Below are positions 1 to 64,000 of a stretch of 64,000 bases of DNA, piece after piece. Position 1 is the stretch's first letter; each line of letters begins with the position of its first letter. The notes below the pieces were generated by a model. It was not told the DNA's origin, searched no databases, and worked only from the letters and a program-made list of their open reading frames with translations. The position numbers were made by a program, and so were the translations under genes. This DNA is from Myxococcota bacterium (lineage in GTDB: Bacteria; Myxococcota_A; UBA9042; DTJE01): contig JAGOKF010000005.1 of NCBI GenBank assembly GCA_017994695.1, positions 1 to 64,000 of the forward strand, read 5' to 3'.

Positions 1-1596
1 GTCCCCGAAGACCTCGGCCGAGGGGGCCGCCGAGGCCCAGGGGCCGTAGAGGGGATGGCGGGTCCCCCCGATCCAGGCCGTCAGGTTCGCGATGGCCCCC
101 AGAGGCGCCGGGGCGTCGGGCTGGTTCAGGCCACCCCGGACCCGCCACTCCAGCCGCTCCCCATCCGTGGCCCCCTGGAAGAAGTCCTCCGGGACGTGGC
201 AGGGAGAGGGCTCGGCCGCGGGAGGGTCCATCACGAGGCGCAGCACCTCGCCCTGGATCCCCGCGAACTGCGCCGGGAAGGCTCCCCCCATGTAGGACAG
301 CGTCACGTCCCCCTCCGGGACGTGGATCGTGCTGGCCGAGTAGCCGTAGATCAGCCCCCCGTGGCCGAAGGCGACTCCGACGGGACTCTCGGTCCGGGTG
401 ATCCCCAGGCCGTACTTCGTCTGCTCCCCGAGGATCCGGCAGGGCGGGAAGGACAGCATGGCCTCCATCGTTCCCGGCTGCAGGATTTCGCCCCGGACCA
501 GGGCCCGCATGAAGACGGCCATGTCCGCCGGCGTGCTGACCAGGCCTCCCGCCGTGAAGGCCACCGAGGGGTGGAACAGGTAGGCGCAGTCCAGCAGGTG
601 GTCGTCCACGAACAGGTCGCCGGGGATCAGGTCCACCAGCCCCGGCGGGATCCCCAGGTCCGCGAAGGCGGGCCGCGGATCCATGTACCCGTGGACCAGC
701 GCCGGGTCCTCCTCGCCCCCCATGTCCAGGTAGGTGTGGGTGAGCCCCAGGGGACGAATCACATAGTCCTGAATGAGGTCCGCGGCGGGCCGCCCGGCGG
801 CCTTCTCCGCCACCAGTCCCGCCAGCAGGTAGTTGGTGTTGCTGTACAGGCACTCGGTCCCCGGCTCGAACTGGAGCGGCAGTCCGGAAACGTACCGGAG
901 CAGCCGGTCCGGGGAAATCGCCTCCCCCGGGTTCGCCACGATGCCGATCCAGAGGCTCTGGTCCAGCAGGTAGTCGGGGATGCCACTGCGCATCCCCAGC
1001 AGTTGCCTCACGGTGATCGCCTTCCAGTTCGGGTACTCGGGAAGCCATCGTTCCAGGGGGTCGTCGAGTCCCAGGAGCCCCTCCTCGACCAGGCGGAGCA
1101 CCAGGGTCGAGATCACCGGCTTCGTGCCGCTGCCGATGCGGAATGCCGGCTCAAAGGGCAGGGGCGACCCGCTCCGGAGGTCCGTCACCCCCGCCCCGCC
1201 CCGCCAGCGGGCTTCCCCGGGGAGTTGCAGGGCCAGGGCGAGGTTGTACTCCCCCGAAAAGACCAGGTACTCCTCCACCAGGGCCTGGAGGTGACGGGCC
1301 AGCAGCGGGGGTACGGTGGGCGGGTCCCAGCCGTCGCGACCCCCGGGATCCCCCGGCAGGTCCCGGGGCTCTTGACCATCGTCGGAGCCTCCCGCATCCC
1401 CGGGCGAATCCCCGGGGTCCTGCGCCTCCCCGTCCGACATCCCCTCGTCCGGCAGGCCGGGTTCCAGGACCTCCGACGGGGGAAATGCGTCCCACAGATC
1501 CAGCCCGGGTACCCCCTCGCCACCGCCTCCGCACCCGGCCAGGCCCAACAGGATCGGGACGAGGACCCGCGGCAGTCCCCTTCGTCGAATGCCCAT
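1..1596 (-). CDS. Serine beta-lactamase/D,D-peptidase-family lipoprotein (C-terminus off window)
   Basis: Secreted serine hydrolase of the class C beta-lactamase/D-alanyl-D-alanine carboxypeptidase family, probably anchored to a membrane as a lipoprotein. The ATG at 1596 follows a GGGGGAGG ribosome site. A basic N-terminus and hydrophobic stretch end in lipobox LAGC (Cys22). An Asp/Gly/Pro-rich linker of about 70 residues separates this from the catalytic domain. The three family motifs are present: SGTK (nucleophile about Ser156), YSN (about residue 250) and HGG within GHGG (about residue 410). The frame stays open for 532 codons to base 1, so the C-terminus is missing. It diverges from the RND genes. 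Substrate cannot be assigned: family members include esterases and cell-wall peptidases as well as lactamases. Confidence 0.88.
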   Translation of the reverse strand, partial: MGIRRRGLPRVLVPILLGLAGCGGGGEGVPGLDLWDAFPPSEVLEPGLPDEGMSDGEAQDPGDSPGDAGGSDDGQEPRDLPGDPGGRDGWDPPTVPPLLARHLQALVEEYLVFSGEYNLALALQLPGEARWRGGAGVTDLRSGSPLPFEPAFRIGSGTKPVISTLVLRLVEEGLLGLDDPLERWLPEYPNWKAITVRQLLGMRSGIPDYLLDQSLWIGIVANPGEAISPDRLLRYVSGLPLQFEPGTECLYSNTNYLLAGLVAEKAAGRPAADLIQDYVIRPLGLTHTYLDMGGEEDPALVHGYMDPRPAFADLGIPPGLVDLIPGDLFVDDHLLDCAYLFHPSVAFTAGGLVSTPADMAVFMRALVRGEILQPGTMEAMLSFPPCRILGEQTKYGLGITRTESPVGVAFGHGGLIYGYSASTIHVPEGDVTLSYMGGAFPAQFAGIQGEVLRLVMDPPAAEPSPCHVPEDFFQGATDGERLEWRVRGGLNQPDAPAPLGAIANLTAWIGGTRHPLYGPWASAAPSAEVFGD

Positions 1597-1669
1597 GCCT
1601 CCCCCGAGAAGATGTCCGGACGATTCTAGACCCGATCCGGAATCCCCGGCACCGGCGCCCCCTCCGGCA

Positions 1670-1699
1670 TTGACACGACGCGCCAATGGGCGCCACCAT
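1670..1699 (+). promoter_or_regulatory. Putative promoter of the RND efflux operon
   Basis: A perfect TTGACA (1670-1675) is followed after 18 bases by CACCAT (1694-1699), 22 bases before the adaptor ATG. The -35 is strong and the -10 is weak (A and final AT match). Confidence 0.35.
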
Positions 1700-1720
1700 T
1701 CCAGGGACGGAGGCTCGACG

Positions 1721-2734
1721 ATGCGATGGCTTCCTCTCTTGGCGCTGGCCATGGTCGTGGGCTGCCAGGCCTCCCCGCCACCGGCCGCCAATGCTCCCCG
1801 CACCCGCGTCCGGACTGCCCCCGTGGCCATCGAGACCCGGGTTCTCGAGCGGCGCCTGACCGGCTACACCTTCCCCTTCGAGGCCCACGGGCCCGGCTTC
1901 CTGGTCGCCGGGCGGGTGACCTCCCTGGCGGTGGACGCCGGGGACCGGGTCCGGAAGGGGCAGCTGCTGGCCACCCTGGCCCCCGAGGACTACGCGCTCC
2001 AGAAGCGCCTGGCCGAGATCCAGGTCGAGGCCCTCGCTCCCAACGTGGAACGGGTGGACCGCCTCGTGCAGGAGCAGGCGTTGCCCCAGGCCACCCGCGA
2101 CGAGGTCCAGGGGCGCTGGCGGGCCGCCCTGACCCAGCGGGAACAGGCGGATCGCCTGGTGGGCCATACCCGGCTGGTATCCCCCATCGACGGCGTGGTG
2201 CTGGAACGACGCACCGCCGTCGGCCAGGTCATCGGCGCCGGGATGCCCGCGGTGGTGCTGCTGGACCTGTCCCGGGTCAAGGTGAAACTGGCGGTGACCC
2301 AGTCCGAACTGGCCCTCTTCGAGGTCGGCACCGAGGTGGCGGTGGACTTCCCCGGCGTGGCCCAGAACCGCCCCGGGAGGGTCCATTCCGTGTCGCTGCT
2401 CCCGGACACGAAGACCCGCACCTGGGAGGTCGAGGTGGCGGTGGACAACGCCGACGGGCTGCTGCGTCCGGGCCTGCTGGCCCGGGTCTCCCGGCAGCAG
2501 CGGGAGGTGTCGGGGATCTTCATCCCCCTGGACACCGTGCGCCATGACCTGGACCGGCAGCCCCTGGTGCTGGTGATGGACCCCTCGACCCGCAAGGTCC
2601 TGGCCCGGCCCGTCTCCCTGGGGGACCTCTTCGGCACGAAGGTCCAGGTGCTGTCGGGACTGGCCGAGGGCGACCTCCTGATCGTCGAGGGCCAGGGCTT
2701 CGTGAACCCCGGGGACGAGGTGCTGGCCCCATGA
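1721..2734 (+). CDS. RND efflux periplasmic adaptor (membrane-fusion) lipoprotein
   Basis: Membrane-fusion protein that links an inner-membrane RND pump to an outer-membrane channel. It has 337 residues from the ATG at 1721, chosen for the GGACGGAGG site just upstream and a clean lipoprotein signal ending VVGC (Cys15). The two halves of the lipoyl-like barrel-sandwich domain are visible (DAGDRVRKGQLLATL and SPIDGVVLERRTAVGQVI). They flank a short alpha-hairpin of about 60 residues. A beta-barrel and membrane-proximal domain follow. The stop overlaps the permease start by 4 bases (ATGA), so the two are translationally coupled. The hairpin is short compared with AcrA/MexA. No TolC-type gene is nearby, so the channel must be encoded elsewhere. 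Confidence 0.9.
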   Translation: MRWLPLLALAMVVGCQASPPPAANAPRTRVRTAPVAIETRVLERRLTGYTFPFEAHGPGFLVAGRVTSLAVDAGDRVRKGQLLATLAPEDYALQKRLAEIQVEALAPNVERVDRLVQEQALPQATRDEVQGRWRAALTQREQADRLVGHTRLVSPIDGVVLERRTAVGQVIGAGMPAVVLLDLSRVKVKLAVTQSELALFEVGTEVAVDFPGVAQNRPGRVHSVSLLPDTKTRTWEVEVAVDNADGLLRPGLLARVSRQQREVSGIFIPLDTVRHDLDRQPLVLVMDPSTRKVLARPVSLGDLFGTKVQVLSGLAEGDLLIVEGQGFVNPGDEVLAP

Positions 2735-5700
2735 AACTGGCCTCGTTCAGCGTCCGCAATCGCACCCTGATCGCGATGGCGGTGCTGGCCGTGGTGGCCT
2801 GGGGCACCCTGAACTACCTGGACATCAGCCGCCGGGAAGACCCGGAGATCAAGATCAGCCTCGCCCTGGTGATCACCATCTGGCCCGGCAAGAGCGCCGA
2901 GGACGTCGAGCGCCTGGTCACCCGGAAACTGGAGGAGGAGATCGAGAAGCTCTCGACCCTCCAGCAGATGAAGTCCATCACCCGGGAGAACCTCTCCCTG
3001 ATCCTGGTGGACATTGACTTCAACGCCGACACCGCCATCGAGTGGCAGCGCCTCCGCAACCGCCTGGAGGAGGCCCGGAAGCATCTTCCCCCCGGCGTGA
3101 TCGGCCCCCGGGTGATGGACGACTTCGGCGACGTCACCGCGATGATCTACGCCCTGCGGTCCCGGACCGCCGAGCCCCGGGAACTGAAGTACTGGGCCGA
3201 CCAGTTGAAGGCCCGGATCCGGGCCCTGCCGTCGGTGGGCAAGGTGAACCTGCTGGGGGAGCAGCAGGAGGTGATCTACATCGAGGGACCCCTGGATTCC
3301 TTCACCACCTACGGCTTCTCCCCGCTGGTCGCCGCGCGCATCCTCGAGGCCCAGAACGTCAACCTGCCCTCGGGGTACCTCCGGACCCCCGACGCCAACC
3401 TCCGCCTGGACACCCCCGGCAGCGTCACCTGGGTGGACCAGATCCGGGAGGCGGTGCTGGACGTGGCCTCGCAGTCCGGCGCGCCGCTGAAGGTGAAGGA
3501 CGTCTTCTCGGTGCGCCAGTCCTACGAAGACCCCCCGATCTCCTTCTTCGAATCGTCCTCGGAGCCCGCCATCGGCCTGGACATCCGGATGGCCCCGGGG
3601 AACAACATCGTGCAGATGGGACGGGAGGTCCAGGCGGTCGTGGAGGACTTCCGGACCCAGTTGCCTCCCCACATCCAGATGGACCTGGTCCACGACCAGC
3701 CCCGGGAGGTGGACGAGTTCGTCGGGTCCTTCCTGCAGAACCTCTGGGAGGGACTCGTCCTGGTCATCCTGGTGATGCTGCCCCTGATGGGACTCCGGGC
3801 CACCGCCATCGTCGCCGTGGCCCTTCCCCTGTCCATCGTGGCGACGCTCGCCGTGATGCCCGCGATGAAGGTGGACCTCGAGCAGGTGGCCATCGCCGCG
3901 TTCATCGTGGCCCTGGGGATGCTGGTGGACAACGCCATCATCGTGGTGGACAACATCGATCGTCACCTGGCGCGAGGGGAGGACCCCGTCACCGCCGCCA
4001 CCCGGGGCACCGACGAACTGCTCCGTCCCATCCTGGTGGGCACGATGGGCACGGTCTTCGCCTTCGGCCCCCTGCTGATGCTGAAGGACGAGGTCGGAGC
4101 CTACGTCCGGAGCCTCCCGCTGGTCGTCTCGGCCTCGATGCTGGCGTCCCTGGTCGTCGCCGTCACGGTGACCCCCCTGCTGGCCGCCCGCCTGATGCGC
4201 CACTCCACCGGCCAGGCCTCCGGGACCGGCATCCCGAAGGGGCGCGTCTCCCGGGTCTACGCCGCCGCCCTCCGGGGGGGCCTGAAGCGCAAGCCGGTGG
4301 TGCTGCTGCTGGCCCTGGCGGCCTTCGTCGGGGCCGCGGCCCTGCTGCCGCGGATCGGGTTCAGCTTCTTCCCGGAGGTGGACCGGGACCAGTTCACCAT
4401 CGACCTGTGGCTGCCCGAGGGCTCCGGCATTGCGAAGACCACCGCCAAGGTCCGGGAGGTGGAGGAGATCCTGCGACAGGAACCGGAGGTCCGGTCCTGG
4501 GCCTCCTTCGTCGGGGAGGGCGGTCCCCGGTTCCACATCACCGTGATGCCGCAGTTCAACTCCCTGAACTACGCCCGCCTGCTGGTCAACACCCGGGATC
4601 CCAAGGCCACCCGGCCCCTGGCGAACCGTCTGAAGGACGTCTTCCGGGAACGGATCGTCGGGGCGAGGATCACCCCGAAGGCGATCCTGATGGGGATCCC
4701 GGTCGAGGCCCCGGTCGCGTTGCGTGTGACCGGCCCCGACCTCCAGGTGATGGGCCGGATCTCCCAGGAGATCCAGCAGATTCTCCGGGACACGCCCGGC
4801 ACCGACATGGTCCGGGACGACCTGGGCCAGGAGGTCCCGAGCATTCGGGTGGACCTCGATGCCGAGGCGGGCCTGATGGTGGGCGTGACCGCCACCGAGA
4901 CCGCCGTGGCGCTGCTGACCGCCCACGAGGGCCTGCCGGCCACCGAGGTCCACCACCAGGACGTCACCATTCCCGTCCGTCTCCGGGCGGCGGCCGAGGA
5001 CCGGGTCTCGGGGCGCACGATCCAGGACCTCCGGGTACCCTCCTCGGTGACCGGGGCCAAGGTCCCCCTGAACGCCATCGCCACGCTGCGTCCCTACTGG
5101 GGCACGGGCGTGATCCACCGGACGGACAACCAGCGGAGCGTGACCGTGATGGCCGAGGTGCACAATCGGCTGGCCGCCGACGTGCTCCGGGACGCCCTGC
5201 CGAGGATCCGGGCCCTGGACCTGCCGCCGGGCTATTTCCTGTCCATCGAGGGCGAGGAGAAGGAGCGGTCCAAGGCCTTCGGCCAGTTGACCACCGTCTT
5301 CTTCGTGATCGTGGGCCTGCTGCTCGCGATGCTGACGATGCAGTTCCACAGTCTGAAACGGGCCTCGGTGGTCCTGGCCTCGGTGCCCCTGGCGATCATC
5401 GGGGCGGTGCTGGGGCTCTGGCTGTCGGGGAACACCTTCAGTTTCATGGCCTTCCTGGGGGTGGTGTCCCTGGCGGGCATGGTGATCAAGAACGCCGTGG
5501 TCTGGGTGGAGTTCGTGGACCGGGAACTGGACTCGGGCCTGTCGATCCGGGACGCCGTGGTCCAGGCGGGCATCTGGCGCTTCCGGCCCATCCTGCTGAC
5601 CACCGCGACGACCGTTCTGGGCCTGCTGCCCCTGGGCCTCTTCGGAGGCGTGCTATGGGAGGGGATGGCCTGGGCCATGATCGCCGGCCTGCTGGTCTCG

Positions 5701-5778
5701 ACGCTGCTGACGCTCTATGTGATTCCCGTGCTGTTCGAATGGCTCTGCGCGAGGGATCCGGGAACGGCCCGGGAATAG
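2731..5778 (+). CDS. RND-superfamily multidrug/solute efflux permease
   Basis: Proton-driven inner-membrane transporter of the AcrB/MexB (HAE-1-like) type, 1,015 residues, near the usual length. TM1 is at residues 9-30. A periplasmic porter domain follows, then a TM block from about residue 335 carrying LGMLVDNAIIVVDN, the family motif with the proton-relay Asp pair of TM4. The second periplasmic half begins near residue 540 and the last TM block (GLLLAMLTMQF, SLAGMVIKNAVVWVEF) near residue 855. It overlaps the adaptor gene and forms a two-gene operon with it. Substrate is not readable from sequence. Weak matches of this length also occur in aromatic or fatty-acid exporters. Confidence 0.92.
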   Translation: MKLASFSVRNRTLIAMAVLAVVAWGTLNYLDISRREDPEIKISLALVITIWPGKSAEDVERLVTRKLEEEIEKLSTLQQMKSITRENLSLILVDIDFNADTAIEWQRLRNRLEEARKHLPPGVIGPRVMDDFGDVTAMIYALRSRTAEPRELKYWADQLKARIRALPSVGKVNLLGEQQEVIYIEGPLDSFTTYGFSPLVAARILEAQNVNLPSGYLRTPDANLRLDTPGSVTWVDQIREAVLDVASQSGAPLKVKDVFSVRQSYEDPPISFFESSSEPAIGLDIRMAPGNNIVQMGREVQAVVEDFRTQLPPHIQMDLVHDQPREVDEFVGSFLQNLWEGLVLVILVMLPLMGLRATAIVAVALPLSIVATLAVMPAMKVDLEQVAIAAFIVALGMLVDNAIIVVDNIDRHLARGEDPVTAATRGTDELLRPILVGTMGTVFAFGPLLMLKDEVGAYVRSLPLVVSASMLASLVVAVTVTPLLAARLMRHSTGQASGTGIPKGRVSRVYAAALRGGLKRKPVVLLLALAAFVGAAALLPRIGFSFFPEVDRDQFTIDLWLPEGSGIAKTTAKVREVEEILRQEPEVRSWASFVGEGGPRFHITVMPQFNSLNYARLLVNTRDPKATRPLANRLKDVFRERIVGARITPKAILMGIPVEAPVALRVTGPDLQVMGRISQEIQQILRDTPGTDMVRDDLGQEVPSIRVDLDAEAGLMVGVTATETAVALLTAHEGLPATEVHHQDVTIPVRLRAAAEDRVSGRTIQDLRVPSSVTGAKVPLNAIATLRPYWGTGVIHRTDNQRSVTVMAEVHNRLAADVLRDALPRIRALDLPPGYFLSIEGEEKERSKAFGQLTTVFFVIVGLLLAMLTMQFHSLKRASVVLASVPLAIIGAVLGLWLSGNTFSFMAFLGVVSLAGMVIKNAVVWVEFVDRELDSGLSIRDAVVQAGIWRFRPILLTTATTVLGLLPLGLFGGVLWEGMAWAMIAGLLVSTLLTLYVIPVLFEWLCARDPGTARE

Positions 5779-5867
5779 TCCGCGGACCTCTCCGTCCAAG
5801 GGCCGCTTCCGGCAGCGGCCGGCGGGCGGTCCGGCGTTCGGGAACGGGAACCCGGGTCCCTTTCCTG

Positions 5868-5896
5868 TTGACAGGGGCGCCCGATCTATTGAGACT
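5868..5896 (+). promoter_or_regulatory. Putative promoter of the cytochrome gene
   Basis: TTGACA (5868-5873) with GAGACT (5891-5896) after 17 bases. The -10 is poor. A strong AAAAGGAGGGA ribosome site follows at about 5919, ahead of the ATG at 5937. The gap 5779-5867 also holds a GC hairpin near 5810 without a T-tract, so it is not counted as a terminator. Confidence 0.35.
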
Positions 5897-5936
5897 TATC
5901 GGGTCCTGGGAGTCTGAAAAAAGGAGGGATGCACAG

Positions 5937-6284
5937 ATGACCGCACGATGGAGGATCCTGGTGGGAGTGGTGACGGGCGCCCTGTTCCTGGTGGCCAGCC
6001 TGGCGATGGCCGGCGCGCCCGACAAGGTGGATTTCACGAAATACAAGGACAAGAAGTCCGCGGTCTCCTTCGACCACAAGGCCCACGTGGGCCGGAACAT
6101 CCAGTGCGCCACCTGCCATCACAAGGCCAAGGATGGAAAGAAGGAGGTCTCCTGCGGATCCTGCCATCAGAAGGAGGCCGCCGGCACGACCCCCTCGTTC
6201 CAGGACGCCTTCCACAAGCAGTGCAAGGACTGCCACAAGAAGGAAGGGAAGGGTCCCACCAAGTGCGCCGAGTGCCACAAGTAG
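5937..6284 (+). CDS. Tetraheme c-type cytochrome (cytochrome c3/c7 family)
   Basis: Small periplasmic electron carrier of 115 residues. An N-terminal signal peptide ends near SLAMAGA. The mature part has exactly four CxxCH heme sites: CATCH, CGSCH, CKDCH and CAECH. Extra histidines that could be distal ligands lie in FDHKAH, in CHH and in FHKQ, which fits bis-His class III cytochromes such as those that take electrons from periplasmic hydrogenases. The many lysines give the basic surface usual for that role. It lies 250 bases upstream of the hyp operon on the same strand. A link to hydrogen metabolism is therefore plausible but inferred. Confidence 0.9.
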   Translation: MTARWRILVGVVTGALFLVASLAMAGAPDKVDFTKYKDKKSAVSFDHKAHVGRNIQCATCHHKAKDGKKEVSCGSCHQKEAAGTTPSFQDAFHKQCKDCHKKEGKGPTKCAECHK

Positions 6285-6478
6285 GGCACCGGGTCCATCA
6301 TCCCGACCACCCCCGTCCATCCCTGGTGACCTGCGGCCCTGCTCGCTTCCGGAGTCGCGGCCAGGGGCATTACGATGCCGTTGCCGAATCCCCGGACTGT
6401 CGCCGGGAGACCCGGGAACCGCGGCGGGACATCGGGGCCCGGAGGAGGCACCGACCCGAAACGGCCCGGTCCGCCGCG

Positions 6479-6507
6479 TTGACAGCGCCTGGTTGCCATA
6501 GCAGCAT
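6479..6507 (+). promoter_or_regulatory. Putative promoter of the hypABCDEF operon
   Basis: TTGACA (6479-6484), 17 bases, CAGCAT (6502-6507), then 27 bases to the hypA ATG. Apart from this, the gap 6285-6534 shows no ORF with coding character and no T-tract hairpin. There is no GG-N10-TGC box of the sigma-54 type that I can see. Confidence 0.4.
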
Positions 6508-6534
6508 TCCTTCAGGTCTTCCCGGACGACTCCG

Positions 6535-6888
6535 ATGCACGAGGTCGCAGTCGCGCAGCAGATGCTCGAGGTGATCCGGCGGACCCTGGAGGGGCGGCCT
6601 CCGGCCCGGGTCCGGGTGGCCCGCCTGGTCCTGGGACGATTGACCTGCGTGGACCCGGAGACATTGTCCTTCGCCTTCGAGGTGGCCTGCCGGGGCACCC
6701 CGGCCGAGGGATGCCGCCTGGACGTGGAACGGGTCCCCCTGCGGGTCCGGTGCGCGGCCTGCGGAACCGAGGAGGAACGGACCGATCTTCTGGATCCCTG
6801 CGGGCGATGCGGCAACCGCCGGGGCGAGGTGATCGCCGGGCGGGAACTGCGGCTGACGACCCTGGACGTCGAGGAGGACGGGCCATGA
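6535..6888 (+). CDS. hypA: Hydrogenase maturation nickel metallochaperone HypA
   Basis: Cytoplasmic chaperone that receives nickel and, with HypB, delivers it to the large subunit of [NiFe] hydrogenases. It has 117 residues, typical for the family. It starts MHEVAV, where His2 and Glu3 belong to the N-terminal nickel site. The structural zinc site is formed by two CxxC pairs (CAAC at about 76 and CGRC at about 92). It is the first gene of the hyp set and overlaps hypB by 4 bases. Its own ribosome site is weak. Confidence 0.95.
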   Translation: MHEVAVAQQMLEVIRRTLEGRPPARVRVARLVLGRLTCVDPETLSFAFEVACRGTPAEGCRLDVERVPLRVRCAACGTEEERTDLLDPCGRCGNRRGEVIAGRELRLTTLDVEEDGP

Positions 6889-7556
6889 CCGAGGTGATCC
6901 GGATCGAGGAAGGGGTGCTGGCGGACAACGACCGGGTGGCCGAGGACCTCCGGCGGCGGTTCCGGGAGGCGGGGACCTGTGTCGTGAACCTGATGAGCGG
7001 TCCGGGATCCGGCAAGACCACGCTGCTGGAACGGACCGCCGAGGCCCTGAAGGACCGGGTGCGCCTGGGGTTCGCCGTGGGGGACATCCAGACCTCCCGG
7101 GACGCCGATCGCATCGCCCGCCACGGGGTGCCCGTGGTGCAGATCAACACCGGGGACGCCTGCCACCTGGACGCCCGGATGGTGGCCCCGGCGGCGGATC
7201 GCCTGCTGTCCCTGGGGATCGACCTGCTGATCGTCGAGAACGTCGGAAACCTGGTCTGCCCGGCGGAGTTCGAGATCGGGGAAGACGCGAAGGTGGTGAT
7301 GCTGTCGGTCACCGAGGGGGCCGACAAGCCGGCGAAGTACCCGCTGATGTTCCACGTCTCCCGGCTGCTGCTGCTGAGCAAGGTGGACCTGCTGCCCCAC
7401 GTGGACTTCCCGGTGGAGGCGGCCATCGAGGATGCCCGGGCCCTGAACCCGGACCTCCGGGTGATTCCCCTCTCGGCGAAGACCGGTGAGGGCCTGCCCG
7501 AATGGCTGGACTGGCTGGTGGCCCTGCGGGACCGGGTTCGGGCCGGGGGGAGGTGA
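6885..7556 (+). CDS. hypB: Hydrogenase nickel incorporation GTPase HypB
   Basis: GTPase that drives nickel insertion together with HypA. It has 223 residues with Walker A GPGSGKT at about 39-45 and a G-domain metal site in GDACHLDARM. The guanine-specificity motif is SKVD rather than NKxD, and the conserved ENVGNLVCP segment is present. The histidine-rich N-terminal nickel store of some HypBs is absent. The start lies in the ATGA overlap with hypA, and hypC begins 3 bases after its stop. Confidence 0.96.
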   Translation: MTEVIRIEEGVLADNDRVAEDLRRRFREAGTCVVNLMSGPGSGKTTLLERTAEALKDRVRLGFAVGDIQTSRDADRIARHGVPVVQINTGDACHLDARMVAPAADRLLSLGIDLLIVENVGNLVCPAEFEIGEDAKVVMLSVTEGADKPAKYPLMFHVSRLLLLSKVDLLPHVDFPVEAAIEDARALNPDLRVIPLSAKTGEGLPEWLDWLVALRDRVRAGGR

Positions 7557-7559
7557 AGG

Positions 7560-7808
7560 ATGTGCCTGGCGGTGCCGATGCGGCTGGTCCGGCGCGAGGG
7601 ACCGGTGGGATGGGCCGAGGTCCAGGGGATCTCCCGGGAGGTCCGGCTGGACCTGGTGCCCGAGGTCCGGCCGGGGGAGTGGCTGATCGTCCACGCCGGC
7701 TATGCCATCGAGGTGCTGGACGAGGAGGAGGCCCGAGAATCGCTGGAAATGGCCCTCCAGGCCGCCGGAGACCCGGGGCCGGGGACGAACGGCCGGGAGG
7801 GACCATGA
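7560..7808 (+). CDS. hypC: Hydrogenase maturation chaperone HypC
   Basis: Small chaperone of the HypC/HupF/HybG family that works with HypD while the Fe(CN)2CO group is built and carries it to the hydrogenase precursor. It has 82 residues beginning MCLAVPM. The Cys2 exposed after Met removal is the essential residue. A beta-barrel of about 60 residues is followed by a Gly-rich tail. It overlaps hypD by 4 bases. Confidence 0.95.
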   Translation: MCLAVPMRLVRREGPVGWAEVQGISREVRLDLVPEVRPGEWLIVHAGYAIEVLDEEEARESLEMALQAAGDPGPGTNGREGP

Positions 7809-8890
7809 GCGGGTGGGTTTCGGGCCTCCGGGACCCCGGACGGGTCCGGGCGATGGCCGAAGAGGTCGCCGCGCTGGACCCGGGCCGGCCGGTCCGGCTG
7901 ATGCACGTCTGCGGCACCCACGAGAACGCCCTGTGCGCCGCCGGGATCCGGGACCTGCTGCCCGGCTGGCTATCGCTGGTGGCCGGCCCGGGATGCCCGG
8001 TCTGCGTGTGCCCGGCATCGGAGATCGACCTGGCGGTGCGCATCGCCTCGATCCCCGGAGTCACTCTGGCCACCTTCGGGGACCTGGTGCGGGTCCCGGC
8101 CCGGATCTCCCTGGCCCAGGCCCGGACCCGGGGCGCCGACGTCCGAGTCGTGTACGGGGTGGCAGACGCGGTGGCCCTGGCCCGGGCGATGCCCGGACGG
8201 AAGGTCGTCTTCTTCGCCGTGGGCTTCGAGACGACGGCCTGCACCACCGCGGCGGCGATCCAGGCATCGCCCCCGGACAACTTCCTGGTCCTGGCCAGCC
8301 ACCGGCTGGTGCCCCCGGCGCTCCAGGCGCTGCTGGAACTGCCCGGGGAGACGCCGGAGGGATTCCTGCTGCCGGGTCACGTGATCACGGTGACGGGGCT
8401 TTCGGCCTACCGGGACCTGCTGTCCAGGCGCCCAATCCCGATGGCCGTGGGGGGATTCGAGCCGCTGGACATCCTCCGGGCGATCCGGGAGATCCTGGTC
8501 CAGATCCGCCGGGGACACCCGGACGTGGTCAATGCCTACTCCCGGGCGGTCCGCGAGGAGGGCAACCGGGCGGCCCGGGAGGCCATCAAGGCGGTCTTCG
8601 AGGCGGTGGACGCCCCCTGGCGGGGCATCGGGACGATCCCCGGGTCCGGGCTGCGGCTGCGACCGCCGTTCCGGCACCTGGACGCGGCGGAGGCCTTCGG
8701 GCTGGCCCCGGACCCCTCGGTGGAGGACGCGCCGACGGGCTGCCGCTGCGGCGAGGTGCTGCTGGGACGCCAGGATCCCGAGGAGTGCCCCTTCTTCGGA
8801 TCGCCATGCGTGCCGGACGACCCGATGGGACCCTGCATGGTGGCCCAGGAGGGAACCTGCGCGGCCCGGTACCGGCACCGGCGGGCCTGA
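7805..8890 (+). CDS. hypD: Hydrogenase Fe-cyanide assembly protein HypD
   Basis: [4Fe-4S] scaffold protein on which, with HypC, the iron atom receives its CN and CO ligands. It has 361 residues. The family cysteine motifs are visible: CGTHENAL near residue 37 and GPGCPVCVCP near residue 62. Near residue 140 is GFETTACTTAA, and in the C-terminal third are Cys residues of CRCGEVLLG, CPFFGSPC and CMVAQEGTC that bind the cluster. It starts in an ATGA overlap with hypC and lies 16 bases before hypE. Confidence 0.96.
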   Translation: MSGWVSGLRDPGRVRAMAEEVAALDPGRPVRLMHVCGTHENALCAAGIRDLLPGWLSLVAGPGCPVCVCPASEIDLAVRIASIPGVTLATFGDLVRVPARISLAQARTRGADVRVVYGVADAVALARAMPGRKVVFFAVGFETTACTTAAAIQASPPDNFLVLASHRLVPPALQALLELPGETPEGFLLPGHVITVTGLSAYRDLLSRRPIPMAVGGFEPLDILRAIREILVQIRRGHPDVVNAYSRAVREEGNRAAREAIKAVFEAVDAPWRGIGTIPGSGLRLRPPFRHLDAAEAFGLAPDPSVEDAPTGCRCGEVLLGRQDPEECPFFGSPCVPDDPMGPCMVAQEGTCAARYRHRRA

Positions 8891-8906
8891 CCGGAGAGGA
8901 ACAACG

Positions 8907-9914
8907 ATGGAAGAGGAACGAATTGCCCTGGGCCACGGCGGAGGCGGGCGGATGACCTCGGACCTGATCCGGGAGGTCTTCCTGCCGGCCCTGGGGAATC
9001 CCCGCCTGGAGGCCCTGGGGGACGCGGCGCGCCTGGACCCGGTCCCGGGAGGCCTGGCGATGACCACCGACGCCTTCGTGGTGACCCCCCAGGACTTCCC
9101 GGGAGGCGACATCGGGGCCCTGGCGGTCTTCGGCACGGTCAACGACCTGGCGGTGTCCGGGGCGCGGCCCGTGGCGATCTCGGCGGCCTTCATCCTCGAG
9201 GAGGGGCTGGTCCGGGGGGACCTGGAGCGGTGGGTCGCGTCGATGGCCCAGGCCGCCCGGCGATGCGCGGTGGAGGTGGTCACCGGGGACACCAAGGTGG
9301 TGCCCCGGGGACAGGGGGACCGGGCCTACGTGGTGACGACGGGCATCGGGGCGGTCCTGCCGGAGGCTCCCCCGGGGCCCGGGTCGGTCCGGGAGGGGGA
9401 CGAAGTGCTGGTCAGCGGGATGGTCGGGGACCACGGGGCGGTGATCGCGGCGTTGCGGAACGGTCTGGACCCCGGGTCGCTGCACAGCGATTGCGCACCG
9501 GTGTGGGACCTGGTCGAGGCGCTGCTGGCCGCGGGCGTCCGCCCAAGGTTCCTCCGGGATCCCACCCGAGGAGGCCTGGGCACGGTCCTCGGGGAGATGG
9601 GAGAGGCGTCGGGCCTGTCGGTCGAGGTCCGGGACGGGGACCTCCCGGTGCGGCCCGAGGTGGCGGGCCTGTGCGACCTGCTGGGCCTGGACCCGATCTT
9701 CCTGGCCTGCGAGGGACGGGTGGTCGCCGTGGTGCCCCCTTCGGGCGCGGAACCGGCCCTCCGGGCGTGGCAGGCCCTTCCCGGGGGCCGGGATGCGGCG
9801 CGAATCGGACGGGTGGTGCCGAGGGCCCCGGCCCCGATCGTCCGGGTGACGCCCTACGGGGGCCGGCGCCTCTGCGACGTGCCGGCGGCCGAACCCCTCC
9901 CCCGCATCTGCTGA
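8907..9914 (+). CDS. hypE: Carbamoyl dehydratase HypE
   Basis: ATP-dependent dehydratase that turns the carbamoyl group on its own C-terminal cysteine into thiocyanate, the source of the cyanide ligands. It has 335 residues with a PurM/AIR-synthase-like fold. The N-terminus LGHGGGGRMT and the segment GTVNDLAVSGARP are typical. The protein ends exactly in PRIC, with the acceptor Cys as last residue, so the C-terminus is complete. The start was chosen for the GGAGAGGA site upstream. Confidence 0.96.
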   Translation: MEEERIALGHGGGGRMTSDLIREVFLPALGNPRLEALGDAARLDPVPGGLAMTTDAFVVTPQDFPGGDIGALAVFGTVNDLAVSGARPVAISAAFILEEGLVRGDLERWVASMAQAARRCAVEVVTGDTKVVPRGQGDRAYVVTTGIGAVLPEAPPGPGSVREGDEVLVSGMVGDHGAVIAALRNGLDPGSLHSDCAPVWDLVEALLAAGVRPRFLRDPTRGGLGTVLGEMGEASGLSVEVRDGDLPVRPEVAGLCDLLGLDPIFLACEGRVVAVVPPSGAEPALRAWQALPGGRDAARIGRVVPRAPAPIVRVTPYGGRRLCDVPAAEPLPRIC

Positions 9915-9922
9915 GGTCTTCG

Positions 9923-12265
9923 ATGCACGGGGACCTCCCCCCTCCCGCGGATGCCCCCCGGCAGGGATGCGAGGCGCGCATCCGGGGCATCGTCCAGGGC
10001 GTCGGGTTCCGGCCGTTCCTCTACCGGCTGGCGTCGGACCTGGGCCTGGCCGGACGCCTCCGGAACGACGGGGAGGGTGTCACGGTGCGGCTGGAGGGGC
10101 CCCCGGGGGCGCTCCGGGATTTCCTGCATCGCCTGGCCCGGGAGGCCCCACCCCTCTCGCGCATCGAGTCGGTGGACGTCCGCTGGACCCCCGCCGAGGG
10201 ACTCCAGGATCTCCGCATCGAGGAAAGCGACGTCTCCCGGCGCCCCTCGGCGCTGGTCCCCGCCGACGTGGCCACCTGCGACGCCTGCCTCCGGGAGATG
10301 GACGATCCGGGGAACCGGCGCCACGGCCACCCGTTCATCAACTGCACCGATTGCGGGCCCCGCTACACGCTGATCCGGCAGATGCCCTACGACCGGTCCC
10401 GGACCGCGATGGCCGGATTCCCCCTGTGCCCGGAGTGCGCGAAGGAGTACCGGGACCCGGCCTCCCGGAGGTTCCACGCCGAGGTGGTGGCCTGCCCCCG
10501 GTGCGGCCCCCGGCTCTGGTGGCGCGGCGACCCCGGGGAAGAACCGTCCCGGGAGGACCCCCTGGGGAAGGCATGCCGTCTTCTCCGGGAGGGGTCCGTC
10601 GTGGCGATCCGGGGCATCGGCGGATGGCACCTGGCCTGCGACGCCCGGGACGAACAGGCGGTGGATCGCCTCCGCAGGAGGAAGCAGCGGGACCGGCGCC
10701 CCTTCGCCGTGATGGTACCGGACCTGGCCGCGGCCCGGCGCCTGGCCCGGATCGACGCCCCGGAGGCGGCCCTGCTGGAATCGCCCGAACGGCCCATCGT
10801 GATCCTCGACCGGGACTCCGGGTATGACCTGGCTCCCGCGGTGGCCCCGGGGACCGGCCGGATCGGTCTCTTCCTCCCCTACACCCCGGTGCACCGCCTG
10901 GTCTTCCGGGAGTCGGGCCTCGCCGCGCTGGTGATGACGTCGGCGAACCCCCACGACGAACCCATCTGCCGGGACGAGGACGAGGCCCTGGAACGGCTCC
11001 GGGGCATCGCCGACGGCTTCCTGGGTCACGACCGCCCCATCGTGACCCGCTGCGACGACTCGGTGGCCTTCGTGGCCGAGGGACAGGTCCGGGTGACCCG
11101 GAGGTCCCGGGGCCTGGTGCCGCTGCCTCTGCGGCTGCCCGTTTCCGGGGACCCGGTGCTGGCGGTGGGCGGGGACCTGAAGAACGCCTTCGTGGTGACC
11201 CGGGGGGACCTGGCCTTCTTCGGGCCCCACGTCGGGGACCTGGAACGGGAGGCCACCGCCGCATGGATGCTGGAGGCGGCCGAACACCTCTGCCGCCTGC
11301 TGGAGGTCCGGCCCCGGGCGATCGCCCACGACCTGCACCCGGACTACCACTCGACAAGACTGGCCCGGATCCTCCGGGACCGCCTAGCCCCCGGGGCTCC
11401 CCTGGTGCCCGTGCAGCACCACCACGCCCATGCTCTGTCATGCCTCGCCGAGCACGGCCGCCAGGGACCGGCCCTGGCGCTGGCGGTGGACGGCACCGGC
11501 TACGGACCAGACGGCACCCTCTGGGGCGGCGAGGTGATCGCGGTGGAAGGAAGCCGCTTCCGCCGCGTGGCGCACCTGCGTTCCCTGCCCCTCCCCGGAG
11601 GGGACCGGGCGGCCCGGGACCCCTGGAGGTGCGCCGCGGCGTTCCTGGCCGGGACCGCAATCCCGCTGGCGATCCCGGAGGTCCTCCCGGCGGTCCCTCC
11701 CGATCGGGTGATGGCCCAGGCGCACCTGGCGATCGCGGGCCGGGACGTCCCCCGAACGTCGGCCCTGGGACGCCTCTACGACGCCATGGCCGCCATCGCC
11801 GGCCTGCGCCTGGAGGACTGCGAGGAGGGGGAGGCGGCGACCGCGGTCGAGGAGGCCTCCCTGGGATCGACGCCCCCGGGGCGCCCGGAACTGGTCCTCG
11901 GCCGGGACCGGGACGGGATCCTCGAGGCCGACCTGACCGGGACGCTGGCGAGGATGGCGGTCCTGGTCCGGCAGGGACTGGCGTCCCCGGGGGAGGCCTG
12001 CGCCGGGTTCCAGGAGGCGGTGACCGGAGCCCTGGAGGCCCTGGTCCTCCAGGCCTCCCGGGAGACCGGGATCCGGGAGGTGGCGCTGTGCGGCGGGGCG
12101 ATGCAGAACCGGTTCCTGCTGCGACGCCTTGCGGGGAACCTGGTCTCGGGGGGACTTGAGGTCCGGACCCCGGCCCAGGTCCCCATGGGAGACGGGGGAC
12201 TGGCCCTCGGCCAGGCCCTGGCCGCCCTGCTCGAACCTCCGGGCCGGGAGAGCGAGGTTCCATGA
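9923..12265 (+). CDS. hypF: Carbamoyltransferase HypF
   Basis: Makes the carbamoyl group from carbamoyl phosphate and ATP and passes it to HypE. It has 780 residues with the full domain order. An acylphosphatase domain carries GIVQGVGFRPFLYRLA (about 22-38). Two zinc fingers start with CDAC near 119 and CPEC near 170. A YrdC/Sua5-like domain spans about 200-390. The Kae1-like C-terminal domain carries VQHHHAHA near 497 and DGTGYGPDGTLWGGE near 520. It begins 8 bases after hypE and closes the hyp operon. The six genes give a complete accessory pathway, although no hydrogenase subunit is seen. Confidence 0.96.
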   Translation: MHGDLPPPADAPRQGCEARIRGIVQGVGFRPFLYRLASDLGLAGRLRNDGEGVTVRLEGPPGALRDFLHRLAREAPPLSRIESVDVRWTPAEGLQDLRIEESDVSRRPSALVPADVATCDACLREMDDPGNRRHGHPFINCTDCGPRYTLIRQMPYDRSRTAMAGFPLCPECAKEYRDPASRRFHAEVVACPRCGPRLWWRGDPGEEPSREDPLGKACRLLREGSVVAIRGIGGWHLACDARDEQAVDRLRRRKQRDRRPFAVMVPDLAAARRLARIDAPEAALLESPERPIVILDRDSGYDLAPAVAPGTGRIGLFLPYTPVHRLVFRESGLAALVMTSANPHDEPICRDEDEALERLRGIADGFLGHDRPIVTRCDDSVAFVAEGQVRVTRRSRGLVPLPLRLPVSGDPVLAVGGDLKNAFVVTRGDLAFFGPHVGDLEREATAAWMLEAAEHLCRLLEVRPRAIAHDLHPDYHSTRLARILRDRLAPGAPLVPVQHHHAHALSCLAEHGRQGPALALAVDGTGYGPDGTLWGGEVIAVEGSRFRRVAHLRSLPLPGGDRAARDPWRCAAAFLAGTAIPLAIPEVLPAVPPDRVMAQAHLAIAGRDVPRTSALGRLYDAMAAIAGLRLEDCEEGEAATAVEEASLGSTPPGRPELVLGRDRDGILEADLTGTLARMAVLVRQGLASPGEACAGFQEAVTGALEALVLQASRETGIREVALCGGAMQNRFLLRRLAGNLVSGGLEVRTPAQVPMGDGGLALGQALAALLEPPGRESEVP

Positions 12266-12283
12266 CCCGGGCGGGGCGCTGCC

Positions 12284-12312
12284 TTGCGCCGCCGGGACCC
12301 AGGCGGTAGCAT
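12284..12312 (+). promoter_or_regulatory. Putative promoter of the tyrosine autokinase gene
   Basis: TTGCGC (12284-12289), 17 bases, TAGCAT (12307-12312). A transcript would begin near 12319, upstream of the purine-rich GGGAGGGA at 12333-12340. Confidence 0.4.
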
Positions 12313-12429
12313 CGCGCGGGATCGGGATGACCGGGAGGGACCCTGGAATCGCCCGCCTACCTCGCTTCCGGACAGGAGAACCCCGAGGCCTCCGGGGAGC
12401 TGGGGCGCCAGATCCACCGCCTCCGCTTC

Positions 12430-14598
12430 GTGCTGCAGAAGCGCAGGATCTGGGCCCTCGGGACCCTGCTGGCGGTGCTGGCCGCCACCGTGCTGATCAC
12501 CGAGCGCCAGCCCCGGATCTACCGGGCCACGGCGGCGCTGATCATCGAGGCGACCCCCCCTCGGGTCCTGTCGGGGGTCAAGGACGTGGTGGAACTGGGG
12601 TCCGGAAGCACCTACTGGGCGATGCGGGACTACTTCCAGACCCAGTACAAGGTGATCCGCGGCCTGGAGGTCTGCGACCGGGTGGTGGCCCGGCTGCGAC
12701 TGGACGAGGAGCCGGAGTTCCTGGGCCTCCGGCCCGGGGAGGAGATCGACGACGCCACCCGGCGCAACCGCCTGGAAAACAAGGTGCCGGCCCGGGTGCT
12801 CCAGTCCCGGATCACGGTCGAGCCCGTCCGGGACAGCATGATGGTCTTCGTCCACGTCGAGGACCGGGATCCGTCCCGGGCCGCCGCAATGGCCAACGAG
12901 GTGGTCGAGGCCTACCGGTCCCAGAACATCGACTACCGCCGGGCCGTGACCCAGGAGGCCAACGCGGACCTCCGGCAGATGGTGGAGCGGTACCGGGAGG
13001 CGAAGGAGGAGGCGGACCAGCAACTGCTGGCCTTCGAGCGCCAGCACGGGGTGGGGTCCTTCGCGAGCCGCCGCCAGGCGCTGGAGGACCGGATCAAACT
13101 GCTGAACGAGCGCCAGGGGCAACTGCTGGTGAAACGGGCGGACCTCCAGGCCCGGGTGGCCCGGATCCGCAAGATGATGACCCAGGAGGACCTCTTCCGG
13201 GCCCCCCTGGACACGGTCCTGTCCAGTTCGCTGGTCTCGGGCCTGAAGACCCGCCATGCCGAGTTGCGGGACGAGCGCACCCGCCTGTCGGTGCAGTACG
13301 GGGAGAAGCACCCCGCCCTCCAGGCGGTGGACGCCCAGGTGGAGGAACTGCAGAAGAGCCTCCGGGCCGAGGTGGAGGCCTGGCTCCGGTCGATCCTGGG
13401 GGACTACGAGGAGACCGCCGCGGCCCTGGAACAGGTGTCGGCGCTGCTGGCCCAGGCCAACCGGGAACTGGCGGACCTGGCGGCGCTCCAGGTGGAGTAC
13501 AACGCCCTGGCGGAGCGGAAGAAGGACGCCGACAGCGTCTATGACCAGGTCCGGGGACGCTTCACGGAAATCAACCTGGCCGCCCAGGTGGAAACCAACA
13601 ACGTCCGGATCCACGAGCCGGCCACCGTGCCCGCCCGGCCCATCCGGCCGGACCTGCGCCTGAACCTGCTGGTGGGCGCCCTGCTGGGGCTGCTGCTGGG
13701 ACTGGGCCTCGCCTTCCTGGTGGAGCAGATGGACACCACGGTGAAGGACCGGGAGGAGGTGGAGCGGCGGACCGGGGTCCCGTGCCTCGGGATCGTCCCC
13801 ACGATCCCGGTGGGCCGCCGCCGCCGGAGCCGCCGGAAGGACGAAAGCCTGAGGGAACGGGACTTCTATGTACTGCAGCACCCCAAGTCGGCCGTCAGCG
13901 AGGCCCTGAACACCATCCGGACCAACCTGATGTTCCTGCGTCCCGATTCCCGGCCGAAGACCCTGCTGATCACCTCGGGAAGCCCCTGGGAGGGCAAGAG
14001 CACGGTGGCCCTGGCCCTGGGGATCACGATGGCACGGAACGGCATGAGGACGTTGCTGGTGGACGGGGACATCCGCCGGCCCCGCCTGCACCGGGCCTTC
14101 GGGATCTCCGGGGAGCGGGGGCTCTCCTCGGTGCTGACCGGGGAGGATCGGTGGCAGCGGGTCGTGCAGGCGACGGGCATCCCGGGCCTGGACCTGCTCG
14201 CCTGCGGCCCGGTGCCGGAAAACCCCTCGGAACTGCTCCGGGTGGAGGTGCTGCGGCCCCTGTTCGAGGAGTGGGCCCGGGAGTACGATAGCGTGCTGCT
14301 GGACAGCCCTCCGGTGATCCCCATTTCCGATCCCCGAATCCTGGCCGGGCAGGTGGACGGCGTGGTGCTGGTGGTGAAACTGGATCACACGACCAGCGAC
14401 TCCCTCTCCCAGGTCCGCCGGGAACTCGCGGCCGTCGGGGCTCCCCTGCTGGGCACCGTGCTGAACGACCTCGACGTCCGGCGCCAGGGCTACTACGGGT
14501 ACCGCTACGGGTACGCCTACCGCTACAAGGCCTACGAGGGGTACGGCTACCACGAGGAACGGACGCCCGCTCCCCCCGGAAACCCCGATCCTTCCTGA
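12430..14598 (+). CDS. Wzc/GumC-like polysaccharide co-polymerase with BY-kinase domain
   Basis: Inner-membrane chain-length regulator fused to a bacterial tyrosine autokinase, acting in capsule or exopolysaccharide export. Numbered from the GTG at 12430 (722 residues): TM1 at about 8-25, a Wzz domain, long periplasmic coiled coils, a GNVR-like segment and TM2 near 412-435. The cytoplasmic kinase has Walker A SGSPWEGKST (about 516-525), Walker A' LLVDGDIRRP and Walker B SVLLDSPP. The tail is very Tyr-rich (YYGYRYGYAYRYKAYEGYGY), the usual autophosphorylation cluster. The frame is open and coding-like back to 12331. A CTG at 12343 just after GGGAGGGA could be the true start and would add 29 residues. 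No glycosyltransferase or export genes adjoin it. Confidence 0.9.
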   Translation: MLQKRRIWALGTLLAVLAATVLITERQPRIYRATAALIIEATPPRVLSGVKDVVELGSGSTYWAMRDYFQTQYKVIRGLEVCDRVVARLRLDEEPEFLGLRPGEEIDDATRRNRLENKVPARVLQSRITVEPVRDSMMVFVHVEDRDPSRAAAMANEVVEAYRSQNIDYRRAVTQEANADLRQMVERYREAKEEADQQLLAFERQHGVGSFASRRQALEDRIKLLNERQGQLLVKRADLQARVARIRKMMTQEDLFRAPLDTVLSSSLVSGLKTRHAELRDERTRLSVQYGEKHPALQAVDAQVEELQKSLRAEVEAWLRSILGDYEETAAALEQVSALLAQANRELADLAALQVEYNALAERKKDADSVYDQVRGRFTEINLAAQVETNNVRIHEPATVPARPIRPDLRLNLLVGALLGLLLGLGLAFLVEQMDTTVKDREEVERRTGVPCLGIVPTIPVGRRRRSRRKDESLRERDFYVLQHPKSAVSEALNTIRTNLMFLRPDSRPKTLLITSGSPWEGKSTVALALGITMARNGMRTLLVDGDIRRPRLHRAFGISGERGLSSVLTGEDRWQRVVQATGIPGLDLLACGPVPENPSELLRVEVLRPLFEEWAREYDSVLLDSPPVIPISDPRILAGQVDGVVLVVKLDHTTSDSLSQVRRELAAVGAPLLGTVLNDLDVRRQGYYGYRYGYAYRYKAYEGYGYHEERTPAPPGNPDPS

Positions 14599-14608
14599 CC
14601 GGTGAGGG

Positions 14609-15244
14609 TCAGGCCCCGGCCAGGCGCTGCCACAGGATCTGTCCCCAGAGGAAGAGGCCGTAGAGGATCAGGCCGCCGCCGGCGATCCGGGTCACCCAGA
14701 CGGCATGGGGCCCCAGGTGCAGCCTCCCCCTCCGGGCCGCCAGGACCAGTCCGAGAAACCACGCGGACGTTCCCAGGAAGACCCCCGTCGACGCCGCCAC
14801 CGCCTGCCCGAACGACAGGCCGGCGAAAACCGTCCCGGCGAGCATCACCCAGGTGGTCAGAAGGGCCGGATTAAACAGGCTGATCGCGAATCCCAGCCCG
14901 AAGGCCGACACCAGGGTCGATGTCGCGACGGGCCGCTTCAGGCGGGGATGCTCCAGGTCCACCGGGGGCCTCCGGACCATCACCACGCCCATGCCAACCA
15001 GCACCACCGCCCCGATCCCCCGCAGCACCAGCACGACGTCCGGCCGGTCGGACAGCAGCGCCCCGAAGCCCATCGTGGCGACCAGGCACTCGATCAGGTC
15101 CACCATGGCCGCCCCCAGGCCGATGGCGAGCCCGACGCGACCGGACCGGTGCATCGACGCGTCGACCACCGCCGCGCTGGCCGGGCCCAGGGGCACCCCC
15201 GCCAGGACCCCCGTCGCCAGCCCCTTCAGGAGCACCTCGATCAT
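14609..15244 (-). CDS. LysE/RhtB-type amino-acid exporter family protein
   Basis: Predicted inner-membrane exporter, 211 residues with about six hydrophobic segments. The N-terminus LAGVPLGPASAAVVDASM matches the family signature G-x-x-x-G-P in TM1. The segment FNPALLTTWVML resembles the conserved NP motif of TM4. Family members export basic amino acids, homoserine or threonine, and the substrate here cannot be told. The ATG at 15244 is preceded by GGAGGGGG. It is convergent with the tyrosine autokinase (10-base gap) and divergent from purF. Confidence 0.8.
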   Translation of the reverse strand: MIEVLLKGLATGVLAGVPLGPASAAVVDASMHRSGRVGLAIGLGAAMVDLIECLVATMGFGALLSDRPDVVLVLRGIGAVVLVGMGVVMVRRPPVDLEHPRLKRPVATSTLVSAFGLGFAISLFNPALLTTWVMLAGTVFAGLSFGQAVAASTGVFLGTSAWFLGLVLAARRGRLHLGPHAVWVTRIAGGGLILYGLFLWGQILWQRLAGA

Positions 15245-15262
15245 CGCCCCCTCCGACCGGGC

Positions 15263-15291
15263 AGCCTACCCGATTCCCCGGGCCGCCCCAA
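15263..15291 (-). promoter_or_regulatory. Possible promoter of the LysE-type gene
   Basis: On the minus strand TTGGGG (15291-15286), 17 bases, TAGGCT (15268-15263), then about 18 bases to the ATG. The -35 has only the TTG core. Confidence 0.25.
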
Positions 15292-15316
15292 GGGTCGCCC
15301 ACCGGCCCCCTTTCGA

Positions 15317-15344
15317 TTGACAGGAGCCCCAGGTTCCGTAAAGT
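15317..15344 (+). promoter_or_regulatory. Putative promoter of purF
   Basis: TTGACA (15317-15322), 16 bases, TAAAGT (15339-15344). GGGAGGAGG follows at about 15368 and the GTG start at 15382. No purine riboswitch or PurR-type box is recognisable in the short leader. Confidence 0.5.
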
Positions 15345-15381
15345 GTCGCCCATCTGCCGGCTTTCCGGGAGGAGGTCGTCC

Positions 15382-16812
15382 GTGTGTGGCGTCGCCGGGG
15401 TCTTCGGGGTCCCCAATGCATCCCTCGTCGTGTCGGAAATGCTCTTCGCGGTGCAGCATCGCGGCCAGGAGAGCTGCGGCATCGCGATCCGGGGTCCCCG
15501 GGGCAACATCCGGACCTTCCGGGGCATGGGGCTCGTGAAGAACGTGCTGACCCCGGAGGTGCTCCAGGCCCACGACGGGGACCACGGCATCGGCCACGTC
15601 CGGTATCCCACCGCGGGGGCCAGCAACCTGGTCAACGCCCAGCCCCACGCCATCGACCTGGCCGAGGGTCCCCACCTCGCCTTCTGCGCCAACGGCGACC
15701 TGGTCAACTACACCGAACTGCGGCAGCGGCTGGAACAGGAAGGGTTCACCTTCCAGAGCGACAACGACGGCGAGGTGACGGGACGTCTGTTCGCGCTCCA
15801 CCACGTCGTCCGCCACGAGCCGGTGATCGATTCCCTGCGGAAGACCATCGGGGAACTGCGAGGAGCCTACGCCGCGCTGCTGATCCTCCGGGACCAGATG
15901 TGGGTCTTCCGGGACCCCCACGGGATCCGGCCGCTGATCCTGGGCCACCTGACCCACACCGGCGAGGGCCCCATCCCCTCGGAGGGGACGGTGCTGGCCT
16001 CCGAGGACTGCGCCTTCGGGATCATCGGGGCCCGGCGCATCCGGGAGGTGGCCCCGGGCGAGGTGATCTGCCTGGAGCGGGGCAGGCCGGTCACCACCGT
16101 CCTGGACCTGGGCGAGGCACGCCGCCATTGCGTCTTCGAGTTGATCTACTTCTCCCGCCCGGACTCCATCGCCTTCGAGGAACGGGTCCACGACGTGCGC
16201 CAGCGCATCGGCGCCCGGCTGGCCGAGAAGGACGAAGGGAGCCTGGATCCGAAGGACCTGGTTGCGATCCCGGTGCCCGACTCGTCGAACTTCGTCGCCC
16301 TGGGCTATGCCCGGAGGGCCGGCATCCCCTTCGAGATGGGCCTGCTGCGGAACCACTACGTGGGCCGGACCTTCATCAAGCCCAGCCAGCAGGCCCGGGA
16401 CGAGGGGGTCCGGCAGAAGTTCAATCCTCTTCCGGACTTCTTCCCGGGGCGGCGGGTGGTGCTGCTGGACGACTCCATCGTCCGGGGGACGAGCCTGCGG
16501 AAACTGGTCCGGATGGTCCGGGCGGCGGGCGCCGCGGAGGTCCACGTCCGGATCGGGTCCCCCCCGGTGATCGGCCCGTGCTACTACGGGATCGACACCC
16601 CGACCGAGGAGGAACTGGTCGCGAACCGCCTCTCGGTGGACCAGATCCGGGACTACCTGAACGCCGACTCCCTGCGCTACCTCGCGGTGGAGGACTTCCG
16701 CCACATCCTCGGAAAGCCAGGGGATTTCTGCTACGCCTGCTTCAACCGGGACTACATCTACCCGCCCGAGCGCTACGGGCAGAAACAGAACATTCCGGCC
16801 CCCCGGTGCTGA
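15382..16812 (+). CDS. purF: Amidophosphoribosyltransferase PurF (Fe-S type)
   Basis: First committed step of purine synthesis: glutamine plus PRPP gives 5-phosphoribosylamine. It has 476 residues from a GTG chosen because the next codon is the N-terminal nucleophile Cys (CGVAGVFG) and a GGAGG site precedes it. The Ntn glutaminase domain comes first. The PRPP loop is VVLLDDSIVRGTS at about 359-371. Cysteines in RRHCVFE, GPCYYG and DFCYACF match in order the four [4Fe-4S] ligands of the B. subtilis-type enzyme, so a cluster and a short propeptide (one residue) are predicted. The next gene starts 21 bases downstream and may be cotranscribed. Confidence 0.97.
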   Translation: MCGVAGVFGVPNASLVVSEMLFAVQHRGQESCGIAIRGPRGNIRTFRGMGLVKNVLTPEVLQAHDGDHGIGHVRYPTAGASNLVNAQPHAIDLAEGPHLAFCANGDLVNYTELRQRLEQEGFTFQSDNDGEVTGRLFALHHVVRHEPVIDSLRKTIGELRGAYAALLILRDQMWVFRDPHGIRPLILGHLTHTGEGPIPSEGTVLASEDCAFGIIGARRIREVAPGEVICLERGRPVTTVLDLGEARRHCVFELIYFSRPDSIAFEERVHDVRQRIGARLAEKDEGSLDPKDLVAIPVPDSSNFVALGYARRAGIPFEMGLLRNHYVGRTFIKPSQQARDEGVRQKFNPLPDFFPGRRVVLLDDSIVRGTSLRKLVRMVRAAGAAEVHVRIGSPPVIGPCYYGIDTPTEEELVANRLSVDQIRDYLNADSLRYLAVEDFRHILGKPGDFCYACFNRDYIYPPERYGQKQNIPAPRC

Positions 16813-16833
16813 CCGGAAACCAAGGAGGTCCCG

Positions 16834-19503
16834 ATGTCCCGATTCCTTCGGATCTGCGGAGCGGCGGTCCTGTTCGCGGCGTTTCCCCGCGTCGCCCTGC
16901 CCTGCGGACCGGGCGTCCACATCCGGGAGGCCAGGGCCCTGCTGCAACGCCTGGCGGCCGGGGACCCTCTCTGGGCCGAAACCGCCCGGGTCCCCTTCGC
17001 CGAGGCCTACCTGGCCTTCGGCGCCATCGCTCCGGACCTCCAGTGGGCGGTTCCCGAGTTCTCCTTCGGCCACGAGTTCTCGCTGGCCTATGCCCTGCTG
17101 GACCGGGGGGACCAGAGGGGGCCGGAATCCCGCCTGTTCGGCCTGGGCTTCCTGTCCCACGTCACCGCGTCGGACCCCGCCTGCGAGCAGTTCTATGCGC
17201 CGACGATGATGGCGGCGGCGGGAATCGGCGTGGTGGACCTGAACGGATCCGACGACGGGCCGAAAGGAGAGGCCGAAATGCTCTTCGAGAGCCTCGGCGA
17301 CCTGATCCTGGGGGACTGGGACGCCCTGGTCGAAACGGTCTGGACCTTCTGGCTGGAGGGCGACGAGGCGAAGAACCGGGGGTTCCAGATCTTCGCGTGG
17401 TACTGCGAGGAGGCCTCCTCCTTCCTGGAGCGTCCCGTGGACTGCGGCCTGGCATGGACCCATTTCGCCGGACTCCTGGCCCAGGCCGACGGCATCCTCG
17501 GGGGCATGTCCCTGGAGGATTTGAAGGACTTCGCCCGATCCATGATCGAACAGCCGCTGCCGGACCTGATGGACCTCTTCCTGTCGGGGTTCCTGCAGCA
17601 GTTCCTGGGGGACCGGTTCGTCCCCTCGGCCAACTTCGAACGGGAGAAGGAGCGGTTCTTCCGCAGCCCCTTCGCCGACCAGGGATTCTGGGCGATCTAC
17701 GACGGCGGCCTGGGCCAGTTGGGGCCGTCCTTCGCGGTGGACCGGCTGGTGCTGCGCAACGACGGCTTCCCCTCGTGGATCGACAAGCCCCTGATCACGG
17801 GGAACATCGAGGCGGCGATGGCGACGCTCCCGGGGGAGTTCTCGGTGGTCCCGGGCCTGATCTTCGACGGACTCGAGTGGAGGGACGACCAGGGACATGT
17901 CGTGCGGTCCCTGTCTCCGACGGACCAGGGGCGGGGCCTGACGCTGTGGGTGCGCCTGTACAGCGCGGTCCGGATCGCGGGGGACCTGCGGGTCGTCGTG
18001 AAGGGGGACCGGCCCGGGGACGACACGGCCGGGGATCCGGTGCTGGCGGAGGAGGTCTTTCCACTGGTGGTGAACCCCCTGAACCTGGTCCGGGAACCCC
18101 GGGTCGAGATCCTGCTGCCCTTCCGGGCCGTCCTGGAGGGGGTCCGGGGCCTCTACGCGGAGTTCTTCTTCCAGGATTCCCCCCTGCCCTGTTTCAGCAC
18201 CAACTGGGACCGGGTCTGGCGGACCGGGACCTTCGACTTCGAGCAGCCGGCCACCTGGGACGCCTTCGGAACCTATGACCGGTGGCCCCCCTCCCTGCCC
18301 GTGGCGGGGACCGACGTGGAGGACCCCTGGGTCTTCGTGAAGGTCCGGGTGGCCCCGGGAGGAGGCGGCGTGGACCGGGCCCGGGTGACCCTGACCGACG
18401 GCGATCAGACCCGGGACGTGGTCACCGGGTGGAACGGCGTCGCCGTGTTCCCGAAGACCGGCCTTCAGCCGGTGACCCTGGCCGCCACCGCGCCGGGGTT
18501 CGGATCGGCGGACCCCGTCCAGGTGACTCCCCGGAACCTCGAATCCGTCTGGGCGGAAATCTTCCTGCACGCATTGCCGGAGTTCACGGCCCCGGCCGGG
18601 ACCTGCCTCCCGGACCGCCGGTGCATCCCCTTCTCGATCTCGGCAGACCCCTTCCAGAACCAGGTCGCGACCTTCACCGTGGTGGCCGAGGGGCCCGGGT
18701 CGCCGCCGATCGCAGGAGACCCGGTGGAGGTCCAGCCAGGACAGGACAGGAACGCCTGCCTCCCCTCGGAACAGCCCGACGGCACCCGGGTGCACCTCCG
18801 GGCGACGCCCCGCTACAAGGACGGTTCCCCGGGACTGACCGGGACTTCCCGGGAACTCACCCTGGACGCCTCGGCACCCGAGGGCGACACCCCCGGAATC
18901 CTGCCCGGGGTGACGTGCCGGGGCGAAGCGCCGCCTCCCCCGTCCTGGACCGTTTCCTGGAAGGTCACCGAGCCCCACTCGGACCTGGTCGAGGTCGCCT
19001 ACCGCCTGGGCGAGGACGAATGGACCCTCGTGCCGGGGGACTCCTGGACCCCTGACGGCCCGGGCAGATGGCAGGTCATCTTCCCCGTGATGGCGGGTTC
19101 CACCCCGTCGGGACAGGTCCTGCACCTCCGGGCCCTGAACTGCGCAGGACTGGCCATGGAGACCACCGCGACCCTTCCGGACTGGGCCTCCCTGCCCCCC
19201 TGCGCCGGGCCGGACCAGGGCCCCGAGGAGATCCCGGATCCCGGCCCCTCGGGGGATCTTCCCGGACCGGACCTCCCCCGGGACGCCGCGAACGACGTTC
19301 CGGGTTCGGACCAGCCGGGCATTCCCGATGCCGGCCCCGACGGGACGCCTCCTTCCGGGGGCGGAGGAGGAGGGTGCGCCCTCTCGGACCCCGCCCCCGT
19401 TCCGGCGGGCTGGCTGCTGCTGGCGGTCCTCCTGGGCATCGGCGCGAGGGCAAGGCGCCGGGAGTCCCCCCTGCATCCTCCGGCGAAACATGCTAGAAAA
19501 TAG
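16834..19503 (+). CDS. Zinc-dependent phospholipase C-like surface protein with MYXO-CTERM-like tail
   Basis: Large exported protein of 889 residues. A signal peptide (about 1-23) precedes a domain resembling bacterial zinc-dependent phospholipase C. It shows GVHIREARALL, FGAIAPDLQW, FGHEFSLAYALL and LFGLGFLSHVTASD, with His/Asp residues where the family binds zinc. A carboxypeptidase-regulatory/Ig-like stretch lies near 500-560. A Pro/Asp/Gly-rich linker leads to a Gly run and Cys (GGGGGGCALSDP), one hydrophobic helix (AGWLLLAVLLGIGA) and an Arg cluster, the architecture of MYXO-CTERM sorting signals. A 15-residue extension follows the Arg cluster. The AAGGAGG site supports the ATG at 16834. 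Enzyme activity is inferred from motifs only. Confidence 0.75.
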   Translation: MSRFLRICGAAVLFAAFPRVALPCGPGVHIREARALLQRLAAGDPLWAETARVPFAEAYLAFGAIAPDLQWAVPEFSFGHEFSLAYALLDRGDQRGPESRLFGLGFLSHVTASDPACEQFYAPTMMAAAGIGVVDLNGSDDGPKGEAEMLFESLGDLILGDWDALVETVWTFWLEGDEAKNRGFQIFAWYCEEASSFLERPVDCGLAWTHFAGLLAQADGILGGMSLEDLKDFARSMIEQPLPDLMDLFLSGFLQQFLGDRFVPSANFEREKERFFRSPFADQGFWAIYDGGLGQLGPSFAVDRLVLRNDGFPSWIDKPLITGNIEAAMATLPGEFSVVPGLIFDGLEWRDDQGHVVRSLSPTDQGRGLTLWVRLYSAVRIAGDLRVVVKGDRPGDDTAGDPVLAEEVFPLVVNPLNLVREPRVEILLPFRAVLEGVRGLYAEFFFQDSPLPCFSTNWDRVWRTGTFDFEQPATWDAFGTYDRWPPSLPVAGTDVEDPWVFVKVRVAPGGGGVDRARVTLTDGDQTRDVVTGWNGVAVFPKTGLQPVTLAATAPGFGSADPVQVTPRNLESVWAEIFLHALPEFTAPAGTCLPDRRCIPFSISADPFQNQVATFTVVAEGPGSPPIAGDPVEVQPGQDRNACLPSEQPDGTRVHLRATPRYKDGSPGLTGTSRELTLDASAPEGDTPGILPGVTCRGEAPPPPSWTVSWKVTEPHSDLVEVAYRLGEDEWTLVPGDSWTPDGPGRWQVIFPVMAGSTPSGQVLHLRALNCAGLAMETTATLPDWASLPPCAGPDQGPEEIPDPGPSGDLPGPDLPRDAANDVPGSDQPGIPDAGPDGTPPSGGGGGGCALSDPAPVPAGWLLLAVLLGIGARARRRESPLHPPAKHARK

Positions 19504-19527
19504 GTCCGTTCCACCGGGAGGTGTTCC

Positions 19528-19998
19528 ATGAAGGGCAACGAACAGGTCCTGGCGATGCTGAACCGCCTGCTGTCCGAGGAACTGACGGCGATCAACCAGT
19601 ACATGGTCCATTCCGAGATGTGCGACAACTGGGGATATCCGCGGCTCCACAAGGTCCACGAGAAGCGCGCCATCGACGAAATGCGGCACGCCGAGCGGTT
19701 GATTGCCCGGATCCTGTTCCTGGAAGGGGTCCCGGTGGTCACCCGCTACGGGGCGATCCATATCGGCGAATCCGCCGAGAAGCAGTTGCGCAACGACTGC
19801 CAGGCGGAGGTGGAGGCCATCCAGGAATACAACGAGGCGATCCGGCTGGCCGGCGATCAGGGCGACCACGGCACCCGGGAGATCCTGGAGGACATCCTGA
19901 AGGACGAGGAGGCCCACCTGGACTGGCTGGAAGCGCAACTGGACCAGATCTCCCAGATGGGGCTGGCTCCCTGGCTGGCCGAGCAGGTGCGGGACTAG
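19528..19998 (+). CDS. bfr: Bacterioferritin
   Basis: Iron-storage ferritin that binds heme between subunits of a 24-mer shell. It has 156 residues, the family length. Heme ligand Met52 lies in DEMRHAE. The ferroxidase site is present: Glu18, Glu51, His54, and Glu/His of the second pair in CQAEVEAIQEY and DEEAHLDW. GGGAGGTGTTCC precedes the ATG. No ferredoxin (Bfd) gene adjoins. The next gene is convergent and its stop is only 3 bases away. Confidence 0.95.
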   Translation: MKGNEQVLAMLNRLLSEELTAINQYMVHSEMCDNWGYPRLHKVHEKRAIDEMRHAERLIARILFLEGVPVVTRYGAIHIGESAEKQLRNDCQAEVEAIQEYNEAIRLAGDQGDHGTREILEDILKDEEAHLDWLEAQLDQISQMGLAPWLAEQVRD

Positions 19999-20001
19999 CG
20001 C

Positions 20002-20910
20002 CTATTCCCCGACCGGGAACCGGACGCCGGTGGCCCGTTCCGAGGCCTCCCAGAGCGCCCGACCTGTCCCCGGGTCCCGGGCCCGGGCGCTGCACCCCAC
20101 CACCCGCGGCCACCCCCGGATCTCGAACCACCCGTCGGGGCCCAGGTAGTCCCCTCCGTGGACCTCGGGGTCCGTGGCCGCCCGGAGGGTCGGCAGCGCC
20201 CCCTGGGCGGCATCCATCGCCCACCAGCGGCTGAAGAAGTCCATGAAGCCCGAGTGCCGGGCCAGGTTCGTCCGGGTCCACCCCGGATGGGCCGCCACCG
20301 ACTGCACCGGCAGGTCCGCCTCCCGGATGCGCCGGTCCAGTTCCTTCATGAAGACCAGGTTGGCCAGCTTGCTCTGGCCGTAGGCCCGGAAGGCCACATA
20401 GCGCCGCCGTTCCCAGTGGAGGTCCTCCAGGTCGATCCGGCCGGCCCGGTGGGCCATCGAGGACACCGTGACCACCCGCGATCCGGGGGTCCGCCTCACC
20501 AGGGGCCAGAGGCGCGCGGCCAGGGCGAAGTGGCCCAGGTGGTTCACGCCCACCTGCAGTTCGAACCCGTCGGCCGTCTTCCCATGGGGGGGCACCATCA
20601 CGCCGGCGTTCAGCACCAGCAGGTCCAGGCGATCGATCTCCACCGCCAGGCCCTCCGCCGCTTCCCGGACGGACTCCAGGCGGGCCAGATCCAGGGGCCG
20701 GAATTCCACGAAGGCCCCGGGAACCTCTCCCCGGATCGCCTCGACCGCCTCGGTTCCCCTGGCCGGATCCCGGCAGGCCAGGATCACCCGGGCACCCTTC
20801 CGGGCCAGTTCCAGTGCCGTGTGGAACCCGATCCCGCTGTTCGCCCCGGTCACCAGGGCCGTGCGTCCGCGCTGATCCGGGATCTTCGCTGCGTCCCAAC
20901 GAGCCTCCAC
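20002..20910 (-). CDS. Short-chain dehydrogenase/reductase
   Basis: NAD(P)-dependent oxidoreductase of the classical SDR family, closest in layout to retinol-dehydrogenase/protochlorophyllide-reductase-like members. It has 302 residues from a GTG preceded by GAGGAGG. The cofactor loop TGANSGIG lies at about 21-28, with LNAGV, a catalytic Ser in VSSMAHR and YGQSKLAN (Tyr and Lys). Arg in ACRDPARG fits NADP preference. The substrate is unknown. It is divergent from the TPR gene and convergent with bfr. Confidence 0.9.
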   Translation of the reverse strand: MEARWDAAKIPDQRGRTALVTGANSGIGFHTALELARKGARVILACRDPARGTEAVEAIRGEVPGAFVEFRPLDLARLESVREAAEGLAVEIDRLDLLVLNAGVMVPPHGKTADGFELQVGVNHLGHFALAARLWPLVRRTPGSRVVTVSSMAHRAGRIDLEDLHWERRRYVAFRAYGQSKLANLVFMKELDRRIREADLPVQSVAAHPGWTRTNLARHSGFMDFFSRWWAMDAAQGALPTLRAATDPEVHGGDYLGPDGWFEIRGWPRVVGCSARARDPGTGRALWEASERATGVRFPVGE

Positions 20911-20937
20911 GGTCCGTCCTCCTCGCGAGTGGTCCCC

Positions 20938-20966
20938 ATGCTGGGGCCTCGGTCGAACTTTCGCAA
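20938..20966 (-). promoter_or_regulatory. Putative promoter of the SDR gene
   Basis: Minus strand TTGCGA (20966-20961), 17 bases, CAGCAT (20943-20938). The leader of about 20 bases contains GAGGAGG. Confidence 0.4.
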
Positions 20967-20987
20967 GTCTGCAGGCCGCGGGTACCT

Positions 20988-21017
20988 TTGACGAAGGGCC
21001 GCCTTCCGAGGCACAAT
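20988..21017 (+). promoter_or_regulatory. Putative promoter of the TPR/Cys-rich gene set
   Basis: TTGACG (20988-20993), 18 bases, CACAAT (21012-21017). Transcription would begin about 2-4 bases before the ATG at 21027, so the mRNA may be nearly leaderless unless the ATG at 21048 is used. Confidence 0.4.
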
Positions 21018-21026
21018 TGGTCCGGC

Positions 21027-22922
21027 ATGGACCTTTGGCGGGGGCTCATGGGAAGGGCAACCGTTCGGGCGGCGGTTCTGGTTCCGGCGTTGGGGTTTCT
21101 GCTGTTCCCCTCTGTGTCGAGGTCGCAGCGGGCCGACGAGGACGCCGCGCTGATCCTCTACCAGTCGGGCCGGGACCGCTTCAAGGCGGGGGACCTGGAG
21201 GAGGCCCTGAAGGACCTCGAGAAGGCCTGGGGACTGGCCCCGAACCTGTTCATCCGGTTCTACCTGGCCCTGACCTACACGGGGCTGGGACGGTGCGCCG
21301 AGGCGGTTCCCCACCTGGAGGAGATGGGGGGATCGCTCCGGGGAGACCAGGAGACGGCGCGGCGGGACGCCCTGAGCCGCTGCCGGATCCGGCAGGCCCG
21401 GGAGGCCGCCCAGATGGGGGACTGCGAGAAGTCCGCCAGGCTGCTGCAGGGCCTCCCCGAACCCCTCCCGGAAGACCTGAAGACACAGCGCGATGATTTG
21501 ACCGGCCGGTGCGAGGTCGATCGGGCCGTGGCCAGGGCCCAGAAGGGGCGCTGCGAGGAGGTGCTCCCCGAACTGGAGGCCATCCCGGCCGAGGGGCTGC
21601 CCCCGGACGTGGCGGAGAAGCGAGGCGAGTGGCTCCGGAGGTGCCAGCAGGAGGTGGTGGGGTTCGAGCCGGTGACGGCCGCCCAGAAGGCCGCCGCGGT
21701 GCTGGTCCGGGAGGGGCTGGCCCGGAAGGCCCTGGGGCGGGAGGCCGAGGCGGCCGTCCGGTTCGAGAAGGCCCTGAAACTTTACGATCACCCCCACGTG
21801 CGGGTTCTGGCGGCCCGGGCCCGGGTCTCCTCGGGGGCCTGCAAGGAGGGACTCGCCCATGCCGAGGTCGCCCGGCGGGAGGCCCTCCCCGGCATCGAGG
21901 GGGAGATCGAGGAACTCCGGGCCTGGTGTGACACATTCGCGGTCCCCCCCGATGCCCCCCTGGCCCCGGATCTGCGGCGTTCCCTCCAGGCCCGATACCG
22001 CGAGGCCCTGGAACAGGGAGAGGAGGGCCTGGACGCCCTGGAGGCGACCCTCTCGGTGTACGACCAGCCCCGGATCCGGCTGTTCCTGGCCCGGCGGCGC
22101 GCGGACCAGGGACGGTGGTCGGACATCCCCCGCCTGCTGGGGACCGTGCCCGGAAGCCTGCCCCCGGACCGGGAACAGGAAGTGGCCGACCTGCTGGAGA
22201 TCGCGAGGTTCGCCGAGCGGGACGGGAATGCCGAGCCGGACAAGCGGAAGGTCCACGGGGAGTGGAAGCGGGCCCGGGAACTGCTGGGATCGGGGCAGTG
22301 GGACCAGGCCGAGGTGGTGCTGCGGTCGATCCAGGCAAACCCCCTGGTGGCCCGGGAACTGGCGGTCCTGGCGGTTCGCCGAGGCGACTGCGAGGAGGTC
22401 CGGGTCCGCATCGGGCAGGCGGCCCAGGGCCTGACGCTGGGGGAGGACTGGGTGCGGGAACAACTGGGCGAGTGCACCCGGATCGCCCAGGAGAACCAGC
22501 AGGAGAGACAGCGCCTGGCCCTCGAGGAAACCCGCCGGCAGCGGATCCAGCGGGCCCGGACCCTCCGGACGGCCTCCTACGCCCTCTGGGGCCTGACGGC
22601 GGCGGCCGCCGGAGCCGGGGGCTATTTCGCCTGGGCCTGGACCGATGCCCGGTCCCGGTCCCTGGACCGGATGCGGGAGTACGACCGGGCCACCTCCCAG
22701 GAGGAGGCCGAAAAGGCCCGGAACGCGGTGGAATCTGCCCGGTCTTCCCAGCGTCTCCAGGCCATCCTGGGAGGGGTCTCGGGAGCCGTGGCGCTGGGAT
22801 GCGCCGCCGGGGCCATCGTGACGCTGGTGCAGGCCCGGGACCTGGAGGCACCGGTCCGGATCGGCATCGTCCCGATGGGGTCCGTCGGATCCATGGGCGC
22901 ACTGGTGGTGGGGACGTTCTGA
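21027..22922 (+). CDS. TPR-like repeat protein with two C-terminal membrane segments
   Basis: Unassigned envelope protein of 631 residues (624 if the ATG at 21048 is used). A signal-like hydrophobic stretch (AAVLVPALGFLLFPSVS) comes first. Helical repeats of TPR type follow, the first being YQSGRDRFKAGDLEEALKDL. Five repeat units carry a Cys at the same place in the helix (RCAEAV, DCEKSA, RCEEVL, ACKEGL, DCEEVR). Two hydrophobic helices close the protein (about 522-545 and 577-600) with a charged loop between. The gene is followed after one base by a Cys-rich lipoprotein gene. Probably a scaffold at the membrane. No enzymatic motif is seen. Confidence 0.7.
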   Translation: MDLWRGLMGRATVRAAVLVPALGFLLFPSVSRSQRADEDAALILYQSGRDRFKAGDLEEALKDLEKAWGLAPNLFIRFYLALTYTGLGRCAEAVPHLEEMGGSLRGDQETARRDALSRCRIRQAREAAQMGDCEKSARLLQGLPEPLPEDLKTQRDDLTGRCEVDRAVARAQKGRCEEVLPELEAIPAEGLPPDVAEKRGEWLRRCQQEVVGFEPVTAAQKAAAVLVREGLARKALGREAEAAVRFEKALKLYDHPHVRVLAARARVSSGACKEGLAHAEVARREALPGIEGEIEELRAWCDTFAVPPDAPLAPDLRRSLQARYREALEQGEEGLDALEATLSVYDQPRIRLFLARRRADQGRWSDIPRLLGTVPGSLPPDREQEVADLLEIARFAERDGNAEPDKRKVHGEWKRARELLGSGQWDQAEVVLRSIQANPLVARELAVLAVRRGDCEEVRVRIGQAAQGLTLGEDWVREQLGECTRIAQENQQERQRLALEETRRQRIQRARTLRTASYALWGLTAAAAGAGGYFAWAWTDARSRSLDRMREYDRATSQEEAEKARNAVESARSSQRLQAILGGVSGAVALGCAAGAIVTLVQARDLEAPVRIGIVPMGSVGSMGALVVGTF

Positions 22923-22923
22923 A

Positions 22924-23418
22924 ATGAGAGGGTTTTCCAAAGGGAGTCTGCCGGGATTGCTGGGCCTGCTGGGCCTGCTGGGCATTTCGGGATGCGGTCC
23001 CGACCTGGTCTTCGACAACCCCTGCGACCGGGAAAGCCCAGAGTTCCAACCCTGCCAGTGCCTGGGATGCCTGGGGGAACAGTGCGAGGTCTCGAACCTC
23101 CAGTGCGTCTGCCACGGGAGCGGGCCGGGCGGAGAGGCCGGGTGGTGCGGGTCCTCCTGCTGCGGCCCCGGGGAGGTCTGCCACCAGCAGGCCTGCTGCC
23201 GTCCCCGCTGCGAGGGGCGGGAGTGCGGGGACGACGGGTGCGGGGGCACCTGCGGCACCTGCCGGGCCTGCGGAGAGACCTGCGAGGAAGGGCGCTGTCT
23301 CTTCACCGCCTGCCGGGACCGGCAGTGCGGGGACAACGGGTGCGGGGGCACGTGCGGCCTCTGCGACGCCGGGGAGTGCCGGGACGGCCTGTGCACCGGA
23401 CCCGGCGGCAACCCGTGA
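22924..23418 (+). CDS. Small Cys-rich lipoprotein with two DGCGGTCG repeats
   Basis: Predicted lipoprotein of 164 residues with about one fifth Cys. The signal peptide LLGLLGLLGISGC gives lipid-anchored Cys24. The mature part holds two copies of a short repeat, ECGDDGCGGTCGTC and QCGDNGCGGTCGLC. Such motifs are frequent in large deltaproteobacterial surface proteins. Function is unknown, and multiple disulfides are expected. The start lies right after the TPR gene stop, and the 1,401-residue Cys-rich gene follows 44 bases later, so the three probably form an operon. Confidence 0.72.
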   Translation: MRGFSKGSLPGLLGLLGLLGISGCGPDLVFDNPCDRESPEFQPCQCLGCLGEQCEVSNLQCVCHGSGPGGEAGWCGSSCCGPGEVCHQQACCRPRCEGRECGDDGCGGTCGTCRACGETCEEGRCLFTACRDRQCGDNGCGGTCGLCDAGECRDGLCTGPGGNP

Positions 23419-23462
23419 GGCTTCCGGTCCATCCACCCCGCGGGCGGCGGAAGGAGGGTGGC

Positions 23463-26400
23463 ATGAGGAGTTCACTGGGACCGATGCTGGCGAGGGCAGT
23501 CCCCCTGTGGGCCGCCCTGCTGGCGCTGACGGGAGGATGCGAGGGCGCCCCCGAGAAGCCGGACCGAGGCGGGCCGGCAGACCCTGGAGGGACGGACTCG
23601 GGACCGGAGACCGCGAACGACACCGCGGGCGAGGTGCCGTCCCCGGACTGCGACGAGACCCCCGGGGCCGCGGGATGCCCCTGCAACGCGGACCGGGACT
23701 GCGGGAGCGGCCATTGCCTGGCCCGCACCGGTCGCTGCTCCTCCGAGTGCCATTCGAGTCGGGACTGCGGCGCCCCGGACCAGATCTGCGGCCTGGTCTT
23801 CGGACTCTCCCGTCCCGTCTGCCTGGACCGATTCCCGTCTGCCTGCCTGCCCTGCGAGCAGGACGGCGACTGCGACGACGCCTCCTCCACCACGCCGTCC
23901 GCCTGCGTGCGCCTCGACGATCGCTCCCTGGCGTTCTGCCTGCCCGGGTGCGGACCCGAGGGGGTCTGTCCCGAAGGCATGTCCTGCCGGCTGGACGAGG
24001 ACCCTCCCCGGTGCTTCCCCGACCGCCTGAAGTGTCCATGCTCCCCCGAGGCCGCCCGGAGGGGCCGGATCGACCTGGAAGGGTGCGTGGACTACTTCCG
24101 GGACGACGACGGCGACCTCTTCGGGCGGGAGGACGATTCCCGGTGTCTCTGCGGGCCGATGGCCCCCTTCCAGGCCCGGGACGCAGGAGATTGCGACGAC
24201 ACGGACGACCTGGCCTTCCCCGGGGCCCCCGAGCGTTGCAACCGGAAGGACGACGACTGCAACGGCACCGCCGATGAAGGACTGGGGCTGGCCCAGAGCC
24301 CGTGCAGCCGCCTGGGCGTCTGCGGGGCCTCCACGGTGCAGGCCTCGTGCGACGGCGGAAACTGGGTCTGCGACTACCGGCAGGTGGAGGGACACGAGGA
24401 GGTCGAGACCTCCTGCGACGGCCTGGACAACGACTGCGACGGGCTCACCGACGAGGGACTGGCGGACCAGCCCGGGCACTGCCTCTCCCAGGGAGTCTGC
24501 GACGGGGCCTCCGTCCGGAGCCGCTGCCAAGAGGGGCGCTGGGTCTGCGACTACCGGGAGGTGGAGAACTACGAGGAGACCGAGGTCTCCTGCGACGGGA
24601 AGGACAACGATTGCAACGGGCTCACGGACGAACCGTTCCTCTGGACGGATCCCGTCTCGGGCAACCTCCTCCCGATCGGGGCGCCCTGCGGCATCGGGCG
24701 CTGTGAGGGAGGGCGGGTGGCCTGCGAACCCGACGGTCGTTCGGCCCGGTGCGACTCGCTGGGATGGGCCCTCCCCGAGTCGTGCAACGACCGGGACGAC
24801 GACTGCGACGGGCTGGTGGACGAGGATTTCCGGTGGGAGGGACAGCCGGTCTACCGGGATCCCGCCTCTCCCTTCCTGGGACGCAATTCCTGTCGAGGAA
24901 CCGGGCGTTGCGCAGCCCGGGAGGGAGTGATCGAGTGCCTGGACCTCGAACGGGCCGGCTGCAGCGTGAACCCGGAAGGCAGCGAGGACCTCTCGCGCCC
25001 GGAGTCCTGCAACCTGGAGGACGACGACTGCGACGGGCAGACCGACGAGGACATCCACGCCCCGCCGGACGGGGTCTGCCCGGACACGGGGCTCTGCGCC
25101 ACCGGCAGGGAGAACCTCTGGGCCCGGTGCGACCTCGGTATCCTGGTGTGCGTCTTCGACGGACTGGCCGGCTACTCCCAGGGAGCCGAGACCGCCTGTG
25201 ACGGGGTGGACGAGAACTGCAACGGCCGGACCGACGAGGACTTCCACTGGATCCCCCCCGCCCGGTGGACCGGCCTGGCCCCCGCCGTTGGGGAACCCTG
25301 CGGGATGGGCGCCTGCGCCGGCGGCGTCGTCCAGTGCCGATCGGACCGGCGATCCGCGGCATGTTCAACGGACGCGGATGCCGCCCCGGAGCAGTGCGAC
25401 GGCCTGGACAACGACTGCAACGGGCTGACGGACGAGGATTTCGCCTGGCAGGGAGCGACGGTGCTGCTGGATCCGGGAGACCCCTCGAAGGGCAGAAGCC
25501 CCTGCCAGGGGACCGGCGAGTGCGGCATCTTCCCCGGGGAGGTGGAGTGCCGGGGACCGGGACAGGCGGGGTGCTCCACGAACCCCGGCGGGTCCACCCC
25601 CCTGGACACCCCGGAGACCTGCAACAACCGGGATGACGACTGCGACGGCCAGACCGACGAGGGCCTGAGCCTGGCCGATTCCGAGTGCCGGCAGATCGGG
25701 GTCTGCGCCCCGGCGCTGGTGAAGGCCTCCTGCTCGGAAGGGAGGTGGGTCTGCGACTACTCGGCCATCCCCGTGTACGAGGGGAGCCGGGAACTGTCCT
25801 GCGACGGCCTGGACAACGACTGCGACGGCCAGACCGACGAGGATTTCTCCTACACGGACTGGAACGGTCAGGTCCGGCGAAAGGGCGACCCCTGCGGAAC
25901 CGGGCTCTGCGCGGGAGGCACGACGGTCTGCCGCGACGACCGGTCCGGGTTGACGTGCTCGACCCTGAACCGGTCGGTCCCGGAGTCCTGCAATTCGCTG
26001 GACGACGACTGCGACGGCCAGATCGACGAGCAGGGATCGACCCTCTGCAACGACTCGCTGCCCTGCACGACGGACACCTGCAGCCAGGGCACCTGCCGGA
26101 ATTCGCTGATCGCCGGCTACTGCCTGATCGACGGGAAATGCTGGGTCGACGGGGCGTTCCACCCGTCCGTTCCCTGCCAGTGGTGTCACACCGCCGCCTC
26201 CACGGGTTCCTGGAGCCCCACTCCCGAGGGCGGCCCCTGCAACGCCGACGGGACGGGATGCACCGTGGAGGACTTCTGCGATGCCCAGGCCCGGTGCACA
26301 GCGGGCGCCCCCGCGGACTGCACGGCCCTCGACGGCCCTTGCACGCTGGGCACCTGCCAGAGCACCGGGGTCTCGACCTACCGGTGCGTGGCGGCCCCCC

Positions 26401-27668
26401 GCAACGACGGCGGCCCCTGCGACGACGGGGATCCCTGCACCCGGAACGACCGGTGCGCCTCGGGGTCCTGCGTCGGAGTCTCCTACTCCTGCAACGACGG
26501 CCTGGAATGCACCGCCGATTCCTGCAACGGGGCCGGCGGATGCACCCACGAGGTCCGGTCCGGCTGGTGCGCCATCGACGGGGGCTGCTGGCCGGAAGGG
26601 ACCCGGAACCCCTCGAACTCCTGCCAGGTCTGCACTCCGGCGTCCAGCCAGACCTCCTGGACCATCCGGCCGCCGGGCAGCGACTGTTCTGACGGCAACG
26701 CCTGCACCACCGGGGACCGGTGCGTCAGCGGCGCCTGCCAGCCGACCGGCACCCTGAACTGCGACGACGGAAACGCCTGCACGGAGGACACCTGCGATCC
26801 CCAGGCCCCGTCCCCGGCCGAGGCATGCAGTCACCGTCCCCTGACCGGAACCCCCTGCGACGACGGGAACGCCTGTTCCTACCCGGACCTCTGCCAGGAG
26901 GGGACCTGCACGGGCACACCCTACGTCTGCACTCCGCCTGCCACCTGCGTGAGTTCCACCTGCGACGGGCGCGGGGGATGCCTCGACCAGATCCTGGCGA
27001 ACCGCTGCTTCATCCAGGGCGCCTGCTACTCCTCGGGCGACGGCAGGCCGGGATTTCCCTGCCAGTACTGTCAGCCAGCCACCAGCAAGACCGCCTGGAG
27101 CCCCCGCCCCGAGGAAACCCCGTGCAGCGACGGGGACGCCTGCACGGCGGGGGACCGCTGCATCGGGGGATCCTGCGTGCCCGTGGGACCCACCGATTGC
27201 GACGACGGCAACATCTGCACGACCGATTCGTGCAATTCCCTGACGGGCTGCGTGCGCCAGAACAACAGCCTCACCTGCTCCGACGGGAATGCCTGCACCG
27301 TGGGCGACCAGTGCTCCGGCGGCCTGTGCGTCTCGGGAACCCCCCGGTCCTGTCCCTCGGTCAACCCGGACTGCGACCCGGCGGACGGGGCGTGCAAGTG
27401 CGGGTCCGGCGCCTCGGCCGTGATCTGCAATCCCGTGGCCACCAGCACGTGCCAGAGCGGGGTCTGCCGGTGCGGGACCATCGCCGCCTGCGACCCGTAC
27501 TCCCCCAATCCCCAGTGCGACGCCGCGAACAGCCGTTGCGTCTGTCACGGAATCGTCTGCGATCCCGTGCGATCCGACTGGTGCGATGGCAACTCGTGCC
27601 GCTGCGGCACGGGTCCCCAGTGCAACGTGGGCTGGACCTGCGAGGACGTCGGCTGCGCCCCGCTGTGA
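23463..27668 (+). CDS. Giant Cys-rich MopE-like repeat lipoprotein
   Basis: Surface lipoprotein of 1,401 residues. Signal and lipobox LTGGC come first, then a Pro/Asp/Gly-rich linker. A calcium-type segment (FRDDDGDLFG with DCDDTDD and FPGAPE) is typical of the MopE-like putative metal-binding motif. Ten copies of CxxxDxDCxGxxDE follow (for example CDGLDNDCDGLTDEGL) between 24237 and 26036. The C-terminal third changes to Cys repeats of the type CSDGNACTxGDxC. No catalytic domain is apparent. By analogy with MopE it may bind metals, but this is inference. The ATG at 23463 follows GGAGGGTGGC and opens the lipoprotein signal. Confidence 0.8.
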   Translation: MRSSLGPMLARAVPLWAALLALTGGCEGAPEKPDRGGPADPGGTDSGPETANDTAGEVPSPDCDETPGAAGCPCNADRDCGSGHCLARTGRCSSECHSSRDCGAPDQICGLVFGLSRPVCLDRFPSACLPCEQDGDCDDASSTTPSACVRLDDRSLAFCLPGCGPEGVCPEGMSCRLDEDPPRCFPDRLKCPCSPEAARRGRIDLEGCVDYFRDDDGDLFGREDDSRCLCGPMAPFQARDAGDCDDTDDLAFPGAPERCNRKDDDCNGTADEGLGLAQSPCSRLGVCGASTVQASCDGGNWVCDYRQVEGHEEVETSCDGLDNDCDGLTDEGLADQPGHCLSQGVCDGASVRSRCQEGRWVCDYREVENYEETEVSCDGKDNDCNGLTDEPFLWTDPVSGNLLPIGAPCGIGRCEGGRVACEPDGRSARCDSLGWALPESCNDRDDDCDGLVDEDFRWEGQPVYRDPASPFLGRNSCRGTGRCAAREGVIECLDLERAGCSVNPEGSEDLSRPESCNLEDDDCDGQTDEDIHAPPDGVCPDTGLCATGRENLWARCDLGILVCVFDGLAGYSQGAETACDGVDENCNGRTDEDFHWIPPARWTGLAPAVGEPCGMGACAGGVVQCRSDRRSAACSTDADAAPEQCDGLDNDCNGLTDEDFAWQGATVLLDPGDPSKGRSPCQGTGECGIFPGEVECRGPGQAGCSTNPGGSTPLDTPETCNNRDDDCDGQTDEGLSLADSECRQIGVCAPALVKASCSEGRWVCDYSAIPVYEGSRELSCDGLDNDCDGQTDEDFSYTDWNGQVRRKGDPCGTGLCAGGTTVCRDDRSGLTCSTLNRSVPESCNSLDDDCDGQIDEQGSTLCNDSLPCTTDTCSQGTCRNSLIAGYCLIDGKCWVDGAFHPSVPCQWCHTAASTGSWSPTPEGGPCNADGTGCTVEDFCDAQARCTAGAPADCTALDGPCTLGTCQSTGVSTYRCVAAPRNDGGPCDDGDPCTRNDRCASGSCVGVSYSCNDGLECTADSCNGAGGCTHEVRSGWCAIDGGCWPEGTRNPSNSCQVCTPASSQTSWTIRPPGSDCSDGNACTTGDRCVSGACQPTGTLNCDDGNACTEDTCDPQAPSPAEACSHRPLTGTPCDDGNACSYPDLCQEGTCTGTPYVCTPPATCVSSTCDGRGGCLDQILANRCFIQGACYSSGDGRPGFPCQYCQPATSKTAWSPRPEETPCSDGDACTAGDRCIGGSCVPVGPTDCDDGNICTTDSCNSLTGCVRQNNSLTCSDGNACTVGDQCSGGLCVSGTPRSCPSVNPDCDPADGACKCGSGASAVICNPVATSTCQSGVCRCGTIAACDPYSPNPQCDAANSRCVCHGIVCDPVRSDWCDGNSCRCGTGPQCNVGWTCEDVGCAPL
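24237..26036 (+). repeat. Ten-copy MopE-type coding repeat
   Basis: Imperfect repeats of about 16 residues, spaced 45-90 residues apart, each reading C-N/D-x-x-D-D/N-D/E-C/N-x-G-x-x-D-E. Several DNA copies are nearly identical (ctggacaacgactgc recurs), so recombination or assembly collapse could change copy number. Confidence 0.85.
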
Positions 27669-27734
27669 CGAGGCCCCCATCGCCCGTCGGAATCCAGGGA
27701 CCAGGAGGCGGTTCCCCGATGCCAGGGGGAGGCT

Positions 27735-29249
27735 TCAGAAGGTCCAGCCTCCCGAGTTCTTCGGCGCCTCTTTCGTCTTCCCGGGGGTGGGCCCCTTTTC
27801 CGGGGTCCGGCGGGATGGAGGGGCCTTGCGGGCGTCGGAGGCCGGTTCCGCAGGACGGGAAGAAGCCCCGGGCGACGACGGGGGAATCACGGCCCGGGGA
27901 GGGGCCGCCACAACCCCGGATGCCTCCCCGCCAGCCGGCGAGTCCGCCGACGACACGGGAGGTTCCTCCTTCGCCGGGGCCTGGGTGAAGCCGGGCGAGG
28001 TCCCGTCGCCCGTTCCTTCCCGCGCCGGGGAACCCGCCTGGGGAGCCTCGCCCGAGAGCGGCTGTTCGGCCTGCCCGGAAGCGTGGACGCCCGCCGGGGT
28101 GTCCTGCCTCGGCAGGACATCCCTCCGGGATCCGAGGGACACCAGGACTGCTGCCCCGACGCCACCCAGCAGCAGAGCCACCCCGATCCCGATGGCCCAG
28201 TTTCGCATTCGCCGACGCTTCCGGCGAATCAGGGACGTGCCGGTCGTCACCGGTGGAATCCGGATCCCCGCAGTGTCCGGGGAGGGGGTCCGGACCAGCT
28301 GCTCCTCGATCCGCTGCATGGCCTCCAGGGCCTCGGCGGCGTCCCTGGGGCGGTCCTCGCGGTCCTTCGACAGCAGGCGCATGACCAGGTCGGCCAGATC
28401 CGGGTGGATCGGCCGGGACGCCGCCTCCCGGACGTCCCGGGGAGGCTCCCGGAGGTGGGCGATGAGCACCTTCATCGGGGTGGTGCTCTGGAAGGGCACC
28501 TGTCCGGCGCACATCTGGTAGAGCACGATCCCCAGGGAATAGAGGTCGGAACGCCCGTCGAGCTCGACGCTTCCCTCGACCTGTTCCGGGGAGGCATAGG
28601 CGGGCTTGCCGACGAAGACCCCCGCGACGGTCAGTTTCTCTTCTCCCGCCTCGAAGGCCATGCCCTTGGCGACCCCGAAGTCGAGCACCTTCACGAAATC
28701 CGACTCGCCGAACATCCGGCACAGGAAGATGTTGTCCGGCGACAGGTCCCGGTGCACGATGCCGGCCGCATGGGCCTCGCCCAGGGACTTCAGCACCTGG
28801 CTCCCGACCCGGAGGATGCGTCGGTCGTCGAAGGGGTCCTTGCGGCGGAGCAGCCGGGACAGGGACTGGCCCTCCAGGAACTCCATCGTGAAGAACAGCC
28901 TCCCGTCGGGCAACTGGCCGTAGTCGAAGACCCGCACGGTGTTCGGATGGGCCAATCCGGCGACCACCCGGACCTCCCGCAGGAACCTCCGTGTCCCCGC
29001 CTCGTCCATCGACTGGCTGTTCGCGACCTTCAGCGCCACCAGGCGGCGCATGTCCCTCTGCCACGCACGGTAGACCACCCCCATGCCGCCCCGGCCGACG
29101 ACGTTCAGCACCCGGAACTTGTCCGCGATCAGGCTCCCGATGTCCCCGTGATCGGGAGTCGCCAGCACTGCCGGATCGAGGGTGGGACATCCGTCCCGCG
29201 AGCACGTGGAAGCCTGGGTGGTGGTGCCGCATTCCGGGCAGACACTCAT
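27735..29249 (-). CDS. Zinc-ribbon Ser/Thr protein kinase with one membrane segment
   Basis: Hanks-type (PknB-like) receptor kinase of 504 residues. It starts with a zinc ribbon, CPEC at 4-7 and a second Cys pair at 16-21. The kinase has GRGGMGVVY (52-60), Lys74 in VALKVA, catalytic HRDLSPDN (166-173, Ser in place of the usual Lys), DFG at 190-192 and ASPEQ in the activation segment. A single TM helix spans about 351-372. The C-terminal 130 residues are Pro/Ala/Glu-rich and probably periplasmic. The ATG at 29249 fits the promoter, which would give a leaderless mRNA. An in-frame ATG at 29261 is less likely. It diverges from tamB over a large inverted repeat. Confidence 0.92.
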   Translation of the reverse strand: MSVCPECGTTTQASTCSRDGCPTLDPAVLATPDHGDIGSLIADKFRVLNVVGRGGMGVVYRAWQRDMRRLVALKVANSQSMDEAGTRRFLREVRVVAGLAHPNTVRVFDYGQLPDGRLFFTMEFLEGQSLSRLLRRKDPFDDRRILRVGSQVLKSLGEAHAAGIVHRDLSPDNIFLCRMFGESDFVKVLDFGVAKGMAFEAGEEKLTVAGVFVGKPAYASPEQVEGSVELDGRSDLYSLGIVLYQMCAGQVPFQSTTPMKVLIAHLREPPRDVREAASRPIHPDLADLVMRLLSKDREDRPRDAAEALEAMQRIEEQLVRTPSPDTAGIRIPPVTTGTSLIRRKRRRMRNWAIGIGVALLLGGVGAAVLVSLGSRRDVLPRQDTPAGVHASGQAEQPLSGEAPQAGSPAREGTGDGTSPGFTQAPAKEEPPVSSADSPAGGEASGVVAAPPRAVIPPSSPGASSRPAEPASDARKAPPSRRTPEKGPTPGKTKEAPKNSGGWTF

Positions 29250-29256
29250 GGGGCGT

Positions 29257-29285
29257 AGCATAGCGACTCCGGGCGGTCCTGTCAC
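29257..29285 (-). promoter_or_regulatory. Putative promoter of the kinase gene (leaderless)
   Basis: Minus strand GTGACA (29285-29280), 17 bases, TATGCT (29262-29257), then seven bases to the ATG at 29249. The predicted start of transcription coincides with the start codon, and there is no ribosome site. Confidence 0.5.
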
Positions 29286-29318
29286 CGGGTCCGGTGAAGG
29301 GGAGTCCTCTGCTATGCT
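29257..29318. promoter_or_regulatory. Nested inverted repeat between the divergent kinase and tamB genes
   Basis: Three nested arm pairs share nearly one centre. They are AGCATAGC (29257-29264) with GCTATGCT (29311-29318), GACTCC (29265-29270) with GGAGTC (29301-29306), and the central palindrome TCACCGG-GT-CCGGTGA (29282-29297). The outer arms contain TATGCT in both directions, the kinase -10 on the minus strand and a candidate tamB -10 on the plus strand. Confidence 0.6.
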
Positions 29319-29345
29319 TGGCCTCATCTGGTGGGCGCGAGTTCC

Positions 29346-32300
29346 ATGAACCGGTTGCGAAGACTCGTCCGGTCGCTGGCCATCGGGGCCTACCTCTTCG
29401 CGACCCGTTCCCTGCTGGTCCTGCTGCTCCTGTTCCCCGGCGTCCATTTCCTGATCAATGCCAGCCCCTTCCCGGACCGCCTGACCCGGCTGCTCCAGCA
29501 AGTCCTGCCGGGCCGCCTGGAGTTCGGCCGGATCCAGGTGGCCCCCATCCCCTGGCAGGTGGACGTCCAGGACGTCCGCATCCGGGCCCCCGACGGGGAG
29601 GCCGTGATCTCCGCCGGGCGGGTCCGGACCCGGCTGGACCTGGGGCCGCTGCTGAAGTTCCTGTCCGGTGCCGCCAGGGAACTGCACCTTCACTTCCGGC
29701 ACGTGGACCTCGAGGACTATGAGGCCCTCGTGGACTTCGACGACCAGGGGCACCTGCACCTCGTCGATGCGTTCTCCCGTCCCTCGACGGAACCGGAGAC
29801 TGCGGAAACCGGGGACGGGTCCCCCGGGACCCCCGTCCGCCTGACCTTCGACCGCATCGTCGGCCGCCGGGGCGCCTGCCGGGTCGGCTTCCCGGAATGG
29901 GACATCCGGGTCGAGGGGGTCGCCCTCGATACCCGCCTGTCGGTGATCACCGCCCCGAGGACCCACGTGCGGGTGGACGCGTCCTCGGTGACCTTCACCC
30001 ACGGCATCGGGCACGTCCGGGCGGGCCCCGAGGTCCCGGTCATCCCCCGGATCGTGGCCCTCGGCCCCGGAGACGTCCGGGGCTTCGTCTTCGACTGGGA
30101 CCGCATCGCCTTCGACCGGGCCTCCTTCTCCCTGCCCGGCCTGGCCGTGGACGCCCAGGATGGCCGGCTGGCATGGTCGGAAAACCTTCGCCACGAAGGG
30201 ATGGCCGACCTGCGGTTCGACCCCGACAGCCCCCTGCTGGCCCTGGGCACCCGGGGGCTGATCCGGGGCCCCCTGGCAGTGCAGGTCCGTGCCCGGGGAG
30301 ACTATGACGACCCCCGTTTCTCGGTCGTCCTCCAGAGCCCGGACCTGGTGGCGGGATCGCTGCCCCTGGGTTCCATTCGGGTCCAGGTCGAGGGGGGAAG
30401 GGACGAGCGCGGGGTCTATCTCTTTTCGGGCATCGATGCCGCTTCCGAGGGACCCCTGGGCACCCTTGCCCTGGTGGGGGGGACCTTCACCCCATTCGGG
30501 GTCCCCGGGGGCCCGGCAGCGGAGGCATCCCTCTCGCTGACCTTCCAGGACCTGGACGTCCCCTCGTGGCTGCGGGTCCTGGGGCGTGCGGTGCCCCCCC
30601 CGCCGCTGCCGGTTCCCCGGACCCTCTCGGGACGCCTCTCGGCCCGGTGGCAGGTCGAGGACTGGGCCGGCATGAATGGCCTGATCTCGCTGTCCGGGGA
30701 GGTCCAGGCCTCCCTCCCGCCGGGATCCCTGCTGGCCGGCGACCAGGCGAGCCTGTCTCTGGACCTCCTGGCCCGGGGATCCGTCAGTCGCCCCTCCCTG
30801 GAGGTCCGAGAGGCCCGGATGCAGGCGGGCCCCGACCGCCTGTCGATCCAGGGACGCCTCGTCCTGCCGGAGGGGATCCTCGACCTCCGGGGATCGGCGG
30901 CCAAGGACCTCAAGCCCCTGTTCCGCCTGGCCGGCCAGCCGGGATCCGGAATGCTGGCCCTGTCGGGTCTCCGCCTCTCCGGGTCCCTGGAGTCCCCCCG
31001 CATCGGCGCCCAGGCGGTGGTCGAGAACCTGGCCTGGGACGACTGGATCGTGACCCGGGGCGAGACATCCCTTTCCTGGGACGGTTCCCGCCTGCTGGCC
31101 GGGGAACCCCGGGCCACCCTCCCGGCGGGGGAGATCCGGGCCGCCGAGGTGACGCTCCACCTTCCGGGGAACGGGAACCCTGCCCGGCTGGTCGTCCGGG
31201 ACGGAGAGGCCCCCTCCCTGGACCCGTCCCGGCTGCCGCCGTTGCGGACCCTGGATCTGCGGGGAAGAACCTCCGCGGAGGTCCCGCTGCTGACCCTCGC
31301 CTTCGCCCCGTCGGGCGTGGTCCTGGAGGGAACCGCACGGATTGCCGCCGCTTCGTGGACCCTGTGGAAGCGCCCCTTCCGGGACGTCGAGATGCGCTGG
31401 GCCTTCTCCCGACAGCAGTGGGCCCTCGAACATCTCGGAGCCCGGTCCCCCGGGACCGGGAAGGTCCGGGGACGCGGGTCGCTGGCTCTGGCCTCCCGGC
31501 GGATGGAGGCCTCCCTGGACGCCTCTGGCCTGCCTCTGGACTGGCTGACCGGGCTGAGCCAGGACACGGCCTCGGGATCGCTGGACCTGGAGGTCCGGGC
31601 CACCGGGTCCTGGGTGGACCCGTCCTTCGAGGCCCGCGCGACCCTTCGAGAACCCCGGGTGCTCCGGCAGGCCTACCCGGACCTCGAACTGACCGCCGGC
31701 AGGGAACCCTCCGGGGACGTGAGAATCGAGGCCCCCCGTTTCCTTCCGCGGGTCCGGCTGCTCCCGGCCACGGGCCTCACCTGGAGGGAGGGACGGTTCC
31801 GGGAGGCAGTGCTGTCCGTCGCGATGGACGGGGTCTCGCCCCAGGACCTCTGGCCGCCGATCCCCCCCGAACGGGTCTCGGGGACCGTCCGGGGCAACCT
31901 GCTGGTCCGGTACGACCTGGAACCGGGAGGGGCCCTCCAGGGCGAATGGACCTGCCCCGCCGGAGGCATCGACCTCGACTGGGTCGGAGGGGAGATCCAG
32001 GTGACCAACCAGGATCCCTGGCGCCTCCGGCTCACCCCCGAGGGATCGGTGGTCGCCGAACCGGTGACCCTCCGGGACGGGGCCCGGACCCTCCGGGTCT
32101 GCGGCGTGGTGCTGGGATCGAACGGCGGCGTGGATCTCCGGGCCGAGGGAGACCTGCCGGTGCACTGGGTCCGGACCTTCACGGGGGACGTGGCGGTCGC
32201 CGAGGGAGTCCTGCGGCTCGGAGCATCGGGCGGCAACGCGGCCGCTCCTCTGCCCGAGGGATGCGACTCCGGGGCGATGCCCCACCCCTTCCGCGTCCTG

Positions 32301-33641
32301 GGCACCTGGGCACGGCCCAGGCCGGAAGGAACCGTGACCCTGGGCGACCTGGAGATCGGAATCCGGGGCCTGGGGGAATCGATCCGCCTTCCCGCCGGGG
32401 GCCGCATCGTCCTGTCCCCCAGGCAGCGCCGGCTTCTGATGGAGATTCCCCCCGAGGCCCCGATCCGGGGGTTCCGGGGAACGGGGCGGATCTCGCTGTT
32501 CGGCGAAGCCCTGCTGGACGGGCTGGTGCCCGAACAGGGGCGTTTGCTGATGGAAGGGGCGGGCATCGAGGTGACCCGGCCGGGGGAGTATCGCCTGGTC
32601 CTGGATCCCAGCCTGGAGGCCCGCTTCGAGACGACGGAGGACGGAGACGTCCGGACGCGGATCCAGGGGCGCATCCAGATCCCCGAGGGGTCCTATCACC
32701 GGAACTTCGACATCATCTCCCGGGCCTTCTCCCAGATGACCGGCACGCGGCAGGTCCAGCGAGAGGGGCGTTCGCTGGAGGAGACCGTCCCCTGGCTGGC
32801 CGAGGCCGAACTGGACGTCGCCGTGACCGGGGGACCCCTGGAGGTGCGCACGCGCCTGCCCATCGGGGAAACGGACCTGGAGGTGAGCCCCGACCTTCGC
32901 CTTCGGGGACGCCTGGCCGAACCGGAGGTCTGGAACCGGGTGGTCGTCCTCCCGGGCGGAAAGATGATCTACAACGTGGTCCGGCGGGAGTTCGAGGTGG
33001 TCCGGGGAACGCTGGACTTCGACGGGCCGGCGACCCGGCCCCGGGTGGACCTGCTGGCCCGGACCCTGCTGGACGTCCCGGGCACCGGCGGGGACAGTCC
33101 GACGTTCTCGTCCCGCTTCGGGCCCGACGCCACGCGCACGACGGGGATCGACGAGGGACTGCTGGTGACGCTGACTCTTTCGGGACGATTCCCGGACATG
33201 GACATCGCCCTTGCATCCAACTCCCGGGGCCTGAGCCAGACCGATCTCCAGTCCCTGATCCTGACCGGGTCGCTTCCCCAGGGCGGCCAGGCCGCCTCGG
33301 GCGGGGGCCAGGTGATTTCCCTGGGACTGCTGACCCAGGATGTCACCGGGCTGGCGGCCAGGATGCTGCTGGGGTCGCTGCTGGACACCATCAACCTGGG
33401 CGTCAGCCCCGAGGGCGGGGTGAACCTGGACCTGATGGCCCACCTGGGATCCCGCCTCCGATTCGAGACCCAGGTGCTCCAGGGAGGCACCAGCAGCCGA
33501 TACCAGGCCGGGTTCCAGATCAGCCTGTCCGATCTGTTCTCCCTGATCGGGCGGGTCCGGGCCATCGAGCGGGACCCCGATCCCTCCCGGATCGGCAACC
33601 GGTACGAGACGAAGTTGCGTCTTCGGATTCCGTTGGAGTGA
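29346..33641 (+). CDS. tamB: TamB-family translocation and assembly protein
   Basis: Inner-membrane-anchored periplasmic bridge protein of the TamB/AsmA-like superfamily, involved in outer-membrane protein insertion or phospholipid transport. It has 1,431 residues, near the length of other TamBs. One N-terminal TM helix (LLVLLLLFPGVHFLI, about 24-38) precedes a very long beta-rich groove. The conserved DUF490 region is C-terminal (from about 1,100), ending in an amphipathic strand with a charged C-terminus (LRLRIPLE). It lies 7 bases upstream of an Omp85 gene, the usual tamA/tamB partnership in reversed order. An upstream in-frame GTG at 29331 would add five residues. Confidence 0.9.
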   Translation: MNRLRRLVRSLAIGAYLFATRSLLVLLLLFPGVHFLINASPFPDRLTRLLQQVLPGRLEFGRIQVAPIPWQVDVQDVRIRAPDGEAVISAGRVRTRLDLGPLLKFLSGAARELHLHFRHVDLEDYEALVDFDDQGHLHLVDAFSRPSTEPETAETGDGSPGTPVRLTFDRIVGRRGACRVGFPEWDIRVEGVALDTRLSVITAPRTHVRVDASSVTFTHGIGHVRAGPEVPVIPRIVALGPGDVRGFVFDWDRIAFDRASFSLPGLAVDAQDGRLAWSENLRHEGMADLRFDPDSPLLALGTRGLIRGPLAVQVRARGDYDDPRFSVVLQSPDLVAGSLPLGSIRVQVEGGRDERGVYLFSGIDAASEGPLGTLALVGGTFTPFGVPGGPAAEASLSLTFQDLDVPSWLRVLGRAVPPPPLPVPRTLSGRLSARWQVEDWAGMNGLISLSGEVQASLPPGSLLAGDQASLSLDLLARGSVSRPSLEVREARMQAGPDRLSIQGRLVLPEGILDLRGSAAKDLKPLFRLAGQPGSGMLALSGLRLSGSLESPRIGAQAVVENLAWDDWIVTRGETSLSWDGSRLLAGEPRATLPAGEIRAAEVTLHLPGNGNPARLVVRDGEAPSLDPSRLPPLRTLDLRGRTSAEVPLLTLAFAPSGVVLEGTARIAAASWTLWKRPFRDVEMRWAFSRQQWALEHLGARSPGTGKVRGRGSLALASRRMEASLDASGLPLDWLTGLSQDTASGSLDLEVRATGSWVDPSFEARATLREPRVLRQAYPDLELTAGREPSGDVRIEAPRFLPRVRLLPATGLTWREGRFREAVLSVAMDGVSPQDLWPPIPPERVSGTVRGNLLVRYDLEPGGALQGEWTCPAGGIDLDWVGGEIQVTNQDPWRLRLTPEGSVVAEPVTLRDGARTLRVCGVVLGSNGGVDLRAEGDLPVHWVRTFTGDVAVAEGVLRLGASGGNAAAPLPEGCDSGAMPHPFRVLGTWARPRPEGTVTLGDLEIGIRGLGESIRLPAGGRIVLSPRQRRLLMEIPPEAPIRGFRGTGRISLFGEALLDGLVPEQGRLLMEGAGIEVTRPGEYRLVLDPSLEARFETTEDGDVRTRIQGRIQIPEGSYHRNFDIISRAFSQMTGTRQVQREGRSLEETVPWLAEAELDVAVTGGPLEVRTRLPIGETDLEVSPDLRLRGRLAEPEVWNRVVVLPGGKMIYNVVRREFEVVRGTLDFDGPATRPRVDLLARTLLDVPGTGGDSPTFSSRFGPDATRTTGIDEGLLVTLTLSGRFPDMDIALASNSRGLSQTDLQSLILTGSLPQGGQAASGGGQVISLGLLTQDVTGLAARMLLGSLLDTINLGVSPEGGVNLDLMAHLGSRLRFETQVLQGGTSSRYQAGFQISLSDLFSLIGRVRAIERDPDPSRIGNRYETKLRLRIPLE

Positions 33642-33648
33642 CGGGGCC

Positions 33649-36600
33649 ATGCGACCTTGGATGACCGGGATCATCGTCGTGGCCGTCGCGGGGATGCCCC
33701 GGAATTCCTGGTCCCAGGACCTCCCGGCCTGGGAGGAGGAGGGATTCGTCCCGATGGCCCCATCCGAGGATCCCGTCCAGTCGGACGCCGGGACCTCGAA
33801 GCCGCCCCCCGAGGATCCCTCGGAACCTCCGGCCGCCTGGCCCCCGGAAGAGGAGGCCGCCGACGGGGAGGGTCCGGACCCCTGCCTGGAAGGCCCCCTG
33901 GTCGACCGGGATCTCCGCGGCTGCCACGGATCGCCCTGCGACCGTCCCGATTTCCGGGCCGCCCTGATGGACCTGGCGGACCTCGAGGTCGGGCGGGTCC
34001 TCTCCCGGGCGCAGCGGGCCGCCGGACTCCAACGGGTGCTCGGAACCGGGGCGTTCTTGTCGGCCTCCATCACCTGCGAGCCGGTGGTGGGAGGCGTCGC
34101 CGCCCTGCTGGACGTGGACTGGAAACGGCGCATCCGCCGGATCGAGGTCCGGGGGAACTCCCACTTCCGCGACAGCGAAGTCCTGGGCCGGGCGGGCCTG
34201 CTGCCCGGAGACCCCCTGGACCCGCGGGATCCCCGGTCCCGGGAGGCCATCGATCGCACCCGGGAGGCGGTGTTGAAGGCCTACCAGGAGGACGGATACC
34301 AGGGAACTGCCGTGGAAGTCCGGACGAAGGAGATCGGCGAGAACCTGCTGGACGTCGAGATCCGCATCCAGGAGGGAAGGCGGGTCAAGATCCGGGAACT
34401 GGCGATCCTGCTGCAACCGTCGTCCGGGGACGCCCCCCGTTCCGCCGAGGAGGAGTGCCCCCGGCTCCGAGAACGGGACCTGCGCCGGTTGAGCGGCCTG
34501 TCGATCGGGAACGCCCTGACCGAACGGACCATCCCCGAGGCCAGCCGGAGGATCGTGCGGGCCCTGCGGAGCCTCGGGTTCACCCGGGTCCAGGTGAAGG
34601 CCTTCCTGGAACAGTCCAGCCAGGGACTGCGCCTCCAGGTGACCTACGACTCCTGCTGGCGGATCCGGTTCCACGCCCGGGACCGTTCCCAGCCGGGCCA
34701 GCGGGGATACCGTCCCTTCGGGAACGACGACCTGGTCCTCTCGATGCCCTTCGGGGACTCGGGAGCCTTCGACCTCGCCGAGGCCCGGCTGGGCCAGGAG
34801 GCCATCCGCCAGTGGCTCGAGTCCCAGGGATACCCCTTCGCCGAGGTCATCCTGGAATACCGGGAGTACCGGACCGCCCGGGACGACCCCTCCAGCCAGG
34901 GCCCCGTCGCAGGACGGATCGACTACTTCATCACCCGCAACCAGCGGGCCGAGATCCGGCGGATCGTGTTCGATGGCGTCCGTTCCCTTCCCGAAAGGCG
35001 CATCCGGGAGGCGATGGCGACCAGGCCATACGACTTCTTCGGCGACAGCGGCTTCCTGTTCCCGGACCAGCTCTTCGCGGACCTGGACCGGATCGCCCGT
35101 CTCTACCAGGAAGAGGGCTTCTGGAAGGTCCGCTTTCCCGGACGGCCCGATGCGACGGCCCGGCGCGTCACGACCCGGGAAGGCGACTGGACCGTCCACA
35201 CCTTCGTCCAGGGGGATCGGTCCTTCCAGGTCCGGGTACCCCCCGGGGACACCGAGGGCATCGAGGTCCGGATTGCCGTGGAGGAGGGCCCCCGTCGAAC
35301 GATCGGGACGGTGCGACTGGAGGGATCCCTCTCACGGCCCGTGGCGGAGGCGGAGAAGGTGCTGGACCTCCGCCCGGGCAGCCCTCTGTCCCCGGTCCGG
35401 ATCCGGGACGCGATGGACCGCCTCCGTCGCTGGTACGCCGCCAACGGCTTCCTGCGCACGCGCATCCAGGTCTCCTGCGGCGCCGAATCCCCCTCGGGGC
35501 CCTGCGACCTGGATGCCCTGGAAGGCACGGTGGCGGACCTCGTGATCCGCGTCGAGGAGGGCCCCCCGTCGACCGTCGGCGCGGTTCTCCCCTTCGGGCT
35601 GCGGCGGACGGTGCCCGGGGTCGTGCTGGACCGGTTCCCGGGACCCGGTGATCGGAACGACCAGGAACTGGTGGCGGACGGCGTCCGGTTCCTGAACAAC
35701 CTCGGCATCTTCAGCAGCGTGCAGGTGACGGCCGTGGGCGCCGAGGAGACGCCTCCCAGGGAACGGGTCGCGCTGGTGGTCGAGACCCGCGAAGCCTCCA
35801 ACCGGTTCCTGGACTTCGCGGTGGGCTTCGAGACCCTGAACGACTCGAGGGCCGCGACCCTGGTCCCGGGCATCGGGCAGGGCATCTCCCACGGCGTCTC
35901 GGCCTCGGACCGGCAGGTCGGCGGGTACGGCCGGTCCCTGCAACTGGGGCTGCCGGACATCCTGCTGACCCTGGAGGCCCGCTACACCGACCAGAACTTC
36001 CTGGGGCGGGCGAAACGCCTCTACCTGCCGGTGAAGTACGGCCTCTCCTTCACCGCGTGGGATCGATTCGCCTCCTTCGCCCCGACCTGGCTGGACCCCC
36101 ATTTCTTCGTCCGGAACCTCGTCTTCCGGGTGACCCCCTTCGCCGAGTACGACCGGGCGACCACCCGCCTGGACCAGGCGCGGATCGGCGGCGAGTTCGA
36201 GATCGCCCGGGAACTGGTTCCCCACCTGTTCGGGTCGCTGCTCTGGGAGACATCGGGGCTGCGCATCCGGGATCCGGACGACCCGGTGGCCTCTTCCTGG
36301 GGACCCTGGCGCTACGAGAACAAGGTCATCCCCACGGTAACGTGGGACCGGCTGGATCACCCGGTGGACCCGAAGAACGGGGGACTGGTCCAGGTGTCGC
36401 TGACCTACCTGAACGCCCTCGGACAGGGGAACTTCCTGAAATACGAGGTCCTGGGCAAGGGCTTTCTGACCATCAAGCGGTTCCTGACCATCGCCGTCTC
36501 GGCGCGACTCGGGGGATCCCGGGCCTTCGGCGGGGCGCGGGACCTGCCGGAACAGGAGCGCTACTCCCTCGGAGGGAACCGGGGAATCCGGGGCTTTTCC

Positions 36601-37053
36601 AACGACGGGATCTCCCAGTACCTCCCCGACGGCAGCCTGCGGACCACCGTGGAGCAGGTGGCGGAGCGGAACCCCGACGGGAGCCCGGTCGTGGACCCCC
36701 TCACCGGACTGCCGGTCACCTCCTCCCGATTCCGCAAGGTGCAGGGGGGCGACGCGATGCTGGCGGGGAGCCTCGAACTGCGGTTCCCCCTCCTGGCGTC
36801 CCTGCACCTGAACGGGGCGGTCTTCTACGATGTGGGAGCGCTGTCGGAGGACTTTCTGGACCTGCATGGCCGGTCCTTCCGCCACGGCGCCGGCATCGGC
36901 ATCCGGTGGATGATCGGCGGGGTGGTCCCCCTCCGGCTGGACTACGGCTTCGTCCTGGACCGGCGGTGCAAGGAGGTGGATTCGTCCACCGGGGCCTGCT
37001 CCCGCCGGGAGGAGATCGGGAACATCCATTTCGGGGTGCTCTACACCTTCTGA
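33649..37053 (+). CDS. Omp85-family outer-membrane protein (TamA/BamA-like)
   Basis: Outer-membrane beta-barrel insertase component of 1,134 residues. A signal peptide ending near SWSQ is followed by an acidic, Pro-rich linker of about 60 residues, which is unusual. Several POTRA domains follow (RRIRRIEVRGNSHFRDSEVL at about 161 opens the clearest one). The 16-strand barrel begins near 720. It contains SLGGNRGIRGF, the counterpart of the conserved RGF/VRGY loop motif, and ends in the aromatic C-terminal strand FGVLYTF. Being next to tamB suggests TamA, but at about twice TamA length it is larger even than BamA. The 3' end overlaps the convergent pseudouridine synthase gene by 13 bases. Confidence 0.88.
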   Translation: MRPWMTGIIVVAVAGMPRNSWSQDLPAWEEEGFVPMAPSEDPVQSDAGTSKPPPEDPSEPPAAWPPEEEAADGEGPDPCLEGPLVDRDLRGCHGSPCDRPDFRAALMDLADLEVGRVLSRAQRAAGLQRVLGTGAFLSASITCEPVVGGVAALLDVDWKRRIRRIEVRGNSHFRDSEVLGRAGLLPGDPLDPRDPRSREAIDRTREAVLKAYQEDGYQGTAVEVRTKEIGENLLDVEIRIQEGRRVKIRELAILLQPSSGDAPRSAEEECPRLRERDLRRLSGLSIGNALTERTIPEASRRIVRALRSLGFTRVQVKAFLEQSSQGLRLQVTYDSCWRIRFHARDRSQPGQRGYRPFGNDDLVLSMPFGDSGAFDLAEARLGQEAIRQWLESQGYPFAEVILEYREYRTARDDPSSQGPVAGRIDYFITRNQRAEIRRIVFDGVRSLPERRIREAMATRPYDFFGDSGFLFPDQLFADLDRIARLYQEEGFWKVRFPGRPDATARRVTTREGDWTVHTFVQGDRSFQVRVPPGDTEGIEVRIAVEEGPRRTIGTVRLEGSLSRPVAEAEKVLDLRPGSPLSPVRIRDAMDRLRRWYAANGFLRTRIQVSCGAESPSGPCDLDALEGTVADLVIRVEEGPPSTVGAVLPFGLRRTVPGVVLDRFPGPGDRNDQELVADGVRFLNNLGIFSSVQVTAVGAEETPPRERVALVVETREASNRFLDFAVGFETLNDSRAATLVPGIGQGISHGVSASDRQVGGYGRSLQLGLPDILLTLEARYTDQNFLGRAKRLYLPVKYGLSFTAWDRFASFAPTWLDPHFFVRNLVFRVTPFAEYDRATTRLDQARIGGEFEIARELVPHLFGSLLWETSGLRIRDPDDPVASSWGPWRYENKVIPTVTWDRLDHPVDPKNGGLVQVSLTYLNALGQGNFLKYEVLGKGFLTIKRFLTIAVSARLGGSRAFGGARDLPEQERYSLGGNRGIRGFSNDGISQYLPDGSLRTTVEQVAERNPDGSPVVDPLTGLPVTSSRFRKVQGGDAMLAGSLELRFPLLASLHLNGAVFYDVGALSEDFLDLHGRSFRHGAGIGIRWMIGGVVPLRLDYGFVLDRRCKEVDSSTGACSRREEIGNIHFGVLYTF

Positions 37054-38255
37054 CGGGGGGACCGGGAGCGCCCGGAAGGCCGCCTGCCGGGTCGGTCCCG
37101 GCGGACCGGGGTCTTGGGAGCGGGAGCGGCAGGACGCCGGGTTCCCTTCGCCGGACCGCGAGCGGGAGTCCCGGTCCGGAGGGAACCGGCCGCCGACCGG
37201 GGCCGCTTGCCGGCGGCCGCCTGCCGGACCGCCCGTTCCACGAGGGCCTCGAACGCCTTGCCGGGAACCGGGGACTCCCCCTTCGAATGGCCGCGGGCAG
37301 CCGAGGGCCTCCCGGTGCCTTCGACCACCGTCCTCCTCCGGTCCCGATCCGGCGTGGTGGAGGCAGGCCGCCGCGACGGGGAGGCCCCCCGTCCCGTGGA
37401 AGTCCGCGCCGGCCCACGACCGGTCGCCCGCGGGCGGGCCGCCGGAGCCGATCGGGTCCCCGAGCCCGGGGGTCGGCCGTGCCCCCGGTCCTTCCCCTCG
37501 GGAGGCGGCGGCCCCCCGACGAAGGCCCCCGGGTCCTCGACGGCCCGGATCAGCATCTCCACCTCGGCCTCCCGGAGGTGCCGGAAGGCCCCCGGGGGCA
37601 GGGAACCCAGGCGGATGGGCCCGAACTGCACCCGTTTCAGTTTCAGGACGTTGAAGCCCATCGCCTGGAACATCCGCCGGACTTCCCGGTAGCGGCCCTC
37701 GTCCAGCACCAGCCGGACCCAGACGTTGCTCCGGACCCGGGGTCGATCGAGAGGCACCGCCTCCCGGGCCCGGGCCATCCCGTCGTCCAGGCGCACCCCT
37801 CGGACCAGCCGGTCCAGGGCCCACTGGGGAACCCCCCCCTGGACCTTCACCTCGTACACCCGCTCGACGCCCCGGGAACGGCGGGTCAGTTCCCGGGTCA
37901 GGTTCCCGTCGTTCGTGAACAGCAGCAGCCCCTCGCTCAGGAAGTCCAGCCTCCCGACGGCGTGCACCCGGACGGGCAGCGGGGGCAACAGGTGGAAGAC
38001 GCTCCGGCGCCCCTCGGGGTCCCGCTCCGAGCAGATGGTCTCCCGGGGCTTGTGCAGCACGAGGTAGAGGCGATCCTCCTTCCGGCGGACGTGCTCCCCG
38101 TCCACCCGGACCCGATCGACTGCCGGGTCCACCTGGCGTCCCGGCTCCGCCGGGCCACCGTTCACCGTCACCCGCCCCTGGGTCACCAGTTCCTCGGCCC
38201 GCCTCCGGGAAATCCCCAGGGCGTCGGCCAGGAACCTCTGCAGCCGAATCATCAT
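37041..38255 (-). CDS. RsuA/RluB-family rRNA pseudouridine synthase with long basic tail
   Basis: Makes pseudouridine in ribosomal RNA. It has 404 residues from ATG-ATG at 38255, chosen for GGGGAGG upstream. An S4 RNA-binding domain (about 3-50) precedes the catalytic domain with GRLDFLSEGLLLFTNDG, nucleophile Asp104. The catalytic part ends near residue 245. The remaining 150 residues are low-complexity, rich in Arg, Pro, Gly, Ser and Ala, and have no counterpart in E. coli RluB of similar composition that I can name. The target uridine cannot be assigned, so no symbol is given. It is divergent from the DUF2505/EutN operon. Confidence 0.9.
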   Translation of the reverse strand: MMIRLQRFLADALGISRRRAEELVTQGRVTVNGGPAEPGRQVDPAVDRVRVDGEHVRRKEDRLYLVLHKPRETICSERDPEGRRSVFHLLPPLPVRVHAVGRLDFLSEGLLLFTNDGNLTRELTRRSRGVERVYEVKVQGGVPQWALDRLVRGVRLDDGMARAREAVPLDRPRVRSNVWVRLVLDEGRYREVRRMFQAMGFNVLKLKRVQFGPIRLGSLPPGAFRHLREAEVEMLIRAVEDPGAFVGGPPPPEGKDRGHGRPPGSGTRSAPAARPRATGRGPARTSTGRGASPSRRPASTTPDRDRRRTVVEGTGRPSAARGHSKGESPVPGKAFEALVERAVRQAAAGKRPRSAAGSLRTGTPARGPAKGTRRPAAPAPKTPVRRDRPGRRPSGRSRSPRQKV

Positions 38256-38295
38256 CCCGGATCCTCCCCTCCCTCGGGCCCCTGCCGTGGGAAAT

Positions 38296-38320
38296 CGTTG
38301 CCACTCCGGCGGCGGCAACG
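38296..38320. promoter_or_regulatory. Operator-like inverted repeat upstream of the DUF2505-EutN operon
   Basis: CGTTGCC (38296-38302) and GGCAACG (38314-38320), perfect 7-base arms 18 bases centre to centre. The repeat covers the -35 and most of the spacer of the predicted promoter, a position where a bound regulator would block RNA polymerase. Confidence 0.45.
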
Positions 38321-38327
38321 GTATCAT
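38298..38327 (+). promoter_or_regulatory. Putative promoter of the DUF2505-EutN operon
   Basis: TTGCCA (38298-38303), 18 bases, TATCAT (38322-38327). The leader of about 85 bases is GC-rich and ends with GGGGGGA ahead of the ATG at 38420. Confidence 0.5.
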
Positions 38328-38419
38328 CGCGGCACCCTCCGGGCAACCGGGCCGACCGGCCGGGGCGATCCCGGGGGCGGTCCGGCGGCCCGGCGATTCC
38401 TGGCAAGGGGGGACCCTCC

Positions 38420-38938
38420 ATGAAATACCGTCTCGAACACGAGTTCCCGTGCGACCGGAAGACCCTGCTGCAGGAGATGTTCCGCAACGGGATCATCGAG
38501 ACCCTGAAGCCCCGGATGACCACGATCCTCGAGGCGGAGACCCTCTCCTGGGAGGAGAAGAACGGCATCGTGCGGCGGCGAGTGCGCTACCTCCCCGTGC
38601 CCAAGATCTCCTCCGTCGGTCCCAAGAAGGTCGAACCCCGCTGGATGGAGTGGATCGAGGAATCGGAGGTGCGCCTGGATACCGGCGCGGCGCAGTACGT
38701 CAACGTGCCCTCGACGTCCCGGGTCGCCGAACTGCTGAAGAACCGGGGAACGGTCGAGTTCGTGTCCCTCGGGCCCGACCGCACCAGGCGGATCCTGTCG
38801 GGGGAACTCCGGGTCGAGGTCTTTCTGCTCGGGTCCCTGGCGGAACGGCTGATCTTCGCCTACGCCAAGGAGATCGTGGACGAGGAGGCCCGGGCGCTGT
38901 CGGGTCACCTGGCGGACCTGGCCCGGAGCGGGTCATGA
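38420..38938 (+). CDS. DUF2505-like (SRPBCC-fold) protein
   Basis: Cytoplasmic protein of 172 residues without signal peptide or TM. The opening MKYRLEHEFPCDRKTLLQEM and the alternating strand pattern resemble DUF2505, a START/SRPBCC-like fold with a hydrophobic ligand pocket. The C-terminal long helix (about 135-170) fits that fold. No catalytic residues can be named. It is the first gene of a four-gene set in which every junction overlaps by 4 bases, so it is very probably made together with the three EutN-like proteins. Its role beside them is unknown. Confidence 0.65.
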   Translation: MKYRLEHEFPCDRKTLLQEMFRNGIIETLKPRMTTILEAETLSWEEKNGIVRRRVRYLPVPKISSVGPKKVEPRWMEWIEESEVRLDTGAAQYVNVPSTSRVAELLKNRGTVEFVSLGPDRTRRILSGELRVEVFLLGSLAERLIFAYAKEIVDEEARALSGHLADLARSGS

Positions 38939-39267
38939 TCCTGGCCCGGGTGATCGGCCCCGTCTGGGGGGCCCGGCAATGCCCCGCCCTCGAGGGCCGC
39001 CGGGTGCTGGAGGTGCAGCGCCTGGGCCTGGGCCGGGCCTCCGGGGGCGAGGAGATCCGCGCCGACTGCGACGAGCGGCACCTGCAGCCGGCGACGCTGC
39101 TGGCGGTGGACGCCCTGGGGTCCGACGCGGGACAACTGGTGCTGGTGGCCGTCGGGAGCCGGGTCCGGGACCTGACCCTGGGACCCGACGTGCCCACCAA
39201 GAACGTCGTGGTGGCCATCGTGGACGAGGCCTTCCTGGACCCCTCGGGCACCGGAGGCGGCCGATGA
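38935..39267 (+). CDS. EutN/CcmL-family microcompartment vertex protein, copy 1
   Basis: Protein of 110 residues with the bacterial microcompartment pentamer (BMC-P) fold signature. It opens ILARVIGPVWGAR, then LEGRRVLEVQRLG, AVDALGSDAGQLVLVAVGSRVR and VVVAIVDEAF. In known shells such pentamers cap the twelve vertices. It has a longer insert before AVDALG than the two following copies. The start overlaps the DUF2505-like gene by 4 bases and its stop overlaps copy 2 by 4 bases. No BMC-H or BMC-T shell protein is in the window. Confidence 0.87.
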   Translation: MILARVIGPVWGARQCPALEGRRVLEVQRLGLGRASGGEEIRADCDERHLQPATLLAVDALGSDAGQLVLVAVGSRVRDLTLGPDVPTKNVVVAIVDEAFLDPSGTGGGR

Positions 39268-39605
39268 TCCTGGGAAGAGTGGTCGGGCAGGTCTGGGGCA
39301 CCCGGAAGCACCCCCGGCTGGAACGGCAGAAGATGCTGATCGTGCGTCCCCTGTGCTGGTACGGCCCGGACCACCCGACGGACCACCTGGTCGCCGTGGA
39401 CCCCGTGGGCGCCCAGGTGGGACAGGACGTCGTGGTGTGCCTGGGGCTCCCGGCCCGCCTGGCCCTGGGGGACCCGCGGCACCCGGTCGAGGCCTCGGTG
39501 GCCGCCATCGTGGACCGGGTCTCCCTGTCCCGGAGCGCGGCGGCCCGACCGTTCTTCCGGTTCGCCGGGGACCGGCGGCCCGAGGGCCTGGAGGAGACGC
39601 CATGA
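39264..39605 (+). CDS. EutN/CcmL-family microcompartment vertex protein, copy 2
   Basis: Second BMC-P-like protein, 113 residues: ILGRVVGQVWGTRKHPRLE, then KMLIVRPL, VAVDPVGAQVGQDVVVCLG and AAIVDRVSL. It lacks the usual Ser in the G-S/x-x-A-R turn (here GLPAR). A 25-residue C-terminal extension is Arg-rich. It is clearly diverged from copy 1 at protein level, so this is not a recent duplication. It shares 4-base overlaps with both neighbours. Confidence 0.87.
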   Translation: MILGRVVGQVWGTRKHPRLERQKMLIVRPLCWYGPDHPTDHLVAVDPVGAQVGQDVVVCLGLPARLALGDPRHPVEASVAAIVDRVSLSRSAAARPFFRFAGDRRPEGLEETP

Positions 39606-39898
39606 CCCGGGGTCGGGTGATCGGGGAGGTCTGGGCCACCCGGCGGCATCCCCGCATGGAAGGGCGGAAATGGCTGCTGGTGGCCGAGGTGCGGGCGACG
39701 GACCAGGGCGAGTCGTTCACCGGCCGGGTCCTCGTCGCCGCGGACCCGCTGGACGCGGGGCCGGGCGACCCCGTCGTCGTCGCCTTCGGCAGCGGGGCCC
39801 GCAACGCCCTGGAAGCCCGATCGCGGGACGTGCTCGCCGATGCGGCGATCGTGCAGATCCTCGACGGGACCACCTCCCCGGGCGGAAGGTTTTCTTGA
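39602..39898 (+). CDS. EutN/CcmL-family microcompartment vertex protein, copy 3
   Basis: Third BMC-P-like protein and the shortest, 98 residues: RGRVIGEVWATRRHPRMEG, then KWLLVAEV, VAADPLDAGPGDPVVVAFG, SGARNALE and AAIVQILD. The length matches classical CcmL/EutN. It is the last gene of the operon; the FG-GAP lipoprotein gene follows 56 bases later with its own ribosome site. Three pentamer genes in a row are known from some complete microcompartment loci, where shell hexamer and enzyme genes accompany them. Here they are alone. Confidence 0.86.
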   Translation: MTRGRVIGEVWATRRHPRMEGRKWLLVAEVRATDQGESFTGRVLVAADPLDAGPGDPVVVAFGSGARNALEARSRDVLADAAIVQILDGTTSPGGRFS

Positions 39899-39954
39899 CC
39901 CGCAACCGCCGCTCCCGGACAATGGAACCGCGTGGGAACGGGAGGCTTCTGGAA

Positions 39955-42900
39955 ATGCCGTCCTTGCGATGGTTGCTGGTCCCCCTGGCCCTGGTCGCCT
40001 GCGGCGGGTCCGGTCCCAGCCGGCCGGACTTCGGAGCAGAAGAGGACATCTCCGAGCCGGGGGAGGTGCTGGAGGGCCTCCGGGTCGAGTTCACGAAGCC
40101 CGGCGGGGGGACCGTGGACCCCGTCCTGACCGGGGTCGTCGAGGTGGGCATCCGGGTCCGGGACGACACCCCCCTCCCGGTCTCCGTCGTGGTGGAATTC
40201 CCCGGAGTGGCGACCTTCGTGCCGATCCAGCAGAACCTGTCGAAACCCGATGCATTCGTGGTCCAGGTGGACACCCGCAACGTGGCCGACGGACAGAAAC
40301 GGAAGATCCGGGCCACCGCGACCTCCGAGGACGGTCGCACCGCCGTCGCCACGCTGTCCGTGACGGTGGACAACCAGGGACCCAAGGTGGACCTCCTGGC
40401 GCCCACCCCGGAGGACGGCGCCGACTTCCTGGGCGAACTGAAGATCCGGGCCGTGGCCGAGGACAAGGGGACGGGGGTCACCCGGATCCGGGTGGTCGTG
40501 GAGGACTTCGCCTACGAGTGGCCGGGAGGAACGCCCCAGGTCCGGGCGAAACTGGACACCGGAGACCTCCCTGTGGATACGGACGGGTGGGAAGCGGGCG
40601 AAAAGGCCCTGACGATCGAGGCCTGGGACGGGGTCGCCGACCACCTGACCCGGATGGAGCGCCGGTTCCACTTCGTCCAGAAGCCGTCGTTCCAGAGCGG
40701 CCGCTTCCGCCCCCTCCCGGAGGGGAACTCCGGAACCGCGATCGTTCCCATCCGGCTGGGAGACCCGGAGGAGGGACGCTGGGGCTTCGTGCTGGCGGGC
40801 AACACGGGAGTGGCCCTCTTCCGGATCGACCCGGACACCTCTGAGGTGGAGCACCTGGCCAGCCTGGCGCAGAGCCCCTGCGGACCGGCGGGCACCGCCG
40901 ATCTGGACGGCGACGGCCGGGAGGACGTGGCGGCCTACTGCAAGACTTCCGGGGACCAGCCGGCCGCGGTCCGGGTCTTCCTGCAGAAGGACGACGGATC
41001 CTTCGCGAAGCCCCTGGCCTTCCCGGTTCCCGGGGACGTCACGGCCCTGGCCCTCGGCGAACTGAACGAGGACGGGGCGCTGGACCTGGTGATGGCCCTG
41101 AACGCCCCGACCCAGAACCTCGGGTTGATCCTGTCGAACCCCTCGGGCGGTCCCGGGTGGTCCGAGGTGCAGACCTACGCGGGGGCCATCCAGCCCACCA
41201 TGGTGGCCATCGGCCAGTACCTGGCCGGAACCAACCGCAACGTGATCTGGACCGGCCGGTCGTCCTCCCCGGTCGTCACGGTGTTTCCCGTCGCCTCCGA
41301 CGGCAGCGTCCTGGCCGGCACCAACTACTCCCTCCAGTACGCGACGAAGCCCCTCCAGCAGATCGAGGGAGCCGTCGCCGCCGCCTTCAAGGGGAATCCG
41401 GGCCGCCCCGAGTCCCTGGTCCTGGGGGACACGGGAACCGACCGGATCTACCTGGTGAAGGTCCTTTCCCAGGCCGGGGGACAGCCCACCCTGAACGTCG
41501 CCAGCGCCTGGCAGACCGGGGTCAAGCCGGAACGGTTCGCAATCGGCGACCTGACCGGAGACGGGGTCCCCGAGGTGGTCGCCCTGTGCTCCACCAGCCG
41601 GATGCTCCATGTCCTGAAGGGGGCGGCGGACGGGCCCTCGACGACGCTGCAGCAGGTGCTGGCGGGCCCGGTCCAGGACCTGGCCCTGCTGGACTTCACC
41701 GGCGACGGGGTGCTGGACGCGGTGCTGCTGGACCAGGCGGGCACCGGGGTCTACCTGCTGACGATGGACCCCGCCCGGAAGCGCCTGACCGGCGCCGAGA
41801 TGCTGCTGAACCCGATGACCGACGTCCTGGCCCTCCAGGCGGGGCGGTTCACGAAGGCCCTGGCCTCGCCGAACCAGAACCTGAAGGACCTGGCGATGCT
41901 CGGCCCGAACCCCGCAGGGCTCCCCCAGGTGGCCGTCTTTGCCGCCGACGCGACGCTCCGGCTGCCCGTGGCGACGGCCCTTCCGACCCTGCTGACCAGC
42001 GTGACCGGGGTCACCGGCATGGTGGCAGCCCAGCTGGACTCCACCTCGGACAACACCTCCCTGACCGACCTGGTGATCACGACGGCCCGGGCCGGCGGGT
42101 CGGGGGGCGAGCGCCCGGCGACGGGGGAGGTCCTGTTCCTGCAGGCCGACGCCCAGAGCCACACGGCAGTGGCCACGACCCAGAAGGCCTTCGATTTCGG
42201 GGATTCGCCGAACCTGGTGGCGGTCGGCGACCTGGACTGGTCCCCCTCCTCCACCGGGACCTCCCTGAAGGACCTCGCCTTCGTCACGTCCTTCTGGGAG
42301 GGGACCCCCCCGGAGAAGCGCACCCGGGTCCAGCCGTACTTCTACCACCTGGGCACCGGGGACTACCTGCGGAAGAACCTCCAGGGGGTCCCGGTGGAGG
42401 GGCCCCTGGTGAGCCCGGGAAGGAATCCGCAGCAACTGGTGGCGTTCCCCCTCCGGCGGCCCCTCTCCTATGCCGTGAAGTCCCAGCCCTACTACACGGA
42501 CCTGATCACCGTGAACGGCGGTACCGGCGACTTCACGGTGTTCCCCGCCCAGGGAGGCGGCTTCTTCTTCGCCAGCAGCCCCGAGCGGCAGAAGTCCTTC
42601 GCCGTGGGGTCCAATCCGAAGGCCCTGGTGGCGGGATACCTGCGCCACCCGATGGACGGGTCGGTCCCCGACGAGGAGGCCGTCCAGGTCTTCCCGGACG
42701 TCGTGGTGATGCTGGACCGGGAGGTTCTGGTCCTCTTCAACACGAACACCGTCCTGAAGGACCTGAGCCTGAGCCCGGAACTGCTGTCCTACGAGCCTCC
42801 CCTCCCCCTCCACCACTCGGGTTCCGGGCCGGTGGACCTGGACCTGGCGGACATGAACCACGACGGCTACCTGGACCTGGTGGTCCTCGATGGCGCCGAC

Positions 42901-43089
42901 CGGACCGTGAGCGTCTACGTGAACCTGGGGTCCCGGTCCTTCTCCGAACCCTTCGTGTTCCCCGTGGGAGCGGGCCCGAGCCGGATGGTGGTGACGGACC
43001 TGGACGACAACGGGTGCCCCGACGTCGTGACGCTGGACCGGGAGGGGCGGACCCTGACCTTCCTGCGGAACCTGCTGACCTGCCGCTAG
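39955..43089 (+). CDS. FG-GAP/VCBS-repeat lipoprotein
   Basis: Exported lipoprotein of 1,044 residues. The ATG at 39955 is preferred over the in-frame ATG at 39922. It follows GGGAGG at a good distance and directly opens a lipoprotein signal ending VAC (Cys17). An Ig-like domain (about 130-230) comes first. Repeats of the FG-GAP/VCBS propeller type follow, with calcium-binding loops such as DLDGDGREDVA, ELNEDGALDLV, DLTGDGVPEVV, DFTGDGVLDAV, DMNHDGYLDLV and DLDDNGCPDVV. It is probably a cell-surface beta-propeller. Partner and ligand are unknown. Its stop overlaps the convergent zinc-ribbon gene by 4 bases. Confidence 0.85.
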   Translation: MPSLRWLLVPLALVACGGSGPSRPDFGAEEDISEPGEVLEGLRVEFTKPGGGTVDPVLTGVVEVGIRVRDDTPLPVSVVVEFPGVATFVPIQQNLSKPDAFVVQVDTRNVADGQKRKIRATATSEDGRTAVATLSVTVDNQGPKVDLLAPTPEDGADFLGELKIRAVAEDKGTGVTRIRVVVEDFAYEWPGGTPQVRAKLDTGDLPVDTDGWEAGEKALTIEAWDGVADHLTRMERRFHFVQKPSFQSGRFRPLPEGNSGTAIVPIRLGDPEEGRWGFVLAGNTGVALFRIDPDTSEVEHLASLAQSPCGPAGTADLDGDGREDVAAYCKTSGDQPAAVRVFLQKDDGSFAKPLAFPVPGDVTALALGELNEDGALDLVMALNAPTQNLGLILSNPSGGPGWSEVQTYAGAIQPTMVAIGQYLAGTNRNVIWTGRSSSPVVTVFPVASDGSVLAGTNYSLQYATKPLQQIEGAVAAAFKGNPGRPESLVLGDTGTDRIYLVKVLSQAGGQPTLNVASAWQTGVKPERFAIGDLTGDGVPEVVALCSTSRMLHVLKGAADGPSTTLQQVLAGPVQDLALLDFTGDGVLDAVLLDQAGTGVYLLTMDPARKRLTGAEMLLNPMTDVLALQAGRFTKALASPNQNLKDLAMLGPNPAGLPQVAVFAADATLRLPVATALPTLLTSVTGVTGMVAAQLDSTSDNTSLTDLVITTARAGGSGGERPATGEVLFLQADAQSHTAVATTQKAFDFGDSPNLVAVGDLDWSPSSTGTSLKDLAFVTSFWEGTPPEKRTRVQPYFYHLGTGDYLRKNLQGVPVEGPLVSPGRNPQQLVAFPLRRPLSYAVKSQPYYTDLITVNGGTGDFTVFPAQGGGFFFASSPERQKSFAVGSNPKALVAGYLRHPMDGSVPDEEAVQVFPDVVVMLDREVLVLFNTNTVLKDLSLSPELLSYEPPLPLHHSGSGPVDLDLADMNHDGYLDLVVLDGADRTVSVYVNLGSRSFSEPFVFPVGAGPSRMVVTDLDDNGCPDVVTLDREGRTLTFLRNLLTCR

Positions 43090-43925
43090 CGGTCCCCGGG
43101 GATCGTCGCTCCTTCGCGGAAGACCCGTTCCCGGCGGGCGATCTCCGCCTCGGCCACCGCCAGTTCCTCGGCGGCCCGGTCCAGCCGGGCGGCCACCTCC
43201 TTCGCCACCGGTCCTGGAAGCAACCGCGCGGGGCCGTCGCCGGCGCCCATCCGGGCCCCCACCTGCTCGAAGAGCGGGTGGAGCGCCCGGAGGCCCATCC
43301 AGGCCCCCCGCATCATCGCCTGGTCCCCCGGGGGCATCGCCCGGAAGGCCGGATCCAGTTCGGTGGCCGGATCCAGGGACAGCCGCATGGCGGCCGCCTG
43401 GGTCGCATTGGCCATCTCCTCGGTCTCCAGGAACCGCCGGGCCGCATCCCGGTATGCCAGGGCCTTGTCGAGGAACTCCCGGGCCGCGTCCGGCGGCGGC
43501 TCGTGGATGGCCTCTGGATAGAGGGGTTTCTGCAGCGAGAAGACCTCGGGAAGCGTCGCGAAGATCACCAGCGATGCCACCGCCAGTGCCCCGGTCTCGA
43601 TGGCCATGCGCCCGAAGGAGATCCGCTCCCGGAAGGTCACCAGCAGGTAGGCCGCCGCTCCCAGGAACAGGACCAGCGCCACGAAGGGTCCGAAGGATTT
43701 CAGGGCCACCCCGTTCAGGTACATCAGGACGCCCAGGCCCAGGGACAGCAGGGCCACCAGCACCCGGCTCCACCGGGCCGCCCGACCCAAGGGACGGCTC
43801 CACCCCTTCGTCCTCTGCATCCCGGCGGTCCGCCGGCGGTGATCCTCCCACTTGGCGAAGACGATCCCGCAGCGGATGCACTCGAATCCCTCGGGCTGCT
43901 CGTGACCGCAGGCCGGACAGACCAT
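43086..43925 (-). CDS. Zinc-ribbon membrane protein of unknown function
   Basis: Protein of 279 residues. The N-terminus is a zinc ribbon (CPACGHEQPEGFECIRCG) of a kind often seen at the start of deltaproteobacterial membrane proteins. Three hydrophobic helices follow, at about 55-70, 78-97 and 107-127. The C-terminal 150 residues are helical and soluble, with heptad-like Ala/Glu/Leu patterns. No enzymatic motif is seen. It ends 4 bases inside the 3' end of the FG-GAP gene on the other strand, and lies 43 bases downstream of the radical-SAM gene's upstream partner set in the opposite sense of gene order (start at 43925, next gene ends at 43969). Confidence 0.7.
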   Translation of the reverse strand: MVCPACGHEQPEGFECIRCGIVFAKWEDHRRRTAGMQRTKGWSRPLGRAARWSRVLVALLSLGLGVLMYLNGVALKSFGPFVALVLFLGAAAYLLVTFRERISFGRMAIETGALAVASLVIFATLPEVFSLQKPLYPEAIHEPPPDAAREFLDKALAYRDAARRFLETEEMANATQAAAMRLSLDPATELDPAFRAMPPGDQAMMRGAWMGLRALHPLFEQVGARMGAGDGPARLLPGPVAKEVAARLDRAAEELAVAEAEIARRERVFREGATIPGDR

Positions 43926-43968
43926 GAAGCCCCCCGGGAGACAGAACCGAGGGGGATCCTACCAGACT

Positions 43969-44883
43969 TCAGCACCGGCGCAGTCCCAGCCGGCGGATCG
44001 CCTCGACCGCCGCCTCCTGCTCGAGTCGTCCCGGGCGGCGCAGGAGGACCGGATCCCCGGGGTCCCTCGCCACGGGCCGATACTGGTCCATCAGCGACAC
44101 GGCCATTCCCGGGGCCAGCGCGGCGATGGCCTCCAGGCAGTCCCGGGCGTCGTCCGCCGCCCCGGGCATCACCAGGTGGCGCACCAGCACTCCCCGCCTG
44201 GCGACGCCGTCCCGGTCCACCTGCAGCACCCCGCTCTGGCGGACCATCCGGCCGATGGCCTCGGCCACCACTTGGGGATAGTCCGGGGCATCCATCCAGC
44301 GGCGGGCGCGATCGGGATCCCGGGTCTTCCAGTCCGGGAGCCAGAGGTCCACGACCCCCTCCAGGGCCTCCACGACCCAGGCCTCCTCGTATCCGCCGGT
44401 GTTGTACACCAGCGGGATCCGCAGGCCCCGGGCCGCGGCCAGGTCCAGGGCCCTCACCCAGCCCGCGACCTGGTGGGTCGGGGTGACCAGGTTCAGGTTC
44501 TCGCAGCCGGCTTCCTGGAGCGCCAGGAACAGGTCCGCCAGGGCGGCCGGGTCCTTCCCGATCCCCTCTTCTCCCCGGCGGATCGCGTCGTTCTGGCAGA
44601 ACCGGCACCCGAGGCCGCAGCCGGAAAAGAACACCGTCCCCGATCCGCCACGCCCCACCAGGCAGGGCTCCTCCCCGAAATGAGGGTAGGCGGCCGCGAT
44701 CCGGGGCACGGTCCCCTCGCCGCAGCGTCCCCGTTCCCCGGCCTGCCGGTTCACCCCGCACCGTCTGGGACAGAGGCGGCAGGCCCTCAGGGACTCCTCG
44801 AGGCGACGGGCCAGGGCTGCCAGGCGGCCGGCCCGGTGCAGTTCCAGGTACCGGGGTTCGTCACGGGTCGTCGAGGGTCCCAT
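43969..44883 (-). CDS. Radical SAM protein, PflA-like (COG1313 type)
   Basis: Radical SAM enzyme of 304 residues. The [4Fe-4S] motif that binds S-adenosylmethionine is SGCGLGCRFCQN (CxxxCxxC, about 90-97). An additional N-terminal Cys group (CRLCPRRCGVNR and RCG, about 35-56) is typical of uncharacterised PflA-like proteins. The motif NTGGYE and the DWKT segment also fit that group. This subgroup is not the glycyl-radical activase itself, and no glycyl-radical enzyme is in the window. It starts 8 bases after the coiled-coil zinc-ribbon gene, so the two are probably cotranscribed. Confidence 0.85.
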   Translation of the reverse strand: MGPSTTRDEPRYLELHRAGRLAALARRLEESLRACRLCPRRCGVNRQAGERGRCGEGTVPRIAAAYPHFGEEPCLVGRGGSGTVFFSGCGLGCRFCQNDAIRRGEEGIGKDPAALADLFLALQEAGCENLNLVTPTHQVAGWVRALDLAAARGLRIPLVYNTGGYEEAWVVEALEGVVDLWLPDWKTRDPDRARRWMDAPDYPQVVAEAIGRMVRQSGVLQVDRDGVARRGVLVRHLVMPGAADDARDCLEAIAALAPGMAVSLMDQYRPVARDPGDPVLLRRPGRLEQEAAVEAIRRLGLRRC

Positions 44884-44891
44884 GACCCTGG

Positions 44892-45608
44892 TCAGCCCCC
44901 TTCCTCTTCCAGGTAGAGGAAGCGGCTGCAGTACGGACAGGCCTGGAGGGAATCCCCCCGGAGCAGCGTGTTGTAGAGCTGCGGCGGCAGTTTCCGGTGG
45001 CAGCCCCCGCAGGCCTCGTTGCTCCTCACCGGCACCACCGCGAGGCCCATCAGGGCCTTCTGGAGCCTCCGGTACCGGGACAGCACCTCGGCCGGGATCC
45101 CCTTCTCGAAGGTCTGGTGCTCGACCGCGAGTTCCCCGATCCGCTCGTCCAGCCGTCGCACCCGGGCCTCGGTGGCCTCCCGCTCCCGGACCAGTTCCTC
45201 CCGCATCTCCTGGAGCTTCGCCTCCTCCTCCTCGACGGCCTTGCGGAACTCCTCCATCACCGAGAGGAGCTTCTGGATTTCCTCCTCGCGCTGGGCATTG
45301 CCCCGCCGGATGATTTCGATCTCGCGCTGGATGGCCGCGTACTCCTTGGCCTTCGCCACCGCGTTGAGGCGCGACTGGAGGCGCTTGACCTTCTCGTTGT
45401 CCTCCCGGGCCTCCCGCTCCCGCTCCTTGTACCAGCGCTCGGCCTCCTTCAGTTTCTCCCGCTTGTCCTCCAGTTCCCGCTCGAGGTCGGACACCATCGC
45501 CGCCAGGTGATCCACCCGCTCGGTGATGGACTGGCGTTCCCGCTCCACCTCGATCCGCTGGCGATCCACGTTCTGGAGCGCACGCAGGGCGTTGATCAGG
45601 CTCTTCAA
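44892..45608 (-). CDS. Coiled-coil zinc-ribbon protein (CT398-like)
   Basis: Cytoplasmic protein of 238 residues. A long antiparallel coiled coil runs from about 10 to 165. A C4 zinc ribbon at the C-terminus has CGGC (about 199-202) and CPYC (about 224-227). This layout matches the Chlamydia CT398/COG1579 family, thought to bind nucleic acids or act as a chaperone; its exact function is unsettled. AGGTCGAG precedes the ATG weakly. The gene lies downstream of the tRNA terminator, so it needs its own promoter, which I could not find with confidence in 45609-45676. Confidence 0.85.
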   Translation of the reverse strand: MKSLINALRALQNVDRQRIEVERERQSITERVDHLAAMVSDLERELEDKREKLKEAERWYKEREREAREDNEKVKRLQSRLNAVAKAKEYAAIQREIEIIRRGNAQREEEIQKLLSVMEEFRKAVEEEEAKLQEMREELVREREATEARVRRLDERIGELAVEHQTFEKGIPAEVLSRYRRLQKALMGLAVVPVRSNEACGGCHRKLPPQLYNTLLRGDSLQACPYCSRFLYLEEEGG

Positions 45609-45676
45609 GACTCGACCTCCTGGGGATGGGGGGGAAGGGACGGGAGGGGAAGGATCCCGACCCGACCCGCGGATAC

Positions 45677-45702
45677 AAAAAAGGCGCCCCGTTGCGGGCG
45701 CC
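45677..45702 (-). terminator. Rho-independent terminator downstream of the tRNA
   Basis: Minus strand GGCGCCC, loop, GGGCGCC followed by six T (45682-45677). It is the only convincing intrinsic terminator I found in the window, and would end the tRNA transcript about 100 bases after the mature 3' end. Confidence 0.85.
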
Positions 45703-45746
45703 TGTCACCTCGAACCACCAGCCCCGAAGGGACTCCTGTCACCTCG
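45701..45746. repeat. 12-base direct repeat in the tRNA trailer
   Basis: CCTGTCACCTCG occurs at 45701-45712 and 45735-45746. The stretch 45703-45799 between tRNA and terminator has no ORF of its own. It contains a possible stem (CCCCGA with TCGGGG) and could be a processed trailer or a small RNA. Confidence 0.5.
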
Positions 45747-45799
45747 GGGACTGGAACCGGGGGTTCGAGAACCGCTGGCATGGTCCTCCTCGGGTCCTG

Positions 45800-45872
45800 T
45801 GGGCCCTCCCGGGCTCGAACCGGGGACCGACCGGTTATGAGCCGGTGGCTCTACCAACTGAGCTACGGGCCC
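45800..45872 (-). tRNA. tRNA with CAT anticodon (elongator Met or Ile2)
   Basis: A complete 73-base cloverleaf can be folded. The acceptor is GGGCCCG/AGGGCCC, the D-stem GCTC/GAGC, the anticodon stem ACCGG/CCGGT with loop CTCATAA, and the T-stem CCCGG/CCGGG with TTCGAGC. The discriminator is A and CCA is not encoded. Pair 7-66 is a G-A mismatch. It is not the initiator, because the three G-C pairs typical of the initiator anticodon stem are lacking. Whether C34 is lysidine-modified (Ile2) cannot be told from the gene. Confidence 0.93.
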
Positions 45873-45893
45873 TGTTGGCGCAAAAGCGGCGCG

Positions 45894-45922
45894 ATTGTAC
45901 CCGCACTTGTTCCTGTTGGCAA
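45894..45922 (-). promoter_or_regulatory. Promoter of the tRNA gene
   Basis: Minus strand TTGCCA (45922-45917), 17 bases, TACAAT (45899-45894). Transcription would start about 15 bases before the mature 5' end. Confidence 0.6.
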
Positions 45923-45948
45923 CCGATTTCTTCCGGCCAGCGGGAGGG

Positions 45949-47031
45949 TCAGGATTCCTTCCTGCGGCGGGGGGACCGTGCAGGTCGGCGGCGCAGAGGA
46001 GCGACCCGGCGGGACCAGCCCTGGTGGAGCGCCTCCTCCAGGATCCGGAAGCCCCCCTCCTCGCCGCTCCCCTCCAGCCGGGATGCGGGCACCGAGAAGC
46101 CCCCGGAGAAGGTCCTTCCCCCGCAGTCCACCGGCCGGCCCACCCTGGAGGCCAGGGCCTCGTCCAGGAACGCATAGGGGTCCAGGTCCGGGTCCTTCGA
46201 CCGGAGGGATCCCACGAAGTTTCCCGACACCAGGCCCACCACCACGACGGTCCGCACGCCGGCCATGCGGGCCAGGAAGTCGGCCGTCTGGCCGATGACG
46301 TCCCGGTTCTGGACGCCCAGGCGCCCGGCCCAGGCCACCAAAAAGCCCTCGTCCAGGCGCTTGTGTCCGATGGCATGGGCCAGGGTCTCCAGGAACGAGG
46401 GCGCCAGGGGCGTCTCCACGATGGCCCGGGTCATTTCCGGGCTGGCGTGCATGGACAGGAACGCCGCGGCCCGGAGGTCGGCGGGACCGGCGGTGACGAA
46501 ATCCAGCGTGTCGGTCCGGATCCCGCAGAGCAGCGCCGTGGACAGGCGGCACATCTCCGAGGGGTCCTGGGGCGCCTGCTCCACGAGCCACTGGAGGTGG
46601 ACCGCCATCAGCGAGGAGGTGCTCCCGACGCTCACGTCCTGCTGCCGGAACAGGGCGGGCGTCGGGGTCGGGGAGTGGTGGTCGATGTGGGCCACGAGGG
46701 GCAGTTTCCGGGGAAAGGGCACCGGGAGCCGGGCGTTCTGCCGGTCCACCACGGCATAGGTCCTGTAGGACCGCCGGGGAAAGGCCTCCCGGACCGCGAG
46801 GAACTCGATGTCCAGCAGCTGGACGAACCGGTGGTTGTCGGGGCGGCTGATCTCCTCGAAGGTCAGGATGTCCATCTCGAGCCCCGCGTGCCGGGCCAGG
46901 ACCTTCAGCGCCCAGGCCGAGGCCAGGCCGTCCGGGTCGGGGCTGCCCAGCACGGCCACGAACCCCCGCTGCCCCCGGTAGCGTTCCAGGGCGCGAACCA
47001 GGGCTTCGGTCCGGGACAAGTCGTTTCCCAC
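45949..47031 (-). CDS. DHH/DHHA1-family phosphoesterase
   Basis: Metal-dependent phosphoesterase of 360 residues, related to RecJ-like and NrnA/GdpP-type enzymes that cleave oligonucleotides or cyclic dinucleotides. Motifs seen are PDPDGLAS (about 31), VVDRQ (about 94), HIDHHSP (DHH, about 114) and GSTSSL. Near the C-terminus is the DHHA1 Gly motif GGRTFSGGFSVPAS. No transmembrane or PAS part is present, so it is a stand-alone soluble form. It starts with GTG after AAGGAGG. The basic C-terminal tail (RRRPARSPRRRKES) is extra. Substrate is not assignable. Confidence 0.85.
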   Translation of the reverse strand: MGNDLSRTEALVRALERYRGQRGFVAVLGSPDPDGLASAWALKVLARHAGLEMDILTFEEISRPDNHRFVQLLDIEFLAVREAFPRRSYRTYAVVDRQNARLPVPFPRKLPLVAHIDHHSPTPTPALFRQQDVSVGSTSSLMAVHLQWLVEQAPQDPSEMCRLSTALLCGIRTDTLDFVTAGPADLRAAAFLSMHASPEMTRAIVETPLAPSFLETLAHAIGHKRLDEGFLVAWAGRLGVQNRDVIGQTADFLARMAGVRTVVVVGLVSGNFVGSLRSKDPDLDPYAFLDEALASRVGRPVDCGGRTFSGGFSVPASRLEGSGEEGGFRILEEALHQGWSRRVAPLRRRPARSPRRRKES

Positions 47032-47040
47032 GGGGCCTCC

Positions 47041-47069
47041 TTGACGCAGGGTCCACCCGGCACTAGCAT
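47041..47069 (+). promoter_or_regulatory. Promoter of the ACT-domain gene
   Basis: TTGACG (47041-47046), 17 bases, TAGCAT (47064-47069), 32 bases before the ATG. The -35 overlaps the ribosome-site region of the divergent DHH gene. Confidence 0.55.
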
Positions 47070-47101
47070 GGGGGCGAGTCTATCACGCATTGAGAGGGCG
47101 C

Positions 47102-47506
47102 ATGATCGAAGTGAAGAAGCAGCTGGCGGTCTTCGTGGCCAACCGTCCGGGAACCCTGGCCCAGATCTGCGGGTCCCTGACCCAGAACGACATCAACATC
47201 CTGGGAATCAGCGTGGCCGACGCGATGGATCACGCGGTGCTGCGTTTCGTGGTCGACAAGCCCGCCACGGCGGTCCACGTCCTGGGGGAGTCGGGGCTGC
47301 TGGTGCTGGACTCGGACGTGCTGGCGGTGGACCTGGGGAACGAGCCCGGGCAGTTGATGAACCTCTCCAAGGCCCTCAGCGACGCCGGCATCAACATCGA
47401 GTACGCCTACGGCGGCACCCGGATCGGGGAGCGGACCGGAACGCTGTTCCTGAAGGTCAACGACACCCAGGGAGCCCTGAAGGCCCTGAAGGACCTCGCG
47501 GCCTGA
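47102..47506 (+). CDS. Tandem ACT-domain protein
   Basis: Small regulatory protein of 134 residues made of two ACT domains (about 6-65 and 72-134). Each begins with the loop that usually binds an amino acid: VANRPGTLAQICGSL and LGNEPGQLMNLSKAL. Such stand-alone proteins are probably sensors of an amino acid or similar ligand. The ATG at 47102 is chosen for GAGAGGG upstream; a TTG at 47090 would add four residues. It is convergent with grpE. Confidence 0.85.
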   Translation: MIEVKKQLAVFVANRPGTLAQICGSLTQNDINILGISVADAMDHAVLRFVVDKPATAVHVLGESGLLVLDSDVLAVDLGNEPGQLMNLSKALSDAGINIEYAYGGTRIGERTGTLFLKVNDTQGALKALKDLAA

Positions 47507-47539
47507 TCCGTCCGCCGGGTCGCGCCGGGGGTTCCGGGA

Positions 47540-48166
47540 TTACTGGACGGGCGGTTCCTCCTCGTCCACCATCCGGCCCGGGGAGGTGACCTCGGGGCGG
47601 ACCGCCACCGTGACCAGGGAGGGTCGAAGCACGCGGCCGTGGAGGGTGTAGCCCGGCTGGTGCACCTCCAGGATCCGCCCGGCCTCCACCGAGTCGGACT
47701 CCGCCTGCTGCAGGGCCTCGTGGACCGTCGGGTCGAAGACCAGCCCGTCGGCGGGGATCTCCTCCACCCCCGCCCGGGTCAGCACCTTTCGGAAGTCCCC
47801 CAGGACCAGTTGCAGCCCCGATACCAGCACCCGGACATCCTGGGCGCCCTCGGAGGCCTTCAGCGCCCGCTGCAGGTTGTCCATCACCGGGAGCAGTTCC
47901 CGCAGCAGCCGCTCGTTCGCGAAGCGCCACTGCTCCTGCCGGTCCCGCTCCACCCGCTTCTTGTAGTTCTCGAAGTCGGCGGCGACCCGGACGGCCCAGT
48001 CCCGGAGTTCCTGCATCTCCCGCTCCAGGCGGGCGGCCCGCTCCTCGGCCGGATTGTTCTCCCCGCCGTTCCGGGGTTCCTCCCCGTTTTCAGCCCGGCC
48101 GGCATCCGCCGTCCCGTCGGTCGAAAACTCCTCCAGCAGGCGGACCTCGTCCTGATCTGAAACCAT
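47540..48166 (-). CDS. grpE: Nucleotide exchange factor GrpE
   Basis: Releases ADP from DnaK in the heat-shock chaperone cycle. It has 208 residues. An acidic N-terminus of about 45 residues is followed by the dimeric coiled coil (ERAARLEREMQELRDWAVRV) and the beta-wing domain with FDPTVHEAL and LHGRVLRPSLVTV. GGGAGGG precedes the ATG. No dnaK, dnaJ or hrcA lies nearby, so the usual hrcA-grpE-dnaK arrangement is broken here. No CIRCE element is seen upstream. Confidence 0.95.
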   Translation of the reverse strand: MVSDQDEVRLLEEFSTDGTADAGRAENGEEPRNGGENNPAEERAARLEREMQELRDWAVRVAADFENYKKRVERDRQEQWRFANERLLRELLPVMDNLQRALKASEGAQDVRVLVSGLQLVLGDFRKVLTRAGVEEIPADGLVFDPTVHEALQQAESDSVEAGRILEVHQPGYTLHGRVLRPSLVTVAVRPEVTSPGRMVDEEEPPVQ

Positions 48167-48202
48167 CCGGACCCTCCCTCCAGGGCGCTGTTCGCGGGTT
48201 CC

Positions 48203-48231
48203 TAAATAGGGACCCGCCCCCGGTTTGTCAA
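48203..48231 (-). promoter_or_regulatory. Promoter of grpE
   Basis: Minus strand TTGACA (48231-48226), 17 bases, TATTTA (48208-48203). The -35 overlaps the stop codon of the upstream gene. It looks like a housekeeping-type promoter rather than a heat-shock one. Confidence 0.5.
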
Positions 48232-49472
48232 TCGGAACGGCACACTCGGAAGACCAGGTCCAGCCAGGTCCGAAGCCCCGGCAGCAGGTCCTCCCGGGAC
48301 ATCCCCCGGGCCACGGCCTCGTCGGGAACCAGGCTCATCGGCGAGAACCCCATCCCCGAGAGGCCCTCGACGCCCGCCCCGAGATGCCAGGGTCCCTCGC
48401 CCAGGACCGGGGCCGGCACCATCCCGGGCCACTGTTCCTCCAGCACCGGCAGCAGGGCGGACCAGAGCGGCGAGGCCCCGTCCATTTCCAGGGCCGGCAC
48501 CGCCTCGACCACGGTGCAGGAGACCCCGTCGCCCAGGTAGCCCTGGATCCGGGTCAGGGGGTCCTCCAGGGGCCTGCCGGGCAGCACGCGCACCAGCACC
48601 TCGGCCTCGGCCCGCCCCGGGGCGAGCCCGCTCCCGGCCCCCGCCCGCAGCGACAGGACCAGGACCTCCTCCTGGAGCATCCCCTGGAGCATCCCCTGGA
48701 GTTCGGGGTCCCCCAGGCGCCCGGGAGGAGTCGTCCCGACCCAGGACCAGCCCCGGATCAGGGCGGCCTTCCGGGGCGGCAGGACCCGGGTCATCGCCTC
48801 CAGGAACATCGATCCGACCCGGGTCATCCTGCGGTCCAGCACCCCGCTTTCCAGGGACGACAGGGCCCGGAGAAGCCGGAAGATGGCCTCGTCGGGGCGA
48901 TCCGTGGCGGCCTCGGCGGCCACACGGACCCGCAGGCATCCCTTCGCCGCCACCTGGACGGGTACCACCGGGGCTCGGCCCGGATTCCGGGGCCCGCCGC
49001 ACCCCTCCGACAGCAGCAGCCCCGTCCGGAGGGGCCACCGGTCCCGGATCAGGGATCCCGGGATCGACGACAGGTCCCCGGGACGGACCGACGGCATCGC
49101 GACCAGCACGATGTCCCTCCGGAACGTCCAGCGGCGCCTCCGGGCCAGGGCCATCGCGACCCAGGCCCCGACCGCGAGGCTGACCCCTTCCAGCGCCTTC
49201 CGGGATGAGGACGTGTCCCGGGGATCGGTGGAGGCCGACAGCACCAGGGCATTCCCCGGGTCGGCCCCGGGAAGCCGGGCCACCAGGCACGGCCTGCCGT
49301 CCTGGAGCGACAGGAGGTCGCAGGAGACGCCCTCGGCCCCCAGCACGCCGTAGAGGTACCTCGACGAGGATCCGGTCAAGGCCCCGAGGGGATTGGCATC
49401 GGGGGTCGCCAGGCGGCTCCAGTGGTAGCCGACCTCGTCCTCTTCCCGGGAGGAGAGCCATTCCCAGTCCAT
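48228..49472 (-). CDS. Degenerate M20-like peptidase-fold protein
   Basis: Protein of 414 residues whose layout recalls M20 peptidases. There is a catalytic-type domain, an inserted dimerisation-like domain (GCLRVRVAAEAATDRPDEAI, about 168-187) and a return to the first domain. The metal ligands of M20 enzymes are not where expected. The HxD motif is replaced by LSASTDPRD and the EGE motif by LSEGCGG. If related it is probably inactive; the assignment is tentative. The ATG at 49472 follows GGGGAAGG; an in-frame ATG at 49511 is possible. A short in-frame repeat (LQGMLQGML) is near residue 265. It lies between penicillin acylase and grpE on the same strand. Confidence 0.5.
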   Translation of the reverse strand: MDWEWLSSREEDEVGYHWSRLATPDANPLGALTGSSSRYLYGVLGAEGVSCDLLSLQDGRPCLVARLPGADPGNALVLSASTDPRDTSSSRKALEGVSLAVGAWVAMALARRRRWTFRRDIVLVAMPSVRPGDLSSIPGSLIRDRWPLRTGLLLSEGCGGPRNPGRAPVVPVQVAAKGCLRVRVAAEAATDRPDEAIFRLLRALSSLESGVLDRRMTRVGSMFLEAMTRVLPPRKAALIRGWSWVGTTPPGRLGDPELQGMLQGMLQEEVLVLSLRAGAGSGLAPGRAEAEVLVRVLPGRPLEDPLTRIQGYLGDGVSCTVVEAVPALEMDGASPLWSALLPVLEEQWPGMVPAPVLGEGPWHLGAGVEGLSGMGFSPMSLVPDEAVARGMSREDLLPGLRTWLDLVFRVCRSD

Positions 49473-49555
49473 GGTCCTTCCCCATGGATCCCGAGGCGAG
49501 TCTATCCGCATTCCTCCCCGGGGGAACAATCGGTGCAGCCCCGGCGGGAGAGGCG

Positions 49556-51931
49556 TCAGGAGGGAAGCAGCCGCTGGCGGTGCCGGGCATGGGTCTCCAC
49601 CTGGTCCCGGGTCCAGAGCATCGGGTGATGCCGCACCTCGAGCCAGGGACCCAGGAGATCCCGGTGGTGGGGACTGGCGGGATGCTCCGACTGCCCCGGG
49701 GCATGGATCACCACCGACCTGGACAGGTCCGCCAGGTCCACGATCTGCCGGAAGGTCGGGGCCCAGGCCCGGGCGTGGAACGGTCGATCGGGCAGCATCG
49801 CATGCTGGTTCGGGGTGTCGGCGTCTCCTCCCACGGGGAACGGCCCCAGGTTCAGCAGGCGGTCCAGCGGCGGCCGGTCCCCGAGGAAGTGCTGGAAGAT
49901 CGCCCCGTGGAGGTCCCCCCACCGCCACCGGGCCGGGTCCGGGCCCAGGCGGCCCCGGATCTCCCGCACCGCGTCCCCCAGGGCCCCGGCCAGCAGCCGC
50001 TGCCGTCCCCCGGCGGCGCGCACCATCCGGGAGTCCTCCCGGGACAGCAGCCGGATCAGGGTCCCGGTGTCGTGGCCATAGAATTCGCTGGTGATGTTGG
50101 TCAACAGGTCGAACCCCTGGCCCAGGGCCCGGTCAACCAGGGAAGGCGGGATCACCGCCAGGAGCAGGCGCCGGGCCAGCCGGTGCCGGAAGACCGCGTA
50201 GAGGGCCGCGGGCCCCGAGTCCCGCCGGAGATCCCCATCGAAGGTCCGCAGCAGGGACAGGCCCAGGGCGACGTCCGGGTCGTCTTCCGGAAGGTCCTCC
50301 AGCAGCGCCACCAGGTCCCTCGCCCGGAGGGAGACCTCGTCGGCCTGGAGGTCCCGGCAGTCCTCCAGGGACAGGGGTCCCCGTTCCCGGATCAACTGGT
50401 GGAGGCGCTGTGCACGGGTCCCGGGCATGAAGCACCGCCCCAGGAAATGGGGATGGTCCGGGCCGGTGATCGCGTGGTTGCACGAGACGACGTGGCCCTC
50501 CGAGGGGTTCAGGGCATGGGGCATCTCCTCGAAGGGGATGAAGCCCTGCCAGTCCCCGGCGCCGGTCCACCCCTCCGACGGCAGGTCCCCCAGGCCGGAA
50601 GCCCGGATCGGGACCAGCCCCGCGGTCCGGTAGGCGATGTTCCCCTCCACGTCCCCGTACACGATGTTCAGGGCCGGCGTGGTGATGAACCGCAGGGCCT
50701 CCTCGAAATCCCGGTGGTTCCGGGCGAGGTTCAACCGCAGGAAGCCCTCGGCCGCCTGGGAGGGCTTCAGGGCCGTGCTGCACAGCGAGAGGCGGTGGGG
50801 CACGCCACCGAAGATCCCCGAGATGATCGGCCCGTGGCGGGTCACGACCACCTTCTCCCGGTGGGGGCGCAGCCGGCCCCGGACCCGGATCTCCTCCAGG
50901 TGGATCTCGGCACGGGCGTAGCCGCCGCCCGGGACCTCGAAACGGTCCGGGTCCTCCGGATGGGTCCGCTCGAGGAAGGTGTCCTCGACGTCGGTGTGGG
51001 CCAGCGTGCATCCCCAGGCGATCCGGTCGTTGTGGCCCACCAGCACCATCGGGAGCCCCGGGAGGCTGACCCCCGTCACGTCGATGCCGCCCCCGCTGAG
51101 GTGGTTCTCGTACCAGAAGGACGGCAGCATCAGGGGCATGTGCATGTCGTTGCCGAGCAGCACGCCCCCGGTCCGCGTCCCGGCGGGAGAGATCACGAAG
51201 GCGTTGCTGCCCATGCCCCGGCGGGACGCCGGCCCCCGGGCCGGCACCAGGCCCCCGAGATCCGCAGGCCGGATCTCGATGCCCGACGGCAGGTGGGGGA
51301 TCTCCCCTGGCACGGGTTCGGGATCCCACTCGGCCATCACCTCAGGTCCCGCGGCCTGGATCAGCAGGGCCCGGACGACCTCGTGGGACCATCCCCGGCA
51401 GAGTTGCCAGTACATCACCCGCCCCCAGGCCAGGCAGTCCAGGGGCGTCCAGGGTTCGGGCTTCCAGCCCGCGAGGGCCAGTTCCAGAGGAGGCAGACTC
51501 GGGGGGTTCCGGATCCAGGCGTTGACCCCCCTGCAGTAGGCCTCCAGCACCGATCGCAGGGACGGCGAGGCCCCCTCCAGGTCCAGGCGGGCGGTCCGGA
51601 GGAATCCCAGGACCCGGGAGGCCCGGTCCGCGGGAAGGGCCGCCGGTCCGAACCACTCCGACAGGCGCCCCAGGCCGAAGCGGCGCCCCATCTCCATCTG
51701 CCCCAGGCGGTCCTGGCAGTGGACGTACCCCTGGGCCATGAAGAGGTCCTCGGCGGTCTCGCCCCGGAGGTGGGGCACCCCCCAGGGATCCCGGACGACC
51801 TCCACCGGCGCCTTCAGGCCCGGCAGGCGCACCTCGCCGTCCAGGCCTGGCAGCCGGCTCCGGTCGGCCGCCTCGACCACCGCACTCCCGATCCGGAAGA
51901 CCTGTTGCAGGAACCGGTTCCACAGGGTCAT
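49556..51931 (-). CDS. Penicillin acylase-family Ntn hydrolase
   Basis: Self-cleaving amidase of the penicillin G/acyl-homoserine-lactone acylase family, 791 residues. The N-terminal alpha chain contains VVRDPWGVPHLRGET. The predicted beta-chain nucleophile is Ser242 in GMGSNAFV, where autoproteolysis would cut. Further family motifs are GNDMHMPLMLPSFWYE and VGHNDRIAWGCT. No signal peptide is seen at the ATG chosen (51931, with GGGAGG 8 bases upstream), although most relatives are periplasmic. It is divergent from xseA with only 40 bases between starts. Substrate unknown; quorum-signal acyl amides are one option. Confidence 0.88.
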   Translation of the reverse strand: MTLWNRFLQQVFRIGSAVVEAADRSRLPGLDGEVRLPGLKAPVEVVRDPWGVPHLRGETAEDLFMAQGYVHCQDRLGQMEMGRRFGLGRLSEWFGPAALPADRASRVLGFLRTARLDLEGASPSLRSVLEAYCRGVNAWIRNPPSLPPLELALAGWKPEPWTPLDCLAWGRVMYWQLCRGWSHEVVRALLIQAAGPEVMAEWDPEPVPGEIPHLPSGIEIRPADLGGLVPARGPASRRGMGSNAFVISPAGTRTGGVLLGNDMHMPLMLPSFWYENHLSGGGIDVTGVSLPGLPMVLVGHNDRIAWGCTLAHTDVEDTFLERTHPEDPDRFEVPGGGYARAEIHLEEIRVRGRLRPHREKVVVTRHGPIISGIFGGVPHRLSLCSTALKPSQAAEGFLRLNLARNHRDFEEALRFITTPALNIVYGDVEGNIAYRTAGLVPIRASGLGDLPSEGWTGAGDWQGFIPFEEMPHALNPSEGHVVSCNHAITGPDHPHFLGRCFMPGTRAQRLHQLIRERGPLSLEDCRDLQADEVSLRARDLVALLEDLPEDDPDVALGLSLLRTFDGDLRRDSGPAALYAVFRHRLARRLLLAVIPPSLVDRALGQGFDLLTNITSEFYGHDTGTLIRLLSREDSRMVRAAGGRQRLLAGALGDAVREIRGRLGPDPARWRWGDLHGAIFQHFLGDRPPLDRLLNLGPFPVGGDADTPNQHAMLPDRPFHARAWAPTFRQIVDLADLSRSVVIHAPGQSEHPASPHHRDLLGPWLEVRHHPMLWTRDQVETHARHRQRLLPS

Positions 51932-51935
51932 GCCG

Positions 51936-51965
51936 TTGACCTCCCTCTCGGGCCCGAAGGATACT
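51936..51965 (+). promoter_or_regulatory. Putative promoter of xseA (leaderless)
   Basis: TTGACC (51936-51941), 18 bases, GATACT (51960-51965), six bases to the ATG at 51972. No ribosome site is present, so a leaderless mRNA is predicted. The -35 overlaps the region just upstream of the acylase start codon on the other strand. Confidence 0.5.
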
Positions 51966-51971
51966 CGACTC

Positions 51972-53339
51972 ATGGAAACCGTCCCCATTCCAAATGACGT
52001 CCTGTCGGTCACCGAGGTGAGCCGGCGGGTTCGCACGCTGCTGGAGTCCTCCTTCTCCCGGATCCGCGTGGAGGGCGAGGTCACCGGCCTGCACCGGGCC
52101 GCGTCGGGTCACATCTACTTCTCCCTCTCGGAACGGGACCCCGACGGGGGAACCGTGAAGCTGGACTGCGTGGTCTATCGCCACTCCCGGGCGGCCGCGG
52201 GGCTGGAGATCCAGAACGGGAAACGGGTGGTCTGCGCCGGGCGGATCACCGCCTGGGGCGGCGCCAGCCGGTACCAGATGAGCGTCGATTCCGTCGCCGA
52301 GTCGGGCATCGGGGAGATGTTGCGGCGCCTGGAGGAACTCCGGAGGCGCCTGGCGGCCGAGGGGCTGTTCGACGAGTCCCGGAAGCGCCCGATCCCCGCG
52401 ATGCCCCGGCGGATCGGCGTGGTCACCTCCCTCCGGGGCGCCGCGGTCCGGGACATCGTCCGGACCCTCTTCGCCCGCTACCCGGCCCGGGTGCTGCTGG
52501 TGGACTCCCTGGTCCAGGGGGAGGGAGCCGCAGAGGCCCTGGCCCGGGGCATCGAACTGCTGAACCTGGTGCCCGACGTGGACGTGATCCTGCTGGGGCG
52601 GGGAGGCGGATCTCTGGAGGACCTCTGGGCCTTCAACGAGGAGGTGCTGGTCCGGGCCGTGGCCGCCTCCCGGATCCCGGTGATCTCCGGGGTCGGGCAC
52701 GAGGTGGACCGAGTGCTCACCGACGAGGCGGCCGACCTCCGGGCCGCCACGCCCACCGCCGCCGCGGTCGCGGCGTGCCCCTCGATGGAGGAACTGCAGG
52801 ACCGGCTGAGGCAGGCGCGGGACCGGATGGACACCGCGATCCGCCGTCGCATGGAAACCGCCGGCCAGCGGATCGACGAGTGGGAGGAACGCCTGTCCCG
52901 GATCCCCGACCGGGTCCTCCAGGGACCCCGCCTGGGATTGCAGAACGCGGGGCAGCGCCTGGACCGGCTCCCGGCCCGCCTGCTGGAACCCCACCGCCAC
53001 GGGCTGGCCATGGCCCGCACGAGGCTCCAGGCGATCCATCCCGTCCGGCACCTCCAGCAGGAGCGCCGCCACCTGGACCTGGTGGGGGACCGCCTGCGGA
53101 CCCTGGGTCCCCGGCTGCTGGATCCCGGCCGGAACCTGCTGGCCAGGCTGTTCGCCCGCCTGGAACCTCTGTCGCCGCTTCGGCCGCTGGAACGGGGCTA
53201 CGCGCTGGTGCGGCGCCCCGACGGGACGCTGGTGCGGCGTTCCTCGGACACGGCGCCCGGCGAAGGGCTCCAGGTGTGGCTGTCGGAGGGGGCCCTGGAC
53301 GTGCTGGTCCGGGAGACCCTCCCCGACCGCCCCGGCTGA
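51972..53339 (+). CDS. xseA: Exodeoxyribonuclease VII large subunit
   Basis: Catalytic subunit of ExoVII, which degrades single-stranded DNA to oligonucleotides. It has 455 residues. An N-terminal OB-fold domain (about 10-105) is followed by the catalytic core with RIGVVTSLRGAAVRDI, ILLGRGGGSLEDLWAFN, VISGVGHEVD and ADLRAATPTAAA. A long helical region (about 280-400) and a C-terminal segment LERGYALVR complete the family layout. xseB is not adjacent. The small subunit may be encoded elsewhere. Confidence 0.95.
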   Translation: METVPIPNDVLSVTEVSRRVRTLLESSFSRIRVEGEVTGLHRAASGHIYFSLSERDPDGGTVKLDCVVYRHSRAAAGLEIQNGKRVVCAGRITAWGGASRYQMSVDSVAESGIGEMLRRLEELRRRLAAEGLFDESRKRPIPAMPRRIGVVTSLRGAAVRDIVRTLFARYPARVLLVDSLVQGEGAAEALARGIELLNLVPDVDVILLGRGGGSLEDLWAFNEEVLVRAVAASRIPVISGVGHEVDRVLTDEAADLRAATPTAAAVAACPSMEELQDRLRQARDRMDTAIRRRMETAGQRIDEWEERLSRIPDRVLQGPRLGLQNAGQRLDRLPARLLEPHRHGLAMARTRLQAIHPVRHLQQERRHLDLVGDRLRTLGPRLLDPGRNLLARLFARLEPLSPLRPLERGYALVRRPDGTLVRRSSDTAPGEGLQVWLSEGALDVLVRETLPDRPG

Positions 53340-53389
53340 TCCGCCGCCGGGGTCCTCCCCTGCATCCGGTATCGCCCCGCAGGCCGATT

Positions 53390-54985
53390 CTAGAAGTGGA
53401 ACGAGAGGTGGTAGGTACCGCCGTAGTCCAGGTCCGTGGCCGGGAAGACGATCACCCAGGCCGTGCCGCTGTCGTCGTTGCCGCCGGCGCAGGTGGGCTT
53501 GAACTCGATGCGCTCGTCCTGGCCCCAGAGGTTCAGCGACACGAAGCACCGGGCACCGGGAATGGGGCTCTCGATCTCCGCCACGCTGTCCGCGGGGTCC
53601 GCCTTGGCCCCGGCCAGTTCCCGGTCCTGGTCGCAGAGGTAGCACAGGGCCAGGTCCACGTCCTTGTCCTCGGGAAGGCCGGTCAGCGTGATCGTCGCCG
53701 CCAGGGTTTCCAGCACCACGTCCTGGACGTGGATCCGGAACCAGTCCATGTCGTATCCCGAGTCGATGTTGGCGTCGAGGTTCCGGGTCGAGTCCTGGTC
53801 GTTGTCCGTGGCCGCGCCTAGGTCCGTGGCCTCCTCGGGGGCATCGTTGTACTCGTACTCGTCCAGTTCCTCGGTGCCGGGCTGGCAGACGTTCCCCCGG
53901 CAGACGTCGCTGCCGGCGCACCAGTCGCAGATGCAGTCCTCGCCCCAGCCGCACTCCTTGCCCTCGCAGAGGGTGTCGCAGTTCTCCAGGCACTGGAACC
54001 CCACGCACTCCTTGTTCTCGGGGCACTCGCCGCCCAGGGGTCCGCAGGGGCACCCCTCCACCGATCCGCACTGCTTCTGGGCCGACGGGTAGCACAGGCA
54101 CTCGCAGTCGGGCACCAGGACGTTGTCCCGGCACTTGTGGCAGACCGTGGCCTTGCCGCAGTCGCAGGCGAAGTAGAACCCGCACTCCTTGCCGTTCTCC
54201 CGGCAGAAGGTCTCGCAATCCGAGCAGGCCCCCTTCAGGCAGATCTTCCCCGGGGGGCACAGGCAGTCCTGGGCGCAGGACCCGCAGTTCTCGGTGGGCT
54301 CGCAGACCGTGTTGCCGCAGGTGGCCGGGTCGAAGCACTGGTGCAGGTCGCTGCACTGCCAGCCGTCGGGACACCGGCCGCAGTCGCAATCGGTCAGCCC
54401 CGGAGGGGTCCCGCACTGGATCCCCTCGGCCTGGCAGTAGTCCGCGCAGGCCAGGCACTCGGTCCCCGAGCATCCCTTCCCGGGGCCGCAGGCACAGTCC
54501 CCGGGGCTGTTCCGGCAGTTCTCGTAGGGGTCGCAGGTCCCGTCCCCGACCACGGGCTTCTTCTGGCACGTCCGGTCCTGGCACCACTCCCCGTCCTTGC
54601 AGCCGCAGTCCTTCGGGCAGTTGAAGCAGTCCTCCTGGGGGGCCTCGCAGGACCCGTTGCCGCACGAGGCGGGCCGTCCCAGGCAGACGCCCCGGCCGTC
54701 GCAGGCGTCGCCGAAGGTCTTGTCGTTGCCGTCGGAGCAGGAGGCCCCCTTCTCCTTCGGGGCCTTCCGGCAGATGCAGGCCTCGCAGAGGATCTCCTCG
54801 CAGACCCCGATGGCCCCCGCCAGGGAGGTGCAGTCCCCAGGGACACGGCACTCGCAGGCATCGGGGAACACCAGGTCCCCCAGCGGGCCCGGGTCCGCCG
54901 CCGGAATGTCCGGGGACTGGTCCCGGGAGGAGTCGCAGCCGAGTCCCAACAGGCCCGCGATCGCCACGACGTGCAGCACCTTCAT
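53390..54985 (-). CDS. Cys-rich lipoprotein with C-terminal pre-peptidase-like domain
   Basis: Surface lipoprotein of 531 residues. Signal and lipobox LGLGC (Cys17) come first. About 330 residues follow with dozens of Cys, including CGNGSCEAPQEDC and CGNTVCEPTENC, short motifs common in deltaproteobacterial surface proteins. After an acidic linker (TEELDEYEYNDAPEEA) the last 150 residues resemble the PPC (bacterial pre-peptidase C-terminal) beta-sandwich: DMDWFRIHV, DKDVDLALCY and YHLSFHF. GGAGGG precedes the ATG. Function unknown; a calcium-binding or adhesive role is only a guess. It is the last gene of a three-gene minus-strand set. Confidence 0.78.
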   Translation of the reverse strand: MKVLHVVAIAGLLGLGCDSSRDQSPDIPAADPGPLGDLVFPDACECRVPGDCTSLAGAIGVCEEILCEACICRKAPKEKGASCSDGNDKTFGDACDGRGVCLGRPASCGNGSCEAPQEDCFNCPKDCGCKDGEWCQDRTCQKKPVVGDGTCDPYENCRNSPGDCACGPGKGCSGTECLACADYCQAEGIQCGTPPGLTDCDCGRCPDGWQCSDLHQCFDPATCGNTVCEPTENCGSCAQDCLCPPGKICLKGACSDCETFCRENGKECGFYFACDCGKATVCHKCRDNVLVPDCECLCYPSAQKQCGSVEGCPCGPLGGECPENKECVGFQCLENCDTLCEGKECGWGEDCICDWCAGSDVCRGNVCQPGTEELDEYEYNDAPEEATDLGAATDNDQDSTRNLDANIDSGYDMDWFRIHVQDVVLETLAATITLTGLPEDKDVDLALCYLCDQDRELAGAKADPADSVAEIESPIPGARCFVSLNLWGQDERIEFKPTCAGGNDDSGTAWVIVFPATDLDYGGTYHLSFHF

Positions 54986-55023
54986 GTCATCCCTCCGTTC
55001 CACGATCCAGCCGGGGGTTGATT

Positions 55024-55911
55024 CTACGCCTGTTTCAGTCGGCAGGAACCCTCCAGGGAGCACCCCCGGCACCGGGGGCCCCGCCGTCCCGGACATCCCC
55101 CGGAGATGCCCAGGTGGGACCAGGCGAAGTCGAACCGCAGGGGATCGCCCGGGTCCAGCCCCCGGAGGCGATCCGTCAGGTCCAGGGCGTCCCGGAGACG
55201 GGGGCCGCTCCGCCGCGGGGGCAGCAGTCCCATCGCCATCGCCAGCCGGTGCACGTGGACATCCAGCGGCATCACCAGGTCCGAAGCGGGGATCTCCCGC
55301 CACAGGCCCAGGTCCGGGAAGTCCCGTCGGACCATCCAGCGCAGGCACAGATGCAATCGCTTCCAGGGGCTGTCCCGTTCCGGCCGGGGTAGCAGGAAGC
55401 CCGGGTCCAGAGTTCCCGCGGCCTGCCGGATTCCGTCCGCCAGGTCGCGGAGCCCCGCCGTGACGCCCCGCCCCTCCCGCCAGGCCCGCACCACCGGACC
55501 CCGGAGGGTCCCCTCGACCGCGAGCCGGCGGCCCGTTCCCAGGAGCAGGGCCGCCAGGTGTTCGGGGCGGACCCACCGGTAGAGGATTCCCTCGGCCAGC
55601 CGCCGGGCCTCCCGCTCCTCCAGCCCCGCCATCCGCTCCCCGGGCGACGGGCCCAGGCGCCGGAAGACCTCGTCCAGCACCGGCAGGAAGGCCGCCACCC
55701 GCCCGAAGGCGAAGGAGGAGGCCACGAGTCCGGCCGCCTCCTGGTCGATCCCCCTGGCGAAGGCCCTGGGGAAGCGCAGGGGGTCCCGTGCCACCTCCTC
55801 GGGGGTGCCGAACCGGTCCACCACCGCCCCAAGGAAGCGCCCCGGATCGGGGTCCCCCGCCGGGCGACGGCGCTCCCGTTCGGGCGATGGGCCACCGGAG
55901 GTCCGGGTCAT
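55024..55911 (-). CDS. TIGR02757/DUF2400-family protein
   Basis: Cytoplasmic protein of 295 residues matching the TIGR02757 (DUF2400) family. It shows an N-terminal helical region with ARDPLRFPRAF and SFAFGRV, the segment WMVRRDFPDLGLW, SDLVMPLDVHVHRLA, and a C-terminal Cys group (CPGRRGPRCRGCSLEGSC). The last part resembles the Fe-S loop of HhH-type DNA glycosylases, and a distant relation to them has been suggested by the fold pattern. Activity is unknown. Its start overlaps the stop of the glycosyltransferase gene (ATGA). Confidence 0.8.
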   Translation of the reverse strand: MTRTSGGPSPERERRRPAGDPDPGRFLGAVVDRFGTPEEVARDPLRFPRAFARGIDQEAAGLVASSFAFGRVAAFLPVLDEVFRRLGPSPGERMAGLEEREARRLAEGILYRWVRPEHLAALLLGTGRRLAVEGTLRGPVVRAWREGRGVTAGLRDLADGIRQAAGTLDPGFLLPRPERDSPWKRLHLCLRWMVRRDFPDLGLWREIPASDLVMPLDVHVHRLAMAMGLLPPRRSGPRLRDALDLTDRLRGLDPGDPLRFDFAWSHLGISGGCPGRRGPRCRGCSLEGSCRLKQA

Positions 55912-57950
55912 CGGACGGGCTCCGGGCGGCAGGGGGTGCCGTCGGGCAGGCGGGCATCGTCCCGAAGCCGGAACAGCACGATGGGGAACGGCCGGCGGTG
56001 CAGCAGCGAGGGGTCCTGGAACTCCCGGTCCCGCCGGAACAGGCCCGACCAGAGGGGATCCTGCTCGACCCGGGACGGTTCGAAGCGGCTCCGGGGCGCG
56101 GCCACCAGCCACCGGACCCGGTCCCCGCAGGCCTTCCGGGCCAGGTCCGCCTCGCTCCACTGGCCCGTCGTGAAGCGCTTGGCGTTGGTGTCGGCCTCGT
56201 CGGCCGAGATGCGGCGTCCCGCCTGGAGGGCCACCAGGGGCGCCAGGGTCGAGGCCCCGATCAGGGTCTCGTCGGGATCGCTGCGCCCGGCGACCTCCCG
56301 GGCGATCTCGTCCACCGTGCCGAAGGTCAGCTGCTTGTTCCACAGGGCATGGCGCCAGGGGGGCTCCTCCCGGCCCCGGACCCGGTGATCTCGGAAGAAG
56401 GCCCACCGACTGACGTCGGCCAGGGGCCGGGGTACCCAGGGGTCCTTCCAGACGTATTCCACCCGCTCCCCGGCGGCCGCCTCCTCCTCGGGCCACAGCA
56501 GCGACGCCAGGTGCCCGTGCAGGACCGGATGGGCCGCCAGCAGCGCCACCGCCGCCAGCCCCAGCCAGCCCGGAGGCCCCTCCCGGTGCAGGTGTTCCCA
56601 GGAACGGACCAGGATCCAGGCCGCGGCGATGGCCAGGAACGGGGTCATCGGCACCCGGTAGAAATCGTAGGTCTCGGCCAGGGCCGCCCACTGGCCCTCG
56701 AAGATCGCCACCCCCGCCAGGCCGAGGGCCGGCAATATCCAGGTCCGGTCCCCCCCGGAGGCGTCCCGGTCCTGTGGACGGGAGGATTCGGCCTTCCGGG
56801 CGTCCAGGTCCGAACCGCGTGCGGATTCGGCCTTCCGGGCCTCCCGGCGGCGTTCCCGCCGGCTGCGGGCCGGAGGGGAGGGGGAGTCGCGCCAGAGGCC
56901 CCCCAGGGAACGGACCCCGAGCCACGCGACCGTCCCGGCCAGCCCCAGGTAGAGCGCCGCGTGGTAGTGCACGAATTTCAGGAACTCCTTCGAGAAGAGG
57001 AACGCCCCGAGGTTGTGCACCCAGGCGGCCAGGGGATTGGTCCCGGACCGGAACAGCGAGACCTTGCCCGGGTCCGACACCGCCTTGCCCAGGTGGTAGG
57101 CGACGACCCCCTCCCAGAAGCCTGACCCGCCCAGGGCCCAGAAGACGCCGACCCACAGCCCGGTGACCGCCGCCAGTCCCAGGAGAAACCGCCATGACCC
57201 CCGGCGCCCCGAGACCCAGGCCACCCCGATCCCCAGGGCGACGACCCCTGCCAGGGCGTAGAGACCGCACCCCAGGGCCAGGGAGGACAGGACTCCCGCC
57301 ACCAGGGGCTTCCGCCGGGTCACGGCCCAGAGGGACCCGGCCAGGAAGGCGGTCATCAGGTTTTCGCCGTTCATGTCCGTGGACCCCATCAGCACCTGGT
57401 AGGCGAAGAGGTGCAGCACCAGGGCCGCCACGGCCACGGGACGGGAGAAGGAACGCACGGCCCGCCAGAGGAGGATGGCCGCCACCACCTGGGCCGCCAC
57501 CGGGATCGACTTGGCCAGGGCCAGGTCGAACCCCCCGGGGAGGAACACCAGGGCCGGCACCAGCAGATGCACCGGCGGATGGCTGAAGAAGAAGTCCCGG
57601 TAGGGGATCGCCCCCCGGGCGAACCGCGCGGCCATGTAGAAGTAGATGTTGTCGTCGGTCCCCGAGGGGTGGATCCCCGGGACCTTCAGCAGCAGGAAGA
57701 CCAGGACCGCCCACCCGACCGCCAGTCCCTCCCACCAGTCCGCGGAAATGCGGGCCAGGAGGCCTCCGGCCCGGGCGAACTCCCGGGCGACCAGCGCCCC
57801 CAGGCACCCGGCCGCCAGCGGCACCGAGATCCAGGGAGGCGCCACCGAGAGGGGACCGGCGTCGGGAACGGCCAGGGCAAGGGCCAGGCCGCCCATCGCG
57901 AGCCGCCGCGGGAGAACCGACAGGGTCCTGGAAAAGCCCGACCCGTCCAT
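55908..57950 (-). CDS. Integral membrane glycosyltransferase, GT39/ArnT-like (PMT family)
   Basis: Membrane protein of 680 residues with about 10-12 TM segments. It is of the type that moves a sugar from a polyprenyl-phosphate donor in the periplasm. The first periplasmic loop has SGTDDNIYFYMAARFARG and YRDFFFSHPP, where acidic residues near the first TM are catalytic in the GT39/PMT clan. A soluble C-terminal domain spans about 490-680. A cytosolic Arg-rich loop contains a 13-residue tandem duplication. The ATG follows GGGAGGG. No acceptor pathway genes are adjacent. Confidence 0.8.
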   Translation of the reverse strand: MDGSGFSRTLSVLPRRLAMGGLALALAVPDAGPLSVAPPWISVPLAAGCLGALVAREFARAGGLLARISADWWEGLAVGWAVLVFLLLKVPGIHPSGTDDNIYFYMAARFARGAIPYRDFFFSHPPVHLLVPALVFLPGGFDLALAKSIPVAAQVVAAILLWRAVRSFSRPVAVAALVLHLFAYQVLMGSTDMNGENLMTAFLAGSLWAVTRRKPLVAGVLSSLALGCGLYALAGVVALGIGVAWVSGRRGSWRFLLGLAAVTGLWVGVFWALGGSGFWEGVVAYHLGKAVSDPGKVSLFRSGTNPLAAWVHNLGAFLFSKEFLKFVHYHAALYLGLAGTVAWLGVRSLGGLWRDSPSPPARSRRERRREARKAESARGSDLDARKAESSRPQDRDASGGDRTWILPALGLAGVAIFEGQWAALAETYDFYRVPMTPFLAIAAAWILVRSWEHLHREGPPGWLGLAAVALLAAHPVLHGHLASLLWPEEEAAAGERVEYVWKDPWVPRPLADVSRWAFFRDHRVRGREEPPWRHALWNKQLTFGTVDEIAREVAGRSDPDETLIGASTLAPLVALQAGRRISADEADTNAKRFTTGQWSEADLARKACGDRVRWLVAAPRSRFEPSRVEQDPLWSGLFRRDREFQDPSLLHRRPFPIVLFRLRDDARLPDGTPCRPEPVR
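56784..56861 (-). repeat. 39-base tandem duplication inside the glycosyltransferase gene
   Basis: Two in-frame 39-base units (56784-56822 and 56823-56861) share GGATTCGGCCTTCCGGGC exactly. They encode the repeat ARKAES in a charged cytosolic loop. The length is a multiple of three, so the reading frame is kept. Confidence 0.7.
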
Positions 57951-58038
57951 TCCCGGTTCCCTCCCCTGGGGAATGCGAGTGTAACAAAGGAGCGGAAGGC
58001 CACGATAGGAGCGGGGGCACCGGAGGAACCAGGAAACG

Positions 58039-58392
58039 ATGGAGGATCGGCGGCAGGTCGGCGCGGCGGCCGAGGAGGCGGTGGCCCGGGAGATGGAGCG
58101 GAGGGGCTACCGGGTGGTGGCCCGAAACTCCCGATTCCGCCTGGGGGAACTGGACCTGGTCTGCCGCCGGGGCGGGGAGGTGGTGGCCGTGGAGGTCCGT
58201 TCCCGGCGGAACGGAAGCCCCGAGGACGCCCTCCAGAGCATCCAGGGACGCAAGCGGAACCACGTGCGCCGGGCGATGGAACTGTGGCTGGCGGGGCGAC
58301 CGGTGGACTACCAGGAGGTCCGCTTCTTCGTGGCTTCGGTGGTCTTTGACCGCCGGGGCCCGGTCATCGACCTGCTGGAGGATGCCTTCTGA
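58039..58392 (+). CDS. yraN: YraN/UPF0102-family nuclease-fold protein
   Basis: Protein of 117 residues with the endonuclease-like fold of the UPF0102 family. It shows GAAAEEAVAREMERRGYRV, then GELDLVCRRGGEVVAVEVRSR, containing the E-x-D and E-x-(K/R) residues that line a putative metal site. Activity has not been settled for the family. It is commonly found next to rnhB, as here, but in this window it faces rnhB and overlaps it by 29 bases. The ATG is preceded by GGAGGAACC at a longer distance. Confidence 0.92.
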   Translation: MEDRRQVGAAAEEAVAREMERRGYRVVARNSRFRLGELDLVCRRGGEVVAVEVRSRRNGSPEDALQSIQGRKRNHVRRAMELWLAGRPVDYQEVRFFVASVVFDRRGPVIDLLEDAF

Positions 58393-59050
58393 TGCGTTCG
58401 GCCACCGGGGCGAAGGTCCGCCGGTGGCAGGGACAGGGGCCCAGGAGGTCCAGGGCCGCCAGGTGGTCGGCGGTGCCGTAGCCCTTGTTCCGGGCAAACC
58501 CGTAGCCCGGCCACTGCCGGTCCGCCTGGTCCATCCAAGCGTCCCGGGTCACCTTCGCCGCGATCGAGGCCGCGGCCACGGTCCACGAGAGGGCATCCCC
58601 GTGGGGCCAGGCCCTCTGGGGCCACGCCAGGCGGGGCACGGGCTGGTTGCCGTCCACGACCACCAGCCCCACGGCACCCTCCCAGCGGAGGGCCTCCAGG
58701 GCCAGGCGCATCGCCTCGAAGGTGGCCTGGAGGATGTTGACCTGGTCGATCCGGTCGGCGGCGACCTGGCCGATCCCGACCCGGGCCTCCCGGAACAGGC
58801 GGGCCGCCAGGACTTCCCGCCGGCGGGCCGACAGGGTCTTGCTGTCCCGGAGTCCTTCGGGATCGAAGCCCTCGGGGAGCACCACGGCGGCGGCCACCAC
58901 GGGCCCGGCGAGGCAGCCCCGCCCCGCCTCGTCCACGCCGATCAGGGGGCGGATCCCCCGGGCGGCGGCCCAGGCTTCCACGACGCCAGGAGTCCTCGGA
59001 AGTTCCTCCCCGAGGTCCAGGGAGGCCTGTCGGGAGGAACCGGATCTCAC
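58364..59050 (-). CDS. rnhB: Ribonuclease HII
   Basis: Removes RNA from RNA-DNA hybrids and single ribonucleotides from DNA. It has 228 residues. The active-site motif is [13 protein letters not shown] (Asp40, Glu41), with VVVDG and AKVTRDAWM supplying further acidic residues. The start is a GTG whose last two bases are part of the rplS stop (GTGA), which supports translational coupling. About 30 residues precede the catalytic motif, somewhat more than usual. The 3' end overlaps yraN on the other strand. Confidence 0.94.
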
Positions 59051-59454
59051 GCGGTGGGCTCGTCCTCGGCGGACTCGGCCGTGCCGGTCACCGGGGGCAC
59101 GGGCAGGTGGCGCCGCTTCTCGCGGATCTTGGCCGCCTTGCCCCGGAGGCCCCGGAGGTAGTTCAGCTTCGCCCGGCGCACGCGCCCTTCCTGGATCACC
59201 TCCAGCATCGCGATCATCGGGCTGTGGACCGGGAAGATCCGCTCGACGCCGACGCCGTAGCTGATCTTGCGGACGGTGAAGGTCTCGTGGGCCCCGCTGC
59301 CGGACCGGCCGATCACGACGCCCTCGTAGACCTGGATGCGCTCCTTGTCCCCTTCCCGGACCCGGAAGTGGACCTTCACGGTGTCGCCGGGATGGAAGTC
59401 CGGCAGATCGGCGCGCAGGTGAATCGTCCCGAGCCTCTGAATCGTCTTGTGCAT
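59047..59454 (-). CDS. rplS: 50S ribosomal protein L19
   Basis: Ribosomal protein at the 30S-50S interface, 135 residues. Recognisable segments are [52 protein letters not shown] and [18 protein letters not shown]. The C-terminal 20 residues (Pro/Thr/Glu-rich) extend beyond typical L19. It is driven by its own strong promoter as well as read-through from trmD, and is coupled to rnhB. Confidence 0.97.
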
Positions 59455-59502
59455 GCGGCACCTCTGTAATGGCCCCGGCAGGGGCGGCCGAAAAGGCGGC
59501 TG

Positions 59503-59532
59503 ATTATACGGGGGGTCCCAGCAATCGGTCAA
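59503..59532 (-). promoter_or_regulatory. Strong internal promoter of rplS
   Basis: Minus strand TTGACC (59532-59527), 18 bases, perfect TATAAT (59508-59503). The -10 straddles the stop codon of the SPOUT gene. The leader of about 40 bases can form a GCCCC/GGGGC hairpin before the GAGGT ribosome site. Confidence 0.6.
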
Positions 59533-60085
59533 GCATGATTGCAAGGGCTGCCCGGACGGGCAGGTGGTGGAACCCGGCCCGGCCCCGGATGGGCTCCAGG
59601 CGCACGTCCCCCCGGTCCATCACCTCGGGGGCGAGCCCCCAGCCGGTCCCCAGGACCAGCATCCAGGACCGCCCGGTCTCCGAGGCGATCCGCTGTCGCA
59701 GTTCCTGGAACGGGGTGAGGTTCCCCTCGGCCCGGGCGCTGGTGACCACCTGGAGGACCGGGCGGCCCCAGACGCCCTGGAAATCCTCCACGGCGGCCTC
59801 CAGGGAGGGGGCCGTCCGGACCCGGGCCATCGCCGGGACCCTCGGGTGCCGTTCCTTGTAGCCCTCGCCGGTGACCCAGTGCCCCAGGATGCGCTCGATC
59901 ATCTCCCGCTGGGCCGTCACCGGGGTCACCAGGTAGTAGGGGCCGACGTCGTAGGTCCGGCAGATCCGGGCGATGTCGTGGAGGTCCAGGGAGGTGAAGG
60001 CGGTGGTCACGACGGCCCCGGTCCGGTCCAGCACGGGATGGTGCACCAGGGCGACCGCCAGCGGGGTCCCGGGCCGGTCGTTCAT
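59504..60085 (-). CDS. SPOUT-class RNA methyltransferase-like protein (TM1570/COG4752 type)
   Basis: Predicted SAM-dependent RNA methyltransferase of 193 residues with a knotted SPOUT fold. The cofactor knot is suggested by LGTGWGL near 150. The N-terminus [15 protein letters not shown] and the segment [16 protein letters not shown] match the Thermotoga TM1570/COG4752 group, whose genes also lie beside trmD and rplS. Its RNA target is unknown. It starts in an ATGA overlap with trmD. Confidence 0.82.
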
Positions 60086-60870
60086 CGCCCGTCCTCCCGG
60101 TCGGGCGCGGCCTGGGGCCGTCCCAGGGGCAGGGGGGCCTTCGGGGACCCCCTGGGGCGTTCCACGACGACCTCGATCACCCGGGCGGCGATGTCCGGGC
60201 GCATCCGGCGGGTCTTCTCCAGGGCCGCCTCCCGGCGCCACCGGGCGACCTCCTGGTGGTTGCCCCCCAGCAGCACCTCGGGCACCCGGTGCCCCTCGAA
60301 CTCCGGGGGCCGGGTGTACTGGGGATGCTCCAGCAGGCCGTGCTCGTGGGACTCTTCGGCCAGGGACCCCTCGTTGCCCAGCACCCCGGGCACGAGGCGG
60401 GCGACGGAATCCAGGACCACCAGCGCCGCCGGCTCGCCGCCGCTCAGCACGTAGTCCCCGATGCAGACCTCCTCGTCGACGTAGTGCCGGGCGATCCGCT
60501 CGTCCACGCCCTCGTAGTGCCCGCAGACCAGGATGATCCCCGCCGGGTCCGCCGCGTAGCGCCGGGCGGTTTCCTGGCGGTAGATCGCCCCGGAGGCCGA
60601 CAGCAGCACGACCCGTCCCCCGGGCTGGGCCTCCCGGGCGGCCCGGATGGCCGCCGCCAGGGGCTCGGGCTTCATCACCATCCCCGGTCCCCCGCCGTAG
60701 GGAACGTCATCCACGGTCCGGTGCCGATCCGGGGCAAAGTCCCGGACCTGGATCGTCCGGATCTCCAGAAGCCCCGCCGCGATGGCCCGGGCGGTGATGG
60801 ACCACCCGACGGCCTGGCGGATCATCTCCGGGAAGATGGTGATCACCGTGATGGGATAGGGTCCCGTCAC
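60082..60870 (-). CDS. trmD: tRNA (guanine-N1)-methyltransferase TrmD
   Basis: Methylates G37 of tRNAs with a G at position 36, preventing frameshifts. It has 262 residues. The SPOUT core shows DDVPYGGGPGMVMKPEP, VCGHYEGVDERI and IGDYVLSGGE, followed by the C-terminal helical domain with RRPDI-like residues (RMRPDIAARV) and a Pro/Arg tail. It overlaps rimM upstream and the SPOUT gene downstream by 4 bases each. Confidence 0.97.
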   Translation of the reverse strand: MTGPYPITVITIFPEMIRQAVGWSITARAIAAGLLEIRTIQVRDFAPDRHRTVDDVPYGGGPGMVMKPEPLAAAIRAAREAQPGGRVVLLSASGAIYRQETARRYAADPAGIILVCGHYEGVDERIARHYVDEEVCIGDYVLSGGEPAALVVLDSVARLVPGVLGNEGSLAEESHEHGLLEHPQYTRPPEFEGHRVPEVLLGGNHQEVARWRREAALEKTRRMRPDIAARVIEVVVERPRGSPKAPLPLGRPQAAPDREDGR

Positions 60871-61391
60871 CTCAGGTCCTCCAGGGCCCCGGGCTCCAGG
60901 ACCACCCGGTCCCGCCCGACCTCCCGGACGAAGCCCGCGGCGACGGGGACCAGCACCTCGGTCCCCTGGGCGTCCACCTCCAGCACGTCGGTGGCGCCCC
61001 GGAATACGCCCCGGACGCGGCCCACCTCGGTGCCGTCGGGCAGCCGGACCGGCAGGCCCGGCAGGTCGTCGTAGTAGAACTCCCCGTCGTCCAGGGGCGG
61101 CAGGGCGGCCCGGGGCACCAGCAGCACGCCGCCCCGGAGGGTCTCGGCCGCGGTCCGGTCCGGGATCCCCCGGAAGGCGACCAGCACCCCCTTGGCCGCC
61201 AGGCGGCGCCCCCGGACGATCAGCCGGGTCTCCCGGCCGGCGGGGAGCCGGACGGTGACCTCCATGCCCACCTCCGGCAGGTCCGACGCGGGGAAGTGGA
61301 GGTGCAGGGTCACCTCGCCCCGGAGTCCGTGGGGGGACCCCAGGCGACCGATCTCGACGAGGCGTTCGGGCTGCACGGCGCCGCCGATCAC
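60867..61391 (-). CDS. rimM: 16S rRNA processing protein RimM
   Basis: Helps mature the 30S subunit near ribosomal protein S19. It has 174 residues from a GTG that overlaps the khpA stop (GTGA). The N-terminal domain has [16 protein letters not shown]. The PRC-barrel C-terminal domain has [28 protein letters not shown] and [11 protein letters not shown]. Standard length and position in the cluster. Confidence 0.95.
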
Positions 61392-61630
61392 TCGACGATC
61401 TCGAGGACCGCCCGCTTTCGCATCTTGGTGGCCGCGGCGTTGACGACGGTCCGGAGGGCCTTGGCGGTCCGGCCCTGCTTGCCGATGACCTTGCCCATGT
61501 CCCCCTTGGCCACTCGGAGTTCCAGCACCGTGGTCTGTTCCGCCTGGACCTCGTGGACCTCCACCTCGTCGGGGTTGTCCACCAGGGCCTTGGCCAGGAA
61601 GACGACCAGTTCCCGGAGTTCCAGCGCCAT
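61388..61630 (-). CDS. khpA: KH-domain RNA-binding protein KhpA
   Basis: Small RNA-binding protein of 80 residues. The KH domain has the GxxG-type loop in [16 protein letters not shown]. In the family it acts in RNA regulation, in some bacteria with a partner KhpB/Jag, which is not seen here. It follows rpsP by 12 bases, the usual neighbour order. Confidence 0.93.
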
Positions 61631-61642
61631 CGACTACCCCCC

Positions 61643-61897
61643 TCACGACTGGGCGGGGCCCTCGGCCAGGTGCTTTTTCAGGAGCCCGTCCACGGCCTCG
61701 GTGGGCTGGGCGCCGACGGACAGCCAGTACCGGACCCGGTCGGCCTTCAGCGTCACCGCCGGGGGGTCCTGCCTGGGGTCATACGTTCCGAGCAGTTCCA
61801 GGTACCGACCATCCCGCTTCGCCTGGGAATCCATCGCGACGATGCGGTAGAAGGGCCGCTTCTTCATGCCGAAACGCGCCAGTCTCAGTTTCACCAT
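61643..61897 (-). CDS. rpsP: 30S ribosomal protein S16
   Basis: Ribosomal protein of 84 residues: MVKLRLARFGMKKRPFYRIV, DSQAKRDGRYLELLGTYDP and KADRVRYWLSVGAQPTEAV are diagnostic. AAAGGAGAT lies at optimal distance from the ATG. It is the first gene of the seven-gene translation and RNA cluster that ends with rnhB. Confidence 0.97.
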   Translation of the reverse strand: MVKLRLARFGMKKRPFYRIVAMDSQAKRDGRYLELLGTYDPRQDPPAVTLKADRVRYWLSVGAQPTEAVDGLLKKHLAEGPAQS

Positions 61898-61945
61898 CGG
61901 GTTCGATCTCCTTTGCCGTCCGAGCGGCGATGCCAAACCTGGCGG

Positions 61946-61973
61946 AACATAGCACAGGTCGGTGATATTGCAA
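61946..61973 (-). promoter_or_regulatory. Promoter of the rpsP-rnhB cluster
   Basis: Minus strand TTGCAA (61973-61968), 16 bases, TATGTT (61951-61946), about 48 bases before the rpsP ATG. Confidence 0.5.
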
Positions 61974-62127
61974 GTGCCTCCCGGCCGGTGGACACTTCGG
62001 GGGGCCCTCCCGGCGCACCGGCCCCGGACCCGGACACCGCGGGCCCGGCCGGGGGGTCTTCCGGAGCATTCGTGCCCGCGGGCGCCCCCTGGCCGAGGCC
62101 GCGGGGGCCCGGGCGAAGGAGGAACCC

Positions 62128-62762
62128 ATGGCACGACGGATCGCGGTCGCCGCGGCCTGGGCGATGGTGAGCCTAGCGGCCTGAGGCCGGGGGGGCCGGG
62201 ACGGCAGGCCGGGATGCGGAGGCGGTCCCGGACGTGGTTCCCGACGACGTGCCGGTCGCGGGGGAGACCCCGGACCCCGATCCGGACGGCGGCGACGCGT
62301 TGCCGGTGGCCGATCCGTCGGCCGACTTCCCGGGAGGGGTCGACGCATCCGTTCGGGATTTCCCGGAGGACGCCCCGGGGGACCCGGAGGCGGCCCCCGA
62401 TTCCTCGGGGCAATGCGGCAACGGCACGGTCGAGCCCCCGGCGGAGGCCTGCGAGCGCTTCGAGACGCACCCCTGCACGGACTTCGGATGGAACGAATCC
62501 CGACGGGAGCGGCACCCCCGACGGGACCCGCCGGTGCCTGATGGCCGTGGGAGTGGGGGGCCGAATCCGGGTCACGAAGGTCGAGGGGCTCTACGGGGAG
62601 GACGGAGGGCCGTCGCCCTACGGGGGAGGCCGCCTGGCCTTCCGGACCGAGGGCATCGTGCTCTACTGGCTGGGCGAGACGCCATACGGCCGGGACCTGT
62701 CCGCGGACTTCGAGAAGCCGGGCGGCGTCAACGGCGTCGGGATGTGCCAGCGGCTGCCCTGA
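62128..62762 (+). pseudogene. Frameshifted Asp/Pro-rich Cys-motif lipoprotein
   Basis: A remnant or mis-sequenced lipoprotein gene. AAGGAGG and ATG at 62128 open a signal peptide (RIAVAAAWAMVSLAA) that meets TGA at 62182, exactly where the lipobox Cys should be. The next reading frame (from 62183) continues with an Asp/Pro/Gly/Ala-rich linker and the motif CGNGTVEPPAEAC, typical of lipoproteins in this window. Near 62490-62500 coding character moves to the third frame, which runs through RIRVTKVEGLYGEDGGPSPY to a stop at 62762. Both shifts have the same sense: one base too many, or two missing. About 210 residues if repaired. Confidence 0.65.
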
Positions 62763-62829
62763 CGGAGGCCCGGCCGAACGATGAAGGTCGATCGCAAGGC
62801 GGCCCGCTGATCCCCTCGGCGGTCCCCGG

Positions 62830-62858
62830 TTGACACCTCCGGAGGCCCGTTCGATTCT
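62830..62858 (+). promoter_or_regulatory. Putative promoter of the subtilisin-like protease gene
   Basis: TTGACA (62830-62835), 17 bases, GATTCT (62853-62858). GGAGGG follows at about 62866, before the GTG at 62879. Confidence 0.4.
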
Positions 62859-62878
62859 CGCTGCCGGAGGGCATCCCC

Positions 62879-64000
62879 GTGTCCAGGTTCCGGGTCGGCT
62901 TCATCCTGCTTGGGCTGTTCCTGCTCCCCTGCCTCCCCGGGCGCGCCCGGGTCCCCGATGGCCCCGCCGTTTCCGGCCGCGACGACCCGGCGCCCCTGTT
63001 CTACGTGGATTCCCGGGGTCGCCGGGTCCCGCTCCGGGAGGCCCCGGACCGGGTGCTGGTGGTCGCCGCCCCCGGACGCCTGGAACCCGGGGATCCGGTC
63101 CTTCAGGCCCTGGGAGTCGCGGGGGTGCAGTGGCTGGGAGCAGCGGCGGAGGCCCAGGCGGTACTGCGGTTCGATCCTTCCCGGGCAGGCGATCCGGTGG
63201 CCGCCGCCAGGACGCTGGAACGTCTGGGCCGGGTCTCCCGGGTCGGTCGTTCCTTCCTCGGAAGCGGCGGTGCGGAAGTCTTCCACCTGGACCGGGAGGT
63301 GGTCCTCGCCCTGCGGGAGCCCTCCGTTGTTCTCCCGGACTCCCTGGCCGCCGGGAAGGGGATCCTCGCATCCCGCCCCATCGATCGACGGGGCTTCGTC
63401 CACGTCGCCCGGACCCGGGACGCCGACGCCGCCCTGGCCGCCGCGACGGCCCTGGCGGGACGGCCGGAGGTCCGGTGGGCGGTCCCCGACTTCGTGATCC
63501 CCTATGTGCTGCACGGGGCTCCGGCCGATCCCCTCTTTCCGCGCCAGTGGCACCTGCTCCCGGGCCCCGGGGGCATCGACGTCCAAGGGGCCTGGGAACT
63601 GGTCGAGGGGGCGCCCGGCCGGGCCCAGATCACGGTGGCCGTGATCGACACCGGCCTGGACACGACCCACGCCGAGTTCGCGGGCCGGGTGGTCCCGGGC
63701 TGGGACACGCTGGGACAGGACCCCGATCCCTGGCCCGGAACCAAGGCGATCCACGCCCACGGGACGCACTGTGCCGGGCTGATCGGGGCGGCCCGGGACG
63801 GCCGGGGGGTCGTCGGGGTCTGCCCGGAATGCCGCCTGATGGGGGTGCGGTTCCTGGAGGGGTTCGGGCTGCCCGAGTACTGGGGGCAGTTGTCCACCGG
63901 GGCCGAGGCCCTCCGGAGGGCGGCCGATGCAGGAGCCGAGGTCCTGTCCAACTCCTGGGGCATCCAGCCGGTCAACAAGCAGCCCTTCCGCCCCGACGGC
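62879..64000 (+). CDS. Subtilisin-like (S8) serine protease, C-terminus off window
   Basis: Exported protease, 374 residues visible. The GTG start follows GGAGGG. A signal peptide (about 1-22) and a propeptide of about 200 residues come first, the latter probably acting as intramolecular chaperone. The catalytic domain begins near PADPLFPRQWHLL. Catalytic Asp257 is in VAVIDTGLD and His294 in HGTHCAG. The segment VLSNSWGIQP is the usual Asn-containing strand before the oxyanion hole. The Ser motif lies beyond base 64000, so catalytic completeness cannot be judged. Confidence 0.9.
   Translation, partial: MSRFRVGFILLGLFLLPCLPGRARVPDGPAVSGRDDPAPLFYVDSRGRRVPLREAPDRVLVVAAPGRLEPGDPVLQALGVAGVQWLGAAAEAQAVLRFDPSRAGDPVAAARTLERLGRVSRVGRSFLGSGGAEVFHLDREVVLALREPSVVLPDSLAAGKGILASRPIDRRGFVHVARTRDADAALAAATALAGRPEVRWAVPDFVIPYVLHGAPADPLFPRQWHLLPGPGGIDVQGAWELVEGAPGRAQITVAVIDTGLDTTHAEFAGRVVPGWDTLGQDPDPWPGTKAIHAHGTHCAGLIGAARDGRGVVGVCPECRLMGVRFLEGFGLPEYWGQLSTGAEALRRAADAGAEVLSNSWGIQPVNKQPFRPDG

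What the first reader, a model, noticed from the sequence alone, without database searches (positions are those of the whole stretch)
38420..39898. Operon of a DUF2505-like protein and three BMC vertex (EutN/CcmL) proteins with no shell or cargo genes
Three consecutive genes encode clearly different EutN/CcmL-type pentamers, coupled by 4-base overlaps to each other and to an upstream SRPBCC-like gene. Pentamers are normally minor shell components encoded beside BMC-H/BMC-T proteins and cargo enzymes. None of these occurs in the 38 kb before or 24 kb after. The set may be a satellite of a microcompartment elsewhere, or a shell-independent use of the pentamer fold, perhaps with a hydrophobic ligand handled by the DUF2505-like partner.
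Basis: partly seen in the sequence, partly recalled or inferred. Interest (0 to 1): 0.75.

Follow-up and report, generated by a model that had tools for sequence, protein, structure and literature searches.

The report
Satellite quartet of BMC vertex proteins
The window holds three of four extra "corner" proteins of a bacterial protein organelle whose shell is encoded elsewhere in the genome; these extra corner proteins are inherited together with an uncharacterised enzyme pair that looks like new organelle cargo.

Summary
An SRPBCC/START-fold gene and three distinct BMC-P (EutN/CcmL) genes overlap by 4 bp at 38420-39898, with no other shell gene on the 76-kb contig. The genome, a Myxococcota MAG, nevertheless encodes a full HO-type microcompartment dispersed over other contigs: BMC-H, BMC-T, CcmP-like proteins, AldDh, a canonical BMC-P triplet, and EutB/EutC with a EutL-EutT-type fusion. 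The operon is therefore a satellite; a shell-independent role is not supported.

Relatives showed more than an ordinary split. The three genes are P1-P3 of a conserved quartet, P1-P4. In several families the quartet continues into X (a EutQ-like N-terminal domain, a helix, a UPF0237-type ACT domain) and UPF0210/DUF711. In this genome P4-X-DUF711 sits on another contig. Each of P1-P4 is one clade, separate from the triplet. Among 284 Myxococcota genomes, DUF711 occurs in 21 of 22 quartet genomes and 1 of 262 others, even where unlinked. Best reading: the quartet supplies extra vertex proteins matched to a UPF0210 cargo that X tethers to the shell. That function is inferred. The SRPBCC gene is a lineage-specific neighbour. 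I found no description of the module in the open-access papers searched.

The parts
38420..38938 (+). SRPBCC/START-like protein, 172 aa, weak DUF2505 match; lineage-specific first gene of the operon
   Evidence: directly upstream of P1 in all 13 family members and in sister-family genome G106
38935..39267 (+). P1, BMC-P (EutN/CcmL) vertex protein, quartet member 1
   Evidence: PF03319 58 bits; AF2 model matches CcmL and the HO-shell BMC-P; clade P1 support 100/97
39264..39605 (+). P2, BMC-P vertex protein, quartet member 2
   Evidence: PF03319 79 bits; best PDB match is the BMC-P of the Haliangium shell, 5v74; clade P2 support 99/97
39602..39898 (+). P3, BMC-P vertex protein, quartet member 3 (P4 lies on contig C65:25071-25379, with X and DUF711)
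   Evidence: PF03319 75 bits; clade P3 support 100/97; P4-X-DUF711 in L020

Best explanation
The operon is a satellite BMC locus. It encodes three members of a four-paralogue set of vertex pentamers (P1-P4) that supplements the ordinary BMC-P triplet of a dispersed HO-type microcompartment. The set belongs to a gene module P1-P2-P3-P4-X-DUF711. Proposed mechanism: X, with a EutQ/EutT-like N-terminal domain, a helix and a UPF0237-type ACT domain, docks to the shell through its N-terminus and brings in the UPF0210 (DUF711) enzyme through its ACT domain. P1-P4 form alternative pentamers at vertices of the same shell, giving that shell vertices suited to the UPF0210 reaction. Shown here: homology, fold, gene order, orthology, co-occurrence, and the presence of a complete shell. 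Inferred: that P1-P4 form pentamers and enter the HO shell, that X is an adaptor, that UPF0210 is cargo. The SRPBCC protein is probably a co-expressed accessory acquired in one order; its role is unknown.
For: Shell and cargo genes are present elsewhere in the genome; BMC-H matches HO-5815 at 162 bits and the main-locus BMC-P matches Hoch_5814 at 118 bits. Seven BMC-P orthogroups are each one clade in IQ-TREE, support 94-100. The P1-P4 order is conserved in 6 families counting the split form; P4-X-DUF711 is contiguous with it in G106, G133, G226, G249, G201, G180 and G267, and split into P1-P3 and P4-X-DUF711 in the window's family. DUF711 is in 21 of 22 quartet genomes and 1 of 262 others; the one miss, G110, has its contig end inside X. 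In G077 and G264 quartet and X-DUF711 are unlinked yet co-occur. X N-terminus vs EutQ residues 1-53: hhalign 88%; vs EutT 72%; control EutD 0.1%. EutQ's N-terminal H1/H2 was shown experimentally to bind the Eut shell (PMC12487888). All 22 quartet genomes have PF00936 genes.
Against: No expression, interaction or structural data. Co-occurrence is inflated by kinship (13 of 22 genomes are one family). G124 has X-DUF711 but only triplet BMC-P, so the cargo does not strictly need the quartet. X of G180 lacks the EutQ-like segment and keeps only the helix and ACT domain. The EutQ similarity covers about 50 residues. MAG contigs leave the true distance between loci unknown.
Confidence: 0.7

Rival explanations
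1. The quartet makes the vertices of a second, separate compartment that shares BMC-H/BMC-T with the HO organelle but encloses UPF0210; which vertex set is expressed decides which compartment forms.
For: The quartet and triplet are separate sets in the tree (triplet grouped 100/89) and in separate operons. Only one clear single-domain BMC-H is seen in G000, so it would have to be shared.
Against: No AldDh or BMC-H travels with the quartet in any locus read. Nothing here distinguishes one shell with mixed vertices from two shells.
Confidence: 0.18
2. Shell-independent use: P1-P3 form hetero- or homopentamers that work with the SRPBCC protein as a soluble ligand-binding complex.
For: The four genes overlap by 4 bp in the window and stay adjacent in 14 genomes of one order. 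A START-like fold could bind hydrophobic ligands.
Against: The quartet exists without SRPBCC next to it in four other families. Every quartet genome has shell genes. BamA, RluB and FG-GAP neighbours are equally conserved within the family.
Confidence: 0.06
3. Ordinary redundant vertex paralogues, kept by gene dosage or drift, with no function distinct from the triplet.
For: Pentamers are needed at only 12 vertices; satellite loci are common (PMC8217296).
Against: Four deep, separately conserved orthogroups, invariant positions such as G74 and R78 (P1 numbering), Ka/Ks 0.05-0.25, and coupling to DUF711.
Confidence: 0.06

Closest known systems
Satellite loci of HO-type BMCs (Haliangium ochraceum type; Sutter et al. 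2021, PMC8217296)
   Same: Same shell type; dispersed loci, including a satellite of two BMC-P plus an aldolase (here C110) and a EUT module with EutL (here C149), both described for HO BMCs.
   Different: The paper's main text reports a BMC-P triplet as the pattern for HO loci; here a further four-member set occurs with X and UPF0210. PF05167/DUF711 is not mentioned in its main text.
Melioribacter roseus with seven BMC-P genes (Axen et al. 2014, PMC4207490)
   Same: Seven BMC-P spread over main and satellite loci.
   Different: That genome was not available to compare. In the Bacteroidota sampled here, genomes with 6-8 BMC-P carry duplicated triplet types and none of the P1/P3/P4 types.
EutQ (ethanolamine BMC shell-cargo adaptor, PMC12487888)
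   Same: X shares the N-terminal ~50-residue domain with EutQ and EutT, followed by a variable linker and helix.
   Different: The C-terminal domain is a UPF0237-type ACT domain (1zpv-like) instead of the EutQ cupin.
UPF0237-UPF0210 proteins of Streptococcus pneumoniae (SP0239, PDB 2ha9; ACT protein 1zpv)
   Same: DUF711 here matches 2ha9 at 501 bits; the ACT part of X matches 1zpv.
   Different: 1zpv is a bare 91-aa ACT protein; here about 115 residues with a EutQ-like domain are added and the genes sit with BMC-P genes.

Membership tests
BMC-P / EutN-CcmL vertex protein (PF03319) | Full-length match to PF03319 above the curated cut-off | tested here: met
   58, 79 and 75 bits against 25
BMC-P / EutN-CcmL vertex protein (PF03319) | CcmL/EutN fold | tested here: met
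   P1 model (the most divergent of the three) matches CcmL, EutN and the HO BMC-P
BMC-P / EutN-CcmL vertex protein (PF03319) | Forms pentamers that occupy shell vertices | not testable with these tools
   No multimer prediction or biochemistry available
Satellite BMC locus (Axen 2014; Sutter 2021) | Shell genes of only one kind, distal to the main locus | tested here: met
   Only PF03319 genes on C136; nothing else within 36 kb either side
Satellite BMC locus (Axen 2014; Sutter 2021) | Same genome has a main locus with BMC-H and BMC-P | tested here: met
   C42: BMC-H 18197-18424, BMC-P 18595-18843, with AldDh and BMC-T
HO-type BMC | HO-like BMC-H, BMC-P triplet, AldDh, BMC-Tdp | tested here: met
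   BMC-H to HO-5815 162 bits, T1 to Hoch_5814 118 bits, triplet clades T1-T3, BMC-type AldDh (NCBIfam PRK15398), CcmP-like proteins. The AldDh clade used by Sutter 2021 was not tested
DUF2505 (PF10698) | Score above the gathering cut-off | tested here: not met
   22.3 bits against 26.9; the SRPBCC/START fold is supported
EutQ (PF06249) | EutQ cupin domain | tested here: not met
   Members of X have an ACT domain and no EutQ cupin; only the N-terminal ~50 residues resemble EutQ
UPF0210/DUF711 (PF05167) | Full-length PF05167 match | tested here: met
   568 bits over 1-412 of 413
BMC-encapsulated cargo (X, UPF0210) | Encapsulation peptide or measured encapsulation | tested here: inconclusive
   Helix between EutQ-like and ACT parts has high hydrophobic moment, as does the AldDh N-terminus, but windows were picked by maximum

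The most novel reading that the evidence does not exclude
UPF0210/UPF0237, a widespread enzyme pair of unknown function, is a new class of BMC cargo in Myxococcota, and it has its own set of four dedicated vertex proteins. If so, vertices are specialised, possibly mixed or gated parts matched to a particular cargo and not merely interchangeable caps.
Probability: 0.35. Interest if true: 0.78.

Novelty: new variant of a known kind. Interest (0 to 1): 0.6.

Why it matters
[quoted passage not shown] A genome set with seven vertex proteins, four of which track one enzyme family almost perfectly, turns that remark into a testable question: are vertices cargo-specific? It also gives the first functional context that I could find for UPF0210/UPF0237 (solved structure 2ha9, no described function found in the open-access papers searched).

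Tried and rejected
Shell-independence was rejected because all 22 quartet genomes have PF00936 genes. Link to ethanolamine: EutB is in 16 of 22 quartet genomes but also in a large share of triplet-only genomes, so no quartet-specific link. Quartet in Bacteroidota: the five sampled genomes with 6-8 BMC-P have duplicated triplets only. A quartet-specific Trp at P1 position 11 looked promising, but half of the Bacteroidota triplet-type proteins have it too. Profile search of the SRPBCC family against the PDB gave nothing; only the fold comparison did. SRPBCC as an integral BMC part was down-weighted by its BMC-free contexts and by general synteny. A script measuring intergenic spacing across relatives failed and was not repeated (end), so the 4-bp overlaps are claimed for the window only.

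Full report
What is in the window. Four + strand genes at 38420-39898 overlap head to tail by 4 bp. The first encodes a 172-aa protein with a sub-threshold DUF2505 match and a confidently predicted START/SRPBCC fold (pLDDT 93; nearest solved structures TTHA0849, ZhuI, Ups1/PRELI). The next three (P1, P2, P3) are full-length PF03319 proteins, 35-42% identical to one another. P1, the most divergent, is modelled with the CcmL/EutN/HO-BMC-P fold. All four genes are under purifying selection against a congener (Ka/Ks 0.05-0.25). No other shell gene lies on this 76-kb contig.

The rest of the genome. The window belongs to a 3.96-Mb, 97%-complete Myxococcota assembly; named relatives are uncultured Myxococcales/Deltaproteobacteria MAGs. 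Shell genes occur on six contigs. C42 has BMC-H, BMC-P, AldDh, BMC-T and two CcmP-like proteins. C97 has a BMC-T beside an RnfC/PduS-like protein. C110 has two BMC-P and a class II aldolase. C149 has EutB, EutC and a EutL fused to a cobalamin adenosyltransferase domain. C65 has one BMC-P. C136 is the window. BMC-H matches HO-5815 of H. ochraceum at 162 bits and the main BMC-P matches Hoch_5814 at 118 bits. A BMC-P pair with an aldolase as a satellite, and a EUT module with EutL, are both described for HO BMCs (PMC8217296).

The quartet. SRPBCC-P1-P2-P3 occurs in all 13 sampled members of the window's family (in one, G110, cut by a contig end) and in a sister-family genome, G106. In G106 the operon continues with P4, X and DUF711. 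In other families the same order P1-P2-P3-P4-X-DUF711 occurs without the SRPBCC gene: G133, G226, G249 and G267 (f7), G201 (f5) and G180 (f47). G077 and G264 (f36) have the four BMC-P together, with X-DUF711 on another contig. In the window's family P4-X-DUF711 sits apart from P1-P3; in G000 this is contig C65. A maximum-likelihood tree of 114 BMC-P proteins resolves seven orthogroups, P1-P4 and the triplet T1-T3, each one side of a branch (support 94-100); the three triplet groups fall together (100/89). The tree has only 104 columns, so deeper branching is uncertain.

Distribution. Of 284 Myxococcota genomes, 127 have PF03319 and 129 have PF00936. Most BMC-P-bearing genomes outside the quartet families have exactly three BMC-P. 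The quartet was traced in 22 genomes, with 5-8 PF03319 hits each; in one of them, G110, contig ends cut it, so only P1 and P4 were read. All 22 have PF00936 genes. DUF711 is in 22 genomes: 21 of the 22 quartet genomes plus G124, which has X-DUF711 but triplet-only BMC-P. The quartet genome without a DUF711 hit (G110) has its contig end inside X. Fisher's exact p = 1.6e-29, but this ignores kinship: 13 of the 22 are one family. Contrasts that kinship does not explain include f5 (G201 has both quartet and DUF711; G119 has only three BMC-P and no DUF711 hit) and the unlinked co-occurrence in f36. Of 396 Bacteroidota genomes, 73 have BMC-P, nearly all three; the five with 6-8 carry duplicated triplet types. 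Other phyla were not surveyed.

What X and DUF711 are. DUF711 matches the solved UPF0210 protein SP0239 (2ha9, 501 bits; [quoted passage not shown] The C-terminus of X matches a bare ACT-domain protein (1zpv) and NCBIfam PRK00194 just below cut-off. The N-terminal ~50 residues of X align from residue 1 with E. coli EutQ (hhalign 88%) and EutT (72%); the control EutD gives 0.1%. Pfam gives a sub-threshold hit to PDU_like (E 3e-4, G077). In Salmonella EutQ, N-terminal helices H1/H2 bind the shell and H3/H4 bind cargo (PMC12487888). Between the EutQ-like and ACT parts X has a helix-forming segment with high hydrophobic moment, but windows were picked by maximum, so this is suggestive only. G180's X has only the helix and ACT parts.

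Interpretation. Shown: a conserved module of four extra vertex-type proteins plus X plus UPF0210, in genomes with BMC shell genes (HO-type in G000), split in this genome between the window and contig C65. Inferred: X docks to the shell by its EutQ-like segment and recruits UPF0210 through its ACT domain; P1-P4 form alternative vertices of the same shell. A second compartment with its own vertices is the main rival and cannot be excluded by sequence.

The SRPBCC gene. Orthologues with the same core motif occur outside BMC-P contexts: beside lon in G133, G226 and G249, and in G208, which has neither PF03319 nor PF00936. Within the family BamA, RluB and the downstream FG-GAP gene are as syntenic as the operon itself, so adjacency there is weak evidence. 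It is best seen as a co-expressed, lineage-specific neighbour of unknown role.

Novelty and limits. I found no mention of DUF711/PF05167 in the main texts of the two BMC catalogues and no paper joining UPF0210 with BMCs in the open-access library. Supplementary files and subscription papers were not readable. Seven BMC-P in one genome was noted once, in Melioribacter roseus (PMC4207490). I rate the finding a new variant of a known kind.

Noticed in passing
L021:9150-10463 (-) = G000 contig C149: A 437-aa protein joins a EutL shell protein (residues 5-215) to a cobalamin adenosyltransferase domain similar to EutT (260-422), beside eutC and eutB: a shell-enzyme fusion. Not checked in relatives.
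   Followed up: partly
L016:12537-13148 and 2564-3211 (contig C42): Two CcmP-like tandem-BMC proteins that the Pfam BMC model scores below cut-off (19-22 bits); the first matches NCBIfam beta-carboxysome CcmP at 272 bits, also below that model's cut-off.
   Followed up: partly
L018:7730-9609 (contig C97): RnfC/PduS-like electron-transfer protein followed by a BMC-T gene, directly upstream of a ribosomal-protein operon.
   Followed up: no
L020:10407-12244; L093, L094, L111, L114: In the window's family an Lrp/AsnC-like 96-aa protein and a TPR-like protein lie next to P4-X-DUF711 in several genomes.
   Followed up: no
L083:912-1856 (G226): A gene that looks by eye like a MeaB/ArgK GTPase follows DUF711 in this quartet locus.
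   Followed up: no
L071-L073 (f7 genomes): The SRPBCC orthologue lies just downstream of a lon-like protease gene (with clpX/clpP-like genes beyond it in two of the three), read by eye from the translations.
   Followed up: partly
window 33649-43089: BamA, RluB (minus strand), the BMC-P operon and an FG-GAP-repeat lipoprotein stay in the same order in most members of the family.
   Followed up: yes
L171 (G106 contig C176): A 176-aa partial DUF711 relative besides the full-length copy.
   Followed up: no
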